Positions 1-64,000 of a stretch of DNA of 64,000 bases are shown one piece after another. The stretch is from contig JAGTXO010000004.1 in the NCBI GenBank assembly GCA_019448385.1, forward strand, positions 1,612,001 to 1,676,000, given 5' to 3'. A model generated the notes under the pieces. It saw only the letters and a list, made by a program, of their open reading frames with translations. It made no database searches and was not told where the DNA came from. Within the stretch, counting starts at the first letter, position 1; each line of letters begins with the position of its first letter. Origin of the DNA: Diacronema lutheri (Eukaryota > Haptophyta > Pavlovophyceae > Pavlovales > Pavlovaceae). The translations under genes were made by a program, and so were the position numbers.

Positions 1-66
1 TTTGTGTACCAAAACTCGAGCGCGCCGCACGCGCAGCGCGCCGTAGCTTCGAATTTGGTCAGCCAG

Positions 67-684
67 ATGGCGGATGACGAGGAGCGCCTCGGCCCCGATG
101 CCAAGCGGCGCGAGCTGCTCGACTTCCTCAAGCGCTACCTTTTCGGGCCGGTGCGAGCGCGCGGGCGCGTGCCGCTAAGCGCTTTGCGTGTGTGGATGGT
201 AATGGCACGTGCAAACTCCTCCCCCCCCCCCCCCCCTCCCCCCCCCCTCCCCCGGGTGCGCGCACAGTACTGGGTGGTGGACGTGTCCGACGTCTACGAT
301 TGGGCCATTGTCACAGGTGGCCCCCCCAGCGTGCCGACAAGCAACGGGCTGTGCACCACGCTCACCGCCGGCTTCAACGACATTGGCGTCTGGCTCCTCC
401 ATCGCAATCCGCAGCCACCCGCTGACGTAGTGCGCAAAATGCATTCAAGGGCGCGCGAGCTCGGGCTGGACACGAGCGCGCTGCAAGACGTCGCGCAGGA
501 TGGCTGCGAGTACACCGCGCCGTGCGCGCGCGCCGCCGTGCGTGCGCCCTGGTGCAAGGAGTCTTTGAGGGCGAGCGACGGCGGCGCCGCCGCGGGCAGG
601 ACGCGCAGCCACGCCGCACGCAGCGCCAAGGCGGCCGCCTCGTCGCGCCTAGAGACGTGGGCGCGCGTCGACGCGCGCACGTGA
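67..684 (+). CDS. Lipocalin-like protein, 3' part (model uncertain)
   Basis: The second exon, from 268, begins YWVVDVSDVYDWAIVTGG and continues to GVWLLHRNPQPPADVV and ARELGLDTSAL. This matches the last strands and C-terminal helix of Blc/apolipoprotein-D type lipocalins, which bind small hydrophobic ligands. A likely intron is 151-267: donor gtgcgagc, a C/T-rich tract at 221-253, and acceptor gcgcacag, with both flanking exons in phase 0 (117 bases). The upstream exon (67-150, ending LKRYLFGP) does not itself look like a lipocalin barrel, so it could be wrong, and the true 5' part may lie left of the window. The frame runs to a stop at 684, but the tail after about 520 is low complexity and may be non-coding or contain another splice site. 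The lipocalin call for 268-510 is fairly secure; the gene limits are not. Confidence 0.55.
   Translation: MADDEERLGPDAKRRELLDFLKRYLFGPVRARGRVPLSALRVWMVMARANSSPPPPPPPPLPRVRAQYWVVDVSDVYDWAIVTGGPPSVPTSNGLCTTLTAGFNDIGVWLLHRNPQPPADVVRKMHSRARELGLDTSALQDVAQDGCEYTAPCARAAVRAPWCKESLRASDGGAAAGRTRSHAARSAKAAASSRLETWARVDART
221..253 (+). repeat. Poly-C/T tract in lipocalin intron
   Basis: This 33-base run is almost pure C with two T interruptions. It ends 14 bases before the proposed 3' splice site at 267, the position of a polypyrimidine tract. Similar but longer runs occur in other introns of this window. Confidence 0.85.
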
Positions 685-1703
685 TGCGCACGCACGCGCC
701 GTCCAGCTGCCGTGACGTGCATCTGAACCCACGCGATCACATGAGCCCCGCACCACTGTCGCCGCGCTCGCGCAAGGCGACGATGAGCGTCGTCGTGAGC
801 GCGGCGAAGAGCGCGGCCGCGCAGCACAGTGCACTCACCATCACAGCAACCATGCCCCGAGCGCTTCAAGCGCGCGCGCACCAAGCCTCACGCCCGTCGG
901 CCCGGCGGTCGCGCTCGGGCTCGGGTCGCGGGGTCGGGCGTGCCGAGTGTTTCGGCCGCGCTCAAGTCGTGTGGCGCACGCCCACGGGCACTATCGCCGG
1001 CATCCTGCCCTCGGCATTTTTGTGCTGAAATTTCGAGAGCCGCCACGTACGCGGCGAGAACCGAGCTGTTCGTTCACGCCAAGCTCGAGGCGTAGCCGTT
1101 GCCGCGCCGCACGGCGGCAACTGTGGCCACCAGTCCACCGCCGACAACCGCGCGGTAGGCGGCGACCGCGGCGACGGCGGCGGCGGCGCAGGCGGCGGCG
1201 ACGGGCGAGGCGGGCGAGGCGGCGGTGGCGGACGCGGCGAAGGCGGCGGATGCGGTGGCGGCGGCGCGGGCGACGGCGTGGGCGGTGGCAGAGCGGGCCG
1301 TCATGGCGCGCTCTCGTATCTGGAGGCGGGCGCGGGGGCGGCGACAGGTGCGACGGCGGTGCGGCCGGCGGCGGGCCGGGCGAGGTTGGTGGCTGAGGCA
1401 GCGGCGGTGGCCGCGGCAGCGTGGGCGGCGGCGGCGGCGAGCGCGAGGGCGGCGGCGGCGCGGATGGGCGCGAGCGCGGCGGCGGCGGGCGCGGCAGCGG
1501 CGGCGGCGCGGGCGAGGGGGGGGAGGGTGGGTGCTGCATAGCACGCTGTGCGCGCCGCGGCCGCTCGACCGGCACTGCTATGGCCTTGGGCGACATCGTA
1601 GCGTCCTTGGCGCTGCGACGGCCTTGTCGCCCAGGACGCCGTGCGTGCCATCCATCGTGGCGCCAGTCTGCGCGGCCGCGCCGCTTGTCACGCAAGACGC
1701 GCG
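685..1703. other. Intergenic low-complexity GC-rich DNA, no gene recognised
   Basis: All six frames give only Arg-, Ala-, Gly- or Pro-rich strings, as expected from sequence this rich in GCG and GGC. Between about 1150 and 1540 it is dense in imperfect GGC/GCG triplet repeats. I see no domain, no consistent codon pattern and no convincing splice pair. A lipocalin 3' exon or UTR could lie in the first 200 bases. Confidence 0.6.
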
Positions 1704-2151
1704 CTAGCGATGCTGCTTAAGGCGCGCGCCCGCCGCGCCCAGCGCGGCGCCTCGTCCAGCCGCTCGCAGCAGCGGCGCGAGGCGGTACGCGTCAGCCACC
1801 ATGCCGTCGATGGCGATGAGCGACGCCAGCTTAGGCGCGGAGAGGAAAGATTTCTGCCGTGAGCAGAGCGCGCGAGCTGGTACGCCCACACCTTGCTATG
1901 GGTATGTGCAGCCAGGCACCGTCGTGCTACGCCACAAAGTTGGCTAGGCCACGCGCCTCGTCGAGCGCCGATGCAAAGAGCGCCCGGTGTATGCCTTTCC
2001 ACGCGGCCCGCGCAGCGCCGATCGTGGACGCGGAGCCGCTCACGCCGGACGTGCTGCGACGGACGCGCTGTGCCGCCGCATCAGCCGAGAAACCGCCAAA
2101 GTCGGCTTCATGCCGCGCGCCCCACTCGCACGCCTCCGCCGCGGCCCACAT
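1704..2151 (-). CDS. Hypothetical two-exon protein
   Basis: I do not recognise this family. Two minus-strand segments have protein-like composition unlike their surroundings. Exon 1 (about 2151-1936) encodes MWAAAEACEWGARHEADFGG and ends ARGLANF; exon 2 (1853-1704) encodes KSFLSAPKLASLIAIDGMV and ends ARLKQHR before a stop. The 82-base interval begins gtggcg and ends ggcag, and both sides are phase 0. The start is a guess: the frame is open upstream, to 2388, and another 5' exon is possible. The gene would face the proline-rod gene at 2291 head to head. No signal peptide or membrane segment is visible. Confidence 0.4.
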
Positions 2152-2290
2152 CACTGCACTCTCGTCAGCACTCAGCCGGGGCGAAATGCGAGGAGCGCCA
2201 TCTCGCACGGCACGGTGCGTCCGCCCCCACCATTGTTGCCATTCTCGACGGCGTCGTTCATGAGAGTCGGGCCCCGCTGAAACGGCCAAA

Positions 2291-5200
2291 ATGCCGCGCC
2301 GCCGGTTGTTCGTCGCCCTCGCCATTGTCGCCCTCGCGCGGGTCCTGCCAGCGAACGAACTGTACTGCGCCGACCCGAGCGCGGACAACTACAACGCGAC
2401 GCCCGCACCGGGCGCCAGCGCGAGCGCCGACTCGTGCGCCTACATTGGCTGCACCGACCCGGCGGCGTTCAACTACGACTCGAGCGCGACGGGCGGCAGT
2501 TCGCTCCGCTTCTGCTCCTACTCGCGGGGCATCCCCGTCGTCGGCTGTCGCGACCCGCTCGCCGACAACTTCGAATCGGCCGCGTGGGTGAACAACGCGT
2601 CGCTCTGCGACTACTGCGGCTGCCGCCAGCCCGGCGCGCTCAACTTTGACCCGAGCGCAACGTCCGGAAGTGACGTGCGCCTGTGCGTGTACGAGAGCCC
2701 CCGCCCGCCGCCGAGCCCGCCTAGCCCGCCGCCGCGGCTGCCGCCGAGCCCACCACCGAGCCCGCCAAGAGCGCCGCCAAGCCCGCCGCCCGCGCCGCCG
2801 CCGAGCCCGCCGCCGAGCCCGCCGCCGAGCCCGCCGAGCCCGCCGCCGAGCCCGCCGACCAGCCCGCCGCCCAGCCCTCCGCCCAGCCCGCCGCCAAGCC
2901 CGCCGCCAAGCCCGTCACCGCCAAGCCCGTCACCGCCAAGCCCGCCGCCACCCAGCCCGCCGCCACCGAGCCCGCTGCCACCCAGCCTGCCGCCCAGCCT
3001 GCCGCCCAGCCCGCCACCCAGCCCGCCGCCACCCAGCCCGCCGCCACCGAGCCCGCTGCCGCCCAGCCTGCCGCCCAGCCCGCCGCCCAGCCTGCCGCCC
3101 AGCCCGCCGCCCAGCCTGCCGCCCAGCCTGCCGCCAAGCCCACCGCTCAGGCCACCGCCCAGCCCGCCGCTTAGCCCGCCACCGAGCCCGCCGCCCCCCA
3201 GCCCGCCGCGAATGCCGCGAAGCCCACCGCCCCGCCTGCTACCGCGCCGTCCGCCACCGGGCCTGCCGCCGAGCTCGCCGCCCGCCCTGCCGCCCTTCCC
3301 GCCGCCCAGCCCAGTGCTGCCTGCGCCGCCGCCCGGGCCCCCGGCTCAGCCGCCGCGCCCGCCTCTCAGCCCGCCGCCGAGCTCGCCGCCGAGCCCGCCG
3401 CCGAGCCCGCCGCCGAGCCCGCCGCCCAGCTTGCCACCCAGCCCGCCGCCCAGCCCGCCGCCAAGCCCTCCGCCGAGCCTGCCGCCCAGCCCGCCGCCCA
3501 GCTTGCCACCCAGCCCTCCGCCCAGCCCGCCGCCCAGCCCGCCACCCGGGCTGCCGCCGAGCCCGCCGCCGAGCCCGCCGCCTCCCAGCCCACCGCCGAC
3601 GGCACCGCCGAGCCCGCCGCCGAGCCCGCCGCCCTCGCCGCCGCCCTCGCCGCCGCCCTCACCGCCGCCCAGCCCACCGCCGAACCCGCCGCCCGGTCCG
3701 CCGCCCAGCCCGCCGCCCAGCCCACCGCCAAGCCCACCACCCACCTCGCCGCCCGGTCCACCACCGAGCCCGCCGCCGAGTTCGCCGCCCCCGCGGCCGC
3801 CACAGCACCCGCCGCCGAGCCCGCCGCCGAGTCCGCCGCCGAGCGCGCCGCCTCGGCCGCCGCCCAGCCTACCGCCATTTCCGCCGCCGCGCCCACCGCC
3901 GAGCCCGCCGCCTGGTCGACCGCCCAGCCCGCCACCCAAGCCGCCACCGCGCGCGCCGCCGAGCCCGCCGCCCAGCCCGCCGCCCAGCCCGCCGCCGCCG
4001 CAGTCGCCGCCGCGCCCGCCTCCCAGCCCGCCGCCACCGCGCCCGCCGCCGCACCCGCCTCCCAGCCCGCCGCCGAGCCCGCCGCCGAGCCCGCCACGCG
4101 CACCTCCCAGCCCACCGCCCAGCCCGCCGCCGCCCTACCCGCCGCCGGCGCCGCCGTTCCCGCCGCCGCCGCCGTTCCCGCCGCCGAGCCCGCCGCCGCC
4201 GACACCGCCGCCACGGCCGCCGCCGCGCGCGCCGCCATCCCCACCGCCGTCACCGCCGCCGTCACAGCCGCCGCCTTCGCGCCCGCCAAGTCCGCCGCCA
4301 CGCTCACCGCCGAGCCCACCGCCGCCGCGCATGCCACCGCGCCCGCCGCCCAGCCCGCCACCGCCGAGCCCGCCGCCGAGCCCGCCGCCGAGCCCGCCGC
4401 GTGCGCCGCCTCCGTCGCCTCCGCCCTCGCCTGCGTGCACCGACCCCTTTGCGGACAACTTTGTGAACCAGAGCGCCGCATCGGTTACGCCCGACGCAAC
4501 GCTCTGCCGGTACACGGGCTGCACTGACCCGCTCGCCGCCAATTACGACCCGACTGCGACGGGCGGCAGCGCCGCGCGCCAGTGCCGCTATGCGCCACCG
4601 CCAAGGCTGCCCGCGCCGCCGCCCAGCGCGTGCGCCGACCCGCTCGCCGACAACTACGACCCGACATCGCCGGTGGGCAACGCGTCGAGCTTTGCGAGCT
4701 GCGCATTCTGCGGCTGCACGGACAGCGCCGCGCTCAACTTTGACGCGCGCGCGACGCGCGGCAGCGCGCAGCGGCAGTGCCGCTTCTCCAGCCCACCGCC
4801 CAGTCCCCCGCTCGCGGGTTCCTTTGAGTTCTGGGTGACCCTCGACCTCGAGATCGATCAGTTTGGCGCGGCCGCGCGCGCGCTCTGGCGGCGCGCGCTC
4901 GCGAACGGCACGGGCGTGCCCGCCGAGTGGTTCCGCGTCTCGGCGACCGAGCCCGCGTCCGTGCGCGTGCGCACGGTCCTCATCCTCACGCACAACGCGC
5001 TCGCCGCCGGCCTTGACCCGGCCGCGACGCTCGCGCGCGCGACGGCGGACGAGATGACGCGCTGGCTGCAGGCCGTCGGCGCTTCGTCAATCCGCGTGCT
5101 CACTCCACCGCAGCTCCTCCTCCCGCCATCGCCGCCGCCGCCGCCCGCCGTGCGCGCGCTCGTGCGGATGCGCGTCGCGGCCGGCCTGTCGCCATCCACC

Positions 5201-6845
5201 CTCGCCGCGCTCTTCCCGGCCGCTTTGGCGCCGAGCGCGCTCTTCGACGGCACGCTCGTGCCCGCGTTCTCGCCCGCCATCTTCGAGACGAACGTCGCCG
5301 CGGCGCTCGCGCTCGCCGACGCGTCCTCGGTGTCCGTCGCGCAGGCCGACGAGGGCCTGTCGACCGCGGAGGCGGAGTCGCTCTTCCCGCTCTCGGCGCC
5401 GTTTGCGCCGCTGCCCGCGCCACCGCCCGCGCTGATCGTGAGGCTCGTCTTCACGATCGCCGCGCACGGCGCGGTCGACCTCGCGCAGGCGGATGCGGCC
5501 GTCGACGCGCTCATCGCGCGCACGCGCGCGCGCTCGCTCGCAGTCGGCTGGCGCATCGCATGGTCGTCGGTGCGCATTTCGACGGCGCGGCCGGACGGCA
5601 CGCTGGCCGACGTCGACCTGAGCGCGCTGCCGGGCGCGGGTGCGGGCGGTGGTGGTGGTGGCGACAACGACGACGACGGTGGCGGTGGCGATGGTGGCGA
5701 CGCCGCGAGCGCGGCATCGGGCGCGGGCAGCGTGGCGCAGCAGCCCGGCTGGCAAACGCCGCTCGTCATCGCGCTCATCGCCGTCGGCTGCGCGCTCCTC
5801 GCGCTCGGCCTCTACGCGCTGTGCACGCAGCAGGGCGCGTGTCGGCTCGACTGCGGTTGCGCGCACTGCGCCTGCGGCACGGCCCCGCTGCCCGTTGCGC
5901 CGTACGAGGGCGGCCGCCGCTTCGTCGCGCGTGGCCGAGGGGCGGCGATCGGCGCGGACGCGCGCGCGCGCGACAGCTGCAGTGGAGGCGTGTGCGCTTC
6001 GGGCGGCTCGGCCTGCGTGGCCACGCCAAAGCGCGCCGACGGAAGCCCGTGGTCGCAGCCGCCCGTGCTCATCGGCGGCCAGATGGGGAGCGCGGGCTGT
6101 CGGAGCGTGCATGTGCGCGCACGCCGCGCCGCACCGTCGAATCGTCGGACCGTCGGACCGTCGGACCTCTGTGCTGACGCGCGCTGCCTTGCCCGCTGCC
6201 CACCTGCCCTGCCCGCTCTCTGGTCGCCGTGTGCTTGCGCAGGCACCACCCAGCTCGCAGCGCGCGCACCTCACCGAGCGCACGCCACGCCCGGCGCCGC
6301 TGCACGCCCAGCGCGACAACGCCTCCATGGCCGCCCTCCCACCGACGGTCGCGGCGGGCCCCGCGCCGTGGCTCAGCTCACCAGCGGCGAGACCCACACC
6401 GCCCAGCATGCCGCGCACCCTCGTGCTCGAGCTTCCGCCAGCCGCGCGATGCCGCAGCCCATCGGACGCGTGCTCGTTCGACGGCTCGTGCCGCGGCGCG
6501 CCGAGCGGGCCGCGCGAGCGCACCGCGGACGGCGCCGTGTCGCGCACGCCGCCCTCGAGCACCGCGGCGCGCAACCCACGGCGCGCGCGCGGGCGTGCCC
6601 CCTCCGACGCGGCAGCGCCCGGCGCCCTCGATGCCGGTCGGCCCGTCGGTCGTCGGCGGCCACGCGCGGCCGCGGCCGGAGCGGAACCTGAGCGCGCCGA
6701 CCTGGCCGAGGCTTTCGATTCAGCTGCCACCGCCCACGGCGGCGCGAGCACGAGCCAGCAGCGCCGGCGCGTGCGGCGCGCGCCTGCGCTTGGCGGCGCT
6801 AGCGACGGCGGTAGTTTGAACGATCTCGCCGCGGCCGCGCCCTAG
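2291..6845 (+). CDS. Pherophorin-like proline-rod glycoprotein with Cys cassettes and a membrane anchor
   Basis: Two exons (2291-6106 and 6243-6845; intron gtgcat...gcgcag, phase 0) give about 1,471 residues. The N-terminus, MPRRRLFVALAIVALARVLPA, is a signal peptide. Next come three Cys-containing cassettes of the form GCTDPAAFNYDSSATGG. Residues ~140-715 are an almost unbroken PPSPPP rod, a substrate for prolyl hydroxylation and arabinosylation in algal wall proteins. Four more cassettes follow the rod (CTDPFADNF, GCTDPLAANYDPTATGG and others), then a folded Ala-rich region and an acidic GGGGDNDDDGG linker. A hydrophobic helix (LVIALIAVGCALLALGLYALC, ~1158-1178) precedes a basic, probably cytosolic tail. 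I infer a cell-surface or wall-anchored fibrous protein. Cassettes of this type are widespread in secreted algal and bacterial proteins and have no known enzyme activity. Confidence 0.8.
2697..4430 (+). repeat. Ser-Pro-Pro coding repeat (proline rod)
   Basis: About 1.73 kb of degenerate 9- to 12-base units built on AGCCCGCCGCC encode SPPP, SPPPSP and variants (APP, RPP, LPP, TPP). Synonymous and Ser/Ala/Arg/Leu changes keep Pro at most positions, which suggests selection on the rod. All other frames of both strands stay open across it and are artefacts. Confidence 0.95.
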
Positions 6846-7113
6846 CTCACGCAAAAGTCGTCCGATCTCACCGTCAGACGCACTGGCGGGCCCCACGCCG
6901 CCTGCTGTGAAGGCGCGGAGCATGCAAAATGCCACGCCAGTGCCCGCAAGGCGTCACTACCTTCCGAACGGCCCGCGCTGCACTCGGGGCGCTCAACCGT
7001 GCTCCTGATCGGATTTGGCTTGACCATCTATACCCACGCCAGTAGCCGGAAGACATCACTGGCTTCCATCGTGATCGCTGTGCGTTGCACCTCCTCGGGA
7101 CGAAGGCGGGAAA

Positions 7114-8834
7114 ATGGCGTCCGTGTTCGAGGTGCGCCGCGCTGGTGCGCGCGCGATCCGCGGCGCGGTGCCCGGGGTGTTGAGCCGCGCGCGCGCGCGC
7201 GCGCGCACAGGATGGAGTCGCGCCCGCGAACGCGCGAAAGCGTGGCGCCGCCGGCGGCAGGAAGGCGGAGGTGCCGCACGAGGACGGCGTGCCGATGAAG
7301 GCGCTCACGTACGCGAACAAGTGCAGGCTGTGCAGCGCGGAGATGCCGGCGGGCGGCAGCGGCTGGTACAACAAGGATGCAGAGTCTGGCCGTCGCTTGA
7401 CGTGCAACGCCTGCCACGATGCGAACGTGGCCGATGGCGAGGCGGCGGCGCGCGCGGACGGCGCGGACGGCGCGGACGGCGCGGCCGCGCCGCCGCCGGC
7501 GGTCAAGAAGATGCGCGCTCCGATGCCCAAGGTATCGGAGGAGGTGCTGCGCTCCAAGGACGGCCTAACAAAGCTTTACAAGATTGCCAGCTCCAAGGGC
7601 GCCATCCGCCGTACGAGCGACGTGGCCTCTGACCTCGGCCACCTCCTGCGTCTCTACCGCGAGTGGGGCAACAAGCTCGTGCCCGCGCTCGACTTTGACG
7701 AGATCATCGCGCGCACGGAGAAGCTCGGAGGGACGCGGCGCGTGCGCGTACGTGCTGCGCGCGACCTGCGCGTCATCACCGCGACGGTGCACCGGCACCG
7801 CGGTGCGCGGCGCGCGCGCGCGCCGACCCGCCGCGCGCGCGCGCGCCGCTCCCGCGCGCGCGCCGTGCGCCGCGTCTCGGCGCGCGCAGGAGCATTTGCT
7901 CTTTTTGCGCGACGTGCATCTCGGCCTTCGCTCGCTCGACGAGCACGACGACGAGCTCGCGCACGCCGCGCGTCGCGCCGCCGGCGAGCCCGCCGGTGAT
8001 GCGTGCAGCGATGAGGAGGGGGCGCTCGACGCTGGCATCGACCCCACGGCGGGCGGTGGCGCCCACGAAGCGGACGGCGAGGGCGCGGTGGCGGATGGCG
8101 CGTCGGGCGCGACGCTGGACACGCCGACGGCAGCCGGTGCGCCGCTCACCGCCGCTCAACGCGAGCGCATCGAGGCGCAGCGCGCGGCGGCTCTCGAGCG
8201 TCTTGCGGCCAGGCAGGCGACTGCGGCGGCCGCCGCGGCCGCTGCGGCGCAGGGCGGCGTGTGCGACGACGACGACTACGGCGCAGATGCGGACGAAGCG
8301 GCCGCCTTGGAGGCGGAGATGCTCGCCGCGCAGCGCGACGAGGCGTCCGCGCCGCGCGCGGCGCGCGGCGGCGCGCGCGGCGGCGCACCGGGCGCGTCCT
8401 TGCTCGGCGCGCGCGCGCGCGACGAGGCCATGGCCGAGGACGAGATGGCGGCGCTCGAGGCGGAGATGGCGGCCGCGCGCGCATCTCCGCCGCGCGCCGA
8501 CGCGCGCGCGTTTCGGCGGTCGGGTACGTGCGGCGTGGCGACGCACGGCGGCGCGTCGGCTGCGGGCGGTTGCGCGGAGCCCTTCGACCCGCCGGTTGCC
8601 CGGCAGCTCGAGGCCGAGTTTGAAACGGAGCGCGACGCGCCAGCCGCGCGCGCGTCGCAGGAGCGCAGTGATGACCGGTGGGAGGCGGCCGCTCTGCGCG
8701 AGGGCGAGGACGGCTTGCGCTCGGTCAGCGCCGACGCGGCGGCCGCTGCGCACGCAGCCGCCGTCGCCGCGACCGCCGCGCAGGCGGAGGCGCTCGAGGC
8801 CGAGCTCGCGATGCTCGATGGCGACGACTTTTGA
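7114..8834 (+). CDS. TIPIN/Csm3/Swi3-family replication-fork protein with N-terminal zinc finger
   Basis: Three exons, 7114-7131, 7211-7741 and 7890-8834, all phase 0, give about 497 residues. The first exon encodes only MASVFE. Residues ~44-74 hold CRLC-x23-CNAC, a GATA-like zinc-binding arrangement. Residues ~118-180 match the Swi3/Csm3 domain: a GLTKLYKIASSKGAIRR segment, then LGHLLRLYREWGNKLVPAL and FDEIIARTEKLGG. In yeast and animals this domain binds Timeless/Tof1 and stabilises stalled replication forks. The C-terminal half is acidic and Ala-rich with repeated ALEAEM motifs, probably helical and disordered, and ends ELAMLDGDDF. The donor after EKLGGTRR is gtgcgcgt and the acceptor is gcgcgcag. 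The gene converges on the XRRA1-like gene 62 bases away. The Csm3 assignment is by sequence pattern; the finger is not a feature of animal TIPIN as I know it. Confidence 0.7.
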
Positions 8835-8896
8835 AGGAGTGGACGTGCTCCTCTCATCACAGTACTGCGTTACGGTGTGCACGGGTGGACCAGTCG

Positions 8897-11618
8897 TCAG
8901 CCATCAGCGTGCTGTGCCTCAGAGCCATGCACTGACGAGCCCTGCCCCGCCCTGTGCTCGTTCAGCGCGGAGAGCATCGCCTGCATCGACGCGACGCCCT
9001 GGCCGCTCACCGCCGGCTGCCTGCCCGCCGCGCTCATCTCCGCCACCTTAAGGTTGCGCCGGAGCGCGTCGAGCCGAGCAGGCACCGCGTCGATGGCGCG
9101 CTCGAGGGCCGCCTGCCGCGCGAGCTGCTGCCGCGCGCGGCCCTCCTTGCCGCCGCCGCCGCCGCCGTCGCCATCCGCAGCCGCGCGCAGTCCAACGTTG
9201 AGCGGGTCGCGCGCCCTCACAAATTTGTCGCGTCGACTTGCCTCGAAGGCGGTGGTCGTCTGCTGGTGGTGCGTGGGCGCATCGACGTCGACCTCGGCGA
9301 GCGGGTGCTCGAGCGCGTACTTGAGCGCGTTGAGCGCCGTGCGCACGTCGATATTCGAGTCGATGAGCGCCTCCGCCTCGTCCGACAGGAGGAGCGCATC
9401 GCGCAGCTCCTGCAGCGTCGCGCGCGGCGCGGCGGGTTGCGCGCCCTCGCCCGCCTGCTGCGCGCCGCCGTTGCCGCCCGGCCTCACGGCGCCCGCCTGC
9501 GTGACAAAGAAGCCACCAGAACCAACCTCGGAGACGATCGCCGACGCGGCTTGCGCGGCCTCGTGCGCGATCTGCGCGCGCGCCTGCACGATGTGCGGGT
9601 TCTCGCGCCTGCGCGGCGGGGCCGAGCGGGCAGAGGGGCGAAAAGGCGAACGCGCGCGCGTGGGCGCGCGGGCGCGGAGCGCGCGCGGCGCGCCTTGGCC
9701 CACCCGAGCCGCGCCCTCCATCGCATCGGCGCGCGGGGCCGACGCGGAGCGCCGCTGCCCTGCGCTGCCCTGCGCTGCGGTGCGCTGCGGTGCGGTGCGG
9801 TGCGGTGCGGTGCGGTGCGGTGCGGTGCGGTGCGGTGCGGTGCGGTGCGGTGCGGTGCGGTGCGGTGCGGTGCGGTGCGGTGCGGTGCGGTGCGGTGCGG
9901 TGCGGTGCGGTGCGGTGCGGTGCGGTGCGGTGCGGTGCGGTGCGGTGCGGTGCGGTGCGCACTTGTGCGGCGGAGCGGGCGGAGCGCGCGCCGAGCCGCG
10001 CATCGCCAGCTCCGCCGTCCGGTGCGAGTGCACGACGGCGTCGAGACCGAGGACCACCGCGTGCTCGTACGAGGAGGCGCGCGGGCCCTGCTGCGGCTGC
10101 GCGGTCGTCAGCTCCACCGCCCTGTCCGAGAGCACTTCGTCAAACGCCGCGGGCACGCCGCGTCTCATGAACGGGTTGCCCCACACGGAGAGCGAGCTGC
10201 GCACATAGCCGGCACGGTGGGAGGTGCACACGTATAGCGGCGGCGTGCGGTGAGCGCTGGCATTGCCACTCCCCACGCGCAGCGCGGCGCGCCTGCCGCG
10301 CCGAACGCCCACGCGCGCGCACAGCCCCGCTCGCCTCGGGGCGCCGGCCCACCGCCCCAGCAGAGCGGGCGATCGCGGCATACCGCAGGCGGCGCATCTG
10401 CAGGAGGGGCACGAGGGCATCCTCGTGGGCGATAAGGTTCTGCGCGAGGTTGAGCACCTCCACCTCGCCAAAGCCGCCATTCTCAACCGCCTCGGCGGGC
10501 AGCCGCTCGATCTGGTTGAGCGCGAGCGAAAGCTCTGAACGCACCGCACGTAACGGGCCAGCGAACCCCGCGCAGCGGAGGCGGCGCGGCGTCATTGGTG
10601 AGGCGCAGCGGTTGCGCGCTTCACACCGATCGCGAAGCGCGGCGACGCCACGCGGCGCTGCGCACCTTTGAGGTAGGGCGTGGTGGCAAGCGCGTTGAGC
10701 GCAGCGTCGGATCGGATCGAGTTGCGGTCGAGCGTGAGCTTGCGCAGCTCGAGAAATTCGGTCCAGTCGGGCGGCAGGCGGGAGAGGCGGTTGCCCGTCA
10801 GGTCGAGCTCTCGCAGGCACGCGAGCTGCGCGAGGCTCGCCACGTCCTCCGCGCTGAGCCCATTGTAGCTCAGATTGAGAACCTCGAGCCTCGGGAAGCC
10901 GCCGGACGGCAGGTCGATCGCTGTGATGCCGTTGCAGTCAATGTGGAGCTCCTGCAGGCTGGGCAGGCCCGAAAGGCGCTCGAGCTGCAGACGGTTGTCG
11001 CCAACGTCGAGGTGCGTCAACCGCGTGAAGAAGGCGAGGTCCTCCACGACCGCGCGCGTGATGTTGCAGCCCTCGAGCACCGCCTGCACCGCGTCGGCCG
11101 GGTCCTCGACGTGGCACGCGTCGAGGAGCATGAAGCCGTCGAGGCTCGCGGCCTCCTGCGCGCGCCTAACTGGCGGCAGCACGCGCTTCGCCGTCGCGCC
11201 CACCTCGATGAACGTGCGCTGGTTGCGCGGCACCGGCTTGGGCGGCGGCTCCATGTGCACCTCGCCCGCCCCCACGCGCATCGCGGTCGGCTTGGCGCCC
11301 TTGCCGCCGCGCGCGGCGAGCGAGTTGGCGATGCCCTGCGCAAACGGCGTGTATGACCCGGCTGCGCGCGCGCGACGCGCGGCGCGCGCGAGCCCGACGC
11401 GCGCCGACAAGCGCGCGAACGCGTGAGCACGGCGCCGCGCGCGCCGACGCCGGACGGCGCGCCCGATCGCGCGCGCATCGACACGTACGAGGCAAGCGGA
11501 GGTCGCGGGGATCGATGTCGTCGTCCGCGAGCGCCGGCCAATCGCCGATCACCTGCCTCGCGGACTCCTCATACCCCTCCGGCGGTGGTGGGAAGCCGCC
11601 GGGGCCGAGCGCCGCCAT
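8897..11618 (-). CDS. XRRA1: XRRA1-like leucine-rich-repeat protein
   Basis: Five exons on the minus strand (11618-11489, 11361-10666, 10534-10384, 10196-9963, 9608-8897) join in phases 1, 1, 2, 2 to about 640 residues. The N-terminus is MAALGPGGFPPPPEGYEE. The segment DGFMLLDACHVEDPADAV followed by VVEDLAFFTRLTHLDVGDN matches vertebrate XRRA1 before its leucine-rich repeats. Repeats include LQELHIDCNGI, LEVLNLSYNGL, LRELDLTGNRL and LRKLTLDRNSI, and the array closes with LRSLSVWGNPF. The last exon is helical (ALNALKYALEHPLAEVDVD, ARQAALERAIDAVPARLDALRRNL). XRRA1 is associated with X-ray response in human cells but its biochemical role is unknown. The fourth intron (9962-9609) contains a pentamer repeat that keeps the frame open, so read-through is an alternative to splicing there. 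Start context and the strong donor cgtacgt after exon 1 support the model. Confidence 0.78.
9780..9958 (-). repeat. (TGCGG)n pentamer array in XRRA1-like intron
   Basis: About 35 near-perfect copies of TGCGG on the plus strand, that is CCGCA on the gene's sense strand. It lies in the fourth intron. Every frame is open across it (AHRT, GAVRC strings), which is an artefact of a 5-base unit lacking stops. Confidence 0.95.
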
Positions 11619-11746
11619 GGTGCGGCGTAACCGTCGGCACGCACGCGGGAGGGAATGGCCCGGAGACTCTGCGAATGGCGGACGTCGGGTCGGGACCGCG
11701 GACCGCCCCCCCGACAATGCTACGACCGTACGAGCGCATGGCGAGA

Positions 11747-13081
11747 TCAGAGCTCGGCGTAGCTATGCACCAGCTGCTCCAGCTGCGCGAGCCGCATCGC
11801 GAGCTCGTCGGCGCCCATCCCGTGCCGCTCGTACTGGTGCACATACGCGCGCTCGGCGAAGAGCGCGCACGCGCGCGTGGCGAGCCGCCGGAGCGGCGGC
11901 AGCACGAGCTGCGAGTTGGAGACGAGCACGGCCGCACGGTCCTGCGGGCTGAGCGGCCGCTCGTTCGCAGAGACGAGCAGCGGCGACGCGCCCGCCCACG
12001 GCGCATATAAGCGCTCCCGCGCGAGCGAGCCTACGTCGGCCTCGCGCGCGCCGGCGCCGCGCAGGACGAGCCAGTGTGCGAGCGCCCGGGAGCGCGGCTG
12101 CGAGACGCCGCCGTCGGGCGCGCCCGACCAGTCGATCGCGTCCTCGGTGCGCCCGTCCGTCGCCGCCATCTGCGCGAGCGGGCGCAGCACAGCGGTCCAC
12201 CTGTTCGCCGTGTGACCGAGCGACCTGACTGGCGTCTGTGGCACAAGTCGCGCGCAGAGCAGCCGGTATGCGGGATGCGCGCACAGATGCGCGAGCGGCT
12301 CGGCGAGCAGCGAGAACGCCGCGCCGGGCCGCGCGCCGCCCGCCGGCCCGCCGCCGCCGTCCGCGCGCGGCGCGGACGGTGCGAGGAGCGGCGCGAGGTG
12401 GCGCGCGATCAGCCTGTTGAGGTCGTCGTGCGACGGGCGCGGGAGCTTGAGGACGCGTTCGCACAGCTGCTGCATCGAGTCATTCTCGAGCAGCACCACC
12501 CCATCTGCGCTCTCGGCGAGCGCGGCGAGCGAGAGCGCCACATTGTACGGCTGCACTGCGACGTCGCCGCGCTCGCTCGGCCAGATCGCGCCGCTCACGA
12601 CGGCGAGCTCGGGCCACTCATCGCGCACCGTCGCGGCGATGTGCGCGCCAACGCCCGAGCCCGTGCCACCCGCGAGCGCCTGGTAGATGAGCACGCCGCC
12701 CGCCCGCTCTGCGGCCTCGAGCTCAGCGCGGATGAGCTCGGTCACGGCCTGCGCGCATCGCGGCCCGTGCTCGTAGTAGCCGTGCGCCCAGTTGTTGCCC
12801 GAGCCGCCTTGCTCGCAGTGCGTGCGCCCGGCGGCGTACGACCATCGCCCCGTCGCGCCCGCCGCCGCCGTCACGTCGCGCACCGCCTTGGGCTCCATGT
12901 CGACGAGCACGGCGCGCGCGATCGCCGGCTCGTCGCCCGACAAGCCGCCGCGCGTCGGCGCGCGCGGCGCGCGGAAGAAGCGCTCGTCGGCGCCGGCGTC
13001 GTGCATCAACGCGTCGAGCACGCGCATTCCCACCTGGTTGCCGCACTGGCCCACCTGCACCGTCACCACCGCCGCCATCAC
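11747..13081 (-). CDS. TUBD1: Delta-tubulin
   Basis: A single exon of 444 residues. It opens MMAAVVTVQVGQCGNQVG, the tubulin N-terminal nucleotide loop, and contains the glycine-rich GTP-binding signature LAGGTGSGVGAHIAATVRD. The C-terminus, AYVHQYERHGMGADELAMRLAQLEQLVHSYAEL, resembles the delta family (VHQY...; ...LEQ...Y..L) and lacks the acidic EExY tail of alpha/beta tubulin. Length is close to the family norm, with small insertions (for example after LAPLLAPSAP). Delta-tubulin is needed for triplet microtubules in basal bodies and centrioles, so the organism should be flagellated at some stage. The gene lies 128 bases downstream of nothing on its own strand but 109 bases head-to-head with acyl-CoA oxidase. 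No introns, unlike most neighbours. Confidence 0.9.
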   Translation of the reverse strand: MMAAVVTVQVGQCGNQVGMRVLDALMHDAGADERFFRAPRAPTRGGLSGDEPAIARAVLVDMEPKAVRDVTAAAGATGRWSYAAGRTHCEQGGSGNNWAHGYYEHGPRCAQAVTELIRAELEAAERAGGVLIYQALAGGTGSGVGAHIAATVRDEWPELAVVSGAIWPSERGDVAVQPYNVALSLAALAESADGVVLLENDSMQQLCERVLKLPRPSHDDLNRLIARHLAPLLAPSAPRADGGGGPAGGARPGAAFSLLAEPLAHLCAHPAYRLLCARLVPQTPVRSLGHTANRWTAVLRPLAQMAATDGRTEDAIDWSGAPDGGVSQPRSRALAHWLVLRGAGAREADVGSLARERLYAPWAGASPLLVSANERPLSPQDRAAVLVSNSQLVLPPLRRLATRACALFAERAYVHQYERHGMGADELAMRLAQLEQLVHSYAEL

Positions 13082-13190
13082 GCGCGCCGGCGGGCCGTCC
13101 GTGTTTCCCGCGCGATCCGCCTATCACGGCGCCATCGCGCGCCCCCCCCCGGTGCGCCAAAGGCGGTCGATCCGAGCGGCCTCGTGCGCG
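13082..13190. promoter_or_regulatory. Probable bidirectional promoter, TUBD1 / acyl-CoA oxidase
   Basis: This 109-base gap separates two divergent start codons. It is GC-rich, has a C-run at 13142-13150, and shows no clear TATA box. Inferred from geometry only. Confidence 0.5.
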
Positions 13191-15344
13191 ATGGGCGAGA
13201 AGGAGATGCCGCAGACCTCGCGCGACCTCGAGGCGGAGCGCGCGCGCACGTCGTTCGCGCCGACCGAGCTGAACGTGTTGCTCCGTGGTGATGCGCACAC
13301 GGTCGAGGCGCGCCACCGCCTGCTCGCGCGCATCGCGGCCGATCCGTTGCTCGGCGAGGGCCGCCTGGACGATTCTTTTCTCTCGCGCGCCGAGCGGTTC
13401 GACAAGTCGCTCGCGCGGATGCGGCGCGTGCACGAGCTCGGGCTACCAAAGGACGAAGCGTTCGTCGCGACGCGCCTCTTCCGCGAGGGTGGCGCGCTCG
13501 ACAAGGCCGGGGGCTTCGGCCTGCACACGGGCATGTTTGTGCCAACGATCGAGCTGCTTGGCTCGGACGAGCAGCGCGCGACGTGGCTGCCGCTCGCGCG
13601 TTCGTGCGCGATCCTCGGCGCGTACGCGCAGACGGAGCTGGCGCACGGCACGAACCTGGCGCGCCTCGAGACGACCGCCACCTTCGACCCGCGCTCCGAC
13701 ACCTTCGAGCTGCACTCGCCGACCGTCGGCTCGATCAAGTGGTGGCCGGGCGGGCTGGGCAAGTGGGCGACGCACGCGGTCGTGATGGCGCAGCTCACGA
13801 CGGCGGATGGCAAGGCGCGAGGGCAGCAGTCGTTCATCGTGCAGCTGCGCGACCTGCGCACCCACCTCCCCCTGCCCGGCATCGAGCTCGGCGACATTGG
13901 CCCCAAGATGGGTTACGACCGCGTCGACAATGGCTTCCTCCGGCTGTGCAGGGTGCGCGTGCCGCGCGCGCACATGCTCTGCCGGCACGCGCAGGTGCGC
14001 GCGGACGGCTCGTTCGTGCTGAGCTCGGACAACCCGCGCGCCGTGTACGGCACGATGCTCTTCATCCGCGTCTACCTCGTCGAGGAGGCGTCGCTCGCAC
14101 TGCAGCACGCGACGACGATCGCCGCACGCTACTCGGCGGTGCGGCGGCAGGGCGGCGCGCCCACCGGCGCGGCGGATGGCGGCGGCGAGACGCGGCCGCC
14201 GCCGCTTGAGCGCGCGGTCCTCGACTACCAGACGCAGCAAACGCGCCTGCTCCCGCTCATCGCCGCTGCGTACGCCGTCCACTTTGCGGCCGGCGCGCTG
14301 CGCGTGCGGTACGACCTGTTCCGCGCGTCGCAGGACGTGCGCACGCTGCCCGACCTGCACGCGACGTCGGCGGCGCTCAAGTCATTCACCACCTCCCTCG
14401 CGGCGAGCGGCGTCGAGACGTGCCGCCTGCTGTGCGGCGGCCATGGCTACTCGCACGCGTCGGGTCTTCCCGCGCTTTATGCCGAGTTCGCGCCCTCGCA
14501 GACGTACGAGGGCGACAACCCGGTGATGCTGCTCCAGGCGGCGCGTTGGATCGTCAAGCAGCTCGGCGCGGGCGCGGCGCGGCAGGGCGAAGGCGGAGCC
14601 GCGCGCGACGCGCCCGACACGCGCGGCCGGTCGCCGCCCGACGGCGCGGCGCGCGGGGCGGCGGCCGTGCTCGCCGATCCGGGGGCCTACCTGCGCGACG
14701 CAGGCCGGGCGGTCGAGCGCGCGTCTGCGCCCTACGATGGCTCGCCGGCTGAGCTCGGCGGCAGCGCAGCCGCGCAGTTGTGCGCGCTGCGCGAGGCGGC
14801 GCGTGTGCTCGCCGTGCGCGCGGCAGCGGCGCTGCACGCGCACGTGCGGTCGGGCGGCGCGCCGTACGAGGTGGCGTGGAGCGAGCGCGCGTCGGCCGAC
14901 CTGCTCGAAGCCGCGCGCGCGCACGCCCGCTACCTCCTCGCCGCGTGCTTCGATGCGGCGGTGGTCGAGGCGCACGCAGCGCGCGCGGCGTCGCGCGCCA
15001 CGCTCGGTGCGCTCGGCGCGCTGCGCGACCTGCACGTGCTGAGCGCGTGCGACGAGGGCTGCGCGCGCGTGCTCCTCGAGTCGCGCTACCTGACGCCCGA
15101 GCACACGCTCGCGCTGCGCGCGCGGCTGCTCGAGCTGCTGCCCGCCGTGCGGCGCGACGCGGTGGGCCTCGTCGACGCCTTTGGCCTCACCGACCTCGAG
15201 CTTAACTCCGTGCTCGGGCGTGCCGACGGCAACGTGTACGAGCACATGCTCGCGTGGGCGAGGCGCTCGCCGCTCAACGCGACGCACGTGCTCGAGGGCT
15301 TTGAGCGGCACGTGCGCCCGATCATGGGCAAATGCACGCTCTGA
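13191..15344 (+). CDS. Acyl-CoA oxidase (peroxisomal beta-oxidation)
   Basis: A single exon of 717 residues starting MGEKEMPQTSRDLEAERA. It catalyses FAD-dependent alpha,beta-desaturation of acyl-CoA, giving trans-2-enoyl-CoA and H2O2. Evidence: the flavin-loop signature GAYAQTELAHGTNLARLET near residue 143, the middle-domain LGDIGPKMGYDRVDNGFLRL, and the catalytic-base region CRLLCGGHGYSHASGLP...QTYEGDNPVML near residue 437, where the Glu of YEGDN is the expected base. The C-terminal ACOX domain follows after an Ala/Gly/Pro-rich linker. Length fits the family (650-720). The C-terminus reads GKCTL, not a canonical SKL-type peroxisomal signal; import might use a weak PTS1 or another route. The frame is open upstream of the chosen Met, but that stretch overlaps the divergent delta-tubulin gene. 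Confidence 0.92.
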   Translation: MGEKEMPQTSRDLEAERARTSFAPTELNVLLRGDAHTVEARHRLLARIAADPLLGEGRLDDSFLSRAERFDKSLARMRRVHELGLPKDEAFVATRLFREGGALDKAGGFGLHTGMFVPTIELLGSDEQRATWLPLARSCAILGAYAQTELAHGTNLARLETTATFDPRSDTFELHSPTVGSIKWWPGGLGKWATHAVVMAQLTTADGKARGQQSFIVQLRDLRTHLPLPGIELGDIGPKMGYDRVDNGFLRLCRVRVPRAHMLCRHAQVRADGSFVLSSDNPRAVYGTMLFIRVYLVEEASLALQHATTIAARYSAVRRQGGAPTGAADGGGETRPPPLERAVLDYQTQQTRLLPLIAAAYAVHFAAGALRVRYDLFRASQDVRTLPDLHATSAALKSFTTSLAASGVETCRLLCGGHGYSHASGLPALYAEFAPSQTYEGDNPVMLLQAARWIVKQLGAGAARQGEGGAARDAPDTRGRSPPDGAARGAAAVLADPGAYLRDAGRAVERASAPYDGSPAELGGSAAAQLCALREAARVLAVRAAAALHAHVRSGGAPYEVAWSERASADLLEAARAHARYLLAACFDAAVVEAHAARAASRATLGALGALRDLHVLSACDEGCARVLLESRYLTPEHTLALRARLLELLPAVRRDAVGLVDAFGLTDLELNSVLGRADGNVYEHMLAWARRSPLNATHVLEGFERHVRPIMGKCTL

Positions 15345-15430
15345 AAGCGATCACCGTGGCAGGCTTTTGCACAAAGCGTACAGTCGCGATGGATGGGTAC
15401 AGCTCTTGCAGGCCCGTACGGTCGGGCCCG

Positions 15431-16054
15431 TCACAGCCCGTCCCCGTCCGCCATCCAGCTGTCCTCGTCCATCCCGCGGCAACGCGCAGCGTCGTCATCG
15501 TCGTCATCGTCGTCCCACACCGCCGCGCCGATCGCGTCCGCGGCGGGCTCGCGGTAGTGTCCAAAGTTCTCGCTCTCCTCCTTGGGCGGAATGATGTGCA
15601 CCTTGTTGAATGGCGAGAAGCGCAATGACACCGCCTTCTTGAGCCGGATTGGTGTCGGCGTCCCGTTCTCGCCATACGACGACTCGCGCCGCAAAATGCT
15701 CGCGCCGCCCATCCGGTTGGCGCCAGAGAAGGCGTTGTTGGACTGCGCGAGCGGCGTGCCGATCACGAGTGGCGAGAGCAGACTCGGCGACACGCGCTTC
15801 GTTGGCGACGTGACGTTGACTTCCTCATCGTGGAACAGGCCCACGCCGCACACGCGCCCCTGCCGCCCCTCGCGGTGCGCCGCCTCTAGCCGCTGCTCGA
15901 GGACGCCACGCTTGCCCGCGGCGTTGATGCCGAGCGAGAGGCAGAGCTGCTGCAGGTCGCGGTACGACCAGCTCTCGTCGCTCGTGAAGAGCCCCGGGTT
16001 GAGAGAGAAGTAGGTCTGGGCGAGTGCCGACGCCGACCCGGCGCGTGTTCGCAT
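15431..16054 (-). CDS. SAP-domain-like protein, function unknown
   Basis: One exon of 207 residues. The N-terminal third holds a helix-turn-helix reading SWSYRDLQQLCLSLGINAAG then KRGVLEQRLEAAH, which fits the SAP motif found in DNA- or RNA-binding nuclear proteins. The middle is polar (NVTSPTKRVSPSLLSPLVIG) with Ser-Pro sites. A compact conserved-looking patch, VSLRFSPFNKVHIIPP, precedes an acidic run of eight Asp and a C-terminal MDEDSWMADGDGL. I do not know the family. It converges on acyl-CoA oxidase (86 bases) and diverges from the J-protein (65 bases), so its promoter is probably shared with the latter. Confidence 0.65.
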   Translation of the reverse strand: MRTRAGSASALAQTYFSLNPGLFTSDESWSYRDLQQLCLSLGINAAGKRGVLEQRLEAAHREGRQGRVCGVGLFHDEEVNVTSPTKRVSPSLLSPLVIGTPLAQSNNAFSGANRMGGASILRRESSYGENGTPTPIRLKKAVSLRFSPFNKVHIIPPKEESENFGHYREPAADAIGAAVWDDDDDDDDAARCRGMDEDSWMADGDGL

Positions 16055-16119
16055 CGGGCCGTTTCACGACTCGCGCCCACTATGCAATCCCCGAAATCCC
16101 GTCTTGGGACGGAGCAGGG

Positions 16120-17004
16120 ATGGCGGCGAGAGCCGCGGGCGCGGCACGAGCATCTCTGTCGACTGGCTCTCGGCTGCCGTGGGCGCTGCGCCCGCCATCA
16201 GCCATCTGGCGCCACGCGCGCCTGCCGGCGTTTTGCCCGCCTTCCAGCCCGCCGCAGCCCGCCGCCAGCGTGTGCCGGCGCGCGGGCCGCTGGCTGTCGA
16301 GCCGAGCCGGCGACCTGTACGCCGCACTCGGCGTGGGCCGTCGCGCAACGACCGAGGAGATCAAGATGGCCTACTACCGCGAGGCGAAGAAGAACCACCC
16401 CGATCTGAACCCGTCGCGCGACGCCGCGATCCGCTTCCGGCAGGTGGCCGAGGCGTACGAGGTGCTCAAGGATCCGGCGCGGAGGCGATCATACGACCTC
16501 GGCGGCTCAGGCGCGCCCAGCGGCGGGATGGGCGGCTCGGCGGACTGGCAGGACGTGGATCCGATGCGCGTCTTCCGCACCGTGTGGCGCGACTTTGGCC
16601 TCGGCGACCTCGAGCTCTACCTCAAGCGCGTCAGTCAGGAGGGCACCGACGCGTTCGCGGCGGCGACGGACGGGCGGCGCGATTTTGGGCCTGCCAAGCG
16701 CTTCGCGTCGGATCACCGCGGGGTCATCCTCACGACGGTCGTCCCGCTCTTGCTCGTGCTGCGGTACCCCGCAGCTGCATTCGCTGCCGCGCGCGGCGGG
16801 CTGCTCGTGGCGCTTGGAGCGTTCCGTTTCATCCCGCACGAGCTGCGCTACCAGCTGCTCAGCAGGGCGTGGCTGGCAGCGGTCTCGTACCTCGAGCGGA
16901 TGAGCAAGGAGAGCGCCGGTTCGGAACGCCGCCCACGGCCGCCGTCGGGCCCTGGCAGCGGCGTGGGTGGCGACGGCGGCGAGCAAACTGGGCGCCGGCC
17001 TTGA
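16120..17004 (+). CDS. J-domain (DnaJ/Hsp40) protein, probably mitochondrial
   Basis: One exon of 294 residues. Residues 1-60 are rich in Arg, Ala and Ser with no acidic residues (MAARAAGAARASLSTGSRLP), typical of an organellar targeting peptide. Residues ~64-125 are a J-domain: DLYAALGVGRRATTEEIKMA, then the HPD tripeptide at 93-95 and EAYEVLKDPARRRSYD. A short Gly-rich segment follows, then WQDVDPMRVFRTVWRDFGLGD and a hydrophobic stretch VILTTVVPLLLVLRYPAAAF that could be a membrane helix. No zinc-finger or C-terminal DnaJ substrate domain, so it is a type III J-protein recruiting an organellar Hsp70. I chose the Met at 16120 because an upstream in-frame ATG at 16024 lies inside the divergent SAP gene. 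Confidence 0.82.
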   Translation: MAARAAGAARASLSTGSRLPWALRPPSAIWRHARLPAFCPPSSPPQPAASVCRRAGRWLSSRAGDLYAALGVGRRATTEEIKMAYYREAKKNHPDLNPSRDAAIRFRQVAEAYEVLKDPARRRSYDLGGSGAPSGGMGGSADWQDVDPMRVFRTVWRDFGLGDLELYLKRVSQEGTDAFAAATDGRRDFGPAKRFASDHRGVILTTVVPLLLVLRYPAAAFAAARGGLLVALGAFRFIPHELRYQLLSRAWLAAVSYLERMSKESAGSERRPRPPSGPGSGVGGDGGEQTGRRP

Positions 17005-17241
17005 CGAAACGTCACTCTCTCCGTGCACCCCACCCCGTGCCGCTCACACGAGTTTGTGCCACCGCAGCCCACATGCGTCGTTGCGAGCGCGATCCGAGCA
17101 TGATGAGCGACGCCTCACTGCCGGCTGACTGCACGGCAGAGCTTCATGCTCGGTGCCTGCTCGCGTGATTGCGCTTATGAGGTCATCGTCGCGCAATTTG
17201 CTTTCGCACACAACGCCGGCGAGAGCAAGCTGTGGCGCACT

Positions 17242-18063
17242 TCACCTATACATACCGTCGTCAACGTCGCGTGTGGAATGTGATGACATGAGGTGCTCCT
17301 CGGGGCAGCGCACCGCCTCTGCCGCGCAGCCAGAGAGGACGGCGAGGTGTACATCTGCGCCAGCGTCTGCGGGACTGACGCACACGCACTGCACCGGCGA
17401 GCCCTCTAGCGCGAGCTCGCGCGGCACGTGGCCGGGTTCGGCGCACCACCGCGTGCGGTGCCCGTCCGCCGCGACCTCGGCGCTGCACGCCGGCAGGCCG
17501 GCAGCGCGCCGCCGCGCCTGCGCCGCCTGCTCGGCGCGCCGGGCCGTTGCTGCGCGCTCGAGCGCGACGGCAAGCGCGGGCGTGGGCTCTCCAGCCTCGT
17601 CGTAGAAGGCACCGCCCACAAGCGTCCCCTCGCGCGTGTACACCTCGTGCTTCTCGTAAAAGGAGCGCCAGCCGGCGACGGCGAGGAACTCATCGTCGCG
17701 CTCGAACGCGCTGAGGTCGTCCGTCAGGTCGGCCGACGAGTTGCCCGTCACGAAGGCCTTGGACGCGTCGCGTCCGACGAAGTAGGCGTACTCCATGCCC
17801 GTGCCGTAAAATTGGGCTCCGGCGCTCACGTCGTACACCTCGCCAAGCACCGCGAGGAGCAGAGCGCCGTCGGCGACGCCGCGTTCAGCGAGCTCCGCGC
17901 GCGTGAAGCGGTGGTTACGCGGTGCTCGCTTTGGTGGCGGCGGCGGCGGCGGCGGTGGCGGCGGCAGCGTCTTGGCCGCGCCGCGCCTCGTCCCGATGCT
18001 GATCATCTTGGCGCACGCGAGCGCGACGAGCACCGCTGCGACCGTCGAGCGGACGTCGGCCAT
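17242..18063 (-). CDS. Cytochrome-b5-like heme-binding protein, neuferricin/CYB5D2 type
   Basis: 273 residues. An N-terminal signal anchor (VRSTVAAVLVALACAKMISI) is followed by a poly-Pro spacer. The heme/steroid-binding domain reads FTRAELAERGVADGALLLAV, LGEVYDVSAGAQFYGTGMEY, FVGRDASKAFVTGNSSADLTDD and LAVAGWRSFYEKHEVYTREG. The Tyr and Asp pattern fits the MAPR/neuferricin branch rather than classical His-Pro-Gly-Gly b5. After GGAFYDEAGEPTPALAVALE there is a Cys-rich C-terminal tail with about seven Cys. Family members act in the secretory pathway or outside the cell and bind heme. The frame upstream of the Met stays open into the Mpv17/EF-hand gene, so a fused transcript cannot be excluded, but the clean signal anchor argues for an independent start. 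Confidence 0.82.
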   Translation of the reverse strand: MADVRSTVAAVLVALACAKMISIGTRRGAAKTLPPPPPPPPPPPKRAPRNHRFTRAELAERGVADGALLLAVLGEVYDVSAGAQFYGTGMEYAYFVGRDASKAFVTGNSSADLTDDLSAFERDDEFLAVAGWRSFYEKHEVYTREGTLVGGAFYDEAGEPTPALAVALERAATARRAEQAAQARRRAAGLPACSAEVAADGHRTRWCAEPGHVPRELALEGSPVQCVCVSPADAGADVHLAVLSGCAAEAVRCPEEHLMSSHSTRDVDDGMYR

Positions 18064-18209
18064 CGCGATTCGCTCGCAATCTCGGACTGGCGCCGCATAG
18101 GCGGGGCCGGCCGGAGCCCGCCCGGAGGGCAGCCCGGCACGGCCCACGTGACGGCCCGAAGGAGCGGAGGCGACGGACGGTGGCAGGCGCTCACGCGCGG
18201 AAGACAAGC

Positions 18210-19670
18210 CTACGCGCAGTGACTGACGCGCTGAGCATGCCAAGCCCGACCGAGCATTTGCGCACAGCGGGTCTGCACGCTCGCACTGCCACTCTGCGTC
18301 GGACACGTGATTGTCGTCCGAGCGCAGCAGCGGGTCCAAGAGCGCGCTGGCCGCCGGCGCGCGCGTCTCAGCGCGCGGCGTGCGCGGCGCTGCGGCGGGC
18401 TCGAAGGCGAAGGCGGCGTGCGCGCCGTGCGCGAGCGGGCGGCCGCGCGCCTCCTCGAACGTGACAAAGCGCCACCACGCGTGCTCTTTGAGCCCTTCTC
18501 GAGCAGGTGCGCCCTGCGCGCGACCGCCGCCCTCCAAAGCCTCACCGCCTCGCCGCGCGCGCGCACGATCGCCTTGAACTCGGCGAGGTCGACGAAGCCG
18601 TCGACGGTCGTCACGTCCGCCGCTGCGATCATCATGTTCATCACAGCGCGCGCCGACGCGTCGATGCCGCGCCGCCGCGGCGCTGCGCGCAGCTCGAAGG
18701 CGTCGGTGGCTCCGTTGCTGTCGGACACCTTGAGGCGTCGGAGGTCGAACCCGGCGACAGCAACGGAGCCACCGCCTTGACCGAGTTCGACAGCAACGGT
18801 GCGCTTGACCGAACTCGGCGCCGAACTCGGACTCGACAGCAACGGTCAAGGTGGCTCCGTTGCTGTCACGGTCGAACTCGGCGAAGAGCGCCTCGAGCGC
18901 GCTGTCGTCCACGAACACGACGAGCGCCGCGACGGCGGATGCGCCGCTCATGGGCGCGCTCGCCGCGCCGGCGGCGCCGATCGCCAGGAAGCCGCTCGCG
19001 CGCAATATCCCAGCCGGTGCGGCATCTGCGATCGGCGGCAACGCCTGGTTGAACATGTACAGCTGGCAGCACGCACGCAGGCACAGTCGGTGGCGAGCGG
19101 CGCGCACGCCTGAGCGGCGCGCACAGCGCGCGCGTGCGCCCGCGGCGCGGCGCGGACCTGCCAGCCAAGCTGCATCGCGGCCATCGCGGCCATGTGAGTG
19201 GGGAGCAGAGCGGTCGGGGGCGCGGCAAAGCCGACAGAGTTGACGAGGGGCCAGACGGCGCAGTCATTGATCCACGTCGTCACAAACGTGCAGCACACCT
19301 CGCACGCCGCGTCGGACACGTCCTCTGCGCCCTGGTAGGCGGCGAGCGCCGGGAAGAGCACGTCGCCCTGCGTCGCGAACAGCAGCTGGTCGAGCGCGCA
19401 CTTTGCGAGCAGGATGTGCGTGCACGCGCCGCCGCCAGCAAGACGGTCGAGCGCACGGTACCAGACGGACATGAGCGCGCCCACCTCGAACGCACCGAGA
19501 GCGGCGATCGGGCCCGCGCGCGCTGCGTCGACGGCGCCGCCCGGCGCGCTGAGCTGCGTTGCCACTTCCGCCGCGCCGTAGACGCCAGCGCCGACGATGG
19601 AGTTGAGCGCGACAGGTTAGCGCTCGTACGCGGAGTAGACGCGCCGGCCGAAGCGCCGGAACACGGTCAT
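18210..19670 (-). pseudogene. Mpv17/PMP22-family protein with C-terminal EF-hands; possibly inactivated
   Basis: Exon 1 (19670-19158) starts MTVFRRFGRRVYSAYER and continues LNSIVGAGVYGAAEVATQLS, VWYRALDRL, KCALDQLLFA and DCAVWPLVNSVGFA, the Mpv17 pattern for a four-helix organelle membrane protein. After a 95-base phase-0 intron, exon 2 (from 19062) gives LYMFNQALPPIADAAPAG and then an EF-hand loop DRDSNGAT. Three oddities: codon 18 is TAA (19619-19617) exactly where Tyr is expected (YER-stop-PVALNS); the EF loop is split by 145 bases (18849-18705) bounded by 18-base direct repeats, resuming DAFELRAAP; and a further frame change near 18540 needs either a 53-base intron (18566-18514) or an indel. 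Downstream reads EGLKEHAWWRFVTFEEARG; the 3' end is unresolved. A second, degenerate EF-like loop (VTTVDGFVDLAE) is present. It could still be functional from MATQLS at 19565. Confidence 0.55.
18705..18867 (-). repeat. 145-base insertion with direct and inverted copies of an EF-hand coding segment
   Basis: On the minus strand GACAGCAACGGAGCCACC occurs at 18867-18850 and again at 18722-18705. Between them lie a full inverted copy (near 18774-18757) and two shorter inverted copies containing GTTGCTGTC. Removing one direct repeat plus the interior restores an intact EF loop (D-R-D-S-N-G-A-T-D-A-F-E). No GT...AG placement gives the same result. Confidence 0.75.
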
Positions 19671-19833
19671 CTGAGGCGCGCCAGCGGACCTGCTCCGCGC
19701 GTTGCCGCGCCCGTTCAAGGTCCCCTTGCGAAAAATACCGTTGCCCATCCGATATCATCATATCAACCACACGTCTTGTTTAAGTTGATTCTAACTAAGT
19801 ACTGCCACAATTGCCCACTCCAACACGGGGGAG
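19671..19833. promoter_or_regulatory. AT-richer divergent promoter, Mpv17-like / GAF gene
   Basis: This 163-base gap contains, at about 19738-19810, the only conspicuously AT-rich stretch nearby (tatcatcatatcaacc, gtttaagttgattctaac). It lies between two divergent starts. A core promoter for either gene is inferred; no TATA consensus is assigned. Confidence 0.5.
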
Positions 19834-22800
19834 ATGGAAGGCTGGATCTCTCGGGCCGGCATTTCGCGGACCAATGGTCCGCGCGTCGAGCCGCTGCTGC
19901 GCCGGTCGAGCAGCGTGCGCGATGCGCAGTCTGAGCCGTCCGAAGTCAGCGTTGCCAAGCTCACCGGCGTGCGCCTCGGCTCCCCCCCGCTCGGCGCGCG
20001 CGGCGCGCTTGGCGCGATGCGCGAGGCGCGTTCGCTGCACGTCGTCTACCCGCAGCCACCGACGCTGGGGATGCTGCTCGACCCGCTCGGCCACGACGCG
20101 GACGTGCGTGCGGCGCAGCTCGCTCCATCCGCGCCCGCCCTGCCGCTCGCTCCGCCATCCGTCGCGCTGCTGCCCGCGCAACCTTTGGCCGCGTCTACGC
20201 CCGAGCCGGGCACCGCGAGCCCACTCGGCGCGCCCGGCGGCGCGCACGAGTCGGACGGCCTCGCCGCAGCTCAGCTGGCTGTGCAGCCAAGCTCGCCCTC
20301 GTTCTCGCCCTCGTGCACGCGCGAGCCATCGCTAGGCGGCCTGCCGAGCTGCGGGGCGAGGCTGGCGGCGTCCGCCATCGCGAACGGCGCTGCGCCGCCA
20401 CGCACCGCCGGCGCACCGCCCTCGCGCGGCGCGTGCGCGGCGCGGCCGCAGCCGCACGCTTCGCCGGTGCAGCGGCCGGGCACCTCGCCGCCAGTCCCTC
20501 TTGCATCGGTTGGCCGCGTTGAGCTCCACGACGGCGTGCGCGCGGCCGAGCCCGTGCGCGCGCTCGCGCAGCGCCTCGTGTACGGCGCGCTCGAGGGGGG
20601 CGTGCGCGAGGGCGCGTTCTCTGCGCAGCTGCTGGAGGGCGGCCGTTTCGGGCAGGGCTCGCGCGGTGCGCGCGCCTTTTACGCGGCGATCGGCAGCACG
20701 CTGCGCGAGGTCGGCCGCCTCCTCGACACCGCGCTCTCCAAGGGCGAGGCGGAGCACGCCGCGCGCCGCGCCGCCGAGCGCGCGGCGAATGCGGCGGCGC
20801 TCGAGCGCGCGTCGGCGATGGCTGCGGCGGCGTTCAGCGCGGCGCGCGAGCCGCACGCCGCGCGCAAGCAGCGCGTGCATGTGCCGACCGTACGCAGCAT
20901 CGGCTGTCAGGCGGGCAAGGCGGGCGGCGAGCCGAGCGGCGCGGCGCGCGCGAGCCGCGGGACGCAGCCGCGCGCGCCCGCTCGCGCGCGCGGCGTGCCG
21001 TGGGGTGGCGAGCTGCGCGTACCGGGCGTGGCGGGAGGCAGCGGCGCGCACGGCGGTGACGGCGGCGGCGAAGGCACACTGCGCGGCGAGCATGGCGGCC
21101 TCGGCGCGGGGGGCGAGGCCTGGGAGGGGGCGGGCGCGGCTGATGGTGGTGGTGGCGGTGGTGGTGGCGGTGGTGGTGGCGGTGATGGGGGCGGTGGTGG
21201 CGGTGGTGGGGGCGGTGCCGATCTGCTCGCGCAGCTCGACGATCTCCTCGCGCGCTCGTCCGGTCAGTCGGCGCGCCGCGCACGCGCGCGCGCCCGCCCG
21301 CGCGGCGCGCGGCGCGCCGTGCGCGAGCGCTCACGCGCGCCGCTCACGCGCGCGCGCGGCCGGCGGCGTCGGCGGTGTGCGCAGGGCACGCGCTCTTCTA
21401 CGCGCACTCGGCGCAGCTGCGCGACCGCCTCTTCCGCTTCGGCACGCAGCGGGGCGCGCAGGTTGAGGCCACGACTGGGCACGCCGCGCGGGCGGGCGCG
21501 TCGCCGGCCGCGCGCGGCGCGCAGCGAACGCAGCGGCAGATGCAGCGGCAGAAGGTGGTGGGCACGACGAGGGGCGTTGCGGGGCTCGCCTTCCGTTCAA
21601 GACGCGCAGCGCTGGCGGCGCACGCGCTGCTCGAGCCCAAGTGAGCCGCCGCCTTTTGCGCGCGCCTTCCACGCGCGCAGTGCGTCCCCTCCCCCCCCTC
21701 CCTCCCTCACCCCACCCCATCCCCTCCTCACCCCCAAACTTGGGCCCAACCCGTGCGCCCCCGCCCGCCACCCCGCCGCTGCGACCCGCAGTTACGACCC
21801 GGCCGTCGACTTGGCGGTAACACACGGAGTGTCACTCATCACCGTGCCGCTCATCCCACAGCACGCGCCTCCCTTCATCATCGCGCGCGCCGCGCCCGCG
21901 CTCGGCGGTGCGGACGGCGACGGCGGCGGTGCGGACGCGGCCGCGCTCCGCGTGTCGCCGGATGGCGGCGGCGAGGCGGCCGCGGCGTTGCGCATGGCCG
22001 CCAGTCGGCTCGCCACGCCGACAGCACCGCAGCCGATTGGCGTCGTGCAGCTCGCGTCCGCCCCCGGCAGCGCCCCGTTCGCCTCCGCGGACGCCACACT
22101 TCTCGAGCGATGTGCGGCCGTGACCGCGCGCATGCTCGGCCCAGCAATGGAACTGCTGCAGCCGCGCCCGCTCGCCGACGCGGTGGCCTCGACGAGCGAG
22201 GCCGCGACGTCGCTCGCCGCGGCGCTGCGCGAGGTCGCGCTCTCCGCACGCGCGCCGCGCGCCGCGCGCGCTGGCCTTGCGCAGAGCGGCGGGCCGGACG
22301 CGCAGCTGCACACCGTGCTCCGCCTCGCGCTCTCGCACGCGGCGACGGACCTCGGCGCCGCGGCGGCCGAGCTGTACACCGTCGACCACGCCAGGCGCGT
22401 GCTGCTGCTGCACCACCACGCGCCCGCCGCCGGCGCGCGCGCGCCGACGGCCGTCGCGCTCGGCGCGCTGCACGCCGAGTCGGCCGCCGGCGCGGCGCTG
22501 ACGGGCGCGTGCGCCACGCTCTACGACGCGCGCATCGCGCCCGTCGCACTGCCGCAACTCGTCGGCGCCGACCCGGCGGCGACGCCGCGCACCGTCGTCT
22601 GCGCGCCGGTGCTCCACTCGGACCACTCGGTGTTTGCGCTGCTCCAGCTCGTCAACAAGCGCGGCCGCCCGAGCGGCGAGGCGTGGCTCGCGTTCGACGA
22701 GCACGACTGCGCGAAGCTCGCGCTCTACGCGGCGATCGCCACGATGGCGATCGACACGGCCGTGGTGCGCGCACAGGTGCGCGGCGCGGAGGAGGAGGAG

Positions 22801-23157
22801 GAGGAGGAGGGCGAGGGAGAGGGGGAGAAGGGCGTCGAGCGGGCTGGCGAAAGGCCAAGCAGCGATCGCGCGGGGAGCAAAGCCGATGCGCTCGGCCTCG
22901 GCGCCAAGAGCGAGGCGGGGCGCGCGCGCGCCGAGCCGGACGGCGGGGCCGGCGCCGAGACCGACGGCGCCGCCGCGCGCGCGGCGGGAGCAAGCGGCGC
23001 GACGGACTCGACACGCCCGGACTCGGGGGCAGCGTCGGACGCGGCAGGCGAGCGTGACGACGATGGCCGCGAGGAGGCGGAGGTGGAGGCGCAGACGGGG
23101 GCCGCGACGGATTGGACGGCGCCTGTGCCGAGCGTCGACATGGGCGGCTCGGACTGA
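19834..23157 (+). CDS. GAF-domain protein
   Basis: Three exons, 19834-21262, 21385-21640 and 21792-23157, join in phases 1 and 2 to 1,016 residues; donors are gtcagt and gtgagc. Residues ~1-330 are low-complexity, Ala/Pro/Ser-rich, with a helical stretch (YAAIGSTLREVGRLLDTALS). A Gly-rich run precedes ADLLAQLDDLLARSS. Exon 2 encodes GHALFYAHSAQLRDRLFRFG. Exon 3 carries two GAF-like units: YDPAVDLAVTHGVSLITVPL...PIGVVQLAS, and LHTVLRLALSHAATDL... ending VFALLQLVNKRGRPSGEAWL, AFDEHDCAKLALYAAIATMA. The pattern LLQLVNK followed by FDEHD is the hallmark of cyclic-nucleotide-type GAFs, but ligand residues cannot be assigned by eye. No PDE, kinase or cyclase domain follows; the tail is acidic (E-rich) and disordered. 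Probably a small-molecule sensor or scaffold. Confidence 0.72.
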   Translation: MEGWISRAGISRTNGPRVEPLLRRSSSVRDAQSEPSEVSVAKLTGVRLGSPPLGARGALGAMREARSLHVVYPQPPTLGMLLDPLGHDADVRAAQLAPSAPALPLAPPSVALLPAQPLAASTPEPGTASPLGAPGGAHESDGLAAAQLAVQPSSPSFSPSCTREPSLGGLPSCGARLAASAIANGAAPPRTAGAPPSRGACAARPQPHASPVQRPGTSPPVPLASVGRVELHDGVRAAEPVRALAQRLVYGALEGGVREGAFSAQLLEGGRFGQGSRGARAFYAAIGSTLREVGRLLDTALSKGEAEHAARRAAERAANAAALERASAMAAAAFSAAREPHAARKQRVHVPTVRSIGCQAGKAGGEPSGAARASRGTQPRAPARARGVPWGGELRVPGVAGGSGAHGGDGGGEGTLRGEHGGLGAGGEAWEGAGAADGGGGGGGGGGGGGDGGGGGGGGGGADLLAQLDDLLARSSGQSARRARARARPRGARRAVRERSRAPLTRARGRRRRRCAQGTRSSTRTRRSCATASSASARSGARRLRPRLGTPRGRARRRPRAARSERSGRCSGRRWWARRGALRGSPSVQDAQRWRRTRCSSPSEPPPFARAFHARSASPPPPPSLTPPHPLLTPKLGPNPCAPARHPAAATRSYDPAVDLAVTHGVSLITVPLIPQHAPPFIIARAAPALGGADGDGGGADAAALRVSPDGGGEAAAALRMAASRLATPTAPQPIGVVQLASAPGSAPFASADATLLERCAAVTARMLGPAMELLQPRPLADAVASTSEAATSLAAALREVALSARAPRAARAGLAQSGGPDAQLHTVLRLALSHAATDLGAAAAELYTVDHARRVLLLHHHAPAAGARAPTAVALGALHAESAAGAALTGACATLYDARIAPVALPQLVGADPAATPRTVVCAPVLHSDHSVFALLQLVNKRGRPSGEAWLAFDEHDCAKLALYAAIATMAIDTAVVRAQVRGAEEEEEEEGEGEGEKGVERAGERPSSDRAGSKADALGLGAKSEAGRARAEPDGGAGAETDGAAARAAGASGATDSTRPDSGAASDAAGERDDDGREEAEVEAQTGAATDWTAPVPSVDMGGSD

Positions 23158-23311
23158 ACGCGCTAGACTCCCGCCTGCGCGCCACACGAGCACTCGTTTG
23201 GATGGTGAGGCTGAGTGTTTGGCGGCTCGGACTGAGCGCGCCAGACTCCGCCTGCGCGCCACACTGCGCGCCACACGAGCACTCGTTTGGATGGCGAGGC
23301 TGAGTGTTGGG
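23142..23311 (+). repeat. Tandem duplication spanning the GAF gene stop codon
   Basis: A unit of about 78-90 bases starting GGCGGCTCGGACTGA and ending near gatggYgaggctgagtgtt occurs twice. The first copy contains the authentic GGSD-stop; the second lies just downstream. The second copy also has an internal duplication of gcgcgccacac. Confidence 0.85.
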
Positions 23312-23904
23312 CGCACGCTTCCTCGCATGACGAAGCTGCGACGGAAAGGCGGGCAGAGCGCCCTCCGCGCGCAGCTCTGGAAGAGACGGAGCCTCCAACC
23401 ACCCACCCCCAAACCACGACCTGCGGCACCGCAGTGGCACATGCCGGCACGCGCGCGGCGGCGTAGCAGCGCGAGCCGAAGACGGATGGCGTTCGCTTCG
23501 AGGTGCGGATCTAGGCGCGCACGCCTTTGGCGGAGGCACGCGCTCGAGCGGACGAGAGGCCGCACGCGTGATGGCCGCCGCCGTCGCGCATGGGCGCGTC
23601 GCGCCGTGCGGCGGCTAGCCGCGCCTCAGACGCACGCGTGCAGCCGCACGTCGGCTGGACGCCCGCCCGGCGCCCGCAGGAGGCGCGGCGGATGCGCACG
23701 CGCACGACCGCGCAGCGCGCAGCGCCGAGCGCGCGCCCAACCCCGGCCCGTGCGCGGTTGGTGCGCCCGAGAAGCGTTGACGCAACGATGGCGTCATGAG
23801 CCGGAAAAGAATTCGGACTTTGGAGAGAGAGAGGCAGCTGCCCTCGGCGCTCCCGTTCGCGGCCACAGCGCAGGCGCGCCTCGCGCACTCGCGCGCGCGC
23901 GAAG
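23158..23904. other. Intergenic region before the BIG gene
   Basis: Holds the duplication above, then about 590 bases of GC-rich DNA with no domain in any frame. The AT-richer piece tgagccggaaaagaattcgg at 23797-23817 and the purine stretch ggagagagagaggcag just after it lie about 100 bases before the BIG start and may belong to its promoter or 5' UTR. Confidence 0.5.
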
Positions 23905-25863
23905 ATGGACGACCTCTCGTTGCGCACGATGCACGTCTTCGTCTCCAAGGCGTTGACGCGCATCGTCGACGAGTGCGGCCGGCGGCCTTCCCCGCTCCGC
24001 GAGGCGTGCGTGGACGTCCTCGGTGCGCGCGGATCGGCACGCGCGCGCCGCGCGCCGCGGGTGCGGCGCGTGGGCCGCGCCTCGTGCGGGCGGCACTGCG
24101 GACGCCGGCGCGGCCGAGTGCGTCCGTGGCTTGTCGTGCAGCCGCGGCCAAGCTCGACGCCTCCTCATCTCGCGCCCGGCCCGCCTCCTCTGGCCCGTCC
24201 GCGCGGCCGCCGCGCTCGGCGCGCGCGCCTCACGCGCGCGCGCGCGCGCTGCGCCCCGGGCGCGCGGACCGCCGCCGCTCCGCGCCGCGCAGAGCAAATC
24301 AAGTCGGGCCGGCTCCCGATCGAGAGCCCCAGCCCGCCCGACGACGCGAACGGCGCGCGCGGCGCGGGCGAGCCCGACGGCGCGGCGCCGCCGTCGGCGG
24401 CCGGCCGGCCGTGCGTCGCCGCCGTGTACTTTGGCCCGCTGCACCTGGCGTGCGAGTCGGGCAACCCGCGCATCATGGAGGTGGCGCTCTCGTGCGTGCA
24501 GAAGCTCATCGCCTACGGCTTTGTGACCGCGCAGATGGCCGCGCTGCCGCCACCGCACGGCGCGCGCGCGCGCGCGCGGCGCCCGCGCAGGGCGGCACGC
24601 GCGCGGACGGCGACGGCGGCACGGACGGCACGGGCGCACAACACGGCGAGGCGAGCGTGCACGCGGCGTCGCTCTCGGCGCACATCGTCGAGGTGGTGTG
24701 CGCGTGCAAGGACGAGGAGGACGAGGCGGTGCAGCTGCAGGTGCTCAAGGCGGCGCTCACAGCCGTGACCGCGCCCCTCGCGGGCGTGCACGAGGCGTGG
24801 CTACTGCTCGGCGTCAAGACGTGCTACCACCTGCACCTCGTCGGCGTGACGCCGCTCATCCGCGCGACGGCGCTCGGCGGGCTCAACCAGATGCTGCACA
24901 TGATCTACTCGCGCGTCGAGTTCGCCGCTCAGCCCACCGCCATCGCCGCCGCCACCGTGCCGCCCGCGGGCGGAGCCGCGGGCGCGCCGCCGCCGCCGCA
25001 GCCGCCGCCGCCACCGGCGGCGGCGGCGGCGGCCGATGCGCCGCCGTCGACGCCGTCGACGCCGCAGCGGCCGGCGCGCAAGGGCGCGCCGCTGCCCGCG
25101 AGCGCGCCCGCCGGCCTCGCCGCGGGCGGCACGAACAGCGGCGGCGAGGAGGCGGCGCTCGCGCTGGGCAACAGCGTGTCGGTGGCGCAGCGCGATGCCT
25201 TCCTCGTGCTGCGCGCGCTGTGCAAGCTGTCGATGAAGCCGCTGCCCGAGGCGGAGGCGGGCGGCGAGGGCGGCGACGAGTCGATCGATTTGCGCTCCAA
25301 GCTGCTCTCCCTCTCGCTGCTCGTCTCGATCCTCTCGTCCGAGTCCGGGCGGAGGCTGCGCCAGAGCGACCGTTTCATCTGCGCGATCAAGCAGTATTTA
25401 TGCCTCGCGCTCATCAAGAACGGCGCGTGCCCGCGGCCTGCGGTGCTCGAGCTGAGCTTGCGCCTCTTCTCGTGCCTTCTCGAGCACTTCCGCGACCACC
25501 TCAAGAACGAGATTGGTGTCGTCTTCTCGAATATCTTTTTGCTCATCCTCGAGTCGCCAAACTCGACGGCCGCGCAGAAGGGCGCGACGCTGCACCACCT
25601 GCAGCGCATGCTGCAGCAGCCGCAGCTCGTCGTCGACCTGTTCATCAACTACGACTGCGACGTGGAGGGCGCGTCGCTCTTCTCGCGCATCGCAAACGAC
25701 CTCTCCAAGCTCGCGCAACTCGCGCCCGCGCCGCACGATGGCGTCGGCGATGGTGGCGGCGGCGCCGGCGCCGACGGCGGCGGCGGCGGCGAGCAGCTGC
25801 GGCCGGCGGCCGTCGCGGCGCTCGCGGCGCTCGTGCAGTCCCTCTCGCGCTGGGCGGCGCGGA

Positions 25864-25901
<38 letters not shown>

Positions 25902-27160
25902 GGCGGCAACGGCGGCGGCGAGGGCGCAGACGACGGCGAGCCGCTGCCCATGCGTGAGGCGTCCGAATCGACAGGCTCGGACGGCGGCGCGGGCGGCGCG
26001 GGCGGCATGGGGTGCGGCGGGTGCGGCGCGGTCACGGCGGTCTCGGTGCCGCCGTCGCAATTCGCGGCGGCGCTGCAATTCAAAAAGGAGCTGCAGCATG
26101 GCATCGCGCTCTTCAACCTCAAGCCGAAGAAGGGTCTCGACTACCTGCGCGCAACGTCGCACGTCGAGTGGTCGGCGGAGGGCGTCGCTGCCTTCTTGCG
26201 CGGCACGGAGGGCCTCGACAAGGCCATGGTGGGCGACTACATGGGCGAGCACCACGAGTTCAACCGCGCAGTGCTCTACGCATTTGTCGACTCGCTCGAC
26301 TTTACGGGCATGCACTTTGACGACGGCATCCGCCACTTCCTCGCCGGATTCCGCCTGCCGGGCGAGGCGCAGAAGATCGACCGGATGATGGAGAAGTTCG
26401 CCGCGCGCTTCTGCGAGTGCAACCCGGCGATCTTCCAGTCGGCGGACACGGCCTACGTGCTCGCCTACTCGCTCATCATGCTCAACACCGACGCGCACTC
26501 GGCGCAGATCAAGGCGAAGATGACGGCGGACGAGTTTGTGCGGAACAACCGCGGCATCAACGGTGCCGACGACCTGCCGACGGACTTTCTGCGCACGCTC
26601 TACGAGCGGATCGTGCGCAACGAGATCAAGATGAAGGACGAAGCGGACGGCGCGCCGCTCGGCGCCACGTCGGGGCGGCGGCGCAAGGAGGCGCTCTACG
26701 CCGTCGAGGTGGCGAAGAGCGTGCAGCGCTCACAGGAGGCCTTCAAGGCGCACGCGGCGAAGCGTGCGGTGCCCTACCTCTCCTCGTCGCACGCGCAGAC
26801 TGTCGTGCCCATGTTCCAGCAGCTCTGGGCGCCGCTCCTCGCAGGACTCTCCGTCTTTGTCGAAGAGGCTGACCGCGCGCGCCGCGAGGGCGCCGAGGCG
26901 GACGGTGCCGACGGCGCGCACGGCAGCGGCGGCGGCGGCGGCGGCGGCGCGGCCGAGGCGCGCGACGACGTGCGCACGGCGCTGAGCGCGATCGCTCACG
27001 GCATCCACCTTGCGGCCACCTTCTCGCTGCGCACGGAGCAGGCCGCGTTTGTCGCGGCGCTCGTCAAATTCACCGCCCTTGGCACCGGTGCGCACCGACG
27101 CGACCCGCACCGCCGCGACCCGCGAGCCGCGCGTCACCCACCCGCGCGCGCGCGCGCGTT

Positions 27161-27199
<39 letters not shown>

Positions 27200-30100
27200 C
27201 CGCGCCAGGCGAGCGGCTGCGCGCGCGGCACGTGGACGCGATGCGCGCGCTCATCGCCGTCGCGCTGCGCGACGGCAACGTGCTGGGCGAGGGCTGGGCG
27301 GCGGTGCTCAAGTGCGTCTCCGAAATGCACCGCCTGTCGATGGTCGCACAGGGGGTACGCAGCAGCAGTGGCGGCGCGGGCGCGGGCGGGCGCGGCGCGC
27401 GGCGCGCTCCCGCGGCGCGGCGGGCGCTGGAGCGGCGCGCGCGCTCAATGCGCCGTGCGCTCAATGCGCACCTTGTCTTTGCCCTTCCCCATTCTCTCCC
27501 CTTGCCCCTCTTTCGCTCACACGCGCCGCGCCGCGCCGCGCCGCGCCGCGCTGCGTGGCGCAGGCGCGCTCGGACGCGGATGCGTTGAGCGAGGGGCTGG
27601 GCAAGGGGGGCGCGGGCGGCGCACTGCTCGTCTCACCGAGTGCGATGGCGCAGTGGGGCAAACTGGCCGCGCCGCAGATTGTGCAGCAGACGCGCCTCAC
27701 GATGGCTGCGCCGTCCAAGGGCGCGCACGCCGCCGACGGGAGCGCCATCGCGTCCGCCGCGCAGCACCTCGAGGTCGAGCGCGCTAACGCCGCGCTCGTG
27801 CACAGCGCGCTGTGCGACGCGACCTTCCTCGCGCAGCTCGACCCCTTTGCGCAGCTCGCGGGGCCGGCGGTGGCGGTGGCGGTGGCGGTGGCGGCGGCGG
27901 CGGCCGGCAGCAACGGCATCAACGGCGGCAATGGCAGCAACGGCAGCAACGGTGGCAATGGCGGCAATGGCGGCAACGGCACCAACGGCACCAACGGCGG
28001 CGCGCTCGGCGCAGCAGCGGCGGCGGCGGGCTGGCGCGCGGACGGCGGCGCCGCGCAGGGCGGGCACGTGGCGCTCGACCGCCTCTTCTCGGCGAGCGCG
28101 CTGCTCGACGCGGAGGCGGTCGTCGACTTTGTGGTGCGGCTGTGCGCCGTCTCCGCGGAGGAGCTGCTCGACGGCGCAGGTGCGCGCATCTTCTCGCTGC
28201 AGAAGATTGTGGAAGTGGCGCAGCTCAATATGGGGCGGATCCGCCTCGTCTGGGCGCGCATCTGGACGGTGCTCGGGGCGCACTTTGCCGCCGTCGGCTG
28301 CCACCCGCACCTGGGCGTTGGCATGTACGCGATCGACGCGCTGCGCCAGCTGGCCAACACCTTCCTCGAGCGCGACGAGCATGCGCTCTACGCATTCCAG
28401 GCAGCGTTCCTCCGCCCCTTCGAGACAGTGCTGCACGCACACCCCGCCGCGCAGATGCGCGAGCTCATCCTCTCATGTGCGCTCGCCATCGTGCAGCGCA
28501 AGGGTGACGCGTTACGCTCGGGGTGGGTGGCCATCTTCAACCTGCTCGCCGCGGCGGCGATGGACGCGGAAGTTTCCATCGTCGAGTTGGGGTGGGGTGT
28601 GTGCTCCCAGATCATCGCGCCGCCGCCCACCGGCCACCTCTCCTCCGTCTGCGCCGGCTCCGCATACGTGCACGCCGTCGCGTGCGTGCGCGCGTACGCA
28701 GCGCAGCGCGGCAGCGTGGCGGCGAGCGGCGGCGCGGTGCGCGCGCTCGGCCGCTCGCTGCCCGAGCAGGTGATGGGCGGCACGCTCGCGCTCGCCGAGT
28801 CGGCGGGCGTGCGCGCGCCCGACGCCGGCCCGCTCGCGAGCACGCTCCACCAGCTCGGCACGCATGCGCTCGGCGGACACGACGGTGGTGCTGAGAGCGT
28901 TGCCGCGCGTGTGCTGCGCACGCACGCCGCGCCGGGTGGCGCGCTCGACCCCGACGGCGCCGACGCGGCGGCGGCGGCGGCGGCGGCGGCGACGGGCGTG
29001 ACGAGCGGCGCGCGCGCCGGCGCGGCGGGTGACGGTGCGCTCACGCCCGCGCACCAGCGGCCGCTGCAGCTGCCGCCGCTCAGCGCGCTGCTGCCGCCGC
29101 AGTGCGTGCTCGCGCCAACGTCGCCCGCCGCGCCGGTGGGTGGCGGGCAGGGCGCGGCCAACGGCGGCGCGGACGGCGAGGCGGCGGCGGCGGCGGCGGC
29201 GCTGCGCGACGCGCTGCTGTGGCCGCTGCTCGCCGCGCTCGCGCACTGCACCGCCGCCGCGCCGCCGGGCGCGCGCGAGGGTGCCCTCGGCGCGCTCTTC
29301 GACCTGCTCGCAATGCGCACGTCCGAGCTGCAGCCGGGCACGTGGGGCGCGCTTCTCGAGGTGCTTCTCCTCCCTCTCCTCCACACGCGCGGCGGCGCGG
29401 GCGGCGGCGCGGGCAGCGCGGGTGGCGCGGACATGCTCGCCGCGGCGGCCGACGCGGCCGACGCGGGCGACAGCGGCGGCGGCGCGCGCGAGCTCAGCGA
29501 GGGCAGCGGGAGCGACAGGCAGAGCGGCGCGTGGGTGTGCACTGTGGGCGTCTCGCTCGTGCAGCGGCTTGGGGCCCTTGTCGTCTCATCGGGGCGTGAG
29601 CTCGCCTTCCTCGTACCCGCGCTCACCTCCTTGCTCCTCGAATGCCTCGCGTCGCATCATGTGCCCCTCGTGCGTGCGCCCGCGCAGCGCGGCGCGGCGT
29701 GGCGTGGCGCGGTGCGGTGCGTGCCCACCGCCAACTGCGCTCACGCGCGCGCACCCCGCGCCTCCCTCGCGCGCCCCTCGCCTCTCGCCTCTCGCCCCTC
29801 GCCTCTCGCCCCTCGCCCCTCGCCCCTCGCCCCTCGCCCCTCGCCCCTCGCCCTCGCCCCTCGCCCCTCGCCCCTCGCCCCTCGCCCCTCGCCCCTCGCC
29901 CCTCGCCCCTCGCCCCTCGCCCCTCGCCCCTCGCCCCTCGCCCCTCGCCCCTCGCCCCTCGCCCCTCGCCCCTCGCCCCTCGCCCCTCGCCCCTCGCCCC
30001 TCGCCCCTCGCCCCTCGCCCCTCGCCCCTCGCCCCTCGCCCCTCGCCCCTCGCCCCTCGCCCCTCGCCCCTCGCCCCTCGCCCCTCGCCCCTCGCCCCTC

Positions 30101-32204
30101 GCCCCTCGCCCCTCGCCCCTCGCCCCTCGCCCCTCGCCCCTCGCCCCTCGCCCCTCGCCCCTCGCCCCTCGCCCCTCGCCCCTCGCCCCTCGCCCCTCGC
30201 CCCTCGCCCCTCGCCCCTCGCCCCTCGCCCCTCGCCCCTCGCCCCTCGCCCCTCGCCCCTCGCCCCTCGCCCCTCGCCCCTCGCCCCTCGCCCCTCGCCC
30301 CTCGCCCCTCGCCTCTCGCCTCTGTGCGGCGCAGGTGCACGCGGCGGCCGAGTGCCTCGCCGCGATGCTCGTCGCGTGCACGCCCGACCTGCCGCCAGCC
30401 ACGTGGGATGCCGTCGTTCGCGCGCTCGCCGCGGCCGTGCAGTGCGCGCGCGTGGCGGACGGCGCGGCGACGAACGGCGGCGGCGGTGGCGGCGGCGGGG
30501 CGCAGGGCGGCGCTGCGGCGACGTTGCCGGGCGGGCTGCGCGCCTTCCTCCTCCGCTGCTGCGCGGACGTGCGCGCCGCAGCCGCCACCGCAGCCTTTCC
30601 CCTCCTTTCCCCTCCTTTCCCCTCCTTTCCCCTCCTTTCCCCTCCTTTCCCTCCGTTTTCCTCCGTTTTCCTCCGTTCCCAACCGCGCGCGGCTACGCGT
30701 AGCAGCCGCGTACAGTTACGCGCGTGCACCGAGCTCCGCCCCAGCCCGCCGCTCAGCCGCGGCTGCTGCTGCCATCCCCCTCGCCCTTTCCCCCCCTTTC
30801 CCCCTCCTTTCCTCCCCTTTCCCCACCTTTCCCTACCTTTCCCTCTGCGCAGATGATCGAGGGGCTGCGCGCATCGCTCTCGCCGCCCACGCTCGTCGCG
30901 CTGCTCGCGCTGCTCGCGCAGGAGGCGGCGCGCGCGCAGGAGGCGAGGCACGCGTCCTTGCAGGTGCCGCAGCGCCGCCGCGCCGCGCTGCCCATTTGCC
31001 CCCCCCCCCCCCCCCCCCCCCCCCCCGCCCCGCCTCACGCTCGCGCGCCGCTCCGCCGATCCGCCCCCATCGTTCCGATCCGCCCCCATCGTTCCGATCC
31101 GCCCCCATCGTTCCGATCCGCCCCCATCGTTCCGATCCGCCCCCATCGTTCCGATCCGCCCCCATCGTTCCGATCCGCCCCCATCGTTCCGATCCGCCCC
31201 CATCGTTCCGATCCGCCCCCATCGTTCCGATCCGCGCAGCGCTGCCCTGCGTCGGCGGGGCGGCCATCGTCGGTGCATCTCGAGGCAGCGACGCGGCTGT
31301 GCGAGGCGGAGGCGCTGGCCGTTGGCCCGTATTGGGCAGCGCTCATTGTGCGATGCGATGCGATGCGATGCGATACGATGCGATACGATACGATACGCCG
31401 CTTGCTGCCTGTGCGTGCTGCCCTTGCCCCCCAACCCCCATCCCCCATCCCCCATCCACCATCCCCCATCCGCCATGCGTGTGTGTGTCCAGGCGCTTTA
31501 CGTGCCGCAGCTTGACCAGCCCGCCACCGCGCAGCAGCAGCAGGTGCAGCCGCAGCAGGTGCAGCCGCAGGCGGCCAAGGAGCGGCAACGCGCCGAACAG
31601 CAGGCGGCTCTGCTCAACGCGGCGTGCGAGCTCGACGACAGAATCCGCGCGCTGCTCGACGGCACGCTCGGCGCGTTCAACAGCTACTGCGCCGCCGCGC
31701 AGTTGCCGCGCGCGCCCGCCGGCGCGAGCGCGCCGCCGCACGCCGCCGCGCCGCCCGCCACGCCGGCTGGCGGCGTGTGCCACGCGGACGGCGCGCGGCT
31801 TGCTGTCGGTCTCCTCGCGCCCCTTGTCGCGCAGCTGCTGCGCGGTGTCCTCGCGATGACGGAACAGCAGGTGGGGCGCCTTTCGCTTTGCCCCTGCCTG
31901 GGCCCCTTAGCGGCCTTCTCCTTCTCGCGCCCGCCCTTTCGCCCATGGGCGTAGCGCCACTGACCGCGTCTCCTTTCCCCCTCTTTTCCCTTTCCCCTTT
32001 CCCCTTTCCCTTTCCCCCCCCCCCCCCCCCCCCCCTTTTTTCTCTTGGCCCCTTCCCCTCCCCTTGCAGTTTGTGCTCCACCTGCCGCGGCTCTACGCCC
32101 AGCTCGTCGGCCTCATGGGCTGCGAGGACCGTGCTGTCCGCTCGCTGGTGCACGACATCTTCGAGCAGCGCGGGGCCGTCTTCGTCGGGCACGCGAGCCA
32201 CTGA
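23905..32204 (+). CDS. BIG-type ARF guanine-nucleotide exchange factor (Sec7 domain)
   Basis: Ten exons: 23905-24022, 24293-24522, 24591-27087, 27209-27354, 27564-29669, 30335-30568, 30853-30963, 31240-31347, 31493-31870, 32070-32204, about 2,020 residues. The DCB/HUS region includes FGPLHLACESGNPRIMEVAL, CVQKLIAYGF and LQVLKAALTAVTAPLAGVHE. The Sec7 domain (~607-800) reads AAFLRGTEGLDKAMVGDYMG, then FRLPGEAQKIDRMMEKFA with the catalytic Glu finger, then YVLAYSLIMLNTDAHS. HDS domains follow (EGWAAVLKCVSEMHRLS; VARIWTVLGAHFA-like; GWGVCSQIIAPP) and the C-terminus is LVGLMGCEDRAVRSLVHDIF, as in BIG1/2. It loads GTP onto ARF at the trans-Golgi and endosomes and should be brefeldin-A responsive in principle. 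Low-complexity Gly/Ala/Asn-Gly inserts interrupt the linkers. Several introns carry tandem repeats that keep false frames open for kilobases. Confidence 0.9.
29771..30312 (+). repeat. (CCCCTCG)n heptamer array in BIG intron 5
   Basis: About 75 copies of CCCCTCG, with a few CCTCTCG variants near the ends and one short unit near 29850. It fills most of the 665-base intron 29670-30334. A 7-base unit without stops reads as PRPSPLA in all three plus frames and GARGEGR on the other strand. Confidence 0.95.
30597..30670 (+). repeat. Pyrimidine decamer repeat in BIG intron 6
   Basis: Five copies of TTTCCCCTCC followed by TTTCCTCCG-like units in intron 30569-30852, all C/T on the sense strand. A second C/T-rich block sits at 30774-30846, directly before the acceptor at 30852. 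Confidence 0.9.
30999..31026 (+). repeat. Poly-C run in BIG intron 7
   Basis: 28 consecutive C in intron 30964-31239. Confidence 0.9.
31056..31233 (+). repeat. 19-base tandem repeat in BIG intron 7
   Basis: About 9.4 essentially identical copies of CCGATCCGCCCCCATCGTT. The array ends six bases before the acceptor tccgcgcag, so part of the last unit may serve as the 3' splice-site context. Confidence 0.95.
31348..31492 (+). repeat. BIG intron 8 with GATGC/GATAC and CCCCCATC arrays
   Basis: The donor gtgcgatgcg merges into about nine GATGC/GATAC pentamers (31352-31398). A CCCCCATC-type array (31435-31475) then leads to acceptor tgtgtccag. Confidence 0.85.
32014..32035 (+). repeat. Poly-C run in BIG intron 9
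   Basis: 22 consecutive C inside a long C/T tract, 33 bases before the acceptor at 32069. Confidence 0.9.
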
Positions 32205-32484
32205 GCGCACCAGCGAGCGCCGTCCGGTCGGTCCGGGCGCGGGGCGCCACCGCCCTCCTCGCCGCCGTCGGCTGCGGCGGGCGTGGCGCGTGGCTCGTGC
32301 GCGAGGGCGCTCGTTGCTTTTGGCGCGGCACTCTCTTCTCCCCTCGGCCCTCAGTGATCCCGCACCGTGACTCGTACATGACGCGCAGTGACAGGGGCAT
32401 AGGGCTGGGTGGCGAGCCGCGTTCTGATCCAAAATATGTACACAGCGGGCGGCTGCCGCCACTACACCAGCCTCTCAAGCTATA

Positions 32485-34038
32485 CTAGCCTCTCAAGCTC
32501 GCCCTTGCGCGCCCGGCCTCGTCCTCGCGCAACGAGAGCGCGCGCATCCGATCGACAAAGCGCAGACCCGGCCGAGCGCCGCCCGCGCACCGTGCCGCAT
32601 CGCCGCCCCCCGCGTTCGCCTGCGCGACGGCGCGCGCGACCGGCACGGCGGCCGCCGGCGTGGCGCCGTGCGCCGGCTGCGGCCTCGGCGGCGGCGGCGG
32701 CTCCGCCGCCTGCGCCGCGGGCTGCGCGGCCGGCGCGCGTCGCGCGGCCGACAGCCTCCCCGGGCGCGGCGCCGCCGACGCGCCCGCTGCGGGCGGCGAC
32801 GGCACGACCGCGGGCTGCGGGGCGCGCGGCGGCGTGGCGGGCACGTTGCGCACGCGCGGCTCGGGCGGCGGTGCCGGGTCGGGCGCTGCGAGCGCGGCGG
32901 AGGTCACTCGACCCGCGAGGAACGCGGCCTCGAGGGAGGCGCGCGCCGTGCGCAGATTCTCGAGGGAGGGCGGCGCGGCGCAGTGCGCGAGCTGCGCGCC
33001 GAAGGACGCCTCGTCGTCGATCCACAGCCGCACCGTCTCGCTCTGCGCGGAGGCGCGCGCGAGGAGCGGCGGGCGGGGCGCAGGAGGAGGAGGAAGAAGA
33101 AGGGGGAGGAAGGGGGAGGGCGGGTGGGCGCGTTCCAATTTGCGGAGGTGCGCGTCGCGAGCGCCGGGCGGGCGACCACACGCCGCGCGCGGCTCGTAGC
33201 GCGCGCGCGCGCGTGCGCGCACCATCTTGAGCAGGCTCTCCCTCTCCGCCACCAGAGCGGCGGCCACGTGCACGCTCACGCCGCCGAGGCCGTCGTCGCA
33301 CGCGCCACCGCCACCGCCGCCGTCCGCGCCGTCCGCACGGCCGCGCGCGCTGTCACCGCCGCGCGCGCCTGCCACGTGCGCGGGCAGCTCGACCGCATCT
33401 CCGCGCAAAGCGGCCGCGACGCGCTTCGCCGTCGCGTCGGCATCGTCCGCCCGGCTGCCGTCGCCGCCGTGCGCGGACGCCGGCCGGCGGCCGCCAGCCG
33501 CGGCGCGGCCCGCTCGTGCGGCGGACGGCGGCCGCCTGCCGCCGCTCGTCGCGGGCCGCAGCCCGCCGACCTGAAGAGCGAGCGCGGTCGAGCACGAGCT
33601 TGCGCGGCTGGCCGGGCGCGAGGAGGACGAGGCGGACGAGTGCGAGCCCGCCGTGCCCGGCCGCGCGGGCGGGTCGAGCTCGCCAGCCGCGCAGCGCTGC
33701 GCGTACTTGATCGTGCCCGCGTGCGCGGCGACGGCGGAACCGCCGGTGCCGCCGCGCTCGCGCAGGGCCTCGGCAAATGCGGCGATCTCGGCCGCGACCG
33801 TCTGGCGGCCGGGCGGCTCGAGCGAGCGCAGCAGGCTCTCGCGAGCGAGCAGCTCGCCGGTCCCGTCCGTCAGCTCGGCGTGGATCTCGAGGAGCGCGTG
33901 CAGCTCGGCGGAAAGCGTGGCGTTCTCGTCGATGCGTGAGCGGCCAACCAGACGCGCGAGCTCGTCCGCCTCGCCCGGGTGCAGCCGTGCGGCCAGCTCG
34001 TCCCACACGAGCGGCCGCTGCGCGTCGACCGCCTCCAT
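32485..34038 (-). CDS. CCDC24-like protein
   Basis: Two exons (34038-33223 and 33042-32485; 180-base intron, phase 0) give about 457 residues. The start MEAVDAQRPLVWDELAARLH is followed by PGEADELARLVGRSRIDENA and TLSAELHALLEIHAEL, helices that resemble the N-terminal region of vertebrate CCDC24 (a weak family known mainly by name). A Ser/Arg/Gly-rich disordered middle follows, then VHVAAALVAERESLLKM spliced to SETVRLWIDDEASFGAQLAH and LENLRTARASLEAAFLAGRV. The C-terminal third is Pro/Ala-rich and ends LRFVDRMRALSLREDEAGRA. I infer a coiled-coil-poor scaffold; function unknown. The Met at 34038 is preferred over the one at 34119, which would leave only 11 bases to the divergent ER J-protein start. 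Confidence 0.5.
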   Translation of the reverse strand: MEAVDAQRPLVWDELAARLHPGEADELARLVGRSRIDENATLSAELHALLEIHAELTDGTGELLARESLLRSLEPPGRQTVAAEIAAFAEALRERGGTGGSAVAAHAGTIKYAQRCAAGELDPPARPGTAGSHSSASSSSRPASRASSCSTALALQVGGLRPATSGGRRPPSAARAGRAAAGGRRPASAHGGDGSRADDADATAKRVAAALRGDAVELPAHVAGARGGDSARGRADGADGGGGGGACDDGLGGVSVHVAAALVAERESLLKMVRARARARYEPRAACGRPPGARDAHLRKLERAHPPSPFLPLLLPPPPAPRPPLLARASAQSETVRLWIDDEASFGAQLAHCAAPPSLENLRTARASLEAAFLAGRVTSAALAAPDPAPPPEPRVRNVPATPPRAPQPAVVPSPPAAGASAAPRPGRLSAARRAPAAQPAAQAAEPPPPPRPQPAHGATPAAAVPVARAVAQANAGGGDAARCAGGARPGLRFVDRMRALSLREDEAGRARASLRG

Positions 34039-34130
34039 GGGGCGCGCTTGCCCGTTGTGCCTGCAGCGGCGATTTTGAAAGTGGGCCGTTGCCGGACCGA
34101 TCCCCGGTCGTGCATCCATCCCGGTTGCGC

Positions 34131-34863
34131 ATGGCGGGCGCGAGCGGCGCGCTGTTGTGGGGCATCGGCCTCGCCCTCGCGCTCTGGCCTCAGCCGGGTT
34201 TGGCAGTGGATGCGACCGACCTGTACGCGATCCTTGGTGTCGCGCCCGACGCGACGGCCGCCGAGATCAAAAAGGCCTTCCGCTCGCGCGCCGCGTCGCT
34301 GCACCCGGACAAGTGCGTCGCCGATTGCGCGCGCGCCGACGAGCGGATGGCCGAGCTGAACCACGCGTACGAGACGCTCTCCTCGCCGGACCGGCGTGAG
34401 CGCTACGACGCGTACGGCACCGAGGCTCCGGACCTCGAGGCCCTCTTCCGCGTGCCCCCCGCCGTTGCGTACGCGGATTCGCACGGTGCGCGCGACACGC
34501 CTTGGTGCCGGCCGGCCGTGCCGCGCCTGCCGTGGAGCACGTCGCCCACGCGCGCCCCACGCCACGTGCTCACCGCGGCCATCCTGCCCGGCCTGCCCTT
34601 CCCCCAATACTCGTCCACCTGACGCGGGCTGTGCGCAGTGCTTAATCTGCGATCGACGGCACACGCGCGCGCACCGCCGCGCGGTGGCGAGCGCACGGTG
34701 TGGCTCATCGCGCTGTACATGCAGGGCTGCGGCCCGTGCCACCAGCTCGTGCCCGAGCTCAAGGCCACCGCCGCGCGGCTTGCCGGCGTCGTGCGTGTCG
34801 GTGCTCTCGACTGCTCGTTGCACAGTGCGCAGTGCGAGGTGTGGCGCATGTCCTGCAGTCCAA

Positions 34864-34896
<33 letters not shown>

Positions 34897-37800
34897 GGTG
34901 CTCTCGACTGCTCGTTGCACAGTGCGCAGTGCGAGGTGTGGCGCATGCCCTGCAGTCGAAGGGGGGGGGGGGGGGGGGGGGGGGGACGGAATGTGCGCGT
35001 GAGACCGCCTTCACCTTCCCCCCCCCCCTCTACCCCCCCCCCCCCCCCCCCTTTCCCGCTGTGTGTGTGCCAGGAGCTGCGTGTGAGCCGCTTCCCGCAC
35101 ATCGTCGCCTTCGCGCTCAGGGAGAGCGTCGGCAGGCGCGTGGCCGTGCACTACGAGGCAGCGCTCGAGGCGAAGCGCATCGTCGAGTGGGCGCTCTCGC
35201 TGCTGCCGCGGGATGCCGGCCGAGCGCAGCTGAGCGCGGCCGGCCTCGAGGCCAACGGGTCGGCGGCGGCGGCGGTGTACGAGGCGGTTGTATCGGGCGG
35301 GGCCGCTCGCCTTGTCTTCTTCGCAGATGGCAGCGGAGGTGGAGCGGTGGACGCGGCGGAGGTCGCAATCGCGGCGGCGCTCCTTTTCAATTCGCTTGTG
35401 CGCCTTGGCTCCATTGAATGCGCGCCAGACGCGCACGATGCCGGCGATATCGGAGGCGGAGGCGGAGGCGGAGGCGGAGGCGGAGGCGGAGGCGGTGTCT
35501 GCGCGCGGCTCGGCGTGCGCTTTGCGCCGTCAGCGTGGCTGTGGCGCGGGGACGGCTCGGCTGGCATTGAGTACGACGGCAAGATGCTTGGCGCAAGAGT
35601 CGCGGCGTGGGCGGTTGAGGCCGTCGCCGGGGTCGCCGCGCGGCCGCTCGCGACCGCCACGCAGATCGCCGCCGCGGCGCAGCGCGCGGCCGCACGCCGT
35701 GGCGGTGGCGGTAGCGGCGGTCGCGGTGGCGGCGGCCTGCTTCTGCTCGGCAGCCGCGCGGATGCGCTCGCGCACGGCGCGTCCCTCCGCCTCGACGTGC
35801 TCCGGCTGCGCGCGGCGCTCGGCGCGGAGGCGGACGAGGGCGCGGCCACGGGTGCGGGCGCGGGCGCGTGGGCAGACCCGGCGTGCTCGGATTCGGACGA
35901 GTCGTGCGAGCGCTGGGCGGAGCTGGGCGAGTGCGACAGGAACGCGCCCTTCATGGCGCGCTCGTGCGCGGCGGCGTGTGGGCTGTGCGAGCGCGTGGCC
36001 GCGCCCGTGCTCGCCATCGTCGACTGCGACGCGCTCGTCGCCGCGCACGCGGAGCCCGCGCGCATCGCGGCGGCGCTCAACAGCGATGCGACGGGTGGCG
36101 TGCCGAGCGTGTTGGACGGGCTCGAGGCCGCGCACGTGACTGCGCTCTGCGGCGGCGGCGGCGGCGCTCCGCCCGGCGCTCTGCTTGGCGTGGTGCCACA
36201 ACTCGGCGGTAGCGGCGGGTGGTGGTGGCTGCCGTCGGGGGGCGGCGGGGCGGGCGGGTGGGCGGATGGAGGCACGGACGCGGACACGCCGTCGGGCGGA
36301 CGGCCCGGCGCGGTGCGCACGCCGCCGAGCCGGGCCGTGTCGACGCGCCGCCTAAGCAGCGACGCGTTGCTCCACTGGGCGGCGGCCGGCGCGCGCGCGG
36401 CGCGGCGGGTGGCGATCACGGCTCGGCCTGACGCGCTGCTCGCGCTGCTGGGCGGAGGCGAGCAGCACGAGCAGCGCGAGCAGCGCGAGACCGAGAATGC
36501 GCATGGCGACCTGACCCTTTTACTCCTCACCAACGGTGCTACGTGCGCGCACTGCGCGGACGCGGAGGATGCGTTGCTCGCCGCTGCTGCCGCTGCCGCT
36601 GCCGCCCCGACCCCTCCGACGGGCCGCGACCGCCTCGCGGCCGGGCCGGAGCAACCGCCGCCGCTGCTCGCCCTCGGCAACGGCTCGCACACCGTCACGG
36701 CACGTGCGTGGCTCGCGCAGTGTGACAGCTCCGACACGATGGCGGCGGCATGCCGCATGGTGCTTGGCGCCGCGGCAGGCGCGAGCGGCGGGCGCGCGTC
36801 TGAGCGGCCCGCGCTGGCGCTGCCACAATTGGTCGCCGTGCGGCATGCGGACGGGCGGCTCGTGCGCAGATCGGCCGGCGCGGCGCTCGACGCGGCCTCG
36901 CTCGTTGCCTTCGCCCACGCCGCGGCCGTCTCGGAGGTGCGCGAGTGCGCGGATGGCGCGGCGCTCGAGACGCTGCTCGGCGAGGCGTGCGTGCGCGCGG
37001 ACGGTGCGCGGACGGGCGGCGGCGCGTTCGTGCTCTTCTCCGCCGCGCAGCCCGGATGGTGCCCGCCATGCGACGCGCTCGACGAGCCCTTCGCCGCGGC
37101 GAGCGCCGAGCTGTCCGCCGCGCGCTACGCGGTCGGCCGCTTCGGCTGCGACGCGGGCGCTACCGCGCAGCACGTGTGCTCGCTCGCGCGCGTCGACGGG
37201 CTGCCGACGGTCGTCTTCTTCCCCTGCGCCGCGCGCGAGACGGGCGAGACGGGCGCGGGCGCGTTGCACGCGCTGCTCCGGACAGGCCACGCGTACGAGC
37301 CGGACGAGGACGACGAGGACGATTCGACCCTCGAACGCAGCTTTGCGCCCGCGCGGCTCGTCGAGTTTGCGCAGGGCGGCGCGTGGGCGCCACCGCCCCT
37401 CGTGCCGCTCGACGGCGGCAAGGGGCTGTGGGCGGCGCTTGTCAAGCCGAGCGGCCGAACGGCGGCCGGCTGCCGCGACTGGGCGCCTCTCTCGTGCGCG
37501 CTGCGCGGCAGCGGCGCGTGCGCGGACATGGCGTCGAGCAGCGAGTGCGCGGCCACGTGCGGCCTCTGCGCGGCGGGGCGCCCGACGGTGCGCACACGCC
37601 GCCGCCGCCGCCGCCACCGCCGCCACCATGCCGTGCCGTGCCGCGTGCGCGCGCGCGCGCGTCTGTGCGCCCATGCGCTCACGCGCCTGCGCGCCGTGGG
37701 TGCCCTCCCCTCCCCCCTCCCCCCTTCCGCCCCTCCCCTCCGCGCACCAGACGTGGGTCGTCTCCTTCACCACGCGCGAGGCGCAGTGCCGCAGTTGCGC

Positions 37801-39697
37801 GCGGCTGCGACGGCAGTTGGGCGGCGCCATCGGAGCAGCGCGCTCACAGCTCGTGCAGCGGGGCCTCGACCCATTCTCGCTGCAGTGGGGCGAGGTGCAG
37901 TGCACGGACCGCACCTCCGCAGAGGCCGCCGCCGCGTGCACGCTCGCGGCCGTGCGCGCGCTGCCGCACGTGGTCATCGTGCCGGCCGGGGCGACGGACG
38001 ACCGCGTGCTGCGCGACCCCGCCTTCCAGCTGCGCGCGCCCGTCGATTCGAATCAGCTCGCGCGCTGGGCGGTGGCCGTGCATGCGCGCGCGCTCGGCGC
38101 CGCAGCACCGCTCGGCGCGCGCCAGCCGCCGGCGAGCGGTGCTGCGGCGGCGGACGCGGCGGACGCGGCGGACGCGGCGGACGCGGCGGACGCGGCGGAC
38201 GCGGCGGACGCGGCGGACGCGGCGGACGCGGCGGACGCGGCGGACGCGGCGGACGCGGCGGACGCGGCGGACGCGGCGGACGTGGCGGACGTGGCGGACG
38301 CGGCGGACGCGGCGGACGTGGCGGACGCGGCGGACGTGGCGGACGCGGCGGACGCGGCGGACGTGGCGGACGCGGCGGACGTGGCGGACGCGGCGGACGT
38401 GGCGGACGCGGCGGACGTGGCGGACGCGGCGGACGCGGCGGACGCGGCGGACGTGGCGGACGTGGCGGACGTGGCGGACGTGGCGGACGTGGCGGACGCG
38501 GCGGACGTGGCGGACGCGGCGGACGCGGCGGACGCGGCGGACGTGGCGGACGCGGCGGACGTGGCGGACGCGGCGGACGTGGCGGACGCGGCGGACGCGG
38601 CGGACGCGGCGGACGTGGCGGACGTGGCGGACGTGGCGGACGTGGCGGACGTGGCGGACGCGGCGGACGTGGCGGACGTGGCGGACGTGGCGGACGCGGC
38701 GGACGTGGCGGACGCGGCGGACGTGGCGGACGCGGCGGACGCGGCGGACGTGGCGGACGCGGCGGACGTGGCGGACGCGGCGGACGTGGCGGACGCGGCG
38801 GACGCGGCGGACGCGGCGGACGTGGCGGACGTGGCGGACGTGGCGGACGTGGCGGACGTGGCGGCGGACGCGGCGGACGTGGCGGACGCGGCGGACGCGG
38901 CGGACGCGGCGGACGTGGCGGACGCGGCGGACGTGGCGGACGCGGCGGACGTGGCGGACGCGGCGGACGCGGCGGACGCGGCGGACGTGGCGGACGTGGC
39001 GGACGTGGCGGACGTGGCGGACGTGGCGGACGCGGCGGACGCGGCGGACGTGGCGGACGCGGCGGACGCGGCGGACGCGGCGGACGTGGCGGACGCGGCG
39101 GACGTGGCGGACGCGGCGGACGTGGCGGACGCGGCGGACGCGGCGGACGCGGCGGACGTGGCGGACGTGGCGGACGTGGCGGACGTGGCGGACGTGGCGG
39201 ACGTGGCGGACGTGGCGGACGTGGCGGACGCGGCGGACGCGGCGGACGTGGCGGACGCGGCGGACGCGGCGGACGCGGCGGACGTGGCGGACGCGGCGGA
39301 CGCGGCGGACGCGGCGGACGCGGCGGCGAGGCTCGAGGAGGCGCAGGCGGTGGAGAGGGCGGCTGAGGCGCGGCGGGCGGCGGCCGAGGAGCGGGCGGCG
39401 GCCGAGGAGCGGGCGGCGGTCGAGTTGGCGGCGGCCGAGCGGGCGGCCGTAGAGCGAGCAGCGGCGCAGCGGGCAGCGGCACAGCGGGCAGCGGCGGAAG
39501 CGGCGGCGGCTGTGGCGAGCGCGGCGGCGCAGGCGACGGCTTTGCCTCCCGACCTGCGCGAGCTGCGCGCGTCGGAATTGCGCAGGCTCGCTGATCAGCA
39601 TGGCGTCGACTGCAGCCGGTGCGTTGAGCGAGCCGACTGGGAGCGAGAGGTGGCGCGCGTACTCGCGCTTGGCGGCGGCACCCATGACGAGCTGTGA
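34131..39697 (+). CDS. ER-lumenal J-domain / multi-thioredoxin / ShKT / MANF-C protein with HDEL
   Basis: Four exons, 34131-34485, 34639-34838, 35074-37587 and 37751-39697, give 1,671 residues. A signal peptide (ALLWGIGLALALWPQPGLA) leads into a J-domain with HPD at 58-60. A thioredoxin-like fold follows with CGPC at 149-152, as in ERdj5. Exon 3 adds a ShKT-type Cys domain (~456-491, CSDSDESC...CAAACGLC), a CAHC motif (~675), a CPPC thioredoxin domain (~847) and a second ShKT (~984-1016). Exon 4 has a CRSC domain (~1036), then the Ala-Asp repeat (~1157-1550), a charged helix (RAAEARRAAAEERAAAEERA) and a SAP-like module LRASELRRLADQHGVDCSRC resembling the MANF/CDNF C-terminus. It ends GGGTHDEL, a classic ER-retrieval signal. 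Likely role: BiP co-chaperone coupled to disulfide reduction or exchange. The ShKT units are structural Cys modules found in many enzymes; nothing suggests a toxin. Confidence 0.85.
34799..34985 (+). repeat. Duplicated exon end plus 5' splice site with twin poly-G runs
   Basis: ggtgctctcgactgctcg and the following ~50 bases, including the exon 2 end and its donor cgag/gtgtgg, occur at about 34799 and again at about 34896. Each copy is followed by poly-G: 32 G at 34864-34895 and 25 G at 34961-34985. Poly-C runs (to 35051) precede the acceptor gtgtgccag at 35073. Confidence 0.9.
38149..39328 (+). repeat. 9-base tandem repeat (GCGGACGYG)n encoding Ala-Asp-Ala/Val
   Basis: About 131 copies of GCGGACGCG or GCGGACGTG within exon 4 of the ER protein, with one 6-base partial unit near 38863. 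The only variable base is the C/T at position 8. The first 14 or so units are all C; after that C and T types alternate in a recurring higher-order pattern. All six frames are open, but only the Ala-Asp frame connects to the thioredoxin and MANF-C parts. Confidence 0.95.
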
Positions 39698-39920
39698 CCA
39701 GTGCAGTCACGCTGAGAGAGGGACCCCGCCGCGACATTTGGCGCGGCCGAGGATCAACAGGAGCATGCATGCGTGTGATTGTGTCAGTCTGTATCCACTG
39801 TCCACTGTCCAGTGAGTGTGCGCGTCATCGAGCCTCCGGCTCTGGGCGGGAGGCGAGCGCAAAGACGGCGGCGCGCGCGCGCCACTCGGATGCGCTCGAT
39901 TTGAGGTCGGAAACATTGCT
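39698..39920. other. Convergent 3' intergenic spacer
   Basis: Lies between the ER protein stop and the PDC stop. It is less GC-rich, with a small direct repeat tccactgtccactgtcca near 39793. No gene seen. Confidence 0.5.
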
Positions 39921-41239
39921 TCACTTGAGCCCCGCCTTTGCCTTTAGGAACTGGCCAAACTGGACGAGCGCGTCCGACAGATCCTCCCGAGCGACGCGCA
40001 CCTCGATCAGGTTGGTCGCGTGGCGGAAGCGCGACTCGTCTGCGCGCGTGAGGGCCGCGTCGAGCTCGCCGACCGTCTGTGCCGCGGCGGAGAAGCCCTC
40101 TCCTGGCGGCTGGCCAAAGGCGTGCAGCAGCGAGCTGTAGCGCCACTCTGGGATGTCGTTGTAGTTGTTGTACGAGGGGCCCTCGTGGATGGCGCGCTCT
40201 GCGGGGCCCGCGGGTGCGCACGCGTCGCCAGAGGGCCGCGCGCGCGCGCGTGAGAGCGGCGTTGCCTTGCGCGCGCCCGCCATGCCGCCTCGGTCGACGC
40301 CGCCGCTCTGGCGCACGCACCGATGCTGTCGCCGCGGTTGTTGAGGATGACGTATGTGATGGGCAACTTGTTGGCGATGCTTGTCGCGACTGCCTGTGCC
40401 GTCATCTGGAAGGCGCCGTCGCCGACGAGTGTAACGACGCGGCGCGGGCCCTGCTCGTCGTCGCCCGGCACGACGTGGTGCTTTGGCGGCTTGTGCTCGA
40501 GCGCGTTGCGGTGCGCGAGCGCCACTCCGACAGCGGCGGGCACGGTGTAGCCGATGCTCGCGTAGAAGGCCTGCGACAGGAACATATCGACCGGCCGCAG
40601 CGGCATGTCGCCCGCGGCGATGAGCGCGTCGCCCGTGTCGGCGAGGAGCGTCACGGGCAGCGGCTGGTTGTGCAGCCACCGCCCGACCGCATGCAAGAAG
40701 CCGTTGGCCGTCAGCGCCTCGCTCGGCGACGAGGGCTTCTCGGCGTCAAAGGCGAGCTGATGCTCGAGCGCCGCAACGGCGGCAGCGCGCGCGCCACCCC
40801 ACCTGCGCCTCGCGATCGCGCGGCGAGCGCGCGGCGCGGCGTGAGCGCGCGCGCGGCCGCGCGCCTCGCTCGCGGCGCGGCGCTTGGCGCCGCGACGGTT
40901 GGCGAGCCGCACGGGCGCGTGCCGTGCGCGCGCGCACGCGCTGCAGCCCTCGGCCTTGTCCTTCGGCTCCGTGTGCTTGGTCGGCTTGTCGCGCGCCTCG
41001 TCCTCGCGCGCCGCATCGCCGTGGCGCTCGCGCAGCGCATCGCACAGCGCGTTCACGAACGGCACGATCGCGACGGGCTTGAACCACGTCGCCTCCGTCT
41101 CGGGCTGCGAGGCGTGCGTGAGCGAGACGCCGCACAAGTTGGTGCTCACCGTCGCCTGCCCCTCGCCGCACTGCGCGGACAGGTAGTCAAAGTCGGTGTG
41201 CAGGCTACCAATCTTGAGCAGCACGTCCGCACCTGTAAG

Positions 41240-41275
<36 letters not shown>

Positions 41276-42458
41276 GGCGCGAGCACGCGTCGAGCACACG
41301 CGCGCGGCGCGCATGCTCGCGTTGAGCACACGCCCAGCGAGTGGCCGACGCAGATGGACGCGCGCGTGGTTCGCACCCTCGATGTATTCCTTGACGACGG
41401 TACGAGAGAGCTTGCCCTGGTACACGCCAGCGCAGATCGTGCCGCCCTCCTCGACCGCGCTCTTGCCTGCGCGCCGCGCGGCGAGCGCAATGAGCCGCGC
41501 GGGCGTGAGCGCGGCACGCGCCCACGTGGCAGCGGGGAGGTTCGCGCGCGCGAGCACGCGGCGCGCGGGCCGCGCACCGTGGCGCGTGGTCGCAACGGGC
41601 ACCCGGAGCATCCCCGCCAGGCGGCGCACAGCAGGCTGCGCGTCCACGCGACAGACCTCCGCGCCGACGAGAATGGCCGGGCGAGAGGCGTGCGCGACCA
41701 TCTCGACAGCTGCGCGCACGGCCGCAGCGCCCGCCTCGTCGTCGTGCGGCTGGACGAGCGGCCACGAGCTCGTGGGCGAGCGGGCGAGGCGCTCGCCTGC
41801 GCCCGGGCAGGCGGCCATCGCCACGTCGTGCAGCGGGATCTCGAGGTAGACCGGCTTGCTCAGGCGAATGCACGTCGTGAGCGCCTCGTCGATCATCTCG
41901 GCCGCTGTCTCGAGGTTGTCAATGAGCGGCGCCGCGGCGGTGAAGCCGGCAAACGCGCGCTGCTCGGCGTGGAGGTCGCCCGGGATGGTGTGGTGCAGCT
42001 TGATCGGGCTGCGCGGGTCGTAGGCGGATGTCTTGGGGCTGCCGCAGATGATCACGACGGGCACGTTCTCCGCGTGTGCGCCCGCGCATGCGTTCATCAG
42101 CGAGAGCGCGCCGACGCCGTACGTGACGCACGCGCAGCCGATGCCGTTCACGCGCGCGTATCCGTCGGCCGCATAACCGGCGTTCAGCTCGTTCGAGCAG
42201 CCGACCCACTGCACGCCGCCTTCGATGAGCAAATCGCAGATGCCGAGCACGTCTGCGCGCACGCGCGGACAGGGAGGCGGACGCGACTCGGAACAGTTTG
42301 AGCGCGTGGCTCGAGGAGGGGAGGTGGAAGCGCGGAAGGGCATGACGCTGCGCACAATCGCCGGGCACTCCGAAGGCCTGGTTGCATCCGAGCTCCTTGA
42401 GCCGCTGCGCAAGGTACGATCCGACGGCCATCTCGTTGGGCATCTTGTTGGACGGCAT
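39921..42458 (-). CDS. Pyruvate decarboxylase-family thiamine-diphosphate enzyme
   Basis: Five exons on the minus strand (42458-42356, 42252-41377, 41232-40938, 40802-40321, 40198-39921) join in phases 1, 1, 2, 1 to 677 residues. Reaction: non-oxidative decarboxylation of pyruvate (or a related 2-oxo acid) to the aldehyde and CO2. The N-terminal ThDP domain reads LGCNQAFGVPGDYVLGICDL and CSNELNAGYAADGYARVNG, with the cofactor-activating Glu in NELNAGYAADGYAR. The central domain includes NLCGVSLTHASQPETEATWF. The cofactor motif is LVGDGAFQMTAQAVATSIAN...YVILNN, the GDG-x(24-27)-NN ThDP/Mg site, then AIHEGPSYNNYNDIPEWRYS, as in PDC. The protein is longer than typical (560-610) because of a linker near EDEARDKPTKHTEPKDK. 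Substrate could also be indolepyruvate or another keto acid; the adjacent ADH favours pyruvate. Confidence 0.88.
41242..41274 (-). repeat. Poly-C (sense strand) in PDC intron 2
   Basis: 33 consecutive G on the plus strand, so C on the PDC sense strand, eight bases before the acceptor cgg-cttacag. Same position and polarity as poly-C in plus-strand genes. Confidence 0.9.
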
Positions 42459-42551
42459 CCCCGAGGAAGGGTTCGATAAAATCCGCGTCCGCCAAAAGGG
42501 CGGGACGGCGTAATCCAAAATCGTCCAAGTGGACGGGCGCCGCTCGAGAAC
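42459..42551. promoter_or_regulatory. Shared PDC/ADH divergent promoter
   Basis: Only 93 bases separate the two start codons. The stretch ggttcgataaaatccgcgtc is AT-richer than its surroundings and gataaa could act as a TATA-like element. The two fermentation enzymes are probably co-expressed from here; inferred from geometry. Confidence 0.6.
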
Positions 42552-43988
42552 ATGTCAGCCAACGAGCCCCTGGAGACCGAGGCGTACGGCGCGAAGACGA
42601 AGGGCGGCAAGATCGAACTGCTCAAGGTCACCCTGCCCCCACTTAAGGCGTCGCAAGTGCAGATCGAGATGTCGCACTGCGGTCCGCGCCGCGCGCGCCG
42701 TTCGCGAGCGCGGCGTCTCGCCGCACACCGCGCCTCCGACGGCCCCTGCCTCGTCCTCACGCACTCTCGCGCAGGCCTCTGCCACACGGACGTGCACATG
42801 TTGAGCGATGACTTTGGGATGGTCAACTTCCCGCTCGTGCCTGGCCATGAGGGCGTCGGCAAGGTGACCATCGCCGGCGACGACGTGCGCGGGCTCAAGG
42901 TTGGCGACCGCGTGGGCGTCGGCTGGATCCGCGACTCGTGCGGCACCTGCGAGATGTGCGGCTGCGGGCGCGAGAACGTGTGCCAGGTGGGCTATGACGG
43001 CACTTTCCTTGGCGACAACAACCACTTTGGCGCGTGGAGCCGCGTCATGCGCATCGAGGCCAAGGTGCGCCCGCTGGAGCGCAAAACACGCCATGCCGAC
43101 GCGCGGCGCACGACAACGCGCGCCGGCATCTCACACCGCGCTGTCGCCGCGCGGTGGTGGGTGGGGCGGGTGCCGTCTTGCGATTGGGCCGCTCGGTCAG
43201 TTTGCGTTCAAGCTGCCGGACAACATCAGCGCCGAGCTCGCCGGCCCGCTCATGTGCGCGGGCGGCACGGTGTACGAGCCGATCGTCGAATACGTCAAGC
43301 CGGGCACAGTCGTTGGCATCGGCGCGGTCGGTGGGCTTGGCACGCTCGCCATCAAGCTGTGCAAGCTGCACGGCGCCAAGGTCATCGTATGCGCAGCGCG
43401 CGCGCGCGAGAGGCATCCGCGCGTTGCGCCGCTGCCGCTGCCTCCGAGCGCCGCCGTCGCACGGCGCGAGCGTGGCCAAACGTGCGCTCGGCTGCGGCGC
43501 GCGCCTGCGCCGCCCGCTCGCGCCGCCAGGCGTTTTGTGCAAGCGAGCGCGAGAAGGAGGACGTGGTGCTGCAGAGCGGTGCGGATGTGTACGTCAACAT
43601 GCAGGACCCGAAGCAGATGGAGAACCCGCCCAAGGTGCACGTTTTCCTCGAGACGCTCCCCGTCAACCGCGAGCTGTCGGTCGTCATGCCGCTGCTCGAG
43701 AAGGCGGGGATCTACGTGCGGATGGGCTTTCCGAAGAAGGACCAGCGCGAGTTCCGGTACGACTGGCTGCCCGTCATCTTTCAGAGCAAGAAGGTCGGCG
43801 GCTCGATCGTCACGGGCACGCAGCGCACCAGGCGGCTTCTGCAGCTCGCTTCGGACAACCTCAAGTTCGTCACCGACATGCCCGCGGGCTCGGACGCGCG
43901 GCTCGTGCCCTTCTCGGAGTCGAACCGCGCGGTCGAGGAGCTCGTCGACCAGAAGGTCAAGTCGTTCCGCACCGTCTTTTGCTGGTGA
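42552..43988 (+). CDS. Zinc-dependent alcohol dehydrogenase (CAD/yeast-ADH type MDR)
   Basis: Four exons, 42552-42681, 42775-43064, 43201-43386 and 43530-43988 (phases 1, 0, 0), give 354 residues. Catalytic-zinc motifs: SHCGLCHTDVHML (Cys46) and VPGHEGVGKV (His of GHE). Structural-zinc loop: CGTCEMCGCGRENVC, spacing C-x2-C-x2-C-x7-C. Nucleotide fold: GIGAVGGLGTLAIKLCKLHG, a GxGxxG motif. The rest (VHVFLETLPVNRELSVVMPL, GGSIVTGTQRTRRLLQLASD) fits the cinnamyl-alcohol/yeast ADH branch of the medium-chain family. It reduces aldehydes such as acetaldehyde with NAD(P)H. Head-to-head with PDC across 93 bases, so the pair forms a pyruvate-to-ethanol module. NADH versus NADPH preference cannot be told by eye. 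Confidence 0.9.
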   Translation: MSANEPLETEAYGAKTKGGKIELLKVTLPPLKASQVQIEMSHCGPRRARRSRARRLAAHRASDGPCLVLTHSRAGLCHTDVHMLSDDFGMVNFPLVPGHEGVGKVTIAGDDVRGLKVGDRVGVGWIRDSCGTCEMCGCGRENVCQVGYDGTFLGDNNHFGAWSRVMRIEAKVRPLERKTRHADARRTTTRAGISHRAVAARWWVGRVPSCDWAARSVCVQAAGQHQRRARRPAHVRGRHGVRADRRIRQAGHSRWHRRGRWAWHARHQAVQAARRQGHRMRSARAREASARCAAAAASERRRRTARAWPNVRSAAARACAARSRRQAFCASEREKEDVVLQSGADVYVNMQDPKQMENPPKVHVFLETLPVNRELSVVMPLLEKAGIYVRMGFPKKDQREFRYDWLPVIFQSKKVGGSIVTGTQRTRRLLQLASDNLKFVTDMPAGSDARLVPFSESNRAVEELVDQKVKSFRTVFCW

Positions 43989-44095
43989 GCGCCCCCGTCA
44001 CCGCGGGACAGGCGCCGCGAGCCAGATTGTCGACTACGCCAGCGAGCCACAGTGCACGGAGTCAGTGTCTGTGACTCGCAGCTTCGCTGACACAA

Positions 44096-44107
44096 TGTCA
44101 GCTGACA
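44096..44107. repeat. 12-base palindrome in ADH/R3H convergent spacer
   Basis: TGTCAGCTGACA in the 154-base spacer, flanked by further gacac/gtgtc words (tcagtgtctgtgactc, acactgagtgacacaa). Could form a 3'-end hairpin for either gene; function not shown. Confidence 0.5.
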
Positions 44108-44142
44108 CTGAGTGACACAACACAGTGTGCATGCCGCGCATC

Positions 44143-45250
44143 TCATGGCTCGGCCAACTCGGCGACGGTGGCCAGACCAGCCGTCGCCTCCTCCTCTCCC
44201 TTCTCCTCGTGTGCCAGCCCGCCGCACGCGAGCCTCGCCGCGTGCACGAGCGAGACGGCGGCGCCAAGCCGCGCGCGCTCCGCACCGCCGCGCCAGCCCG
44301 CCACGACCGCGCGACCGCCCGTGCTCATATCCACCGAGGCGGCCTGCAGCGCGTAGAACTGACAGACGGCGTGCGCGAGCAGCCGGCCGAACGCCGACTC
44401 GGCGCGCAGCACGAGCGGGTGGCTGCGGGGGCGCGCCGTCCGCGCGGCGGGCGCGCGCGCGAGCGATCGGCGCGCGCGTCGCGCGCGCGTGCGGCGCGGC
44501 GGGGCGCGGCGCGCCACGGGCGCGCACAGCGCTGCAAGGGTGCACCGCCGCGCGGCGCTGTGCGCGTACCCGCCGCGCTGAGCGCCGCGCGCCGCGTCGG
44601 CCTCTGCGCGCAGGTGGCAGCGCGCGGCCGCCTCGAAGCTGCCCACCTCGCTCCCGCCCGCGTGCGCGCGCAGCGCTGGGCGGAGCCTGCGCTCGACGCG
44701 CCGCCACATGGCACGCGCGCCGCCGAGCTCGGCATACGGTGGAGCGCCACATGGCACGCGCGCGAGCGCGCCCGCGGCCAGGCCAAGGATCTCATCTGCG
44801 CCCGGCTCTGCGAGCGGCCTCTCGTGAGCGAGGAGCACGCGCCTGAGCTGCAGCTGCTGCGCACAGGTGAGCGCGCGGAGGGGTCCGTCGCGCTCGCCCG
44901 GAAGGATGCCAAGCGGGTCGCCGCCAAAATCGACCACCGAGTCGACGTCGACGACCGAATCGGCGAACGACTCATTCTGCGCGCGCGCATTGCGTCGGCG
45001 CAGCGTCGCGCGCGGCGCCAGCATAAAGGCCGCGCGAACGAGAGCGCACGGTGATCGGCGCGCGTGCCCAGCAGCTCCTTTTCGAGCAGGGGTGGGCGCG
45101 CGGTGCGCTGCGCACCATCAGCCGGCGCAGCTTGCGCGTGCCGAGATATCGGCCGTGTGAGCGCTGCTGCGACGGTGGCGCGAGGTAGTGGAGCGTATCG
45201 GACGCGCGGTCCTCCAAAGTGGCGAAGAGGCGCGCGCTCACGACCGCCAT
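44143..45250 (-). CDS. R3H-associated (R3HDM4-like) protein; 5' exons unresolved
   Basis: The solid part is the 3' exon, about 45024-44143: RATLRRRNARAQNESFADSV, then LTCAQQLQLRRVLLAHERPL, and near the end ESAFGRLLAHAVCQFYALQA followed by ASVDMSTGGRAVV. The FxRLLLHAxCQYxxLxSAS pattern is typical of the R3H-associated region of R3HDM4-type proteins. The middle (~44420-44660) is Arg/Ala-rich and may contain an intron. Upstream, MAVVSARLFATLEDRASDTL at 45250 followed by LHYLAPPSQQRSHGRYLGTR looks coding but is in another frame; I could not find a convincing splice join, only candidates near 45110-45070. Function unknown; members are proposed nucleic-acid-associated proteins. Confidence 0.4.
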
Positions 45251-45410
45251 CTGGGTGGAGTGCGGCTTCTCTTCCTTGCGTCACTGACCGGTCGCCGCCA
45301 TTCGGGAACCTCGCTCGAATTTGCCCCAAACTCGGAGGAAATCCGTGAGAGGCAACCGGCAGTCGTCCGCCTGTGCGACTGGCCGGGAGGGGACACGGCG
45401 GGCCGGCCGG

Positions 45411-48038
45411 ATGCACGCGGAGGACGCGGCCGAGCGCTGGTCGGACACGGTCCTTCGCACGATTGGTACGAGCCGCGGCGCGCCGGCGCTGCCTCGTCTC
45501 GCGTCGCTGCGCCGCTCGTACCTCGTGATGCGCTCGATGACAAGCGTCCGCGAGCGCATGCCGCTCCGCTCGCCGCGTTCCCGCCAACCTGACGCTGCCA
45601 CGGAGCGAGCGGCGGCCGAGGCGTGCGCGGCTTCTCAAACCCGCCGCTTTGTCGCGCTTTTGCCCCTCGCCGCACGCCCGCGCGCTTTCGCGCCGCCTTC
45701 TGACACCGCCGCGCCGGTCGGCGCACGCGCGCTTGCGTGCATCGCATCCCCCCACCTCGCCCCGCCTCCCCCGCGGGCGCGTCAGGTCTCACGTTCCGAC
45801 GGGCGCGCGAGGCGATCGTGCACATCGCCTCTGCATCGGACCGTGTGGTCGACACCGAGCAGCCAATCGTCTTCCTCGGCCAAACCTACCGGCCGGCGCC
45901 CGGTCGCGCGCCGCCCACCGCGCGCTTTGCCGCCAGGGCGAGCGGCGGGGGGGCCGAGCTGCGCCCCGCCGGCACCGATGGCCGCGATGCGATCGACGCG
46001 GACGGCGCGATCGATGGCGACAGGGCTCATGCGGCATCCGACCAGACTGCCGCCCCTGCGGCCGCCCCGCCCGACGCCGCGTCGCCGGCCGCCTCCGCTG
46101 CGCGGACTGCCGTCGCGAGGCCCGCGGTGGGCGGGGCGGCCGTTACGGAGGGCGGGGCGGCCGTTGCGGTGGGCGGGGCGGCGGTTGCGCGGCCGCGGCC
46201 AGAGCACGCGCCGGCCGATGCGGCGGCGCCGCTCGGCGGTGCATTGGGCGAAGTGTCCATCGAAGCGGACAGCCTGCTGCTGCACGCCGCATCTGTCGCT
46301 TGGCTCACGTACCGCACAGGGATGGAGCCGTTTCGCGCCGCCCAGTCAACGCTGCTCCGCTCGGATGTGGGCTGGGGCTGCATGGTGCGCTCGGGGCAGA
46401 TGGCGCTGGCCAATGCCCTCGTCGCCCTCCATCTTGGACGCGAGTGGCGAGTGCGCCCCGCCGCCGCCGGGGGCACGGGCGGGGGCACGGGCGGGGGCGG
46501 GGGCGGGGGCGGGGGCGGGGGCGGGGGCGGGGGCGAGGGCGCTGTGCTCGCGCTCTTTGCCGATTCGTTCAGCGCGCCCTTCTCGCTGCAGCGGCTGACG
46601 GCGGAGGGCGAGAGCGGGCTCGGCATCGCTGTTGGCGAGTGGTACGGCCCCGCCGGCATCTGCGCCGCCCTCGCGCGCGCTTCAGCCGCCGTGCGCGCGC
46701 GTTCGCCAAAGCTCGCGGCCGCCGCCATCGCGCTCTCGCGCGTACCCGTTGCCAGCGAGGTCGTTCTGTACGCGCGCGCGCGCCGCGCAGCCGCGCGTGC
46801 GCACGCGCGCGTGCCTCGCCTTGTTGCGCGACTCCACGATATGTTTCGTCTCCCCTGCCTTGGGGTGCCTCCTCTCGCGGCGCGTGGCGCACGATATGCG
46901 GCCCATTCGCTCTGACGCGATGCGGCCCATTCGCTCTGACGCGATGCGGCCCATTCGCTCTGACGCGATGCGGCCCATTCGCTGTGGCGCGATGCGGCCC
47001 ATTCGCTGTGGCGCGATGCGGCCCATTCGCTGTGGCGCGATGCGGCCCATTCGCTGTGGCGCGATGCGGCCCATTCGCTGTGGCGCGATGCGGCCCATTC
47101 GCTGTGGCGCGATGCGGCCCATTCGCTGTGGCGCGATGCGGCCCATTCGCTGTGGCGCGATGCGGCCCATTCGCTGTGGCGCGATGCGGCCCATTCGCTG
47201 TGGCGCGATGCGGCCCATTCGCTGTGGCGCGATGCGGCCCATTCGCTTTGTTGCGCTGCGCGCCAGGCACGTGGCGATGGACGGCGTTGTGATCACCACG
47301 GAGGTGGAGGCGGCATGCGCGAGCGATGGCGAATGGCGGCCGCTGCTGCTGCTGCTGCCGCTGCGCCTTGGCCTCTCGTCCTTTCACCCGCCGTACGCAC
47401 GACCGCTCTCGCGGCTTCTCAAGCTGCGCTACTGCGCTGGGATGCTCGGCGGCAGGCCCCGCCGCTCATTCTTCTTTGCGGGCGTGCACGGCGAGGGCGA
47501 GACCGCGTCCGCCTTCTATTACGACCCACACACCGCGCAGCCCGCCCTCGGCACCGACGGTGGCGTGGCGGGCGCACGATGGCCGCTCTCGGCAGCTGAT
47601 GTGGCGAGCTGCCATTGCGCTGGGCTGCGTAAGATGCGCCTCACAGAGCTCGACCCGTCCCTTGCCCTCGCATTCCTCTGCCCCACGCGCGCCGATTTTG
47701 CAAAATGGGCCGTCGATGCGCGCGCCGCCCTGCAGCACGACGATGGTGGTGGCGGTGGCGGTGGCGGCGGCGCGCTGCTCGACATCCGGCCGCTGCCGAT
47801 CCGACCGCACAGCAGGCCGCATCGCAAGCCGCATCGCAGGCCACACCGGCCGAGCGGCGAGGCGAGGGCGGCCGATGAGGCGCGCACGCCACCGTCGCCG
47901 CGCGGGGCCGAGGCGGACGGCGCCGACGGGCGGCGCGAGGGCGCGCCCGCGTCGGTCGCGCCGCGCGGCGCCCCCGGCTCGCGCGGCGACGACTGGGCTG
48001 TAACTGACGATGAGGATGACGACCTCGTGCTCGTCTGA
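45411..48038 (+). CDS. ATG4: ATG4 cysteine protease (autophagy)
   Basis: Three exons, 45411-45465, 45786-46767 and 47267-48038 (phases 1 and 2), give 602 residues. ATG4 cleaves ATG8/LC3 at its C-terminal Gly and later delipidates it. The first part reads [12 protein letters not shown], then, after an Ala-rich insert, [11 protein letters not shown] and [20 protein letters not shown] with the catalytic Cys in GWGCM. Next are [28 protein letters not shown] and, across the second intron, [12 protein letters not shown]. The last exon has [39 protein letters not shown] and [11 protein letters not shown] with the Asp and His of DPHT. It ends [16 protein letters not shown], an acidic tail reminiscent of an ATG8-interacting motif. 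A Gly run (~15 residues) interrupts the fold after the catalytic Cys region. Exon 1 ([19 protein letters not shown]) rests mainly on phase and the donor gtacga. Confidence 0.88.
46896..47250 (+). repeat. 24-base tandem repeat in ATG4 intron 2
   Basis: About 14.8 copies of a 24-base unit, ATGCGGCCCATTCGCTSTGR plus CGCG. The first three copies carry CTCTGA, the rest CTGTGG. Fills most of the 499-base intron. Being a multiple of three it reads MRPIRCGA without stops, but it is outside the ATG4 fold and flanked by in-phase splice sites. Confidence 0.93.
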
Positions 48039-48446
<408 letters not shown>

Positions 48447-49408
48447 TCAGACGGCGAAGCGCATCGCGTTGCTGAAGCAGCGGCGCAGGCACGCCCGGCC
48501 GTAGGGCACGTACGAGAAGACGTACCACACGAGCGCGCCCATTTGGAAGCACACGCACACGAGCGCGAGCAGCCCCGACTGGACGGCGGAAACTGCAAGG
48601 AAAGTTCCGACCATTGAGGCGAGATACAGCAGCGTGGCGCCGCGCCTGTCCGGGTGGAACATGTTGTTGCACTGCGTCGTCGGGCCCATCAGGAACCTGC
48701 ACGCGGCGCGCGGCCGCGCCGAGGTGAGCGCGGCGCGTGAAGGGCGGCCGGCGCGCACGCGCGCCGGGAGCGCCCGGGGGAGGGGGCGGGGGAGGGAGGA
48801 AAGAAGGGGGGAGGGGGGGGGGGCGTGCCGCGCACATGGACGATGCGATGGAGATGGCGTTGCCCAGCGTGTACTTGGTGGCGAAGGGGCGCGGGTTGCC
48901 GAGCAGCAGCTGCGTGAGCGAGGTGAGCGAGGCGAGGGAGAGGACAAGTCCGAGCAGAAAGCAGATGCCAAACCCAGCGAGGCGCGCAGAGTAGGAGAGA
49001 TGGGCACACGGGCAGTACCGCGCACACAACGCGCACGCGGGGTCGGGCGGGGGCTCGGCGGCGGAGAGCGAGGCGGGCAGCGGCACGCCCGCCATCGCAA
49101 GCACCGCCGAGCCCTCGCGCGCCTTGGCCGCCGCGCCCGACGCGAGCGCCGTGCCGCCCTCGCGCGCGCGCGCGGCCGCAGCGCCGGCGAGCTGCGTCGC
49201 CGACGCGGCGCGCGACGAGAGGCCAGCGCGGAGGGAGGCGAGGAGCTCAGATGAGGAGGCGCCGACGGTGGGCAGCGCGCCGAGCGATGAGCCAAGCGAG
49301 CCACCCAGCCCGAGCCCGCCCAGCCCCAACCCGCTGCCAAACCCGCACCCCGCCGCCACCGCCGCCGAGCCGGCGGCGGCCGCGCCCGCCGCGCCGCCCA
49401 AGCGGCCG

Positions 49409-49440
<32 letters not shown>

Positions 49441-49857
49441 GTCGGAGCCCTGCAGCTCGGCCGAGTCGGTGCGTCCGACGAGCGGCTCGCGGTCGAGCGA
49501 ATCGTCCGCCGAGGCCGCGCCGCCCAACCGGCCGAGCCAGCCGCCGAGCGACCCGGAGCCGACGGATGGGAGCGACGCGCCCAGCCCGGCGCTGCCTCGT
49601 GCGGGCGTGCGCATGCTCGCCACGCCGTCGTTCTCGTCGTCGTCGTCGTCATCGTCGCCCGAGCCACGCCCGCGCCCGCCGCGCCGCGCGCCGCTCCCGC
49701 CGGCCGCCTCCTCGTCCGACGCACCGTCGGCGTACACGCGCAGCCGGTCGTGCGACGGCGGCGATGTCAGGCCGTCGAGCACGCCGCCGAGGGCGCGGAC
49801 GGACTTCTCGCCGATCGAGTCCGAGAGCGACGAGACCTTGCCGAAGAAAGAGTCCAT
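48447..49857 (-). CDS. SFT2-family Golgi membrane protein with long N-terminal extension
   Basis: Two exons (49857-48836 and 48696-48447, phase 2) give 423 residues. The C-terminal ~150 form the SFT2 domain: YSARLAGFGICFLLGLVLSL, LLLGNPRPFATKYTLGNAIS, MFLMGPTTQCNNMFHPDRRG, LYLASMVGTFLAVSAVQSGL and LVWYVFSYVPYGRACLRRCF, four membrane helices. Yeast Sft2 and animal SFT2D act in retrograde endosome-to-Golgi vesicle fusion. The N-terminal ~265 residues start MDSFFGKVSSLSDSIGEKSV and continue with acidic (D7E), Gly/Ser/Ala and helical segments; that is much longer than the 150-220 residue animal proteins. A CxxC-x-C cluster (CALCARYCPC) directly precedes the first helix and could be palmitoylated. 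The frame is open upstream to 50649 but GC-rich and unlike protein. Confidence 0.87.
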
Positions 49858-50184
49858 CCCGAGCCGCGCGCGCGGCCGCGCCGGCGGCGGCGGTGGTGGC
49901 GCGGGAGGCGGCGGCGGCAGCGCGGGCGCGCCGGGAGCCGCCGCCGACGAGGCCGGCGGCGCGCCGGCCGGGGTGGGCGGGGCGGGAGCTTGGCGGGCGA
50001 GGGGGTCGGCCCAGCCGGGCAGCTCCTCCTCGGCCCCCGCCTCGCGCTCGGCGGACGTGCTGCGCCGCCGGGGGGCGTGCGGGACGCGGGAGCTTGCCCC
50101 GGCCCCGGCTCGCGCTCCCGATGGCGCCCAACTGCAGACGCGCCTTTGCGATCCGCGGGGTGGCCGTTGCAAACGCTGCGCAAT
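49858..50184. promoter_or_regulatory. Divergent promoter region, SFT2 / CFAP52-like
   Basis: 327 bases between two start codons. GC-rich, Pro/Ala-coding in some frames but with no recognisable domain. I see no TATA box. Either 5' UTR may extend into it. Confidence 0.4.
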
Positions 50185-51167
50185 ATGTCCGCGCCGGAGC
50201 AGGCCTCGCCGCTCGAGCTCGAGCACCTCATCGGCTACGCGGGGCTCGCGACGCAGTCGGTGCAGGCGCATGCGGTGGACGCCGACAGCATGATCTACCA
50301 CGCCTCCGCCCTCGTCATCATCGGCTCGCAGGCCGACCCGCACCGGCAGTCGCTGCTGCGCGGCCACACGGAGGACGTCACATGTCTCGCGCAGGTGACG
50401 CGCCCGTCGCGCCACGCGGCGGCGGCGCGGCGCGCGCGCGCGCGCAGGCGCTGCGCAGTAGTACCGCCGTGCACGCGCGCGTGGCGCGCCTCCACGATGC
50501 GCGCAGCATGGCGCGGGGTCGGCGGGCCGCGGGTCGCGCCGCTCCGCCTCACCGGCCGCCCCTCGCGCCGCGCCGCGCGCAGTCCCTCGACGGCGAGTAC
50601 CTCGCGTCGGGCCAGCAGGGCGGGCGCGGTGAGCGCTCCGGCGACGCATGGGTCTACGTCTGGTCGTACGCGCAGCGCGTACCCATCTACCGGCTGCAGG
50701 GCCTCAAGGGGAAGGCGGAGGCCGTCGCGTTCTCGAGGTGGGCACGCCATCGCGCGCGCCGTCGCGCGGCAGTTGGCGGGCGCGGCGCCCGGAGTGCGTG
50801 CGTGTCGCGTGGATGGGTGGGCGAGCGTCCGAGCGCTGCGCCCTTCCGCCCCATCCGTGCGCCCTTCCGCTCGGCGCGCCGCGGCCGTGTCTGCAGGGAC
50901 AACCGTTTCATCGCCGGCTCTGACGAGGAGCGGCGACTTCTCGTCTGGGACCTGCAGAACGGCCAGCTGGTCAACGGCAGCCAGCACGAGGCGCCCATCT
51001 CGTGCATCGCGTGGGGCCCCGTCCTCGCGCGCGAGAGCCGCAGGGGCGCCGCTCGTCCGAGCTCATACAAGCTGGCAGTTGGTGAGGGGCAGGGGGAAAG
51101 AAGGGGGGGGGGGGGGTTTCAGCGGCCATGAAGCGCGGGCGCGTTGGCTGCAGCCGCACAGCTCAGC

Positions 51168-51216
<49 letters not shown>

Positions 51217-51486
51217 ACCGCCCGCTCCGCCGTGCGCAGCTGCCGGCTGGCACGTGAAGGAGGTCTTTTTGCACTTCAACGTCAAGGCGATGCAGTACGA
51301 GGCGGAGGCCACGCCGCTCGCGCTGCCCGCCTCAGGGCTGGTGCGCGCCTACGCGAGCGCGGCCTACACAGCAGGCGACGCCTTCTTGCTCGCAGGTGGG
51401 CGCAGCGGCAGCGGCACGCGCCGCTCCTGGCCCCCAGTGGCCCCTCCCCAGGCATTGGCTGCTAGCGAGCACAACGCACCACAGCC

Positions 51487-51534
<48 letters not shown>

Positions 51535-51959
51535 CTGCGCCTGGGCTGCGCAGGCACGCAAGTGGGCGAGCTGTGCGTCTTTGCCCTCGCGCAGGAGCCG
51601 CCGCAGCCACCCGCCGACGCGCCACCCGCGGCTGCTGCGCCGCGCAAGTCCGGCGTCTTCCGCGCGTGCGTGCCCGTGTCGGCGGGCGCAGGCGGCGTGC
51701 GTGCGCTCGCGCTCGACGGCGACTGCGTCTGGCTGGGCGCGGGCGACGGCAAGGTGAAGCGCTTTCGTGGGTCGGACCAGTCGTGGTTGATGGAGGAGGA
51801 GGGCATCGTCGAGGGGAGGGTCGTCGCGCTCTCGCTCTGCGCAGACCGCCGCTCGCTGCTTGCGGGCACCTCTGCCGGCCACCTGTGTGCGCTTTACGCA
51901 TCGCCGCAGCGGCCGTGTCGTGCAGTGCTTCGCCGCTATGCCACCCACCCATCCCCTTA

Positions 51960-52044
<85 letters not shown>

Positions 52045-53494
52045 GCAGCTACTCCGTCGACGCGGGCAGCCTCGCGGCGCGCGTCCTCTACACGTCGCAC
52101 ACCGCCGCCGTGCGGTGCGTCGCCTTCTCGGCCGCATCGTCCGAGCGGGTCGCGAGCGCCTCGGCGGACGGGAGCGTGCGGCTGTGGGACTTGAGCTCCT
52201 ACGCGGTCACATTTAGCGCACAGCGCACTGGCCAGCTGCCCACGTGCCTCGTGCTCGGCGGCGAGCTGGGCGGGTCGGGCGCGCTCGTGTTGTCGGGGTG
52301 GGAGGACGGCGCGATCTTTTGCCATGATCCGGACGAGCAGCAGACGCCGCAGCACACGCCCGCAGCGCCGCGCGCGCCAAACGGCGCGCTGCCCGCGCGC
52401 GGCCTTGCGTGGTCCATCGCACGCGCGCACGGCGGCGGCGTGAGCGCGCTCGCGCTGAGCGAGACGGCGCTCGTGAGCGCGGGGCGCGACGCGAAGCTGC
52501 GCGTGTGGGGCCTGGCGAGCAGGCAGTGCGAGGCCGAATTTAGCGAGCACACCAAGCCGATCACGGCGATGCTCCTCGACGTCTCACAGCCCAACATCGT
52601 GCACACGTGCGGGCAAGACCAGCTCGTGAGCACGCGCCTGGCGCACGCCTCCCGGCGGCACGCGTGCGCGCGCCTCACGCGCCGCGCGGCGTCCGTCCGG
52701 CTCCGGCTCCGCGCGCGCGCGGTGTCGTCGTTGCGCGCAGGTGGTTTCCTTCGACCTGCGCAAGAAGCGGCGCCTCACCTACCACGCGCTGCGCGAGGGG
52801 CAGCTCACGGCGATGGTGCAGCGGCCCCAGGGCGAGCTCGAGCTTCTCACGGCTACCCACGATGGCCTCGTCTTCGTGTGGGACGTGGACGAGGCGGGTG
52901 CGCGATGCGGGAGGGGGGAGAGCGGACGAGCGCGGCAGGGCGGGGCGGGCGCCGACATGCCCGCCGCAGCGCGATGCGGCCTTCCGCCAGAGCCGCCCCT
53001 CCGTGCATCGCGCGCACGCTGCACCCACGCGCTCCCGCCCCCGCGCGCGCCCGCCCGTGCCGTCCTGCGCCTTTGGCGCCAGCACCTGTCGGGATGCTGC
53101 GAGAGCCGCACGGGCAGAAGCTCAACGCGCTCGCGCTCTCGCCGTCGGGCAAATACCTCGCGGTGTGCACCGAGCAAGGAGCGCAGCTGCAGGTCTGGGA
53201 CGTCGCGTCGGGAGAGCCGGGCACAAATCTCGCGCCGATCGCGATCGGCGGCGCGCACTCGGAGGCGGTAGCGAGCGTGCGCGCCGCGCCCCGCCGCGCG
53301 CCGCCGCCTGCGCTCCTGCTGCGACCGCCGCGTGAACCCACCTCTCAAAGTCGCCGCGCGCCGCGCGGCGATCTGCTGTTTGCTCGTCGCCGCGCGCCTC
53401 GCGGCAGGCGGCGTGGTCACCCGACGAGCGTCAGATCGTGTCGGTCGGGCGCGATGGGCTCGTGGCCGTTTGGAACTGGTTCGGTGCGAGCTAA
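50185..53494 (+). CDS. WD40-repeat protein, CFAP52/WDR16-like
   Basis: Nine exons: 50185-50394, 50583-50737, 50897-51081, 51240-51395, 51554-51884, 52049-52625, 52741-52897, 53083-53276, 53408-53494, giving 683 residues. The N-terminus LELEHLIGYAGLATQ then LLRGHTEDVTCLAQSLDGEY resembles ciliary WD proteins (CFAP52; also the WDR90 repeat region). Blades include RLLVWDLQNGQLV, HTAAVRCVAF...SADGSVRLWDL, LSGWEDGAIFCHDP, LVSAGRDAKLRVWGL, FSEHTKPITAML, THDGLVFVWDVDEA and HSEAVASAAWSPDERQIVSV closing GRDGLVAVWNW. CFAP52 lies inside doublet microtubules of motile cilia. With delta-tubulin elsewhere in the window, a ciliary role is plausible but not proven. Introns 3, 4 and 5 carry poly-C of 48, 45 and 82 bases immediately upstream of their 3' splice sites. 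Confidence 0.72.
51169..51216 (+). repeat. Poly-C, 48 bases, WD40 intron 3
   Basis: 48 C in a row inside intron 51082-51239, which also has a 14-G run at about 51103-51116. The poly-C ends 23 bases before the acceptor. Confidence 0.9.
51489..51533 (+). repeat. Poly-C, 45 bases, WD40 intron 4
   Basis: 45 C in a row in intron 51396-51553, ending 20 bases before the acceptor ggctgcgcag. Confidence 0.9.
51961..52042 (+). repeat. Poly-C, 82 bases, WD40 intron 5
   Basis: 82 consecutive C, the longest homopolymer in the window, running to within six bases of the acceptor (tcgcag) of intron 51885-52048. Confidence 0.92.
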
Positions 53495-53497
53495 AGC

Positions 53498-53525
53498 CCC
53501 ATCCTCCACTATAGTGGAGGATGGG
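53498..53525. terminator. 28-base perfect palindrome after WD40 stop
   Basis: Starts four bases after the TAA at 53492-53494. The left half CCCATCCTCCACTA is followed directly by its exact reverse complement. Just downstream, atgggctcgtggccgtttg (53521 on) repeats the gene's own last-exon sequence near 53454. It could form a stem in the 3' UTR; an mRNA 3'-end role is a guess. Confidence 0.6.
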
Positions 53526-53674
53526 CTCGTGGCCGTTTGAATGCGGCGGCTGGAATAGTCGCAGAGATTTGTAGCAATCGTTGTCCCGGACCGCAAAGCA
53601 AGTTCGCAGCCCAAGCGTCGCATTTTTCGGAAGATTCGGTAGCGAACCGACACCGGACAAGGGTGCGCTCTAGA

Positions 53675-56653
53675 ATGGCCTCGCTCCACGAGCGGTTCGG
53701 AGCGACGCCTGTGCTGCTCGCACAGAGCGAGTACCGCTCACACTCATCGACAGAGAACGCTGACGCTCTCTTAAAACTCGGTTGCGCACCGACCGCGCTG
53801 CCGATCGCGCCGCTCGGCGGCTCGCACTCGCCCGCGATGAACGTCTTTGGCACGCCGCGCGAGCGGCTGCCGGCGATGGGCAGCGAGCTGCAGCTGCACG
53901 TGATCGAGCACACGGTGCATCGCATCGATAGCGTCAAGGTCAAGGAGGTGCGGCGCGCGCGCGCGCACGCGCAAAGGGGCGATGTCGCACCCGCGATCGG
54001 CGCTCACGTGCGCCCGGCACTCGCGTCCCCAGCACTCACGAGCCCGGTGCGCACGCGCACGGCGCGTGCACGCCCGTGCTGCCGGCGCGCGCAGATGACC
54101 AAAGTGCCGGCCGTATCGCGTCGCTCCGATGCCAGTGCGGTGCTCGCGCCACAGCTCGATCCGAGCGGTCCGGGCGGCGGCGCCGGCTGCGAGCTTGTCG
54201 TGTCAAACTCGAGGTTCTTTGCGCTGCGCGTCGGCCTCGTCGGCGCGGACGGGCAGCGCGTCTCGTGCATGCCGACGAGCGAGCCGCTGTTCGTGCACGC
54301 CGATTTGATCTACGAGAACGGCCAGCCCGTCGTGCGCGGCTCGCACACGGGCGGCAGCGCGCCATCGCACTCCGTTGGCCCTTCAAGCACAGGTGCCCCT
54401 CCCTCCGACGGGCAGCCACTCGAGGGCACGACCGCGCTGCAGCTCGTGAACGGCGAGGTCAGGGCGCGCGTGCGCGCGTGCGCGCGCCGTCCGGCCTCGC
54501 CGCTCGTTGCGACGCGAGTTGCCCCCGAGCTCACACCCGCCTCCCCTCTCGCCTCGCCTCTGTACCCGCGCGTTGGTGTGCAGGCGACGTTCCGCCTGCG
54601 CATCAACCTGCTCTCGAGCCGCACGGCGCTCAACCGCTTCCGCGTGCGCGTCGGTGTGCACGTGCTCGGCGCGCCGCTCATGCAGCATGGCGGGCGCGTG
54701 TCCGTCGTGACGCACCCGATGCGCTCGATCACAAAGCTCGCGCTGCGCTCCGCCGCCGCCAAGGGCGCGCCGCACACGGCGGCGGCGGCGGTCGCGCAGC
54801 CGCGCGCGCCGCGCCTCGGTGCGCGCAGCGTGGCGCACCCGGGCGTGAGCGTGTGCATAAGCGAATCGCGCTCCGCCGCCGACACGGCGTCGACAGCCGC
54901 CTGCTTCGCCACGCAGTGGCACGAGCCGCAGCCGCCACCGCAGCTGCTGCAGCCGCCCGCGCTACGCCCCCTCTTCTCCGCCGGCGACAGCCTCACACCC
55001 GCCGCCGACAGCCTCGCGCTGCACACGGGCAGCGCCGACGCGCTCGTCGCGCGCGCGCTCGGCGAATCGGCCGCGCCACGCGCGGCTGCGCTCAAGCGGC
55101 GGCACGACGCGCTGCACGATGGCGACGCGCTGCACGATGGCGACGCGCTGCACGATGGCGACGCGCTGCACGATGGCGAGATCGATGCGAGCGGCGCGGA
55201 GACGGCGCGCGCGCGCGTGGACGGCGGCGCACGCGAGGCGCCGCCCGGGCTCGCGCGCGCATGGAGCAGAGGGCGGCTCGATGCGCTCCAACCGCACGTC
55301 GAGCGCAGCCACTGGCAGCGCGCGCGTGCGCGCAGCCCGCCACCGCCCGTGCCGCGGCTGGTGCAGCAGAGGGCGCCCGCCGGCAGCACGGGCGGTGGCG
55401 GGCGGGGCGAGGCGGCAGCTCTGTTCGGCGTGCCGCGCGACGCTCGCGACGAGCACGTGTCGCTCAGCGATGGCGACGAAGATGCCTTCTTCGCCGCGTG
55501 CGGCGGCTTTGCGTTGCACGCGGGGCCGACCACCTCCGCCGGGCCGACCACCTCCGAGGAGGGCGCGGCGTCCAAGCGGCCGCGCGGCGCGGCGAAAGCG
55601 GGCGCGAGGCCGCGCGGGAAGTGCGCGCGCGGCACGGCGCGCGGCGCGGACGCGGGTGAGGGTGTGTGCACCGACGGTTCTGATTGGCTGCTCGGCTGCA
55701 TTGGCATTGACGGAACAGACCTGCAGCTCGACTTTGACATGCTCAGCGAGGAGCTCGCACGGTGCGACGGCGTCAGCGCGCTTCTCGGTGCTGTCTCGCC
55801 GCGCGCGCGCAGCTTTGAGTTTGCGCAGCTGCTGCTCGGCGATGAGACTGCGCACCGCACGCCGGCGCTGTACGCGGCGTCCGACGGCGACGGCGGCGGC
55901 GGCGGCGCGTGCGGCGGCGCGTGCGGCGGCGCGTGCTCGCTCGCGCAGCTCGGAGGCTCAAATGCGGCGGCCGTGGCGGGGGTGGGGGCGGGGGCCGACG
56001 CAGAGGCGGTGGCGGTGGCGTTCGCGGGGGCAGATGAGGAGGGCGCGGACGACGGCGCGGCCTTCGCGTCGACGGTGTTTGACGATTGCAGCGCATCGCC
56101 GCGACCGCCATTGCCATTCCACACGCCACCACTCGGCTCGGTCCCCGTCGCCGACCCGTTCCTCCACAGCACCCGCGTCTCGGCCACCGAGAGCGCGCGC
56201 GGCCCGTGGGACGGCGACGGCGAGGGCGACGTGCTCGCTGACTTTGCGCGCCACGCGCCGCACTTCTTCTCCGACGGGCCTTGCGCGCTGCTCCGCTCGG
56301 GCGGTGGCGCCGCCTTGCCCGAGCGCCGCGCGGCGTCTCCGCCGCCATGCGCCGGCGCGCCGCGGCTGGGCGATGCCGTGTGCGGCCTTTCGCTGCCCGC
56401 TGCGCCGCTCTCTCGCGACGTGCCGACGGCCGTGGCCGCGGACGTCGGGCCGATGCCGCGTTGGGCCCCCGCGGCGGACGGCGTCGCGCGCATATCCGGC
56501 GCGGCGTCGGTTGTACAGCGCCACGCGGCCGCGCCAGGGTGCGCACCGCCGTCCATGCGCGTCGTCTCGGCGATCGAGAGCGAGTTCGAGAGCCTCAAGC
56601 GCTCCTTTGGCGATCTCGCCTCGCTGCTCGCCGCGCAGCGCGCGGCCGCGTGA
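53675..56653 (+). CDS. Uncharacterised 901-residue protein with a conserved-looking N-terminal beta domain
   Basis: Three exons, 53675-53947, 54095-54457 and 54584-56653, all phase 0. I do not recognise the family. After MASLHERFGATPVLLAQSEY and a segment ELQLHVIEHTVHRIDSVKVK, the second and third exons give CELVVSNSRFFALRVGLVGA, LFVHADLIYENGQPV, LQLVNGE/ATFRLRINLLSS and ALNRFRVRVGVHVLGAP. Alternating hydrophobic strands and the phrase 'vNGEatFrLrInlLSS' suggest an Ig-like or transcription-factor-type beta fold such as CBP60 or IPT domains; this is only an impression. The remaining ~600 residues are low complexity with a basic patch KRPRGAAKAGARPRGKCARG (possible nuclear signal), an acidic region and a C-terminal helix VVSAIESEFESLKRSFGDLA. 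A nuclear regulator is possible but unproven. Confidence 0.6.
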   Translation: MASLHERFGATPVLLAQSEYRSHSSTENADALLKLGCAPTALPIAPLGGSHSPAMNVFGTPRERLPAMGSELQLHVIEHTVHRIDSVKVKEVRRARAHAQRGDVAPAIGAHVRPALASPALTSPVRTRTARARPCCRRAQMTKVPAVSRRSDASAVLAPQLDPSGPGGGAGCELVVSNSRFFALRVGLVGADGQRVSCMPTSEPLFVHADLIYENGQPVVRGSHTGGSAPSHSVGPSSTGAPPSDGQPLEGTTALQLVNGEVRARVRACARRPASPLVATRVAPELTPASPLASPLYPRVGVQATFRLRINLLSSRTALNRFRVRVGVHVLGAPLMQHGGRVSVVTHPMRSITKLALRSAAAKGAPHTAAAAVAQPRAPRLGARSVAHPGVSVCISESRSAADTASTAACFATQWHEPQPPPQLLQPPALRPLFSAGDSLTPAADSLALHTGSADALVARALGESAAPRAAALKRRHDALHDGDALHDGDALHDGDALHDGEIDASGAETARARVDGGAREAPPGLARAWSRGRLDALQPHVERSHWQRARARSPPPPVPRLVQQRAPAGSTGGGGRGEAAALFGVPRDARDEHVSLSDGDEDAFFAACGGFALHAGPTTSAGPTTSEEGAASKRPRGAAKAGARPRGKCARGTARGADAGEGVCTDGSDWLLGCIGIDGTDLQLDFDMLSEELARCDGVSALLGAVSPRARSFEFAQLLLGDETAHRTPALYAASDGDGGGGGACGGACGGACSLAQLGGSNAAAVAGVGAGADAEAVAVAFAGADEEGADDGAAFASTVFDDCSASPRPPLPFHTPPLGSVPVADPFLHSTRVSATESARGPWDGDGEGDVLADFARHAPHFFSDGPCALLRSGGGAALPERRAASPPPCAGAPRLGDAVCGLSLPAAPLSRDVPTAVAADVGPMPRWAPAADGVARISGAASVVQRHAAAPGCAPPSMRVVSAIESEFESLKRSFGDLASLLAAQRAAA
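55106..55181 (+). repeat. 18-base in-frame repeat, four copies
   Basis: GACGCGCTGCACGATGGC repeated four times encodes (DALHDG)4 in the 901-residue protein. Copies are nearly identical, so recent slippage is likely. Confidence 0.9.
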
Positions 56654-56789
56654 CGCGCCGCGCCCGCCGTCTGGCGCTGCGCCTGCCGTCCGGTGGCTCG
56701 TTCTCCGGACGCGGCCACTTTTGTTTTTGTATGTCATCGTGTTGTTTCCTCCCTCCCAGTCAGTGCAGCACCGGGCTCGCCCAATTTGC

Positions 56790-57941
56790 TCACGCGGGCG
56801 AGCCCGACGGCGGCGTTGGCTGTGTGTCGAGCCAGGCCGAGATTGCAGCGTCCGCAAACTCGAGCACTGAGCCGCGGTCCCACGGGCAGCCGTTCGCGCG
56901 CGCCCACTGCAGCACGGCGAGGTGGCCGCCCAACGCCGCGCTCGAGCACGTGGCCTCATCCCACGGGCAGCCGTTGGCCCGCGCCCACTGCAGCACGGCG
57001 AGGTGGCCGCCCAACGCCGCGCTCGAGCACGTGCGCCAGCCCCACGGGCAGCCGTTGGCCGTCGCCCACTGCAGCATGGGCAAATGCCCATACTCGGCGG
57101 CGCCTGCGCACGTGGCCTCGTTCCACGGGCAGCCGTTGGCCCTCGCCCACTGGAGGAGAGGAAAGTGGCCATTGAAAGCGGCGCGATAGCACGTGGCCTC
57201 GTTCCACGGGCAGCCGTTGGCCCTCGCCCACTGCAGCACGGCGAGATGACCACCGTCAGCCGCGCTCGAGCACGTGCGCTCGTCGCACGGGCAGCCATTG
57301 GCCATTGCCCACTGCAGCACGGCGAGGTGGCCGCCTTGAGCTGCGCTCGAGCACGTCCACGCGTCCCACGGGCAGCCGCGAGCGCGCAGCCAGACGAGCT
57401 GCAGCAGCTGGCCGCGCGCCGCGCTGCCCATGCACAACTCGGGCGAGAGATCCAGGCCAGTGGTGACGGACCAGACCAGTCGGGCATGCGAACCGAATGC
57501 CGACGCCGCGCGCGTCCTCGTCTCGCGCCGCCCTTCGGAGAGACGCCGCTGCGCAACCGCGGAGCGCAGCTTGCAGCACGAGAGCGCCGCCGCGAGCTCG
57601 TCGTCCTCGGGTAGGTTGGACACAATAGACACGAGGACGTCAGCGGAGAGGTCGGCGATTGTCGGCGGGCGCGCGGGCGCGCGCGCGACGCGCTGCACAC
57701 CCGCTGCGTTCGTGGGCTCCGCAGACTGCGTACGCGCCCCGCGAGTGCCCGATGCGTGCTCCATCCGCGCAACGCGCTGCTCGATACGGCGCAGCTGCGC
57801 GCCGATCTGCTCGCGCATCGCCGCCATCTCGGCGCGCAGCTCGAGCAGCTCGCATAACAGCTCAGGCGCCGACGCCAAGCTTTGGCTGCTGAGGGCCATT
57901 TTGCGTTGGCTCTTGGCAGTTTCCTTTTGCGTGCTACTCAT
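56790..57941 (-). CDS. F-box-like plus ankyrin-type (GCPWDE) repeat protein
   Basis: One exon of 383 residues from MSSTQKETAKSQRKMALSSQ. A coiled coil (LLELRAEMAAMREQIGAQLR) precedes an F-box-like stretch TIADLSADVLVSIVSNLPED. From about residue 160 there are eight ~28-residue repeats of the type GHLAVLQWARANGCPWDEAT with CSSAA or C-x-x-AA between. This is the diverged ankyrin variety abundant in some algae, oomycetes and giant DNA viruses. F-box plus repeats suggests a substrate receptor of an SCF ubiquitin ligase, but the F-box is weak. Several repeats are nearly identical at the DNA level, implying recent duplication or gene conversion. The frame remains open upstream to 58316 without protein character. 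Confidence 0.78.
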   Translation of the reverse strand: MSSTQKETAKSQRKMALSSQSLASAPELLCELLELRAEMAAMREQIGAQLRRIEQRVARMEHASGTRGARTQSAEPTNAAGVQRVARAPARPPTIADLSADVLVSIVSNLPEDDELAAALSCCKLRSAVAQRRLSEGRRETRTRAASAFGSHARLVWSVTTGLDLSPELCMGSAARGQLLQLVWLRARGCPWDAWTCSSAAQGGHLAVLQWAMANGCPCDERTCSSAADGGHLAVLQWARANGCPWNEATCYRAAFNGHFPLLQWARANGCPWNEATCAGAAEYGHLPMLQWATANGCPWGWRTCSSAALGGHLAVLQWARANGCPWDEATCSSAALGGHLAVLQWARANGCPWDRGSVLEFADAAISAWLDTQPTPPSGSPA

Positions 57942-58344
57942 GATTGGGAACGTTTGCCGCGCGGTACACACCACGCGGCCAGTACCGGGGAGCCGGGACG
58001 GCTTCGAACTCTCCTCGACCAGCGACGCGCACGGCGCGCGCCGCGGGCGCGGCGGGTGCGGTAGGCGCGGCCGTGGCGCTCGCACGGCCGGTGGCGCAGA
58101 AGCCGCCGTTGCCGCCACCGCCGGCACAGCCGCGCCCAGCGCCGGCGCTGGTGCTGGCGGCGCGGGGGGTGAGGGGGGGGGGGGAGGGGGTAGGGCGGCC
58201 GGCTGCAGCCACACGGCGGGGCGGCTCGGCCTGCTCGTGGGTGCGCGCCGCGTCGCGGGGCCCGATGCGGGCCCGACCGCGCCGCAGCGGGGCGCGTGAC
58301 GCAGCCGCGCGGGCACGGAAGGCCCCTATCAATGTACCGTCGCT
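57942..58344. other. Spacer between two tandem minus-strand ankyrin genes
   Basis: About 400 GC-rich bases including a G-run near 58167-58190. Frames are Pro/Ala/Arg-rich only. It should hold the promoter of the F-box/ankyrin gene and the 3' end of the second ankyrin gene. Confidence 0.45.
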
Positions 58345-59055
58345 TCACGGGGCGGGGTCTCTGCCTTTGGCCGACGCGTGCTGCCTGAGGAGGCGCACAA
58401 CGTCGAATGCGTGCGCCTGCATCGCGATCTCGAGCGCCGTGCCGCCTCCGCGCTTTTCGCTTGGCGCGTCCGCGTCGGCGCCCGCGGCGAGGAGAGCCGC
58501 CGCGCCGACGGCGAGGTTGTTGGAGGCCATGCGGTGCAGCGGCCTGTACGAGTACGTGTCGACGGCTTCGATGTTGGCGCCGCGGCGAATGAGGAGCTCG
58601 GTCAGATGCTGCGCGCGCTGCGACATGCCGCACATGTGCAGCGGCGTCGCGCCGCCCGTCGAGATCTCGTGCACGAGCTCCGGTTGCTCGTCGAGCAGCT
58701 GCTCGACGGCCTCGCGGCCGGCGTGCAGCGCGCGCGTCATCGGCGAATAGCCGCCGCCGTCGTACACGGGGCCCGGACGCGGGTTGTGCCCCTGATACTG
58801 CGTGCCGATCAGCACGCGCCCTGACGCGTCTCGCTTCACGCTGCCGCCGTAGATGCCCGCGCCGACCGTGTCGGCGTACGGGTCAAAGCCCTCGCGGTCC
58901 GTCTCGCCAGGGCGGCCGTATTTGCGAGCCATATCGGGCGCATGCGGGTCGTGCTGGATGCGCACGCCGTCCGCGCGGTACGACGACGCCATGCGCGGCT
59001 GCGCGCGAGAGACGTGGAGCGGAACGGCGAGAAGGCAGGCGGCCACCGCACGCAT
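58345..59055 (-). CDS. Ankyrin-repeat protein with probable signal peptide
   Basis: One exon of 236 residues. The N-terminus MRAVAACLLAVPLHVSRAQP could be a short signal or transit peptide. A conserved-looking block follows: MARKYGRPGETDREGFDPYA, DTVGAGIYGGSVKRDASGRV, LIGTQYQGHNPRPGPVYDGG. Then about three ankyrin repeats: YSPMTRALHAGREAVEQLLD, GGATPLHMCGMSQRAQHLTE/LLIRRGANIEAVDTYSYRPL and GTALEIAMQAHAFDVVRLLR. I recall the FDPYADTVGAGIYGG block in proteins of photosynthetic protists, but no function is known to me. Classical ankyrin consensus here, unlike the GCPWDE type next door. Diverges from PPIL1 across 147 bases. Confidence 0.75.
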   Translation of the reverse strand: MRAVAACLLAVPLHVSRAQPRMASSYRADGVRIQHDPHAPDMARKYGRPGETDREGFDPYADTVGAGIYGGSVKRDASGRVLIGTQYQGHNPRPGPVYDGGGYSPMTRALHAGREAVEQLLDEQPELVHEISTGGATPLHMCGMSQRAQHLTELLIRRGANIEAVDTYSYRPLHRMASNNLAVGAAALLAAGADADAPSEKRGGGTALEIAMQAHAFDVVRLLRQHASAKGRDPAP

Positions 59056-59202
59056 GCGCTGGACGCCGCGAGAACTTGCGGCGATTGGCGGTCCGGCACA
59101 TGAGGCCCGACACCCTGATCCGACATGCGAGTCCGACACCAACCGTGGTGAGCCGCCATCGCGCGGTAGTGTGCGCTGTCGCGCGCGCGCAGCGTGGGAG
59201 CA

Positions 59203-59673
59203 ATGCAGGTGGACGTGAGCACGAACATGGGCGACTTCTCGGTCGAGCTCTACGATCAGCACACGCCAAAGACGGCGCGCAACTTTTACGAGCTCGCGCG
59301 GCGGGGATACTACGACAATGTGTCGTTCCATCGCGTCGTGCGAGACTTTTGCGTGCAGGGCGGCGACCCAACTGGCACGGGGCGCGGGGGTGAGAGTGTG
59401 TACGGTGGCTCGTTTGAGGATGAGGTGACGCGGGAGTTGAAGCACACGGGCGCGGGCATCTTGTCGATGGCGAACAGCGGGCCGAACACGAATGGCTCCC
59501 AATTCTTCATCACGCTCGCGCCGCAGCCGTCGCTCGACGGCAAGCACACCATCTTTGGGCGCGTCTGCCGGGGGATGGAGACGATCAAGCGCATGGGGGC
59601 CGCGCGCACCGATGCGAATGACCGCCCCATTGAGCAAATCCGGATCCTCAAGGCGACAGCGCATTCTCGCTGA
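59203..59673 (+). CDS. PPIL1: Cyclophilin peptidyl-prolyl isomerase, PPIL1 type
   Basis: One exon of 156 residues, MQVDVSTNMGDFSVELYDQH. The whole cyclophilin fold is present: FHRVVRDFCVQGGDPTGTGR (active-site Arg and Phe region), GSFEDEVTRELKHTGAGIL, SMANSGPNTNGSQFFITLAP and LDGKHTIFGRVCRGMETIKR. The single-domain size and the GGDPTGTGRGG and FEDE phrases place it with PPIL1, a core spliceosomal cyclophilin that binds SKIP in humans. This fits an intron-rich genome. No targeting peptide. Start chosen at the first ATG; an in-frame GTG nine bases upstream is unlikely. Confidence 0.92.
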   Translation: MQVDVSTNMGDFSVELYDQHTPKTARNFYELARRGYYDNVSFHRVVRDFCVQGGDPTGTGRGGESVYGGSFEDEVTRELKHTGAGILSMANSGPNTNGSQFFITLAPQPSLDGKHTIFGRVCRGMETIKRMGAARTDANDRPIEQIRILKATAHSR

Positions 59674-59927
59674 ATGGCGCTCCGACCGGCGACCCGTTCT
59701 TCATCACTGCTTGGCCTCGGGCTCTCGCCCGCGGCTTGCGCTGAAGTCTGCCTCGCGGTCGCGCACCTAGCTTGTAACGAATCTACGGTGGCCAGCTGGG
59801 CGTGCCCGTGCCGCACGCCAGCTGGGCTCCGCACACGTGCCGCACGTGCGCGGCATCCACGTGGCCGGCGCGACGTGCAGCCGAACAGCTCCGCCGCGCC
59901 CGCGCACGCGCGCCACGCGGCCGGAGC
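59674..59927. other. Convergent spacer PPIL1 / V-ATPase c
   Basis: 254 bases with an imperfect internal duplication: ggccagctgggcgtgcccgt and cgccagctgggctccgcaca, each followed by gtgccgcacg-type words (59789-59850). No gene seen. Confidence 0.45.
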
Positions 59928-60997
59928 TCACGCGCACGACCAGCCCGCATTGCGCGACGCGAGGATCAAGCCGACGATGAGGCCGTAGAGGCCGAGGGCC
60001 TCGGAGAAGATGAGGATGAGCACCATCCCTACGAACAGCTTCGACTGGTTTGCCGAAGCGCGCACGCCCGTGTCGCCCGCGATGCCGATCGCGATGCCGG
60101 CCGCGAGGCCCGAGAGACCGCACGTCAAGCCGCCCGCAAAGGACGCGTAGCCCTCAAAGTTGGAGTACATTGGCAGCCCGTTCTCGTTCGGCAGCACTGC
60201 GCAACGGGGCGGGCAGCGACATGCACGCCTTCGCGTCTCAGCGCGTGCGCGAAGCCGCGCGCGCCCAAGGCAAGCCGCCAGCGCCTGGCGCGGCATGGCG
60301 TCGCCGTCTCGCGGGCGCGGCACGCGCTGCACGCACCCTTGTTGCCAATGATGACGGCGATGATGAGCCCGTAGATACCAATCACACCGGCCATCACAAC
60401 GGGAATGACCGACTTCATCACGAGCTCGGGCTTCTGCACGCCCATGATCTGGATCCCCATGCCGCTCTTGGCTGTGCCGTACGCAGCGCCCATGTCTGTG
60501 CGCACGGCGGGGGGGGAGTGGACACAGTCGCGGTTGAGCGAGCACGCGGTCGAGCGAGCGTAACGCTTGGCGCGCGTGGCGCAGCAGCGGCCACGACGAG
60601 GCAGATGCAGTGCCGCATGCGCCGCCGCAGCGCGGCACGCAGCGCGCTTGCGCCGTGCGGCGTGGCGCGCACTCGCAAAGATGAGCGCGAAGGCCGCGCC
60701 GATGAAGCCCCAGAAGGGCGCCCTGCGCACGAACGGCAGTCCAGGCGGTCAGTCGACACATTGCACGCGTGAGCTGGCTCGCACCGAGCGCGCGCTGTCC
60801 CTGCCAGCCAAAGCGGAGGCACACGCGAGCCGCGCGCGCCTGCGGCGGCGCGCGCCCCGGCGGAGGGCAGAGTGCGCGCGCGCCCCCGGCCCGGCGCGAG
60901 TTGCTGGCTCACGAGTGGCTCGCGCCACGCGCCGTGTGCGCGCGCACATGGGCGAGCACTTGTCGTAGATCGGGTTGCTCAAGTCGACCTCCACCAT
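59928..60997 (-). CDS. V-type ATPase proteolipid subunit c
   Basis: Four exons on the minus strand (60997-60948, 60722-60673, 60495-60337, 60196-59928; phases 2, 1, 1) give 175 residues. The first exon encodes [16 protein letters not shown]. Then come [67 protein letters not shown], a short loop [39 protein letters not shown] and [20 protein letters not shown]. Four membrane helices; the proton-carrying Glu is in [12 protein letters not shown] of helix 4. It forms the rotor ring that acidifies vacuoles, Golgi and endosomes. Length is slightly above the usual 155-165. The two 50-base exons are short but phase-consistent and give the expected N-terminus. Confidence 0.92.
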
Positions 60998-61124
60998 CGC
61001 GCCTCGCTCGCACGGACGGGGAGGCCTCGCCGCTGCGAGAGCCCTACGAGTGTTCGGGGCAGAAGGCCCGGGCAGAGGCAAAGTTGAGTCCGGATGGCCT
61101 TTCGCTGACCAGTCCGGCGGCAGC
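60998..61124. promoter_or_regulatory. Divergent promoter, V-ATPase c / methyltransferase-dioxygenase
   Basis: 127 bases between two start codons, GC-rich, no clear TATA. Inferred from geometry. Confidence 0.45.
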
Positions 61125-64000
61125 ATGGATTTTGTCGCCGCGCTGTCCGACGACGACGCGTCCGTGCGGACGGCGGCGGCGACTCGGCTGATGGAGGCGA
61201 TGGGCGAGGCGGCGGACGCGGAGCTCTTTTGCGCGCGTCTGCTCCGCGCGGGCGGCCTCTTGCCTCTCCTCCGCATGGCGCAGTGCGTCCGGCGCAACGC
61301 GGACCTTTCGCCGCGCGCGGACGCGCTCGCGCCGGCCGTGCGCGAGGCGGACGCGGGTCTGATCGCGCTGTCGCAACTGGCGCTGCTTGCGACCGAGCTG
61401 CTCGGCCGGTACGGTTGGAAGGTCACGCCTGACGAGGAGTCCGGCCGCCTCGCCTTTGCGCACGAGGGCACAGGCATCGCGCAGCTGTCGACGCCGTCGC
61501 TCCCACGAGCGCGCGGCGCGCGCGGCGGCTGGGCGCGCGAGCTGCTGCTCGACACGATCTCGCTGACTGAGCCGCTTGGCGTGGACGCGGGCACGGGCGA
61601 GGTGCGCTGGCCCGTCCGCGTCGTCGCGCACACGCACGCGCTCTCCGTTGTGGACGTTGCGATGGACGGCGGCGGCGACGAGCGCGGCGCGACCGTTCGC
61701 CAGCTGCTGCGCGGCCCGTGGCGTGGCGTCGACGGGCCGCGCGTGGCGGAAATGGACCTGGCCGAGGAATTGGGCGCGCAGCTTGAGACGTGGGAGGCCA
61801 CGACCGCCGCTGCACTCGCGCTCGTACGCCTCGCCGCTGTGGCCGCCGCGCCGGCGGGCGCTGAGCCGCCGGCCGGCGCGCCACGCGCGCTGATCATCGG
61901 GCTCGGAGGCGGCGCCCTCGCCACCTTCATCGCGCGGCACGCGCCCGGCGTGCAAGTCGACGTGCTCGAGCCGTGCGCCGCCATCGTCGACGCGGCGTGC
62001 GAGCACTTTGGTCTGCGCTGCGAGCTGCGCGGTGCGGCCGAGCGCCAGCCGCACCGCGCGAGTGGCAAGCGGCGGCGCGACGACGCGCGCTCGCGCGCAG
62101 CGGCCGGAGGCTCGCCCACGCAGCCGCCGAGTGCCGTCATCGTCCACCAGCCGCCGCCGCAGGCGCAGCCGCAGCCGTCGCCGCGCGCGCATAGCGGCGG
62201 CTTGGCGGCGCGCGGCACGGGCGGCTCGGGGCCCACGAGCGGTGCGGGGGGGGGCAAGGGCGAGGCGAGCGGCCACGCGACGCGCAGCGACGCGCGTGGC
62301 GCAGCGGTGCATTTGGATTGCGCGGACGCGGCCACGGTCGCAGCCGTGGCCGCGGCCACGATGGCCGCCGAGTGCGAGGCGACGGCTGCGTGTGCATGGC
62401 TGGAGGGTGCGCTCCACCGCCCCCGCGCGGCGCCGTACGCGGCCATCGTGCTCGATCTGCCCGCGTTCGCCTCTGGTGAGCTGTCGGAGCGCCTCGCGGC
62501 CGCACTCGGCGCGCTCGCCGCTGCGGACGGCGCGCACGTGCTCGTCGTGTGCGGCCCAATCGGCGACGAGGGCGAGGGCGAGGGCGAGGGCGAGGGCGAG
62601 GGCGAGGGCGAGGGCGAGGGGGGCGCTGCGGCGGCGCAGCTCGCGCCCGGCGCGGACGCCGAGACGGACGCGGAGCGCGCGGCCGCTGACGCGGAAGAGG
62701 CGCGCGCGCGCTCGGCCGTGCGCGCGCGCGCACACGCCGTCACTGAGCTGCTTGCGCCCAGCATGGACGCGGCGGTGGTGCTCGGCTACGTCGACCTGCA
62801 TGGCGTTCCGTCGCTCGAAGCCTCCGCCACCGAGCTCGCCGCGCTGCACGCGCCCGTGATGTGCCTCGTGCCGACGGCGCGCGCCGACACGTGCGCGGCG
62901 GAAGGGGCGGGTGGAGCGGCTGGCGCGGACGCGCTGCGCAAGGGCTGGGAGCGCGCGGTGGCGTGGGTGAGCGGTGCGGGCGGGTGCGGCGCGCGCCTGC
63001 CATTTGTTCTCGACGAAACGGCGCCGCTCGGTTCGGTGAGCGCGCAGCCGCAGGGGCGCTGCGATCTGCCGCTGCTCGCTCTGAGCTGGGCGGAGGACGA
63101 GGAGGGTGAGGGGGAGGGCGACGAGGAGGGTGAGCGGGATGATTCAAGCGGCCTCGAGGCGCGCAACGGGCAGGACGCGCAGTGCGCGGCACGCGCGCAG
63201 CGCAGGCAGCGCGGGCCAACGCAGCCGGGCGGGGCCCTGGGCGGCGGGGCCCTGGGCGACACGGCCCTGGGCGCGCGATGCGCCGAGCCCACGCCGCCCA
63301 TCGCCGCCGCCGCCGGCAGCGGCGGTGGCGGCGTGTGGGCCATCTTCGCCGACGACGACGCGAGCGCGCACGCGGCCGCGGCGCCGGGCGGGCGGGCGGC
63401 GGGCGGTGGCGCGCCGCGCGACGCGTCGCGCGTGTCGCCGCCCATCTCCGCCGCGCGCCTGTGCGACGGCGCGCTGTGGGCGGAGATTGCCGCGCGCGGC
63501 GCGGCCCCGACGTTGCGCTCGGCCACCGTCGCGCTCCCTCCGCCGCCTGCGGGCGACGAGCGTGATGCGCTCGCGCGCGAGCTCGAGCGAGCGGGGTACG
63601 TTGTGCGCGCGCGCGCATTGAGCGCGCGCTGCGCCGGCGGCGACGGCGACGGCGGCGGCGACGGCGGGCGGGGCCTGCGCGCGCTCGTGCGCTTGATGGC
63701 GTCGCTGCGCGCCCACCCGCTCGCGCTGCCGCCCGTCTTCGCCTTCATGTACGACGCGACGTGGAGCGCTGTGTACGGCATGTGGGACTTTGCCGAGGCG
63801 TTGCTCGGCGCAGCGTGCCACCTCGAGCCCTCCATCGCCGCCTTCAAGCTGAGCGCGCCGCACGCGCGCGCGGGCGTGCGGTACGCGGGCGGCAATTTTG
63901 GGCGGCCGCACCGCGACTATGCGCGCGCAGAGGCGCTCGACGAGGCGGGCGCGCCGCGCGTGCTGTCGGTGTGGCTGCCGCTCAACGACGTGTCGCTGAG
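61125..64000 (+). CDS. Spermidine-synthase-like methyltransferase fused to a 2-oxoglutarate/PhyH-like dioxygenase (truncated by window end)
   Basis: A single open frame of at least 958 codons with no stop before the edge. N-terminal helices (MDFVAALSDDDASVRTAAAT, LFCARLLRAGGLLPLLRMAQ) look like HEAT/ARM repeats. Near residue 255 is a SAM-binding motif of the spermidine-synthase/METTL13 kind: RALIIGLGGGALATFIARHA then VQVDVLEPCAAIVDAACEHF and AAPYAAIVLDLPAF. A (GAGGGC)n stretch (62570-62620) encodes an EG repeat. After a long Gly/Ala/acidic linker, the C-terminal part reads PPVFAFMYDATWSAVYGMWD and GGNFGRPHRDYARAEALDEA followed by RVLSVWLPLNDVSL, where H-x-D of PHRD is the expected iron-binding pair of a PhyH-like oxygenase. 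I infer a protein-modifying or secondary-metabolism enzyme. The minus strand has equally long open frames here, but they are Arg/Ala-rich mirrors. Confidence 0.65.
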   Translation, partial: MDFVAALSDDDASVRTAAATRLMEAMGEAADAELFCARLLRAGGLLPLLRMAQCVRRNADLSPRADALAPAVREADAGLIALSQLALLATELLGRYGWKVTPDEESGRLAFAHEGTGIAQLSTPSLPRARGARGGWARELLLDTISLTEPLGVDAGTGEVRWPVRVVAHTHALSVVDVAMDGGGDERGATVRQLLRGPWRGVDGPRVAEMDLAEELGAQLETWEATTAAALALVRLAAVAAAPAGAEPPAGAPRALIIGLGGGALATFIARHAPGVQVDVLEPCAAIVDAACEHFGLRCELRGAAERQPHRASGKRRRDDARSRAAAGGSPTQPPSAVIVHQPPPQAQPQPSPRAHSGGLAARGTGGSGPTSGAGGGKGEASGHATRSDARGAAVHLDCADAATVAAVAAATMAAECEATAACAWLEGALHRPRAAPYAAIVLDLPAFASGELSERLAAALGALAAADGAHVLVVCGPIGDEGEGEGEGEGEGEGEGEGGAAAAQLAPGADAETDAERAAADAEEARARSAVRARAHAVTELLAPSMDAAVVLGYVDLHGVPSLEASATELAALHAPVMCLVPTARADTCAAEGAGGAAGADALRKGWERAVAWVSGAGGCGARLPFVLDETAPLGSVSAQPQGRCDLPLLALSWAEDEEGEGEGDEEGERDDSSGLEARNGQDAQCAARAQRRQRGPTQPGGALGGGALGDTALGARCAEPTPPIAAAAGSGGGGVWAIFADDDASAHAAAAPGGRAAGGGAPRDASRVSPPISAARLCDGALWAEIAARGAAPTLRSATVALPPPPAGDERDALARELERAGYVVRARALSARCAGGDGDGGGDGGRGLRALVRLMASLRAHPLALPPVFAFMYDATWSAVYGMWDFAEALLGAACHLEPSIAAFKLSAPHARAGVRYAGGNFGRPHRDYARAEALDEAGAPRVLSVWLPLNDVSL

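Follow-up and report, generated by a model that had tools for sequence, protein, structure and literature searches.

A single gene on the forward strand of a 64,000-nt stretch of the Diacronema lutheri genome (window 1612001-1676000 of contig JAGTXO010000004.1; coordinates below are counted from the start of this window) encodes a chain made up, in this order, of a leader, an HPD J-domain, a CGPC thioredoxin (Trx) module, an ShKT module, a CAHC module, a CPPC module, a second six-cysteine module, a CRSC module, an Ala-rich repeat linker, a MANF-C/SAP-like module with a CxxC motif and a terminal HDEL (Table 1). The module order is conserved in a second sequence, P0045, and the similarity is ERdj5-like on the N-terminal side and MANF-C-like on the C-terminal side. 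On balance, we favour the view that the protein is an ER-lumenal reductase co-chaperone of the ERdj5 (DNAJC10) type with an appended MANF-type module, which may keep BiP ADP-bound once the J-domain has triggered hydrolysis. The elements listed in the preliminary description, that is, the signal-peptide-like leader, the HPD, CGPC, CAHC, CPPC and CRSC motifs, the two six-cysteine ShKT-type frames and the HDEL end, were all found in the sequence.

Both the start codon at 34131 and the stop codon at 39697 are present, and the three introns (153, 235 and 163 bases) all have GT-AG borders. The borders of intron 1 were set by the alignment with P0045, in which VTNLQS of P0045 aligns with VLNLRS of the window protein across the junction; an earlier version of the gene, in which exon 1 ran to 34451 and exon 2 began at 34692, was replaced after this alignment. 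The introns had previously been described as in phase, which holds for introns 2 and 3 (phase 0) but not for intron 1, placed in phase 1 by P0045. GC content by codon position was highest at position 3 and lowest at position 2 in exons 1 to 3 and the Trx4 part, with a difference of 0.23 to 0.36, in a genome (D. lutheri NIVA-4/92, 103 contigs) whose overall GC content is given as 73.25% (PMC8379373). Three RNA-seq libraries went into the annotation of that genome (PMC8379373). Intron 2 had the same order of positions but was nearly flat (0.05), introns 1 and 3 lacked that order, and in the Ala-rich tail GC had its minimum at codon position 2 and its maximum at position 1. The end of exon 2 is duplicated (97 bases), with poly-G tracts, and the duplication extends into intron 2.

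Table 1. Features of the J-domain/thioredoxin/ShKT/MANF-C-like gene (window coordinates) and amino acid identity of its modules to P0045
Feature	Position	Strand	Identity to P0045	Basis or remark
Whole gene, four exons, 1671 aa	34131-39697	+		GT-AG introns, single open chain, guided by homology to P0045
Exons	34131-34485, 34639-34838, 35074-37587, 37751-39697	+		Join gives 1671 codons plus stop
Intron 1, phase 1	34486-34638	+		Exon ends set by P0045 alignment
Intron 2, phase 0	34839-35073	+		Interrupts Trx1 module
Signal-peptide-like N-terminus, aa 1-25	34131-34205	+		Read from sequence; equivalent leader in P0045
J-domain with HPD, aa 30-102	34218-34436	+	68%	PF00226, E 6.2e-21
Trx1 module, CGPC at 34728-34739	34695-35208	+	59%	PF00085, E 8e-6 (exon 2); ERdj5 match
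Thioredoxin-like stretch without CxxC (b1-like)	35305-35625	+	51%	
ShKT module 1	35884-35988	+	60%	PF01549, E 1.4e-7; solved structure 2mcr, E 4.7e-5
CAHC module, motif at 36544-36555 (P0045: CALC)	36511-36930	+	55%	Putative Trx, assigned by pattern
Trx module, CPPC at 37060-37071 (P0045: CAPC)	37015-37380	+	41%	PF00085, E 0.0037, below cut-off
Six-cysteine ShKT-type module 2	37471-37569	+	64%	Six cysteines also in P0045
CRSC module, motif at 37787-37798 (P0045: CGLC)	37751-38077	+	47%	
9-base tandem array, about 131 copies, (Ala-Asp-Ala/Val)n	38147-39326	+		TRF; linker expansion without counterpart in P0045 (alignment)
MANF-C/SAP-like module, CSRC at 39611-39622	39551-39670	+	54%	Solved-structure searches; ARMET_C 20.5 bits (below cut-off); Foldseek; VIA-align
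Terminal HDEL (ER retrieval signal)	39683-39694	+		Sequence; P0045 also ends in HDEL

The tandem array in the linker, which the preliminary description did not mention, is open in all six frames. This means that the reading frame alone cannot join the C-terminus to Trx4, and only homology to P0045 links them. It could therefore be argued that two separate genes, or an artefact of assembly or annotation, have been fused across the repeat, the more so as poly-G tracts and the 97-base duplication lie in and beside intron 2. P0045, however, is a 1176-aa protein encoded by a single ORF without any such array, and it has the whole order: leader, J-domain, CGPC, ShKT, CALC, CAPC, six-cysteine module, CGLC, a short linker, CSRC module and HDEL. 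It represents a cluster of four sequences from jgi and mmetsp (one on a contig of 3706 bases), one of which bears 'type:complete' in its name, that is, it is named as a complete MMETSP transcript ORF. Since a single ORF without the array shows the same domain order, the parts in the window are not two genes; a fusion of this kind is very improbable, and the reading as one gene, on which the earlier proposal depended, has held. Over the whole chain 520 of 1118 aligned positions are identical (46.5%); this alignment wrongly set the C-terminal module against the repeat. Judged by their sequences, the two proteins are divergent enough to belong to different species.

The individual modules were recognised with unequal strength. 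The HPD motif of the J-domain lies at aa 58 of the protein, and ShKT module 1 scored well over the PF01549 cut-off (32.4 bits vs 20.9). The CPPC module fell short of its Pfam cut-off, and its counterpart in P0045 (residues 786-856) matched Thioredoxin_2 with an E-value of 5.4e-8. No Pfam match was obtained with the window pieces for the CAHC module, the second ShKT-type module or the CRSC module, and profile searches of solved structures returned no significant thioredoxin for the CAHC module and a thioredoxin at E 0.35 only for the CRSC module. The CRSC counterpart in P0045 matched OST3_OST6 (E 0.0009, 19.2 bits), below the 27-bit cut-off. The assignment of these three modules is therefore putative, resting on the cysteine pattern and on conservation in P0045. 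When a profile of the b1-like stretch was searched by itself against solved structures, no significant Trx was found, and a fold prediction of exon 3 alone was uninformative (mean pLDDT 36.7). The protein is predicted to be located in the ER, and the ShKT modules might serve in the binding of clients or partners.

Among solved structures the J-Trx1 region matches ERdj5 best; ERdj5 is laid out as J, Trx1, Trxb1, Trxb2, Trx2 and a C-terminal cluster of Trx3 and Trx4, four of these carrying CxxC motifs (PMC7763558). When the J-Trx1 region was compared as a single stretch, the ERdj5 J-Trx1 structure 3apq gave 73.7 bits with the window protein and 79.4 bits with P0045, vs 52.9 and 54.8 bits, respectively, for the best plain J-protein. 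Residues 1-311 of the window protein matched full-length ERdj5 at 4e-45 and 8.4e-45, 3apq at 1.9e-19 and a plain J-protein at 4.1e-13 (14 matches up to 1e-10); the corresponding values for P0045, among the best 60 of 195 matches up to E 0.1, were 1.7e-45 and 1.9e-45 (two full-length ERdj5 sequences), 1.3e-21 (3apq) and 3.6e-14 (a plain DnaJ). The totals with full-length ERdj5 (158 bits) sum several ERdj5 thioredoxins matched to one query Trx1, and the single stretch collinear with full-length ERdj5 amounted to 60.5 bits for the window protein (residues 29-199) and 74.6 bits for P0045 (residues 17-295). In the window protein the J-domain and then Trx1 run collinear with ERdj5 (29-199 with 5ayk, 30-199 with 3apq). 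In P0045 the stretch enters the first part of the b1 region; in the window protein it ends at residue 199 or 228.

The window protein thus shares with ERdj5/DNAJC10 the leader, the N-terminal HPD J-domain followed directly by a Trx, four CxxC motifs, which both the window protein and P0045 have besides that of the C-terminal module, and an end of the KDEL/HDEL type, and ERdj5 is its best solved match. It differs in its two ShKT-type inserts, its long Ala-rich repeat linker and its MANF-C-like tail; in addition, the second b-module is unrecognised, and neither the CAHC nor the CRSC module has a significant thioredoxin match. Because the J-Trx1 region scores better on 3apq than on the best plain J-protein, the protein appears to be an extended form of the ERdj5/DNAJC10-like type rather than an entirely new architecture, within a comparison that covered solved structures and in which other J-Trx families may be unsolved. 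Of the novelty originally proposed, what stands is the union of J, Trx, ShKT, MANF-C-like and HDEL elements in one chain, seen in the window and in P0045.

Profile searches of solved structures with the C-terminal module placed MANF or CDNF first (E 7.5e-4 and 1.1e-4). The best 9 of 11 and the best 9 of 14 solved sequences were MANF/CDNF, counting 2rqy, which is labelled 'putative uncharacterized protein'. The Pfam family ARMET_C matched the window sequence with an E-value of 0.0017 when 122 aa were searched and 0.00031 (20.5 bits) when 55 aa were searched, and P0045 with 15 bits, in both cases below the cut-off of 23.5 bits; no ARMET_N match was found by Pfam in the window pieces or in P0045. 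On a MANF-C profile the module scored 28.8 bits (P0045, 25.6 bits). None of 20,000 shuffles of the window module reached its score, and one of the 718 window ORFs came under the inclusion threshold, three others being listed at E 4.4 to 8.1. A structural match to MANF/CDNF, which the preliminary description had expected, was obtained: a predicted model built without MANF sequences ranked MANF/CDNF first in Foldseek, although statistically weakly (E 0.54 or worse), and in VIA-align they were again first, followed, among the matches listed, by emerin, Rho and a few weaker rows.

One alternative is that the module is a generic SAP-like helix-extended-helix, gained independently and without MANF ancestry. 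ARMET_C was listed for it and no SAP family was among the matches listed at E up to 10, a search in which the HMMER filters drop many weak matches. Moreover, no solved structure other than MANF/CDNF (and 2rqy) matched under E 0.5, the CxxC has its two cysteines, the context is that of a secreted chain with an HDEL end, and stand-alone MANF-C proteins with a leader occur in the D. lutheri genome and in others. Independent gain is accordingly an improbable explanation. P0016 (KFE25_007382 [Diacronema lutheri]) is the counterpart of one such stand-alone gene, L021 on contig 4; proteins of this haptophyte type resemble the window protein in carrying a MANF-C module behind a leader, P0016 ending in KEEL, but they are small (P0016 has 140 aa) and have neither J nor Trx. 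The genome also encodes a separate MANF (L020; ARMET_N 2.4e-19, ARMET_C 1.7e-12). An ARMET_C match on contig 5 (L019) was considered as an ER relative and ruled out, as it belongs to a putative nuclear RRM-type protein with a SAP whose best families are RNF34L-like and SAP. On the MANF-C profile this SAP nevertheless equals the P0045 module, at 25.6 bits, which speaks against a MANF-type origin of the tail.

Compared with MANF and CDNF, the window protein has in common the C-terminal SAP-like module with its CxxC, the three positions that contact BiP and an end of the ER retrieval type, but the module is fused to a J-PDI, ARMET_N gave no match and ARMET_C is below cut-off. On this last ground the protein is classed not as a MANF but as one with a MANF-C-like module. 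The ARMET_C and ARMET_N results weaken the notion that the protein is a MANF, not the notion that its tail works like MANF-C.

In mouse MANF, R133, K138 and E153 are reported to contact the nucleotide-binding domain (NBD) of BiP, and the R133E and E153A mutants bound BiP too weakly for a fit and failed to inhibit the release of ADP (PMC6358605). These residues were placed on the solved sequence by letters and spacing, a register that agrees with the start of the structural alignment (model residue 10 with chain residue 130). In this gap-free register the three positions are R, R and E in both the window protein and P0045, and across 36 MANF-C rows they are R in 20 and K in 16, R in 31 and K in 5, and E in all 36; the CxxC retains its two cysteines in 20 of these 36 rows (column counts). 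The presumed partner was examined at the BiP interface positions N200, T203, E217, D238 and N239, which read N, T, E, D and N in the probable BiP of the genome (L028), so named on account of its leader and sequence. A second ER-type Hsp70 ending in KEEL (L031) has V at 217 and S at 239, and two cytosolic-type Hsp70s (L029 and L030) have E and E at 238-239, their letters at 200/203 being shifted by a one-residue insertion. BiP binding by the MANF-like module would be consistent with these contact residues. The previous claim of a MANF-like BiP-binding module is thus borne out as regards the MANF-C-like similarity and the R, R, E contact residues, the binding itself being putative.

The putative nuclear protein L019 has S, R and E at the three positions, so that a basic residue and a Glu at two of them do not by themselves prove BiP binding. 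Together with a study of C. elegans and human MANF as sulfatide-binding proteins (PMC5832864), this leaves room for an ERdj5-type reductase whose SAP-like tail binds something other than the nucleotide cleft of BiP, such as another protein or a lipid, or only helps retention. We consider this unlikely, though less so than an independently gained SAP, given that two proteins with an overall identity of 46% have both retained the three contact residues as well as the CxxC, and that the probable BiP keeps the partner residues of the interface.

With the J-Trx1 region (residues 25-205) as a query, 6972 candidates yielded six proteins with E-values up to 0.001, P0045 scoring 7.4e-54; it is the only one of the six with listed Trx and ShK domains, the other five listing DnaJ and neither Trx nor ShK. 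With residues 101-1122 none of 7982 candidates qualified as a relative with an E-value up to 0.001, which says little, since candidates were chosen by shared words and this favours close relatives. The annotated D. lutheri copy of the protein was not among the relatives returned by either search, from a database that includes at least one D. lutheri protein; it may have been annotated in split form or with another length. In the genome (43,492,796 bases in 103 contigs, each domain searched at its own E limit) there were at least 82 DnaJ, at least 60 Thioredoxin and at least 46 ShK matches. Among the matches listed, all three domains occurred within 10 kb at the window locus only, and DnaJ-Thioredoxin pairs within 10 kb occurred at the window gene and two other places; the J/Trx neighbours on contig 71 and contig 9 were judged from their ORFs to be separate genes. 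A J and ShKT protein on contig 86 (L018) resembles the window protein in having a J-domain, two ShKT and a KDEV end, but has no Thioredoxin or ARMET_C match in Pfam; ERdj5 matched it at the J-domain only, and its best solved match was DNAJB1.

For the favoured reading, a reductase co-chaperone with a MANF-type hold on BiP, the following order of events can be proposed. J-domains stimulate hydrolysis (PMC7763558), and ERdj5, working with BiP, reduces disulfides of misfolded clients (PMC10591012). The J-domain would recruit ATP-bound BiP and trigger hydrolysis, whereupon BiP would clamp a misfolded, disulfide-tangled client, and the CxxC thioredoxin modules would cut or shuffle the disulfides of the client. 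The SAP of MANF binds ADP-BiP and slows exchange, on a surface also predicted to be a J-protein contact (PMC6358605). The MANF-type SAP module, carried on the long flexible linker, might then occupy the Ia-IIa cleft of ADP-bound BiP and slow nucleotide exchange, giving a longer BiP hold while the thioredoxins work, and the HDEL would return the protein to the ER. That is, the J-domain would act on ATP-BiP and the SAP module on ADP-BiP, in turn, the linker giving the reach. The Cys-rich secreted protein encoded at 2291-6845, put forward in the preliminary description, would be a candidate client. More specifically, and more tentatively, one polypeptide could carry a hydrolysis accelerator (J) and an exchange brake (MANF-type SAP) around disulfide-reducing modules, so that it would catch, cut and hold by using a shared surface in turn.

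ERdj5 has been counted in the ancestral eukaryotic ER set (PMC7016017). Among the papers listed, none concerned the J/Trx/ShKT/MANF-C architecture by title or the start of its abstract, and full-text searches of the openly licensed literature for the joining of ERdj5 and MANF elements yielded no paper. A natural fusion that links a MANF-C-like module to an ERdj5-like J-PDI would offer a direct test of J-triggered hydrolysis followed by MANF-type exchange inhibition on one BiP, and it suggests that the MANF-C module may be mobile outside MANF/CDNF.

Exon 4 of the ERdj5-like gene holds a 9-base tandem array that contains no stop codon in any of the six reading frames. The array is not present in P0045, the single-ORF relative with the same module order, when the two are compared, and we therefore read it, from the genomic sequence, as probably being a lineage-specific expansion of a linker. 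A tandem duplication of the end of exon 2, accompanied by poly-G tracts, extends into intron 2.

Features of the window and of other loci of the genome
Feature	Location	Strand	Description
9-base tandem array	38147-39326		about 131 copies; in-frame reading (Ala-Asp-Ala/Val)n
97-base tandem duplication	34800-34985		copies the end of exon 2 including the donor site; extends into intron 2
DnaJ match	about 16312-16497		1.0e-19
Pro-rich ORF	2264-6691		long; Cys-containing repeats and a hydrophobic segment
L018	contig 86	minus	second J + two-ShKT protein; C-terminal KDEV
L031	contig 85	minus	second ER-type Hsp70; C-terminal KEEL

No annotated D. lutheri counterpart of the gene was returned by relative searches of a protein database that contains at least one protein of this species, and the public gene model may be broken. 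The Pro-rich ORF is the one that the preliminary description had proposed as a candidate client of the encoded protein.

The stand-alone MANF-C proteins (L021 on contig 4, P0016 and P0038-P0044) are small; D. lutheri and Pavlovales sp. CCMP2436 are among the organisms given as their sources. A segment resembling ILASLKGMPGM is common to all eight of P0016 and P0038-P0044. Among the 36 MANF-C modules compared column by column, 16 have the CxxC cysteines replaced by T and L or M.

Matches of L018 to solved structures are confined to its J-domain. A further DnaJ match lies inside the window itself. The Hsp70 encoded at L031 carries V and S at two of the positions at which BiP contacts MANF; it may be a BiP that is not subject to control of the MANF type.
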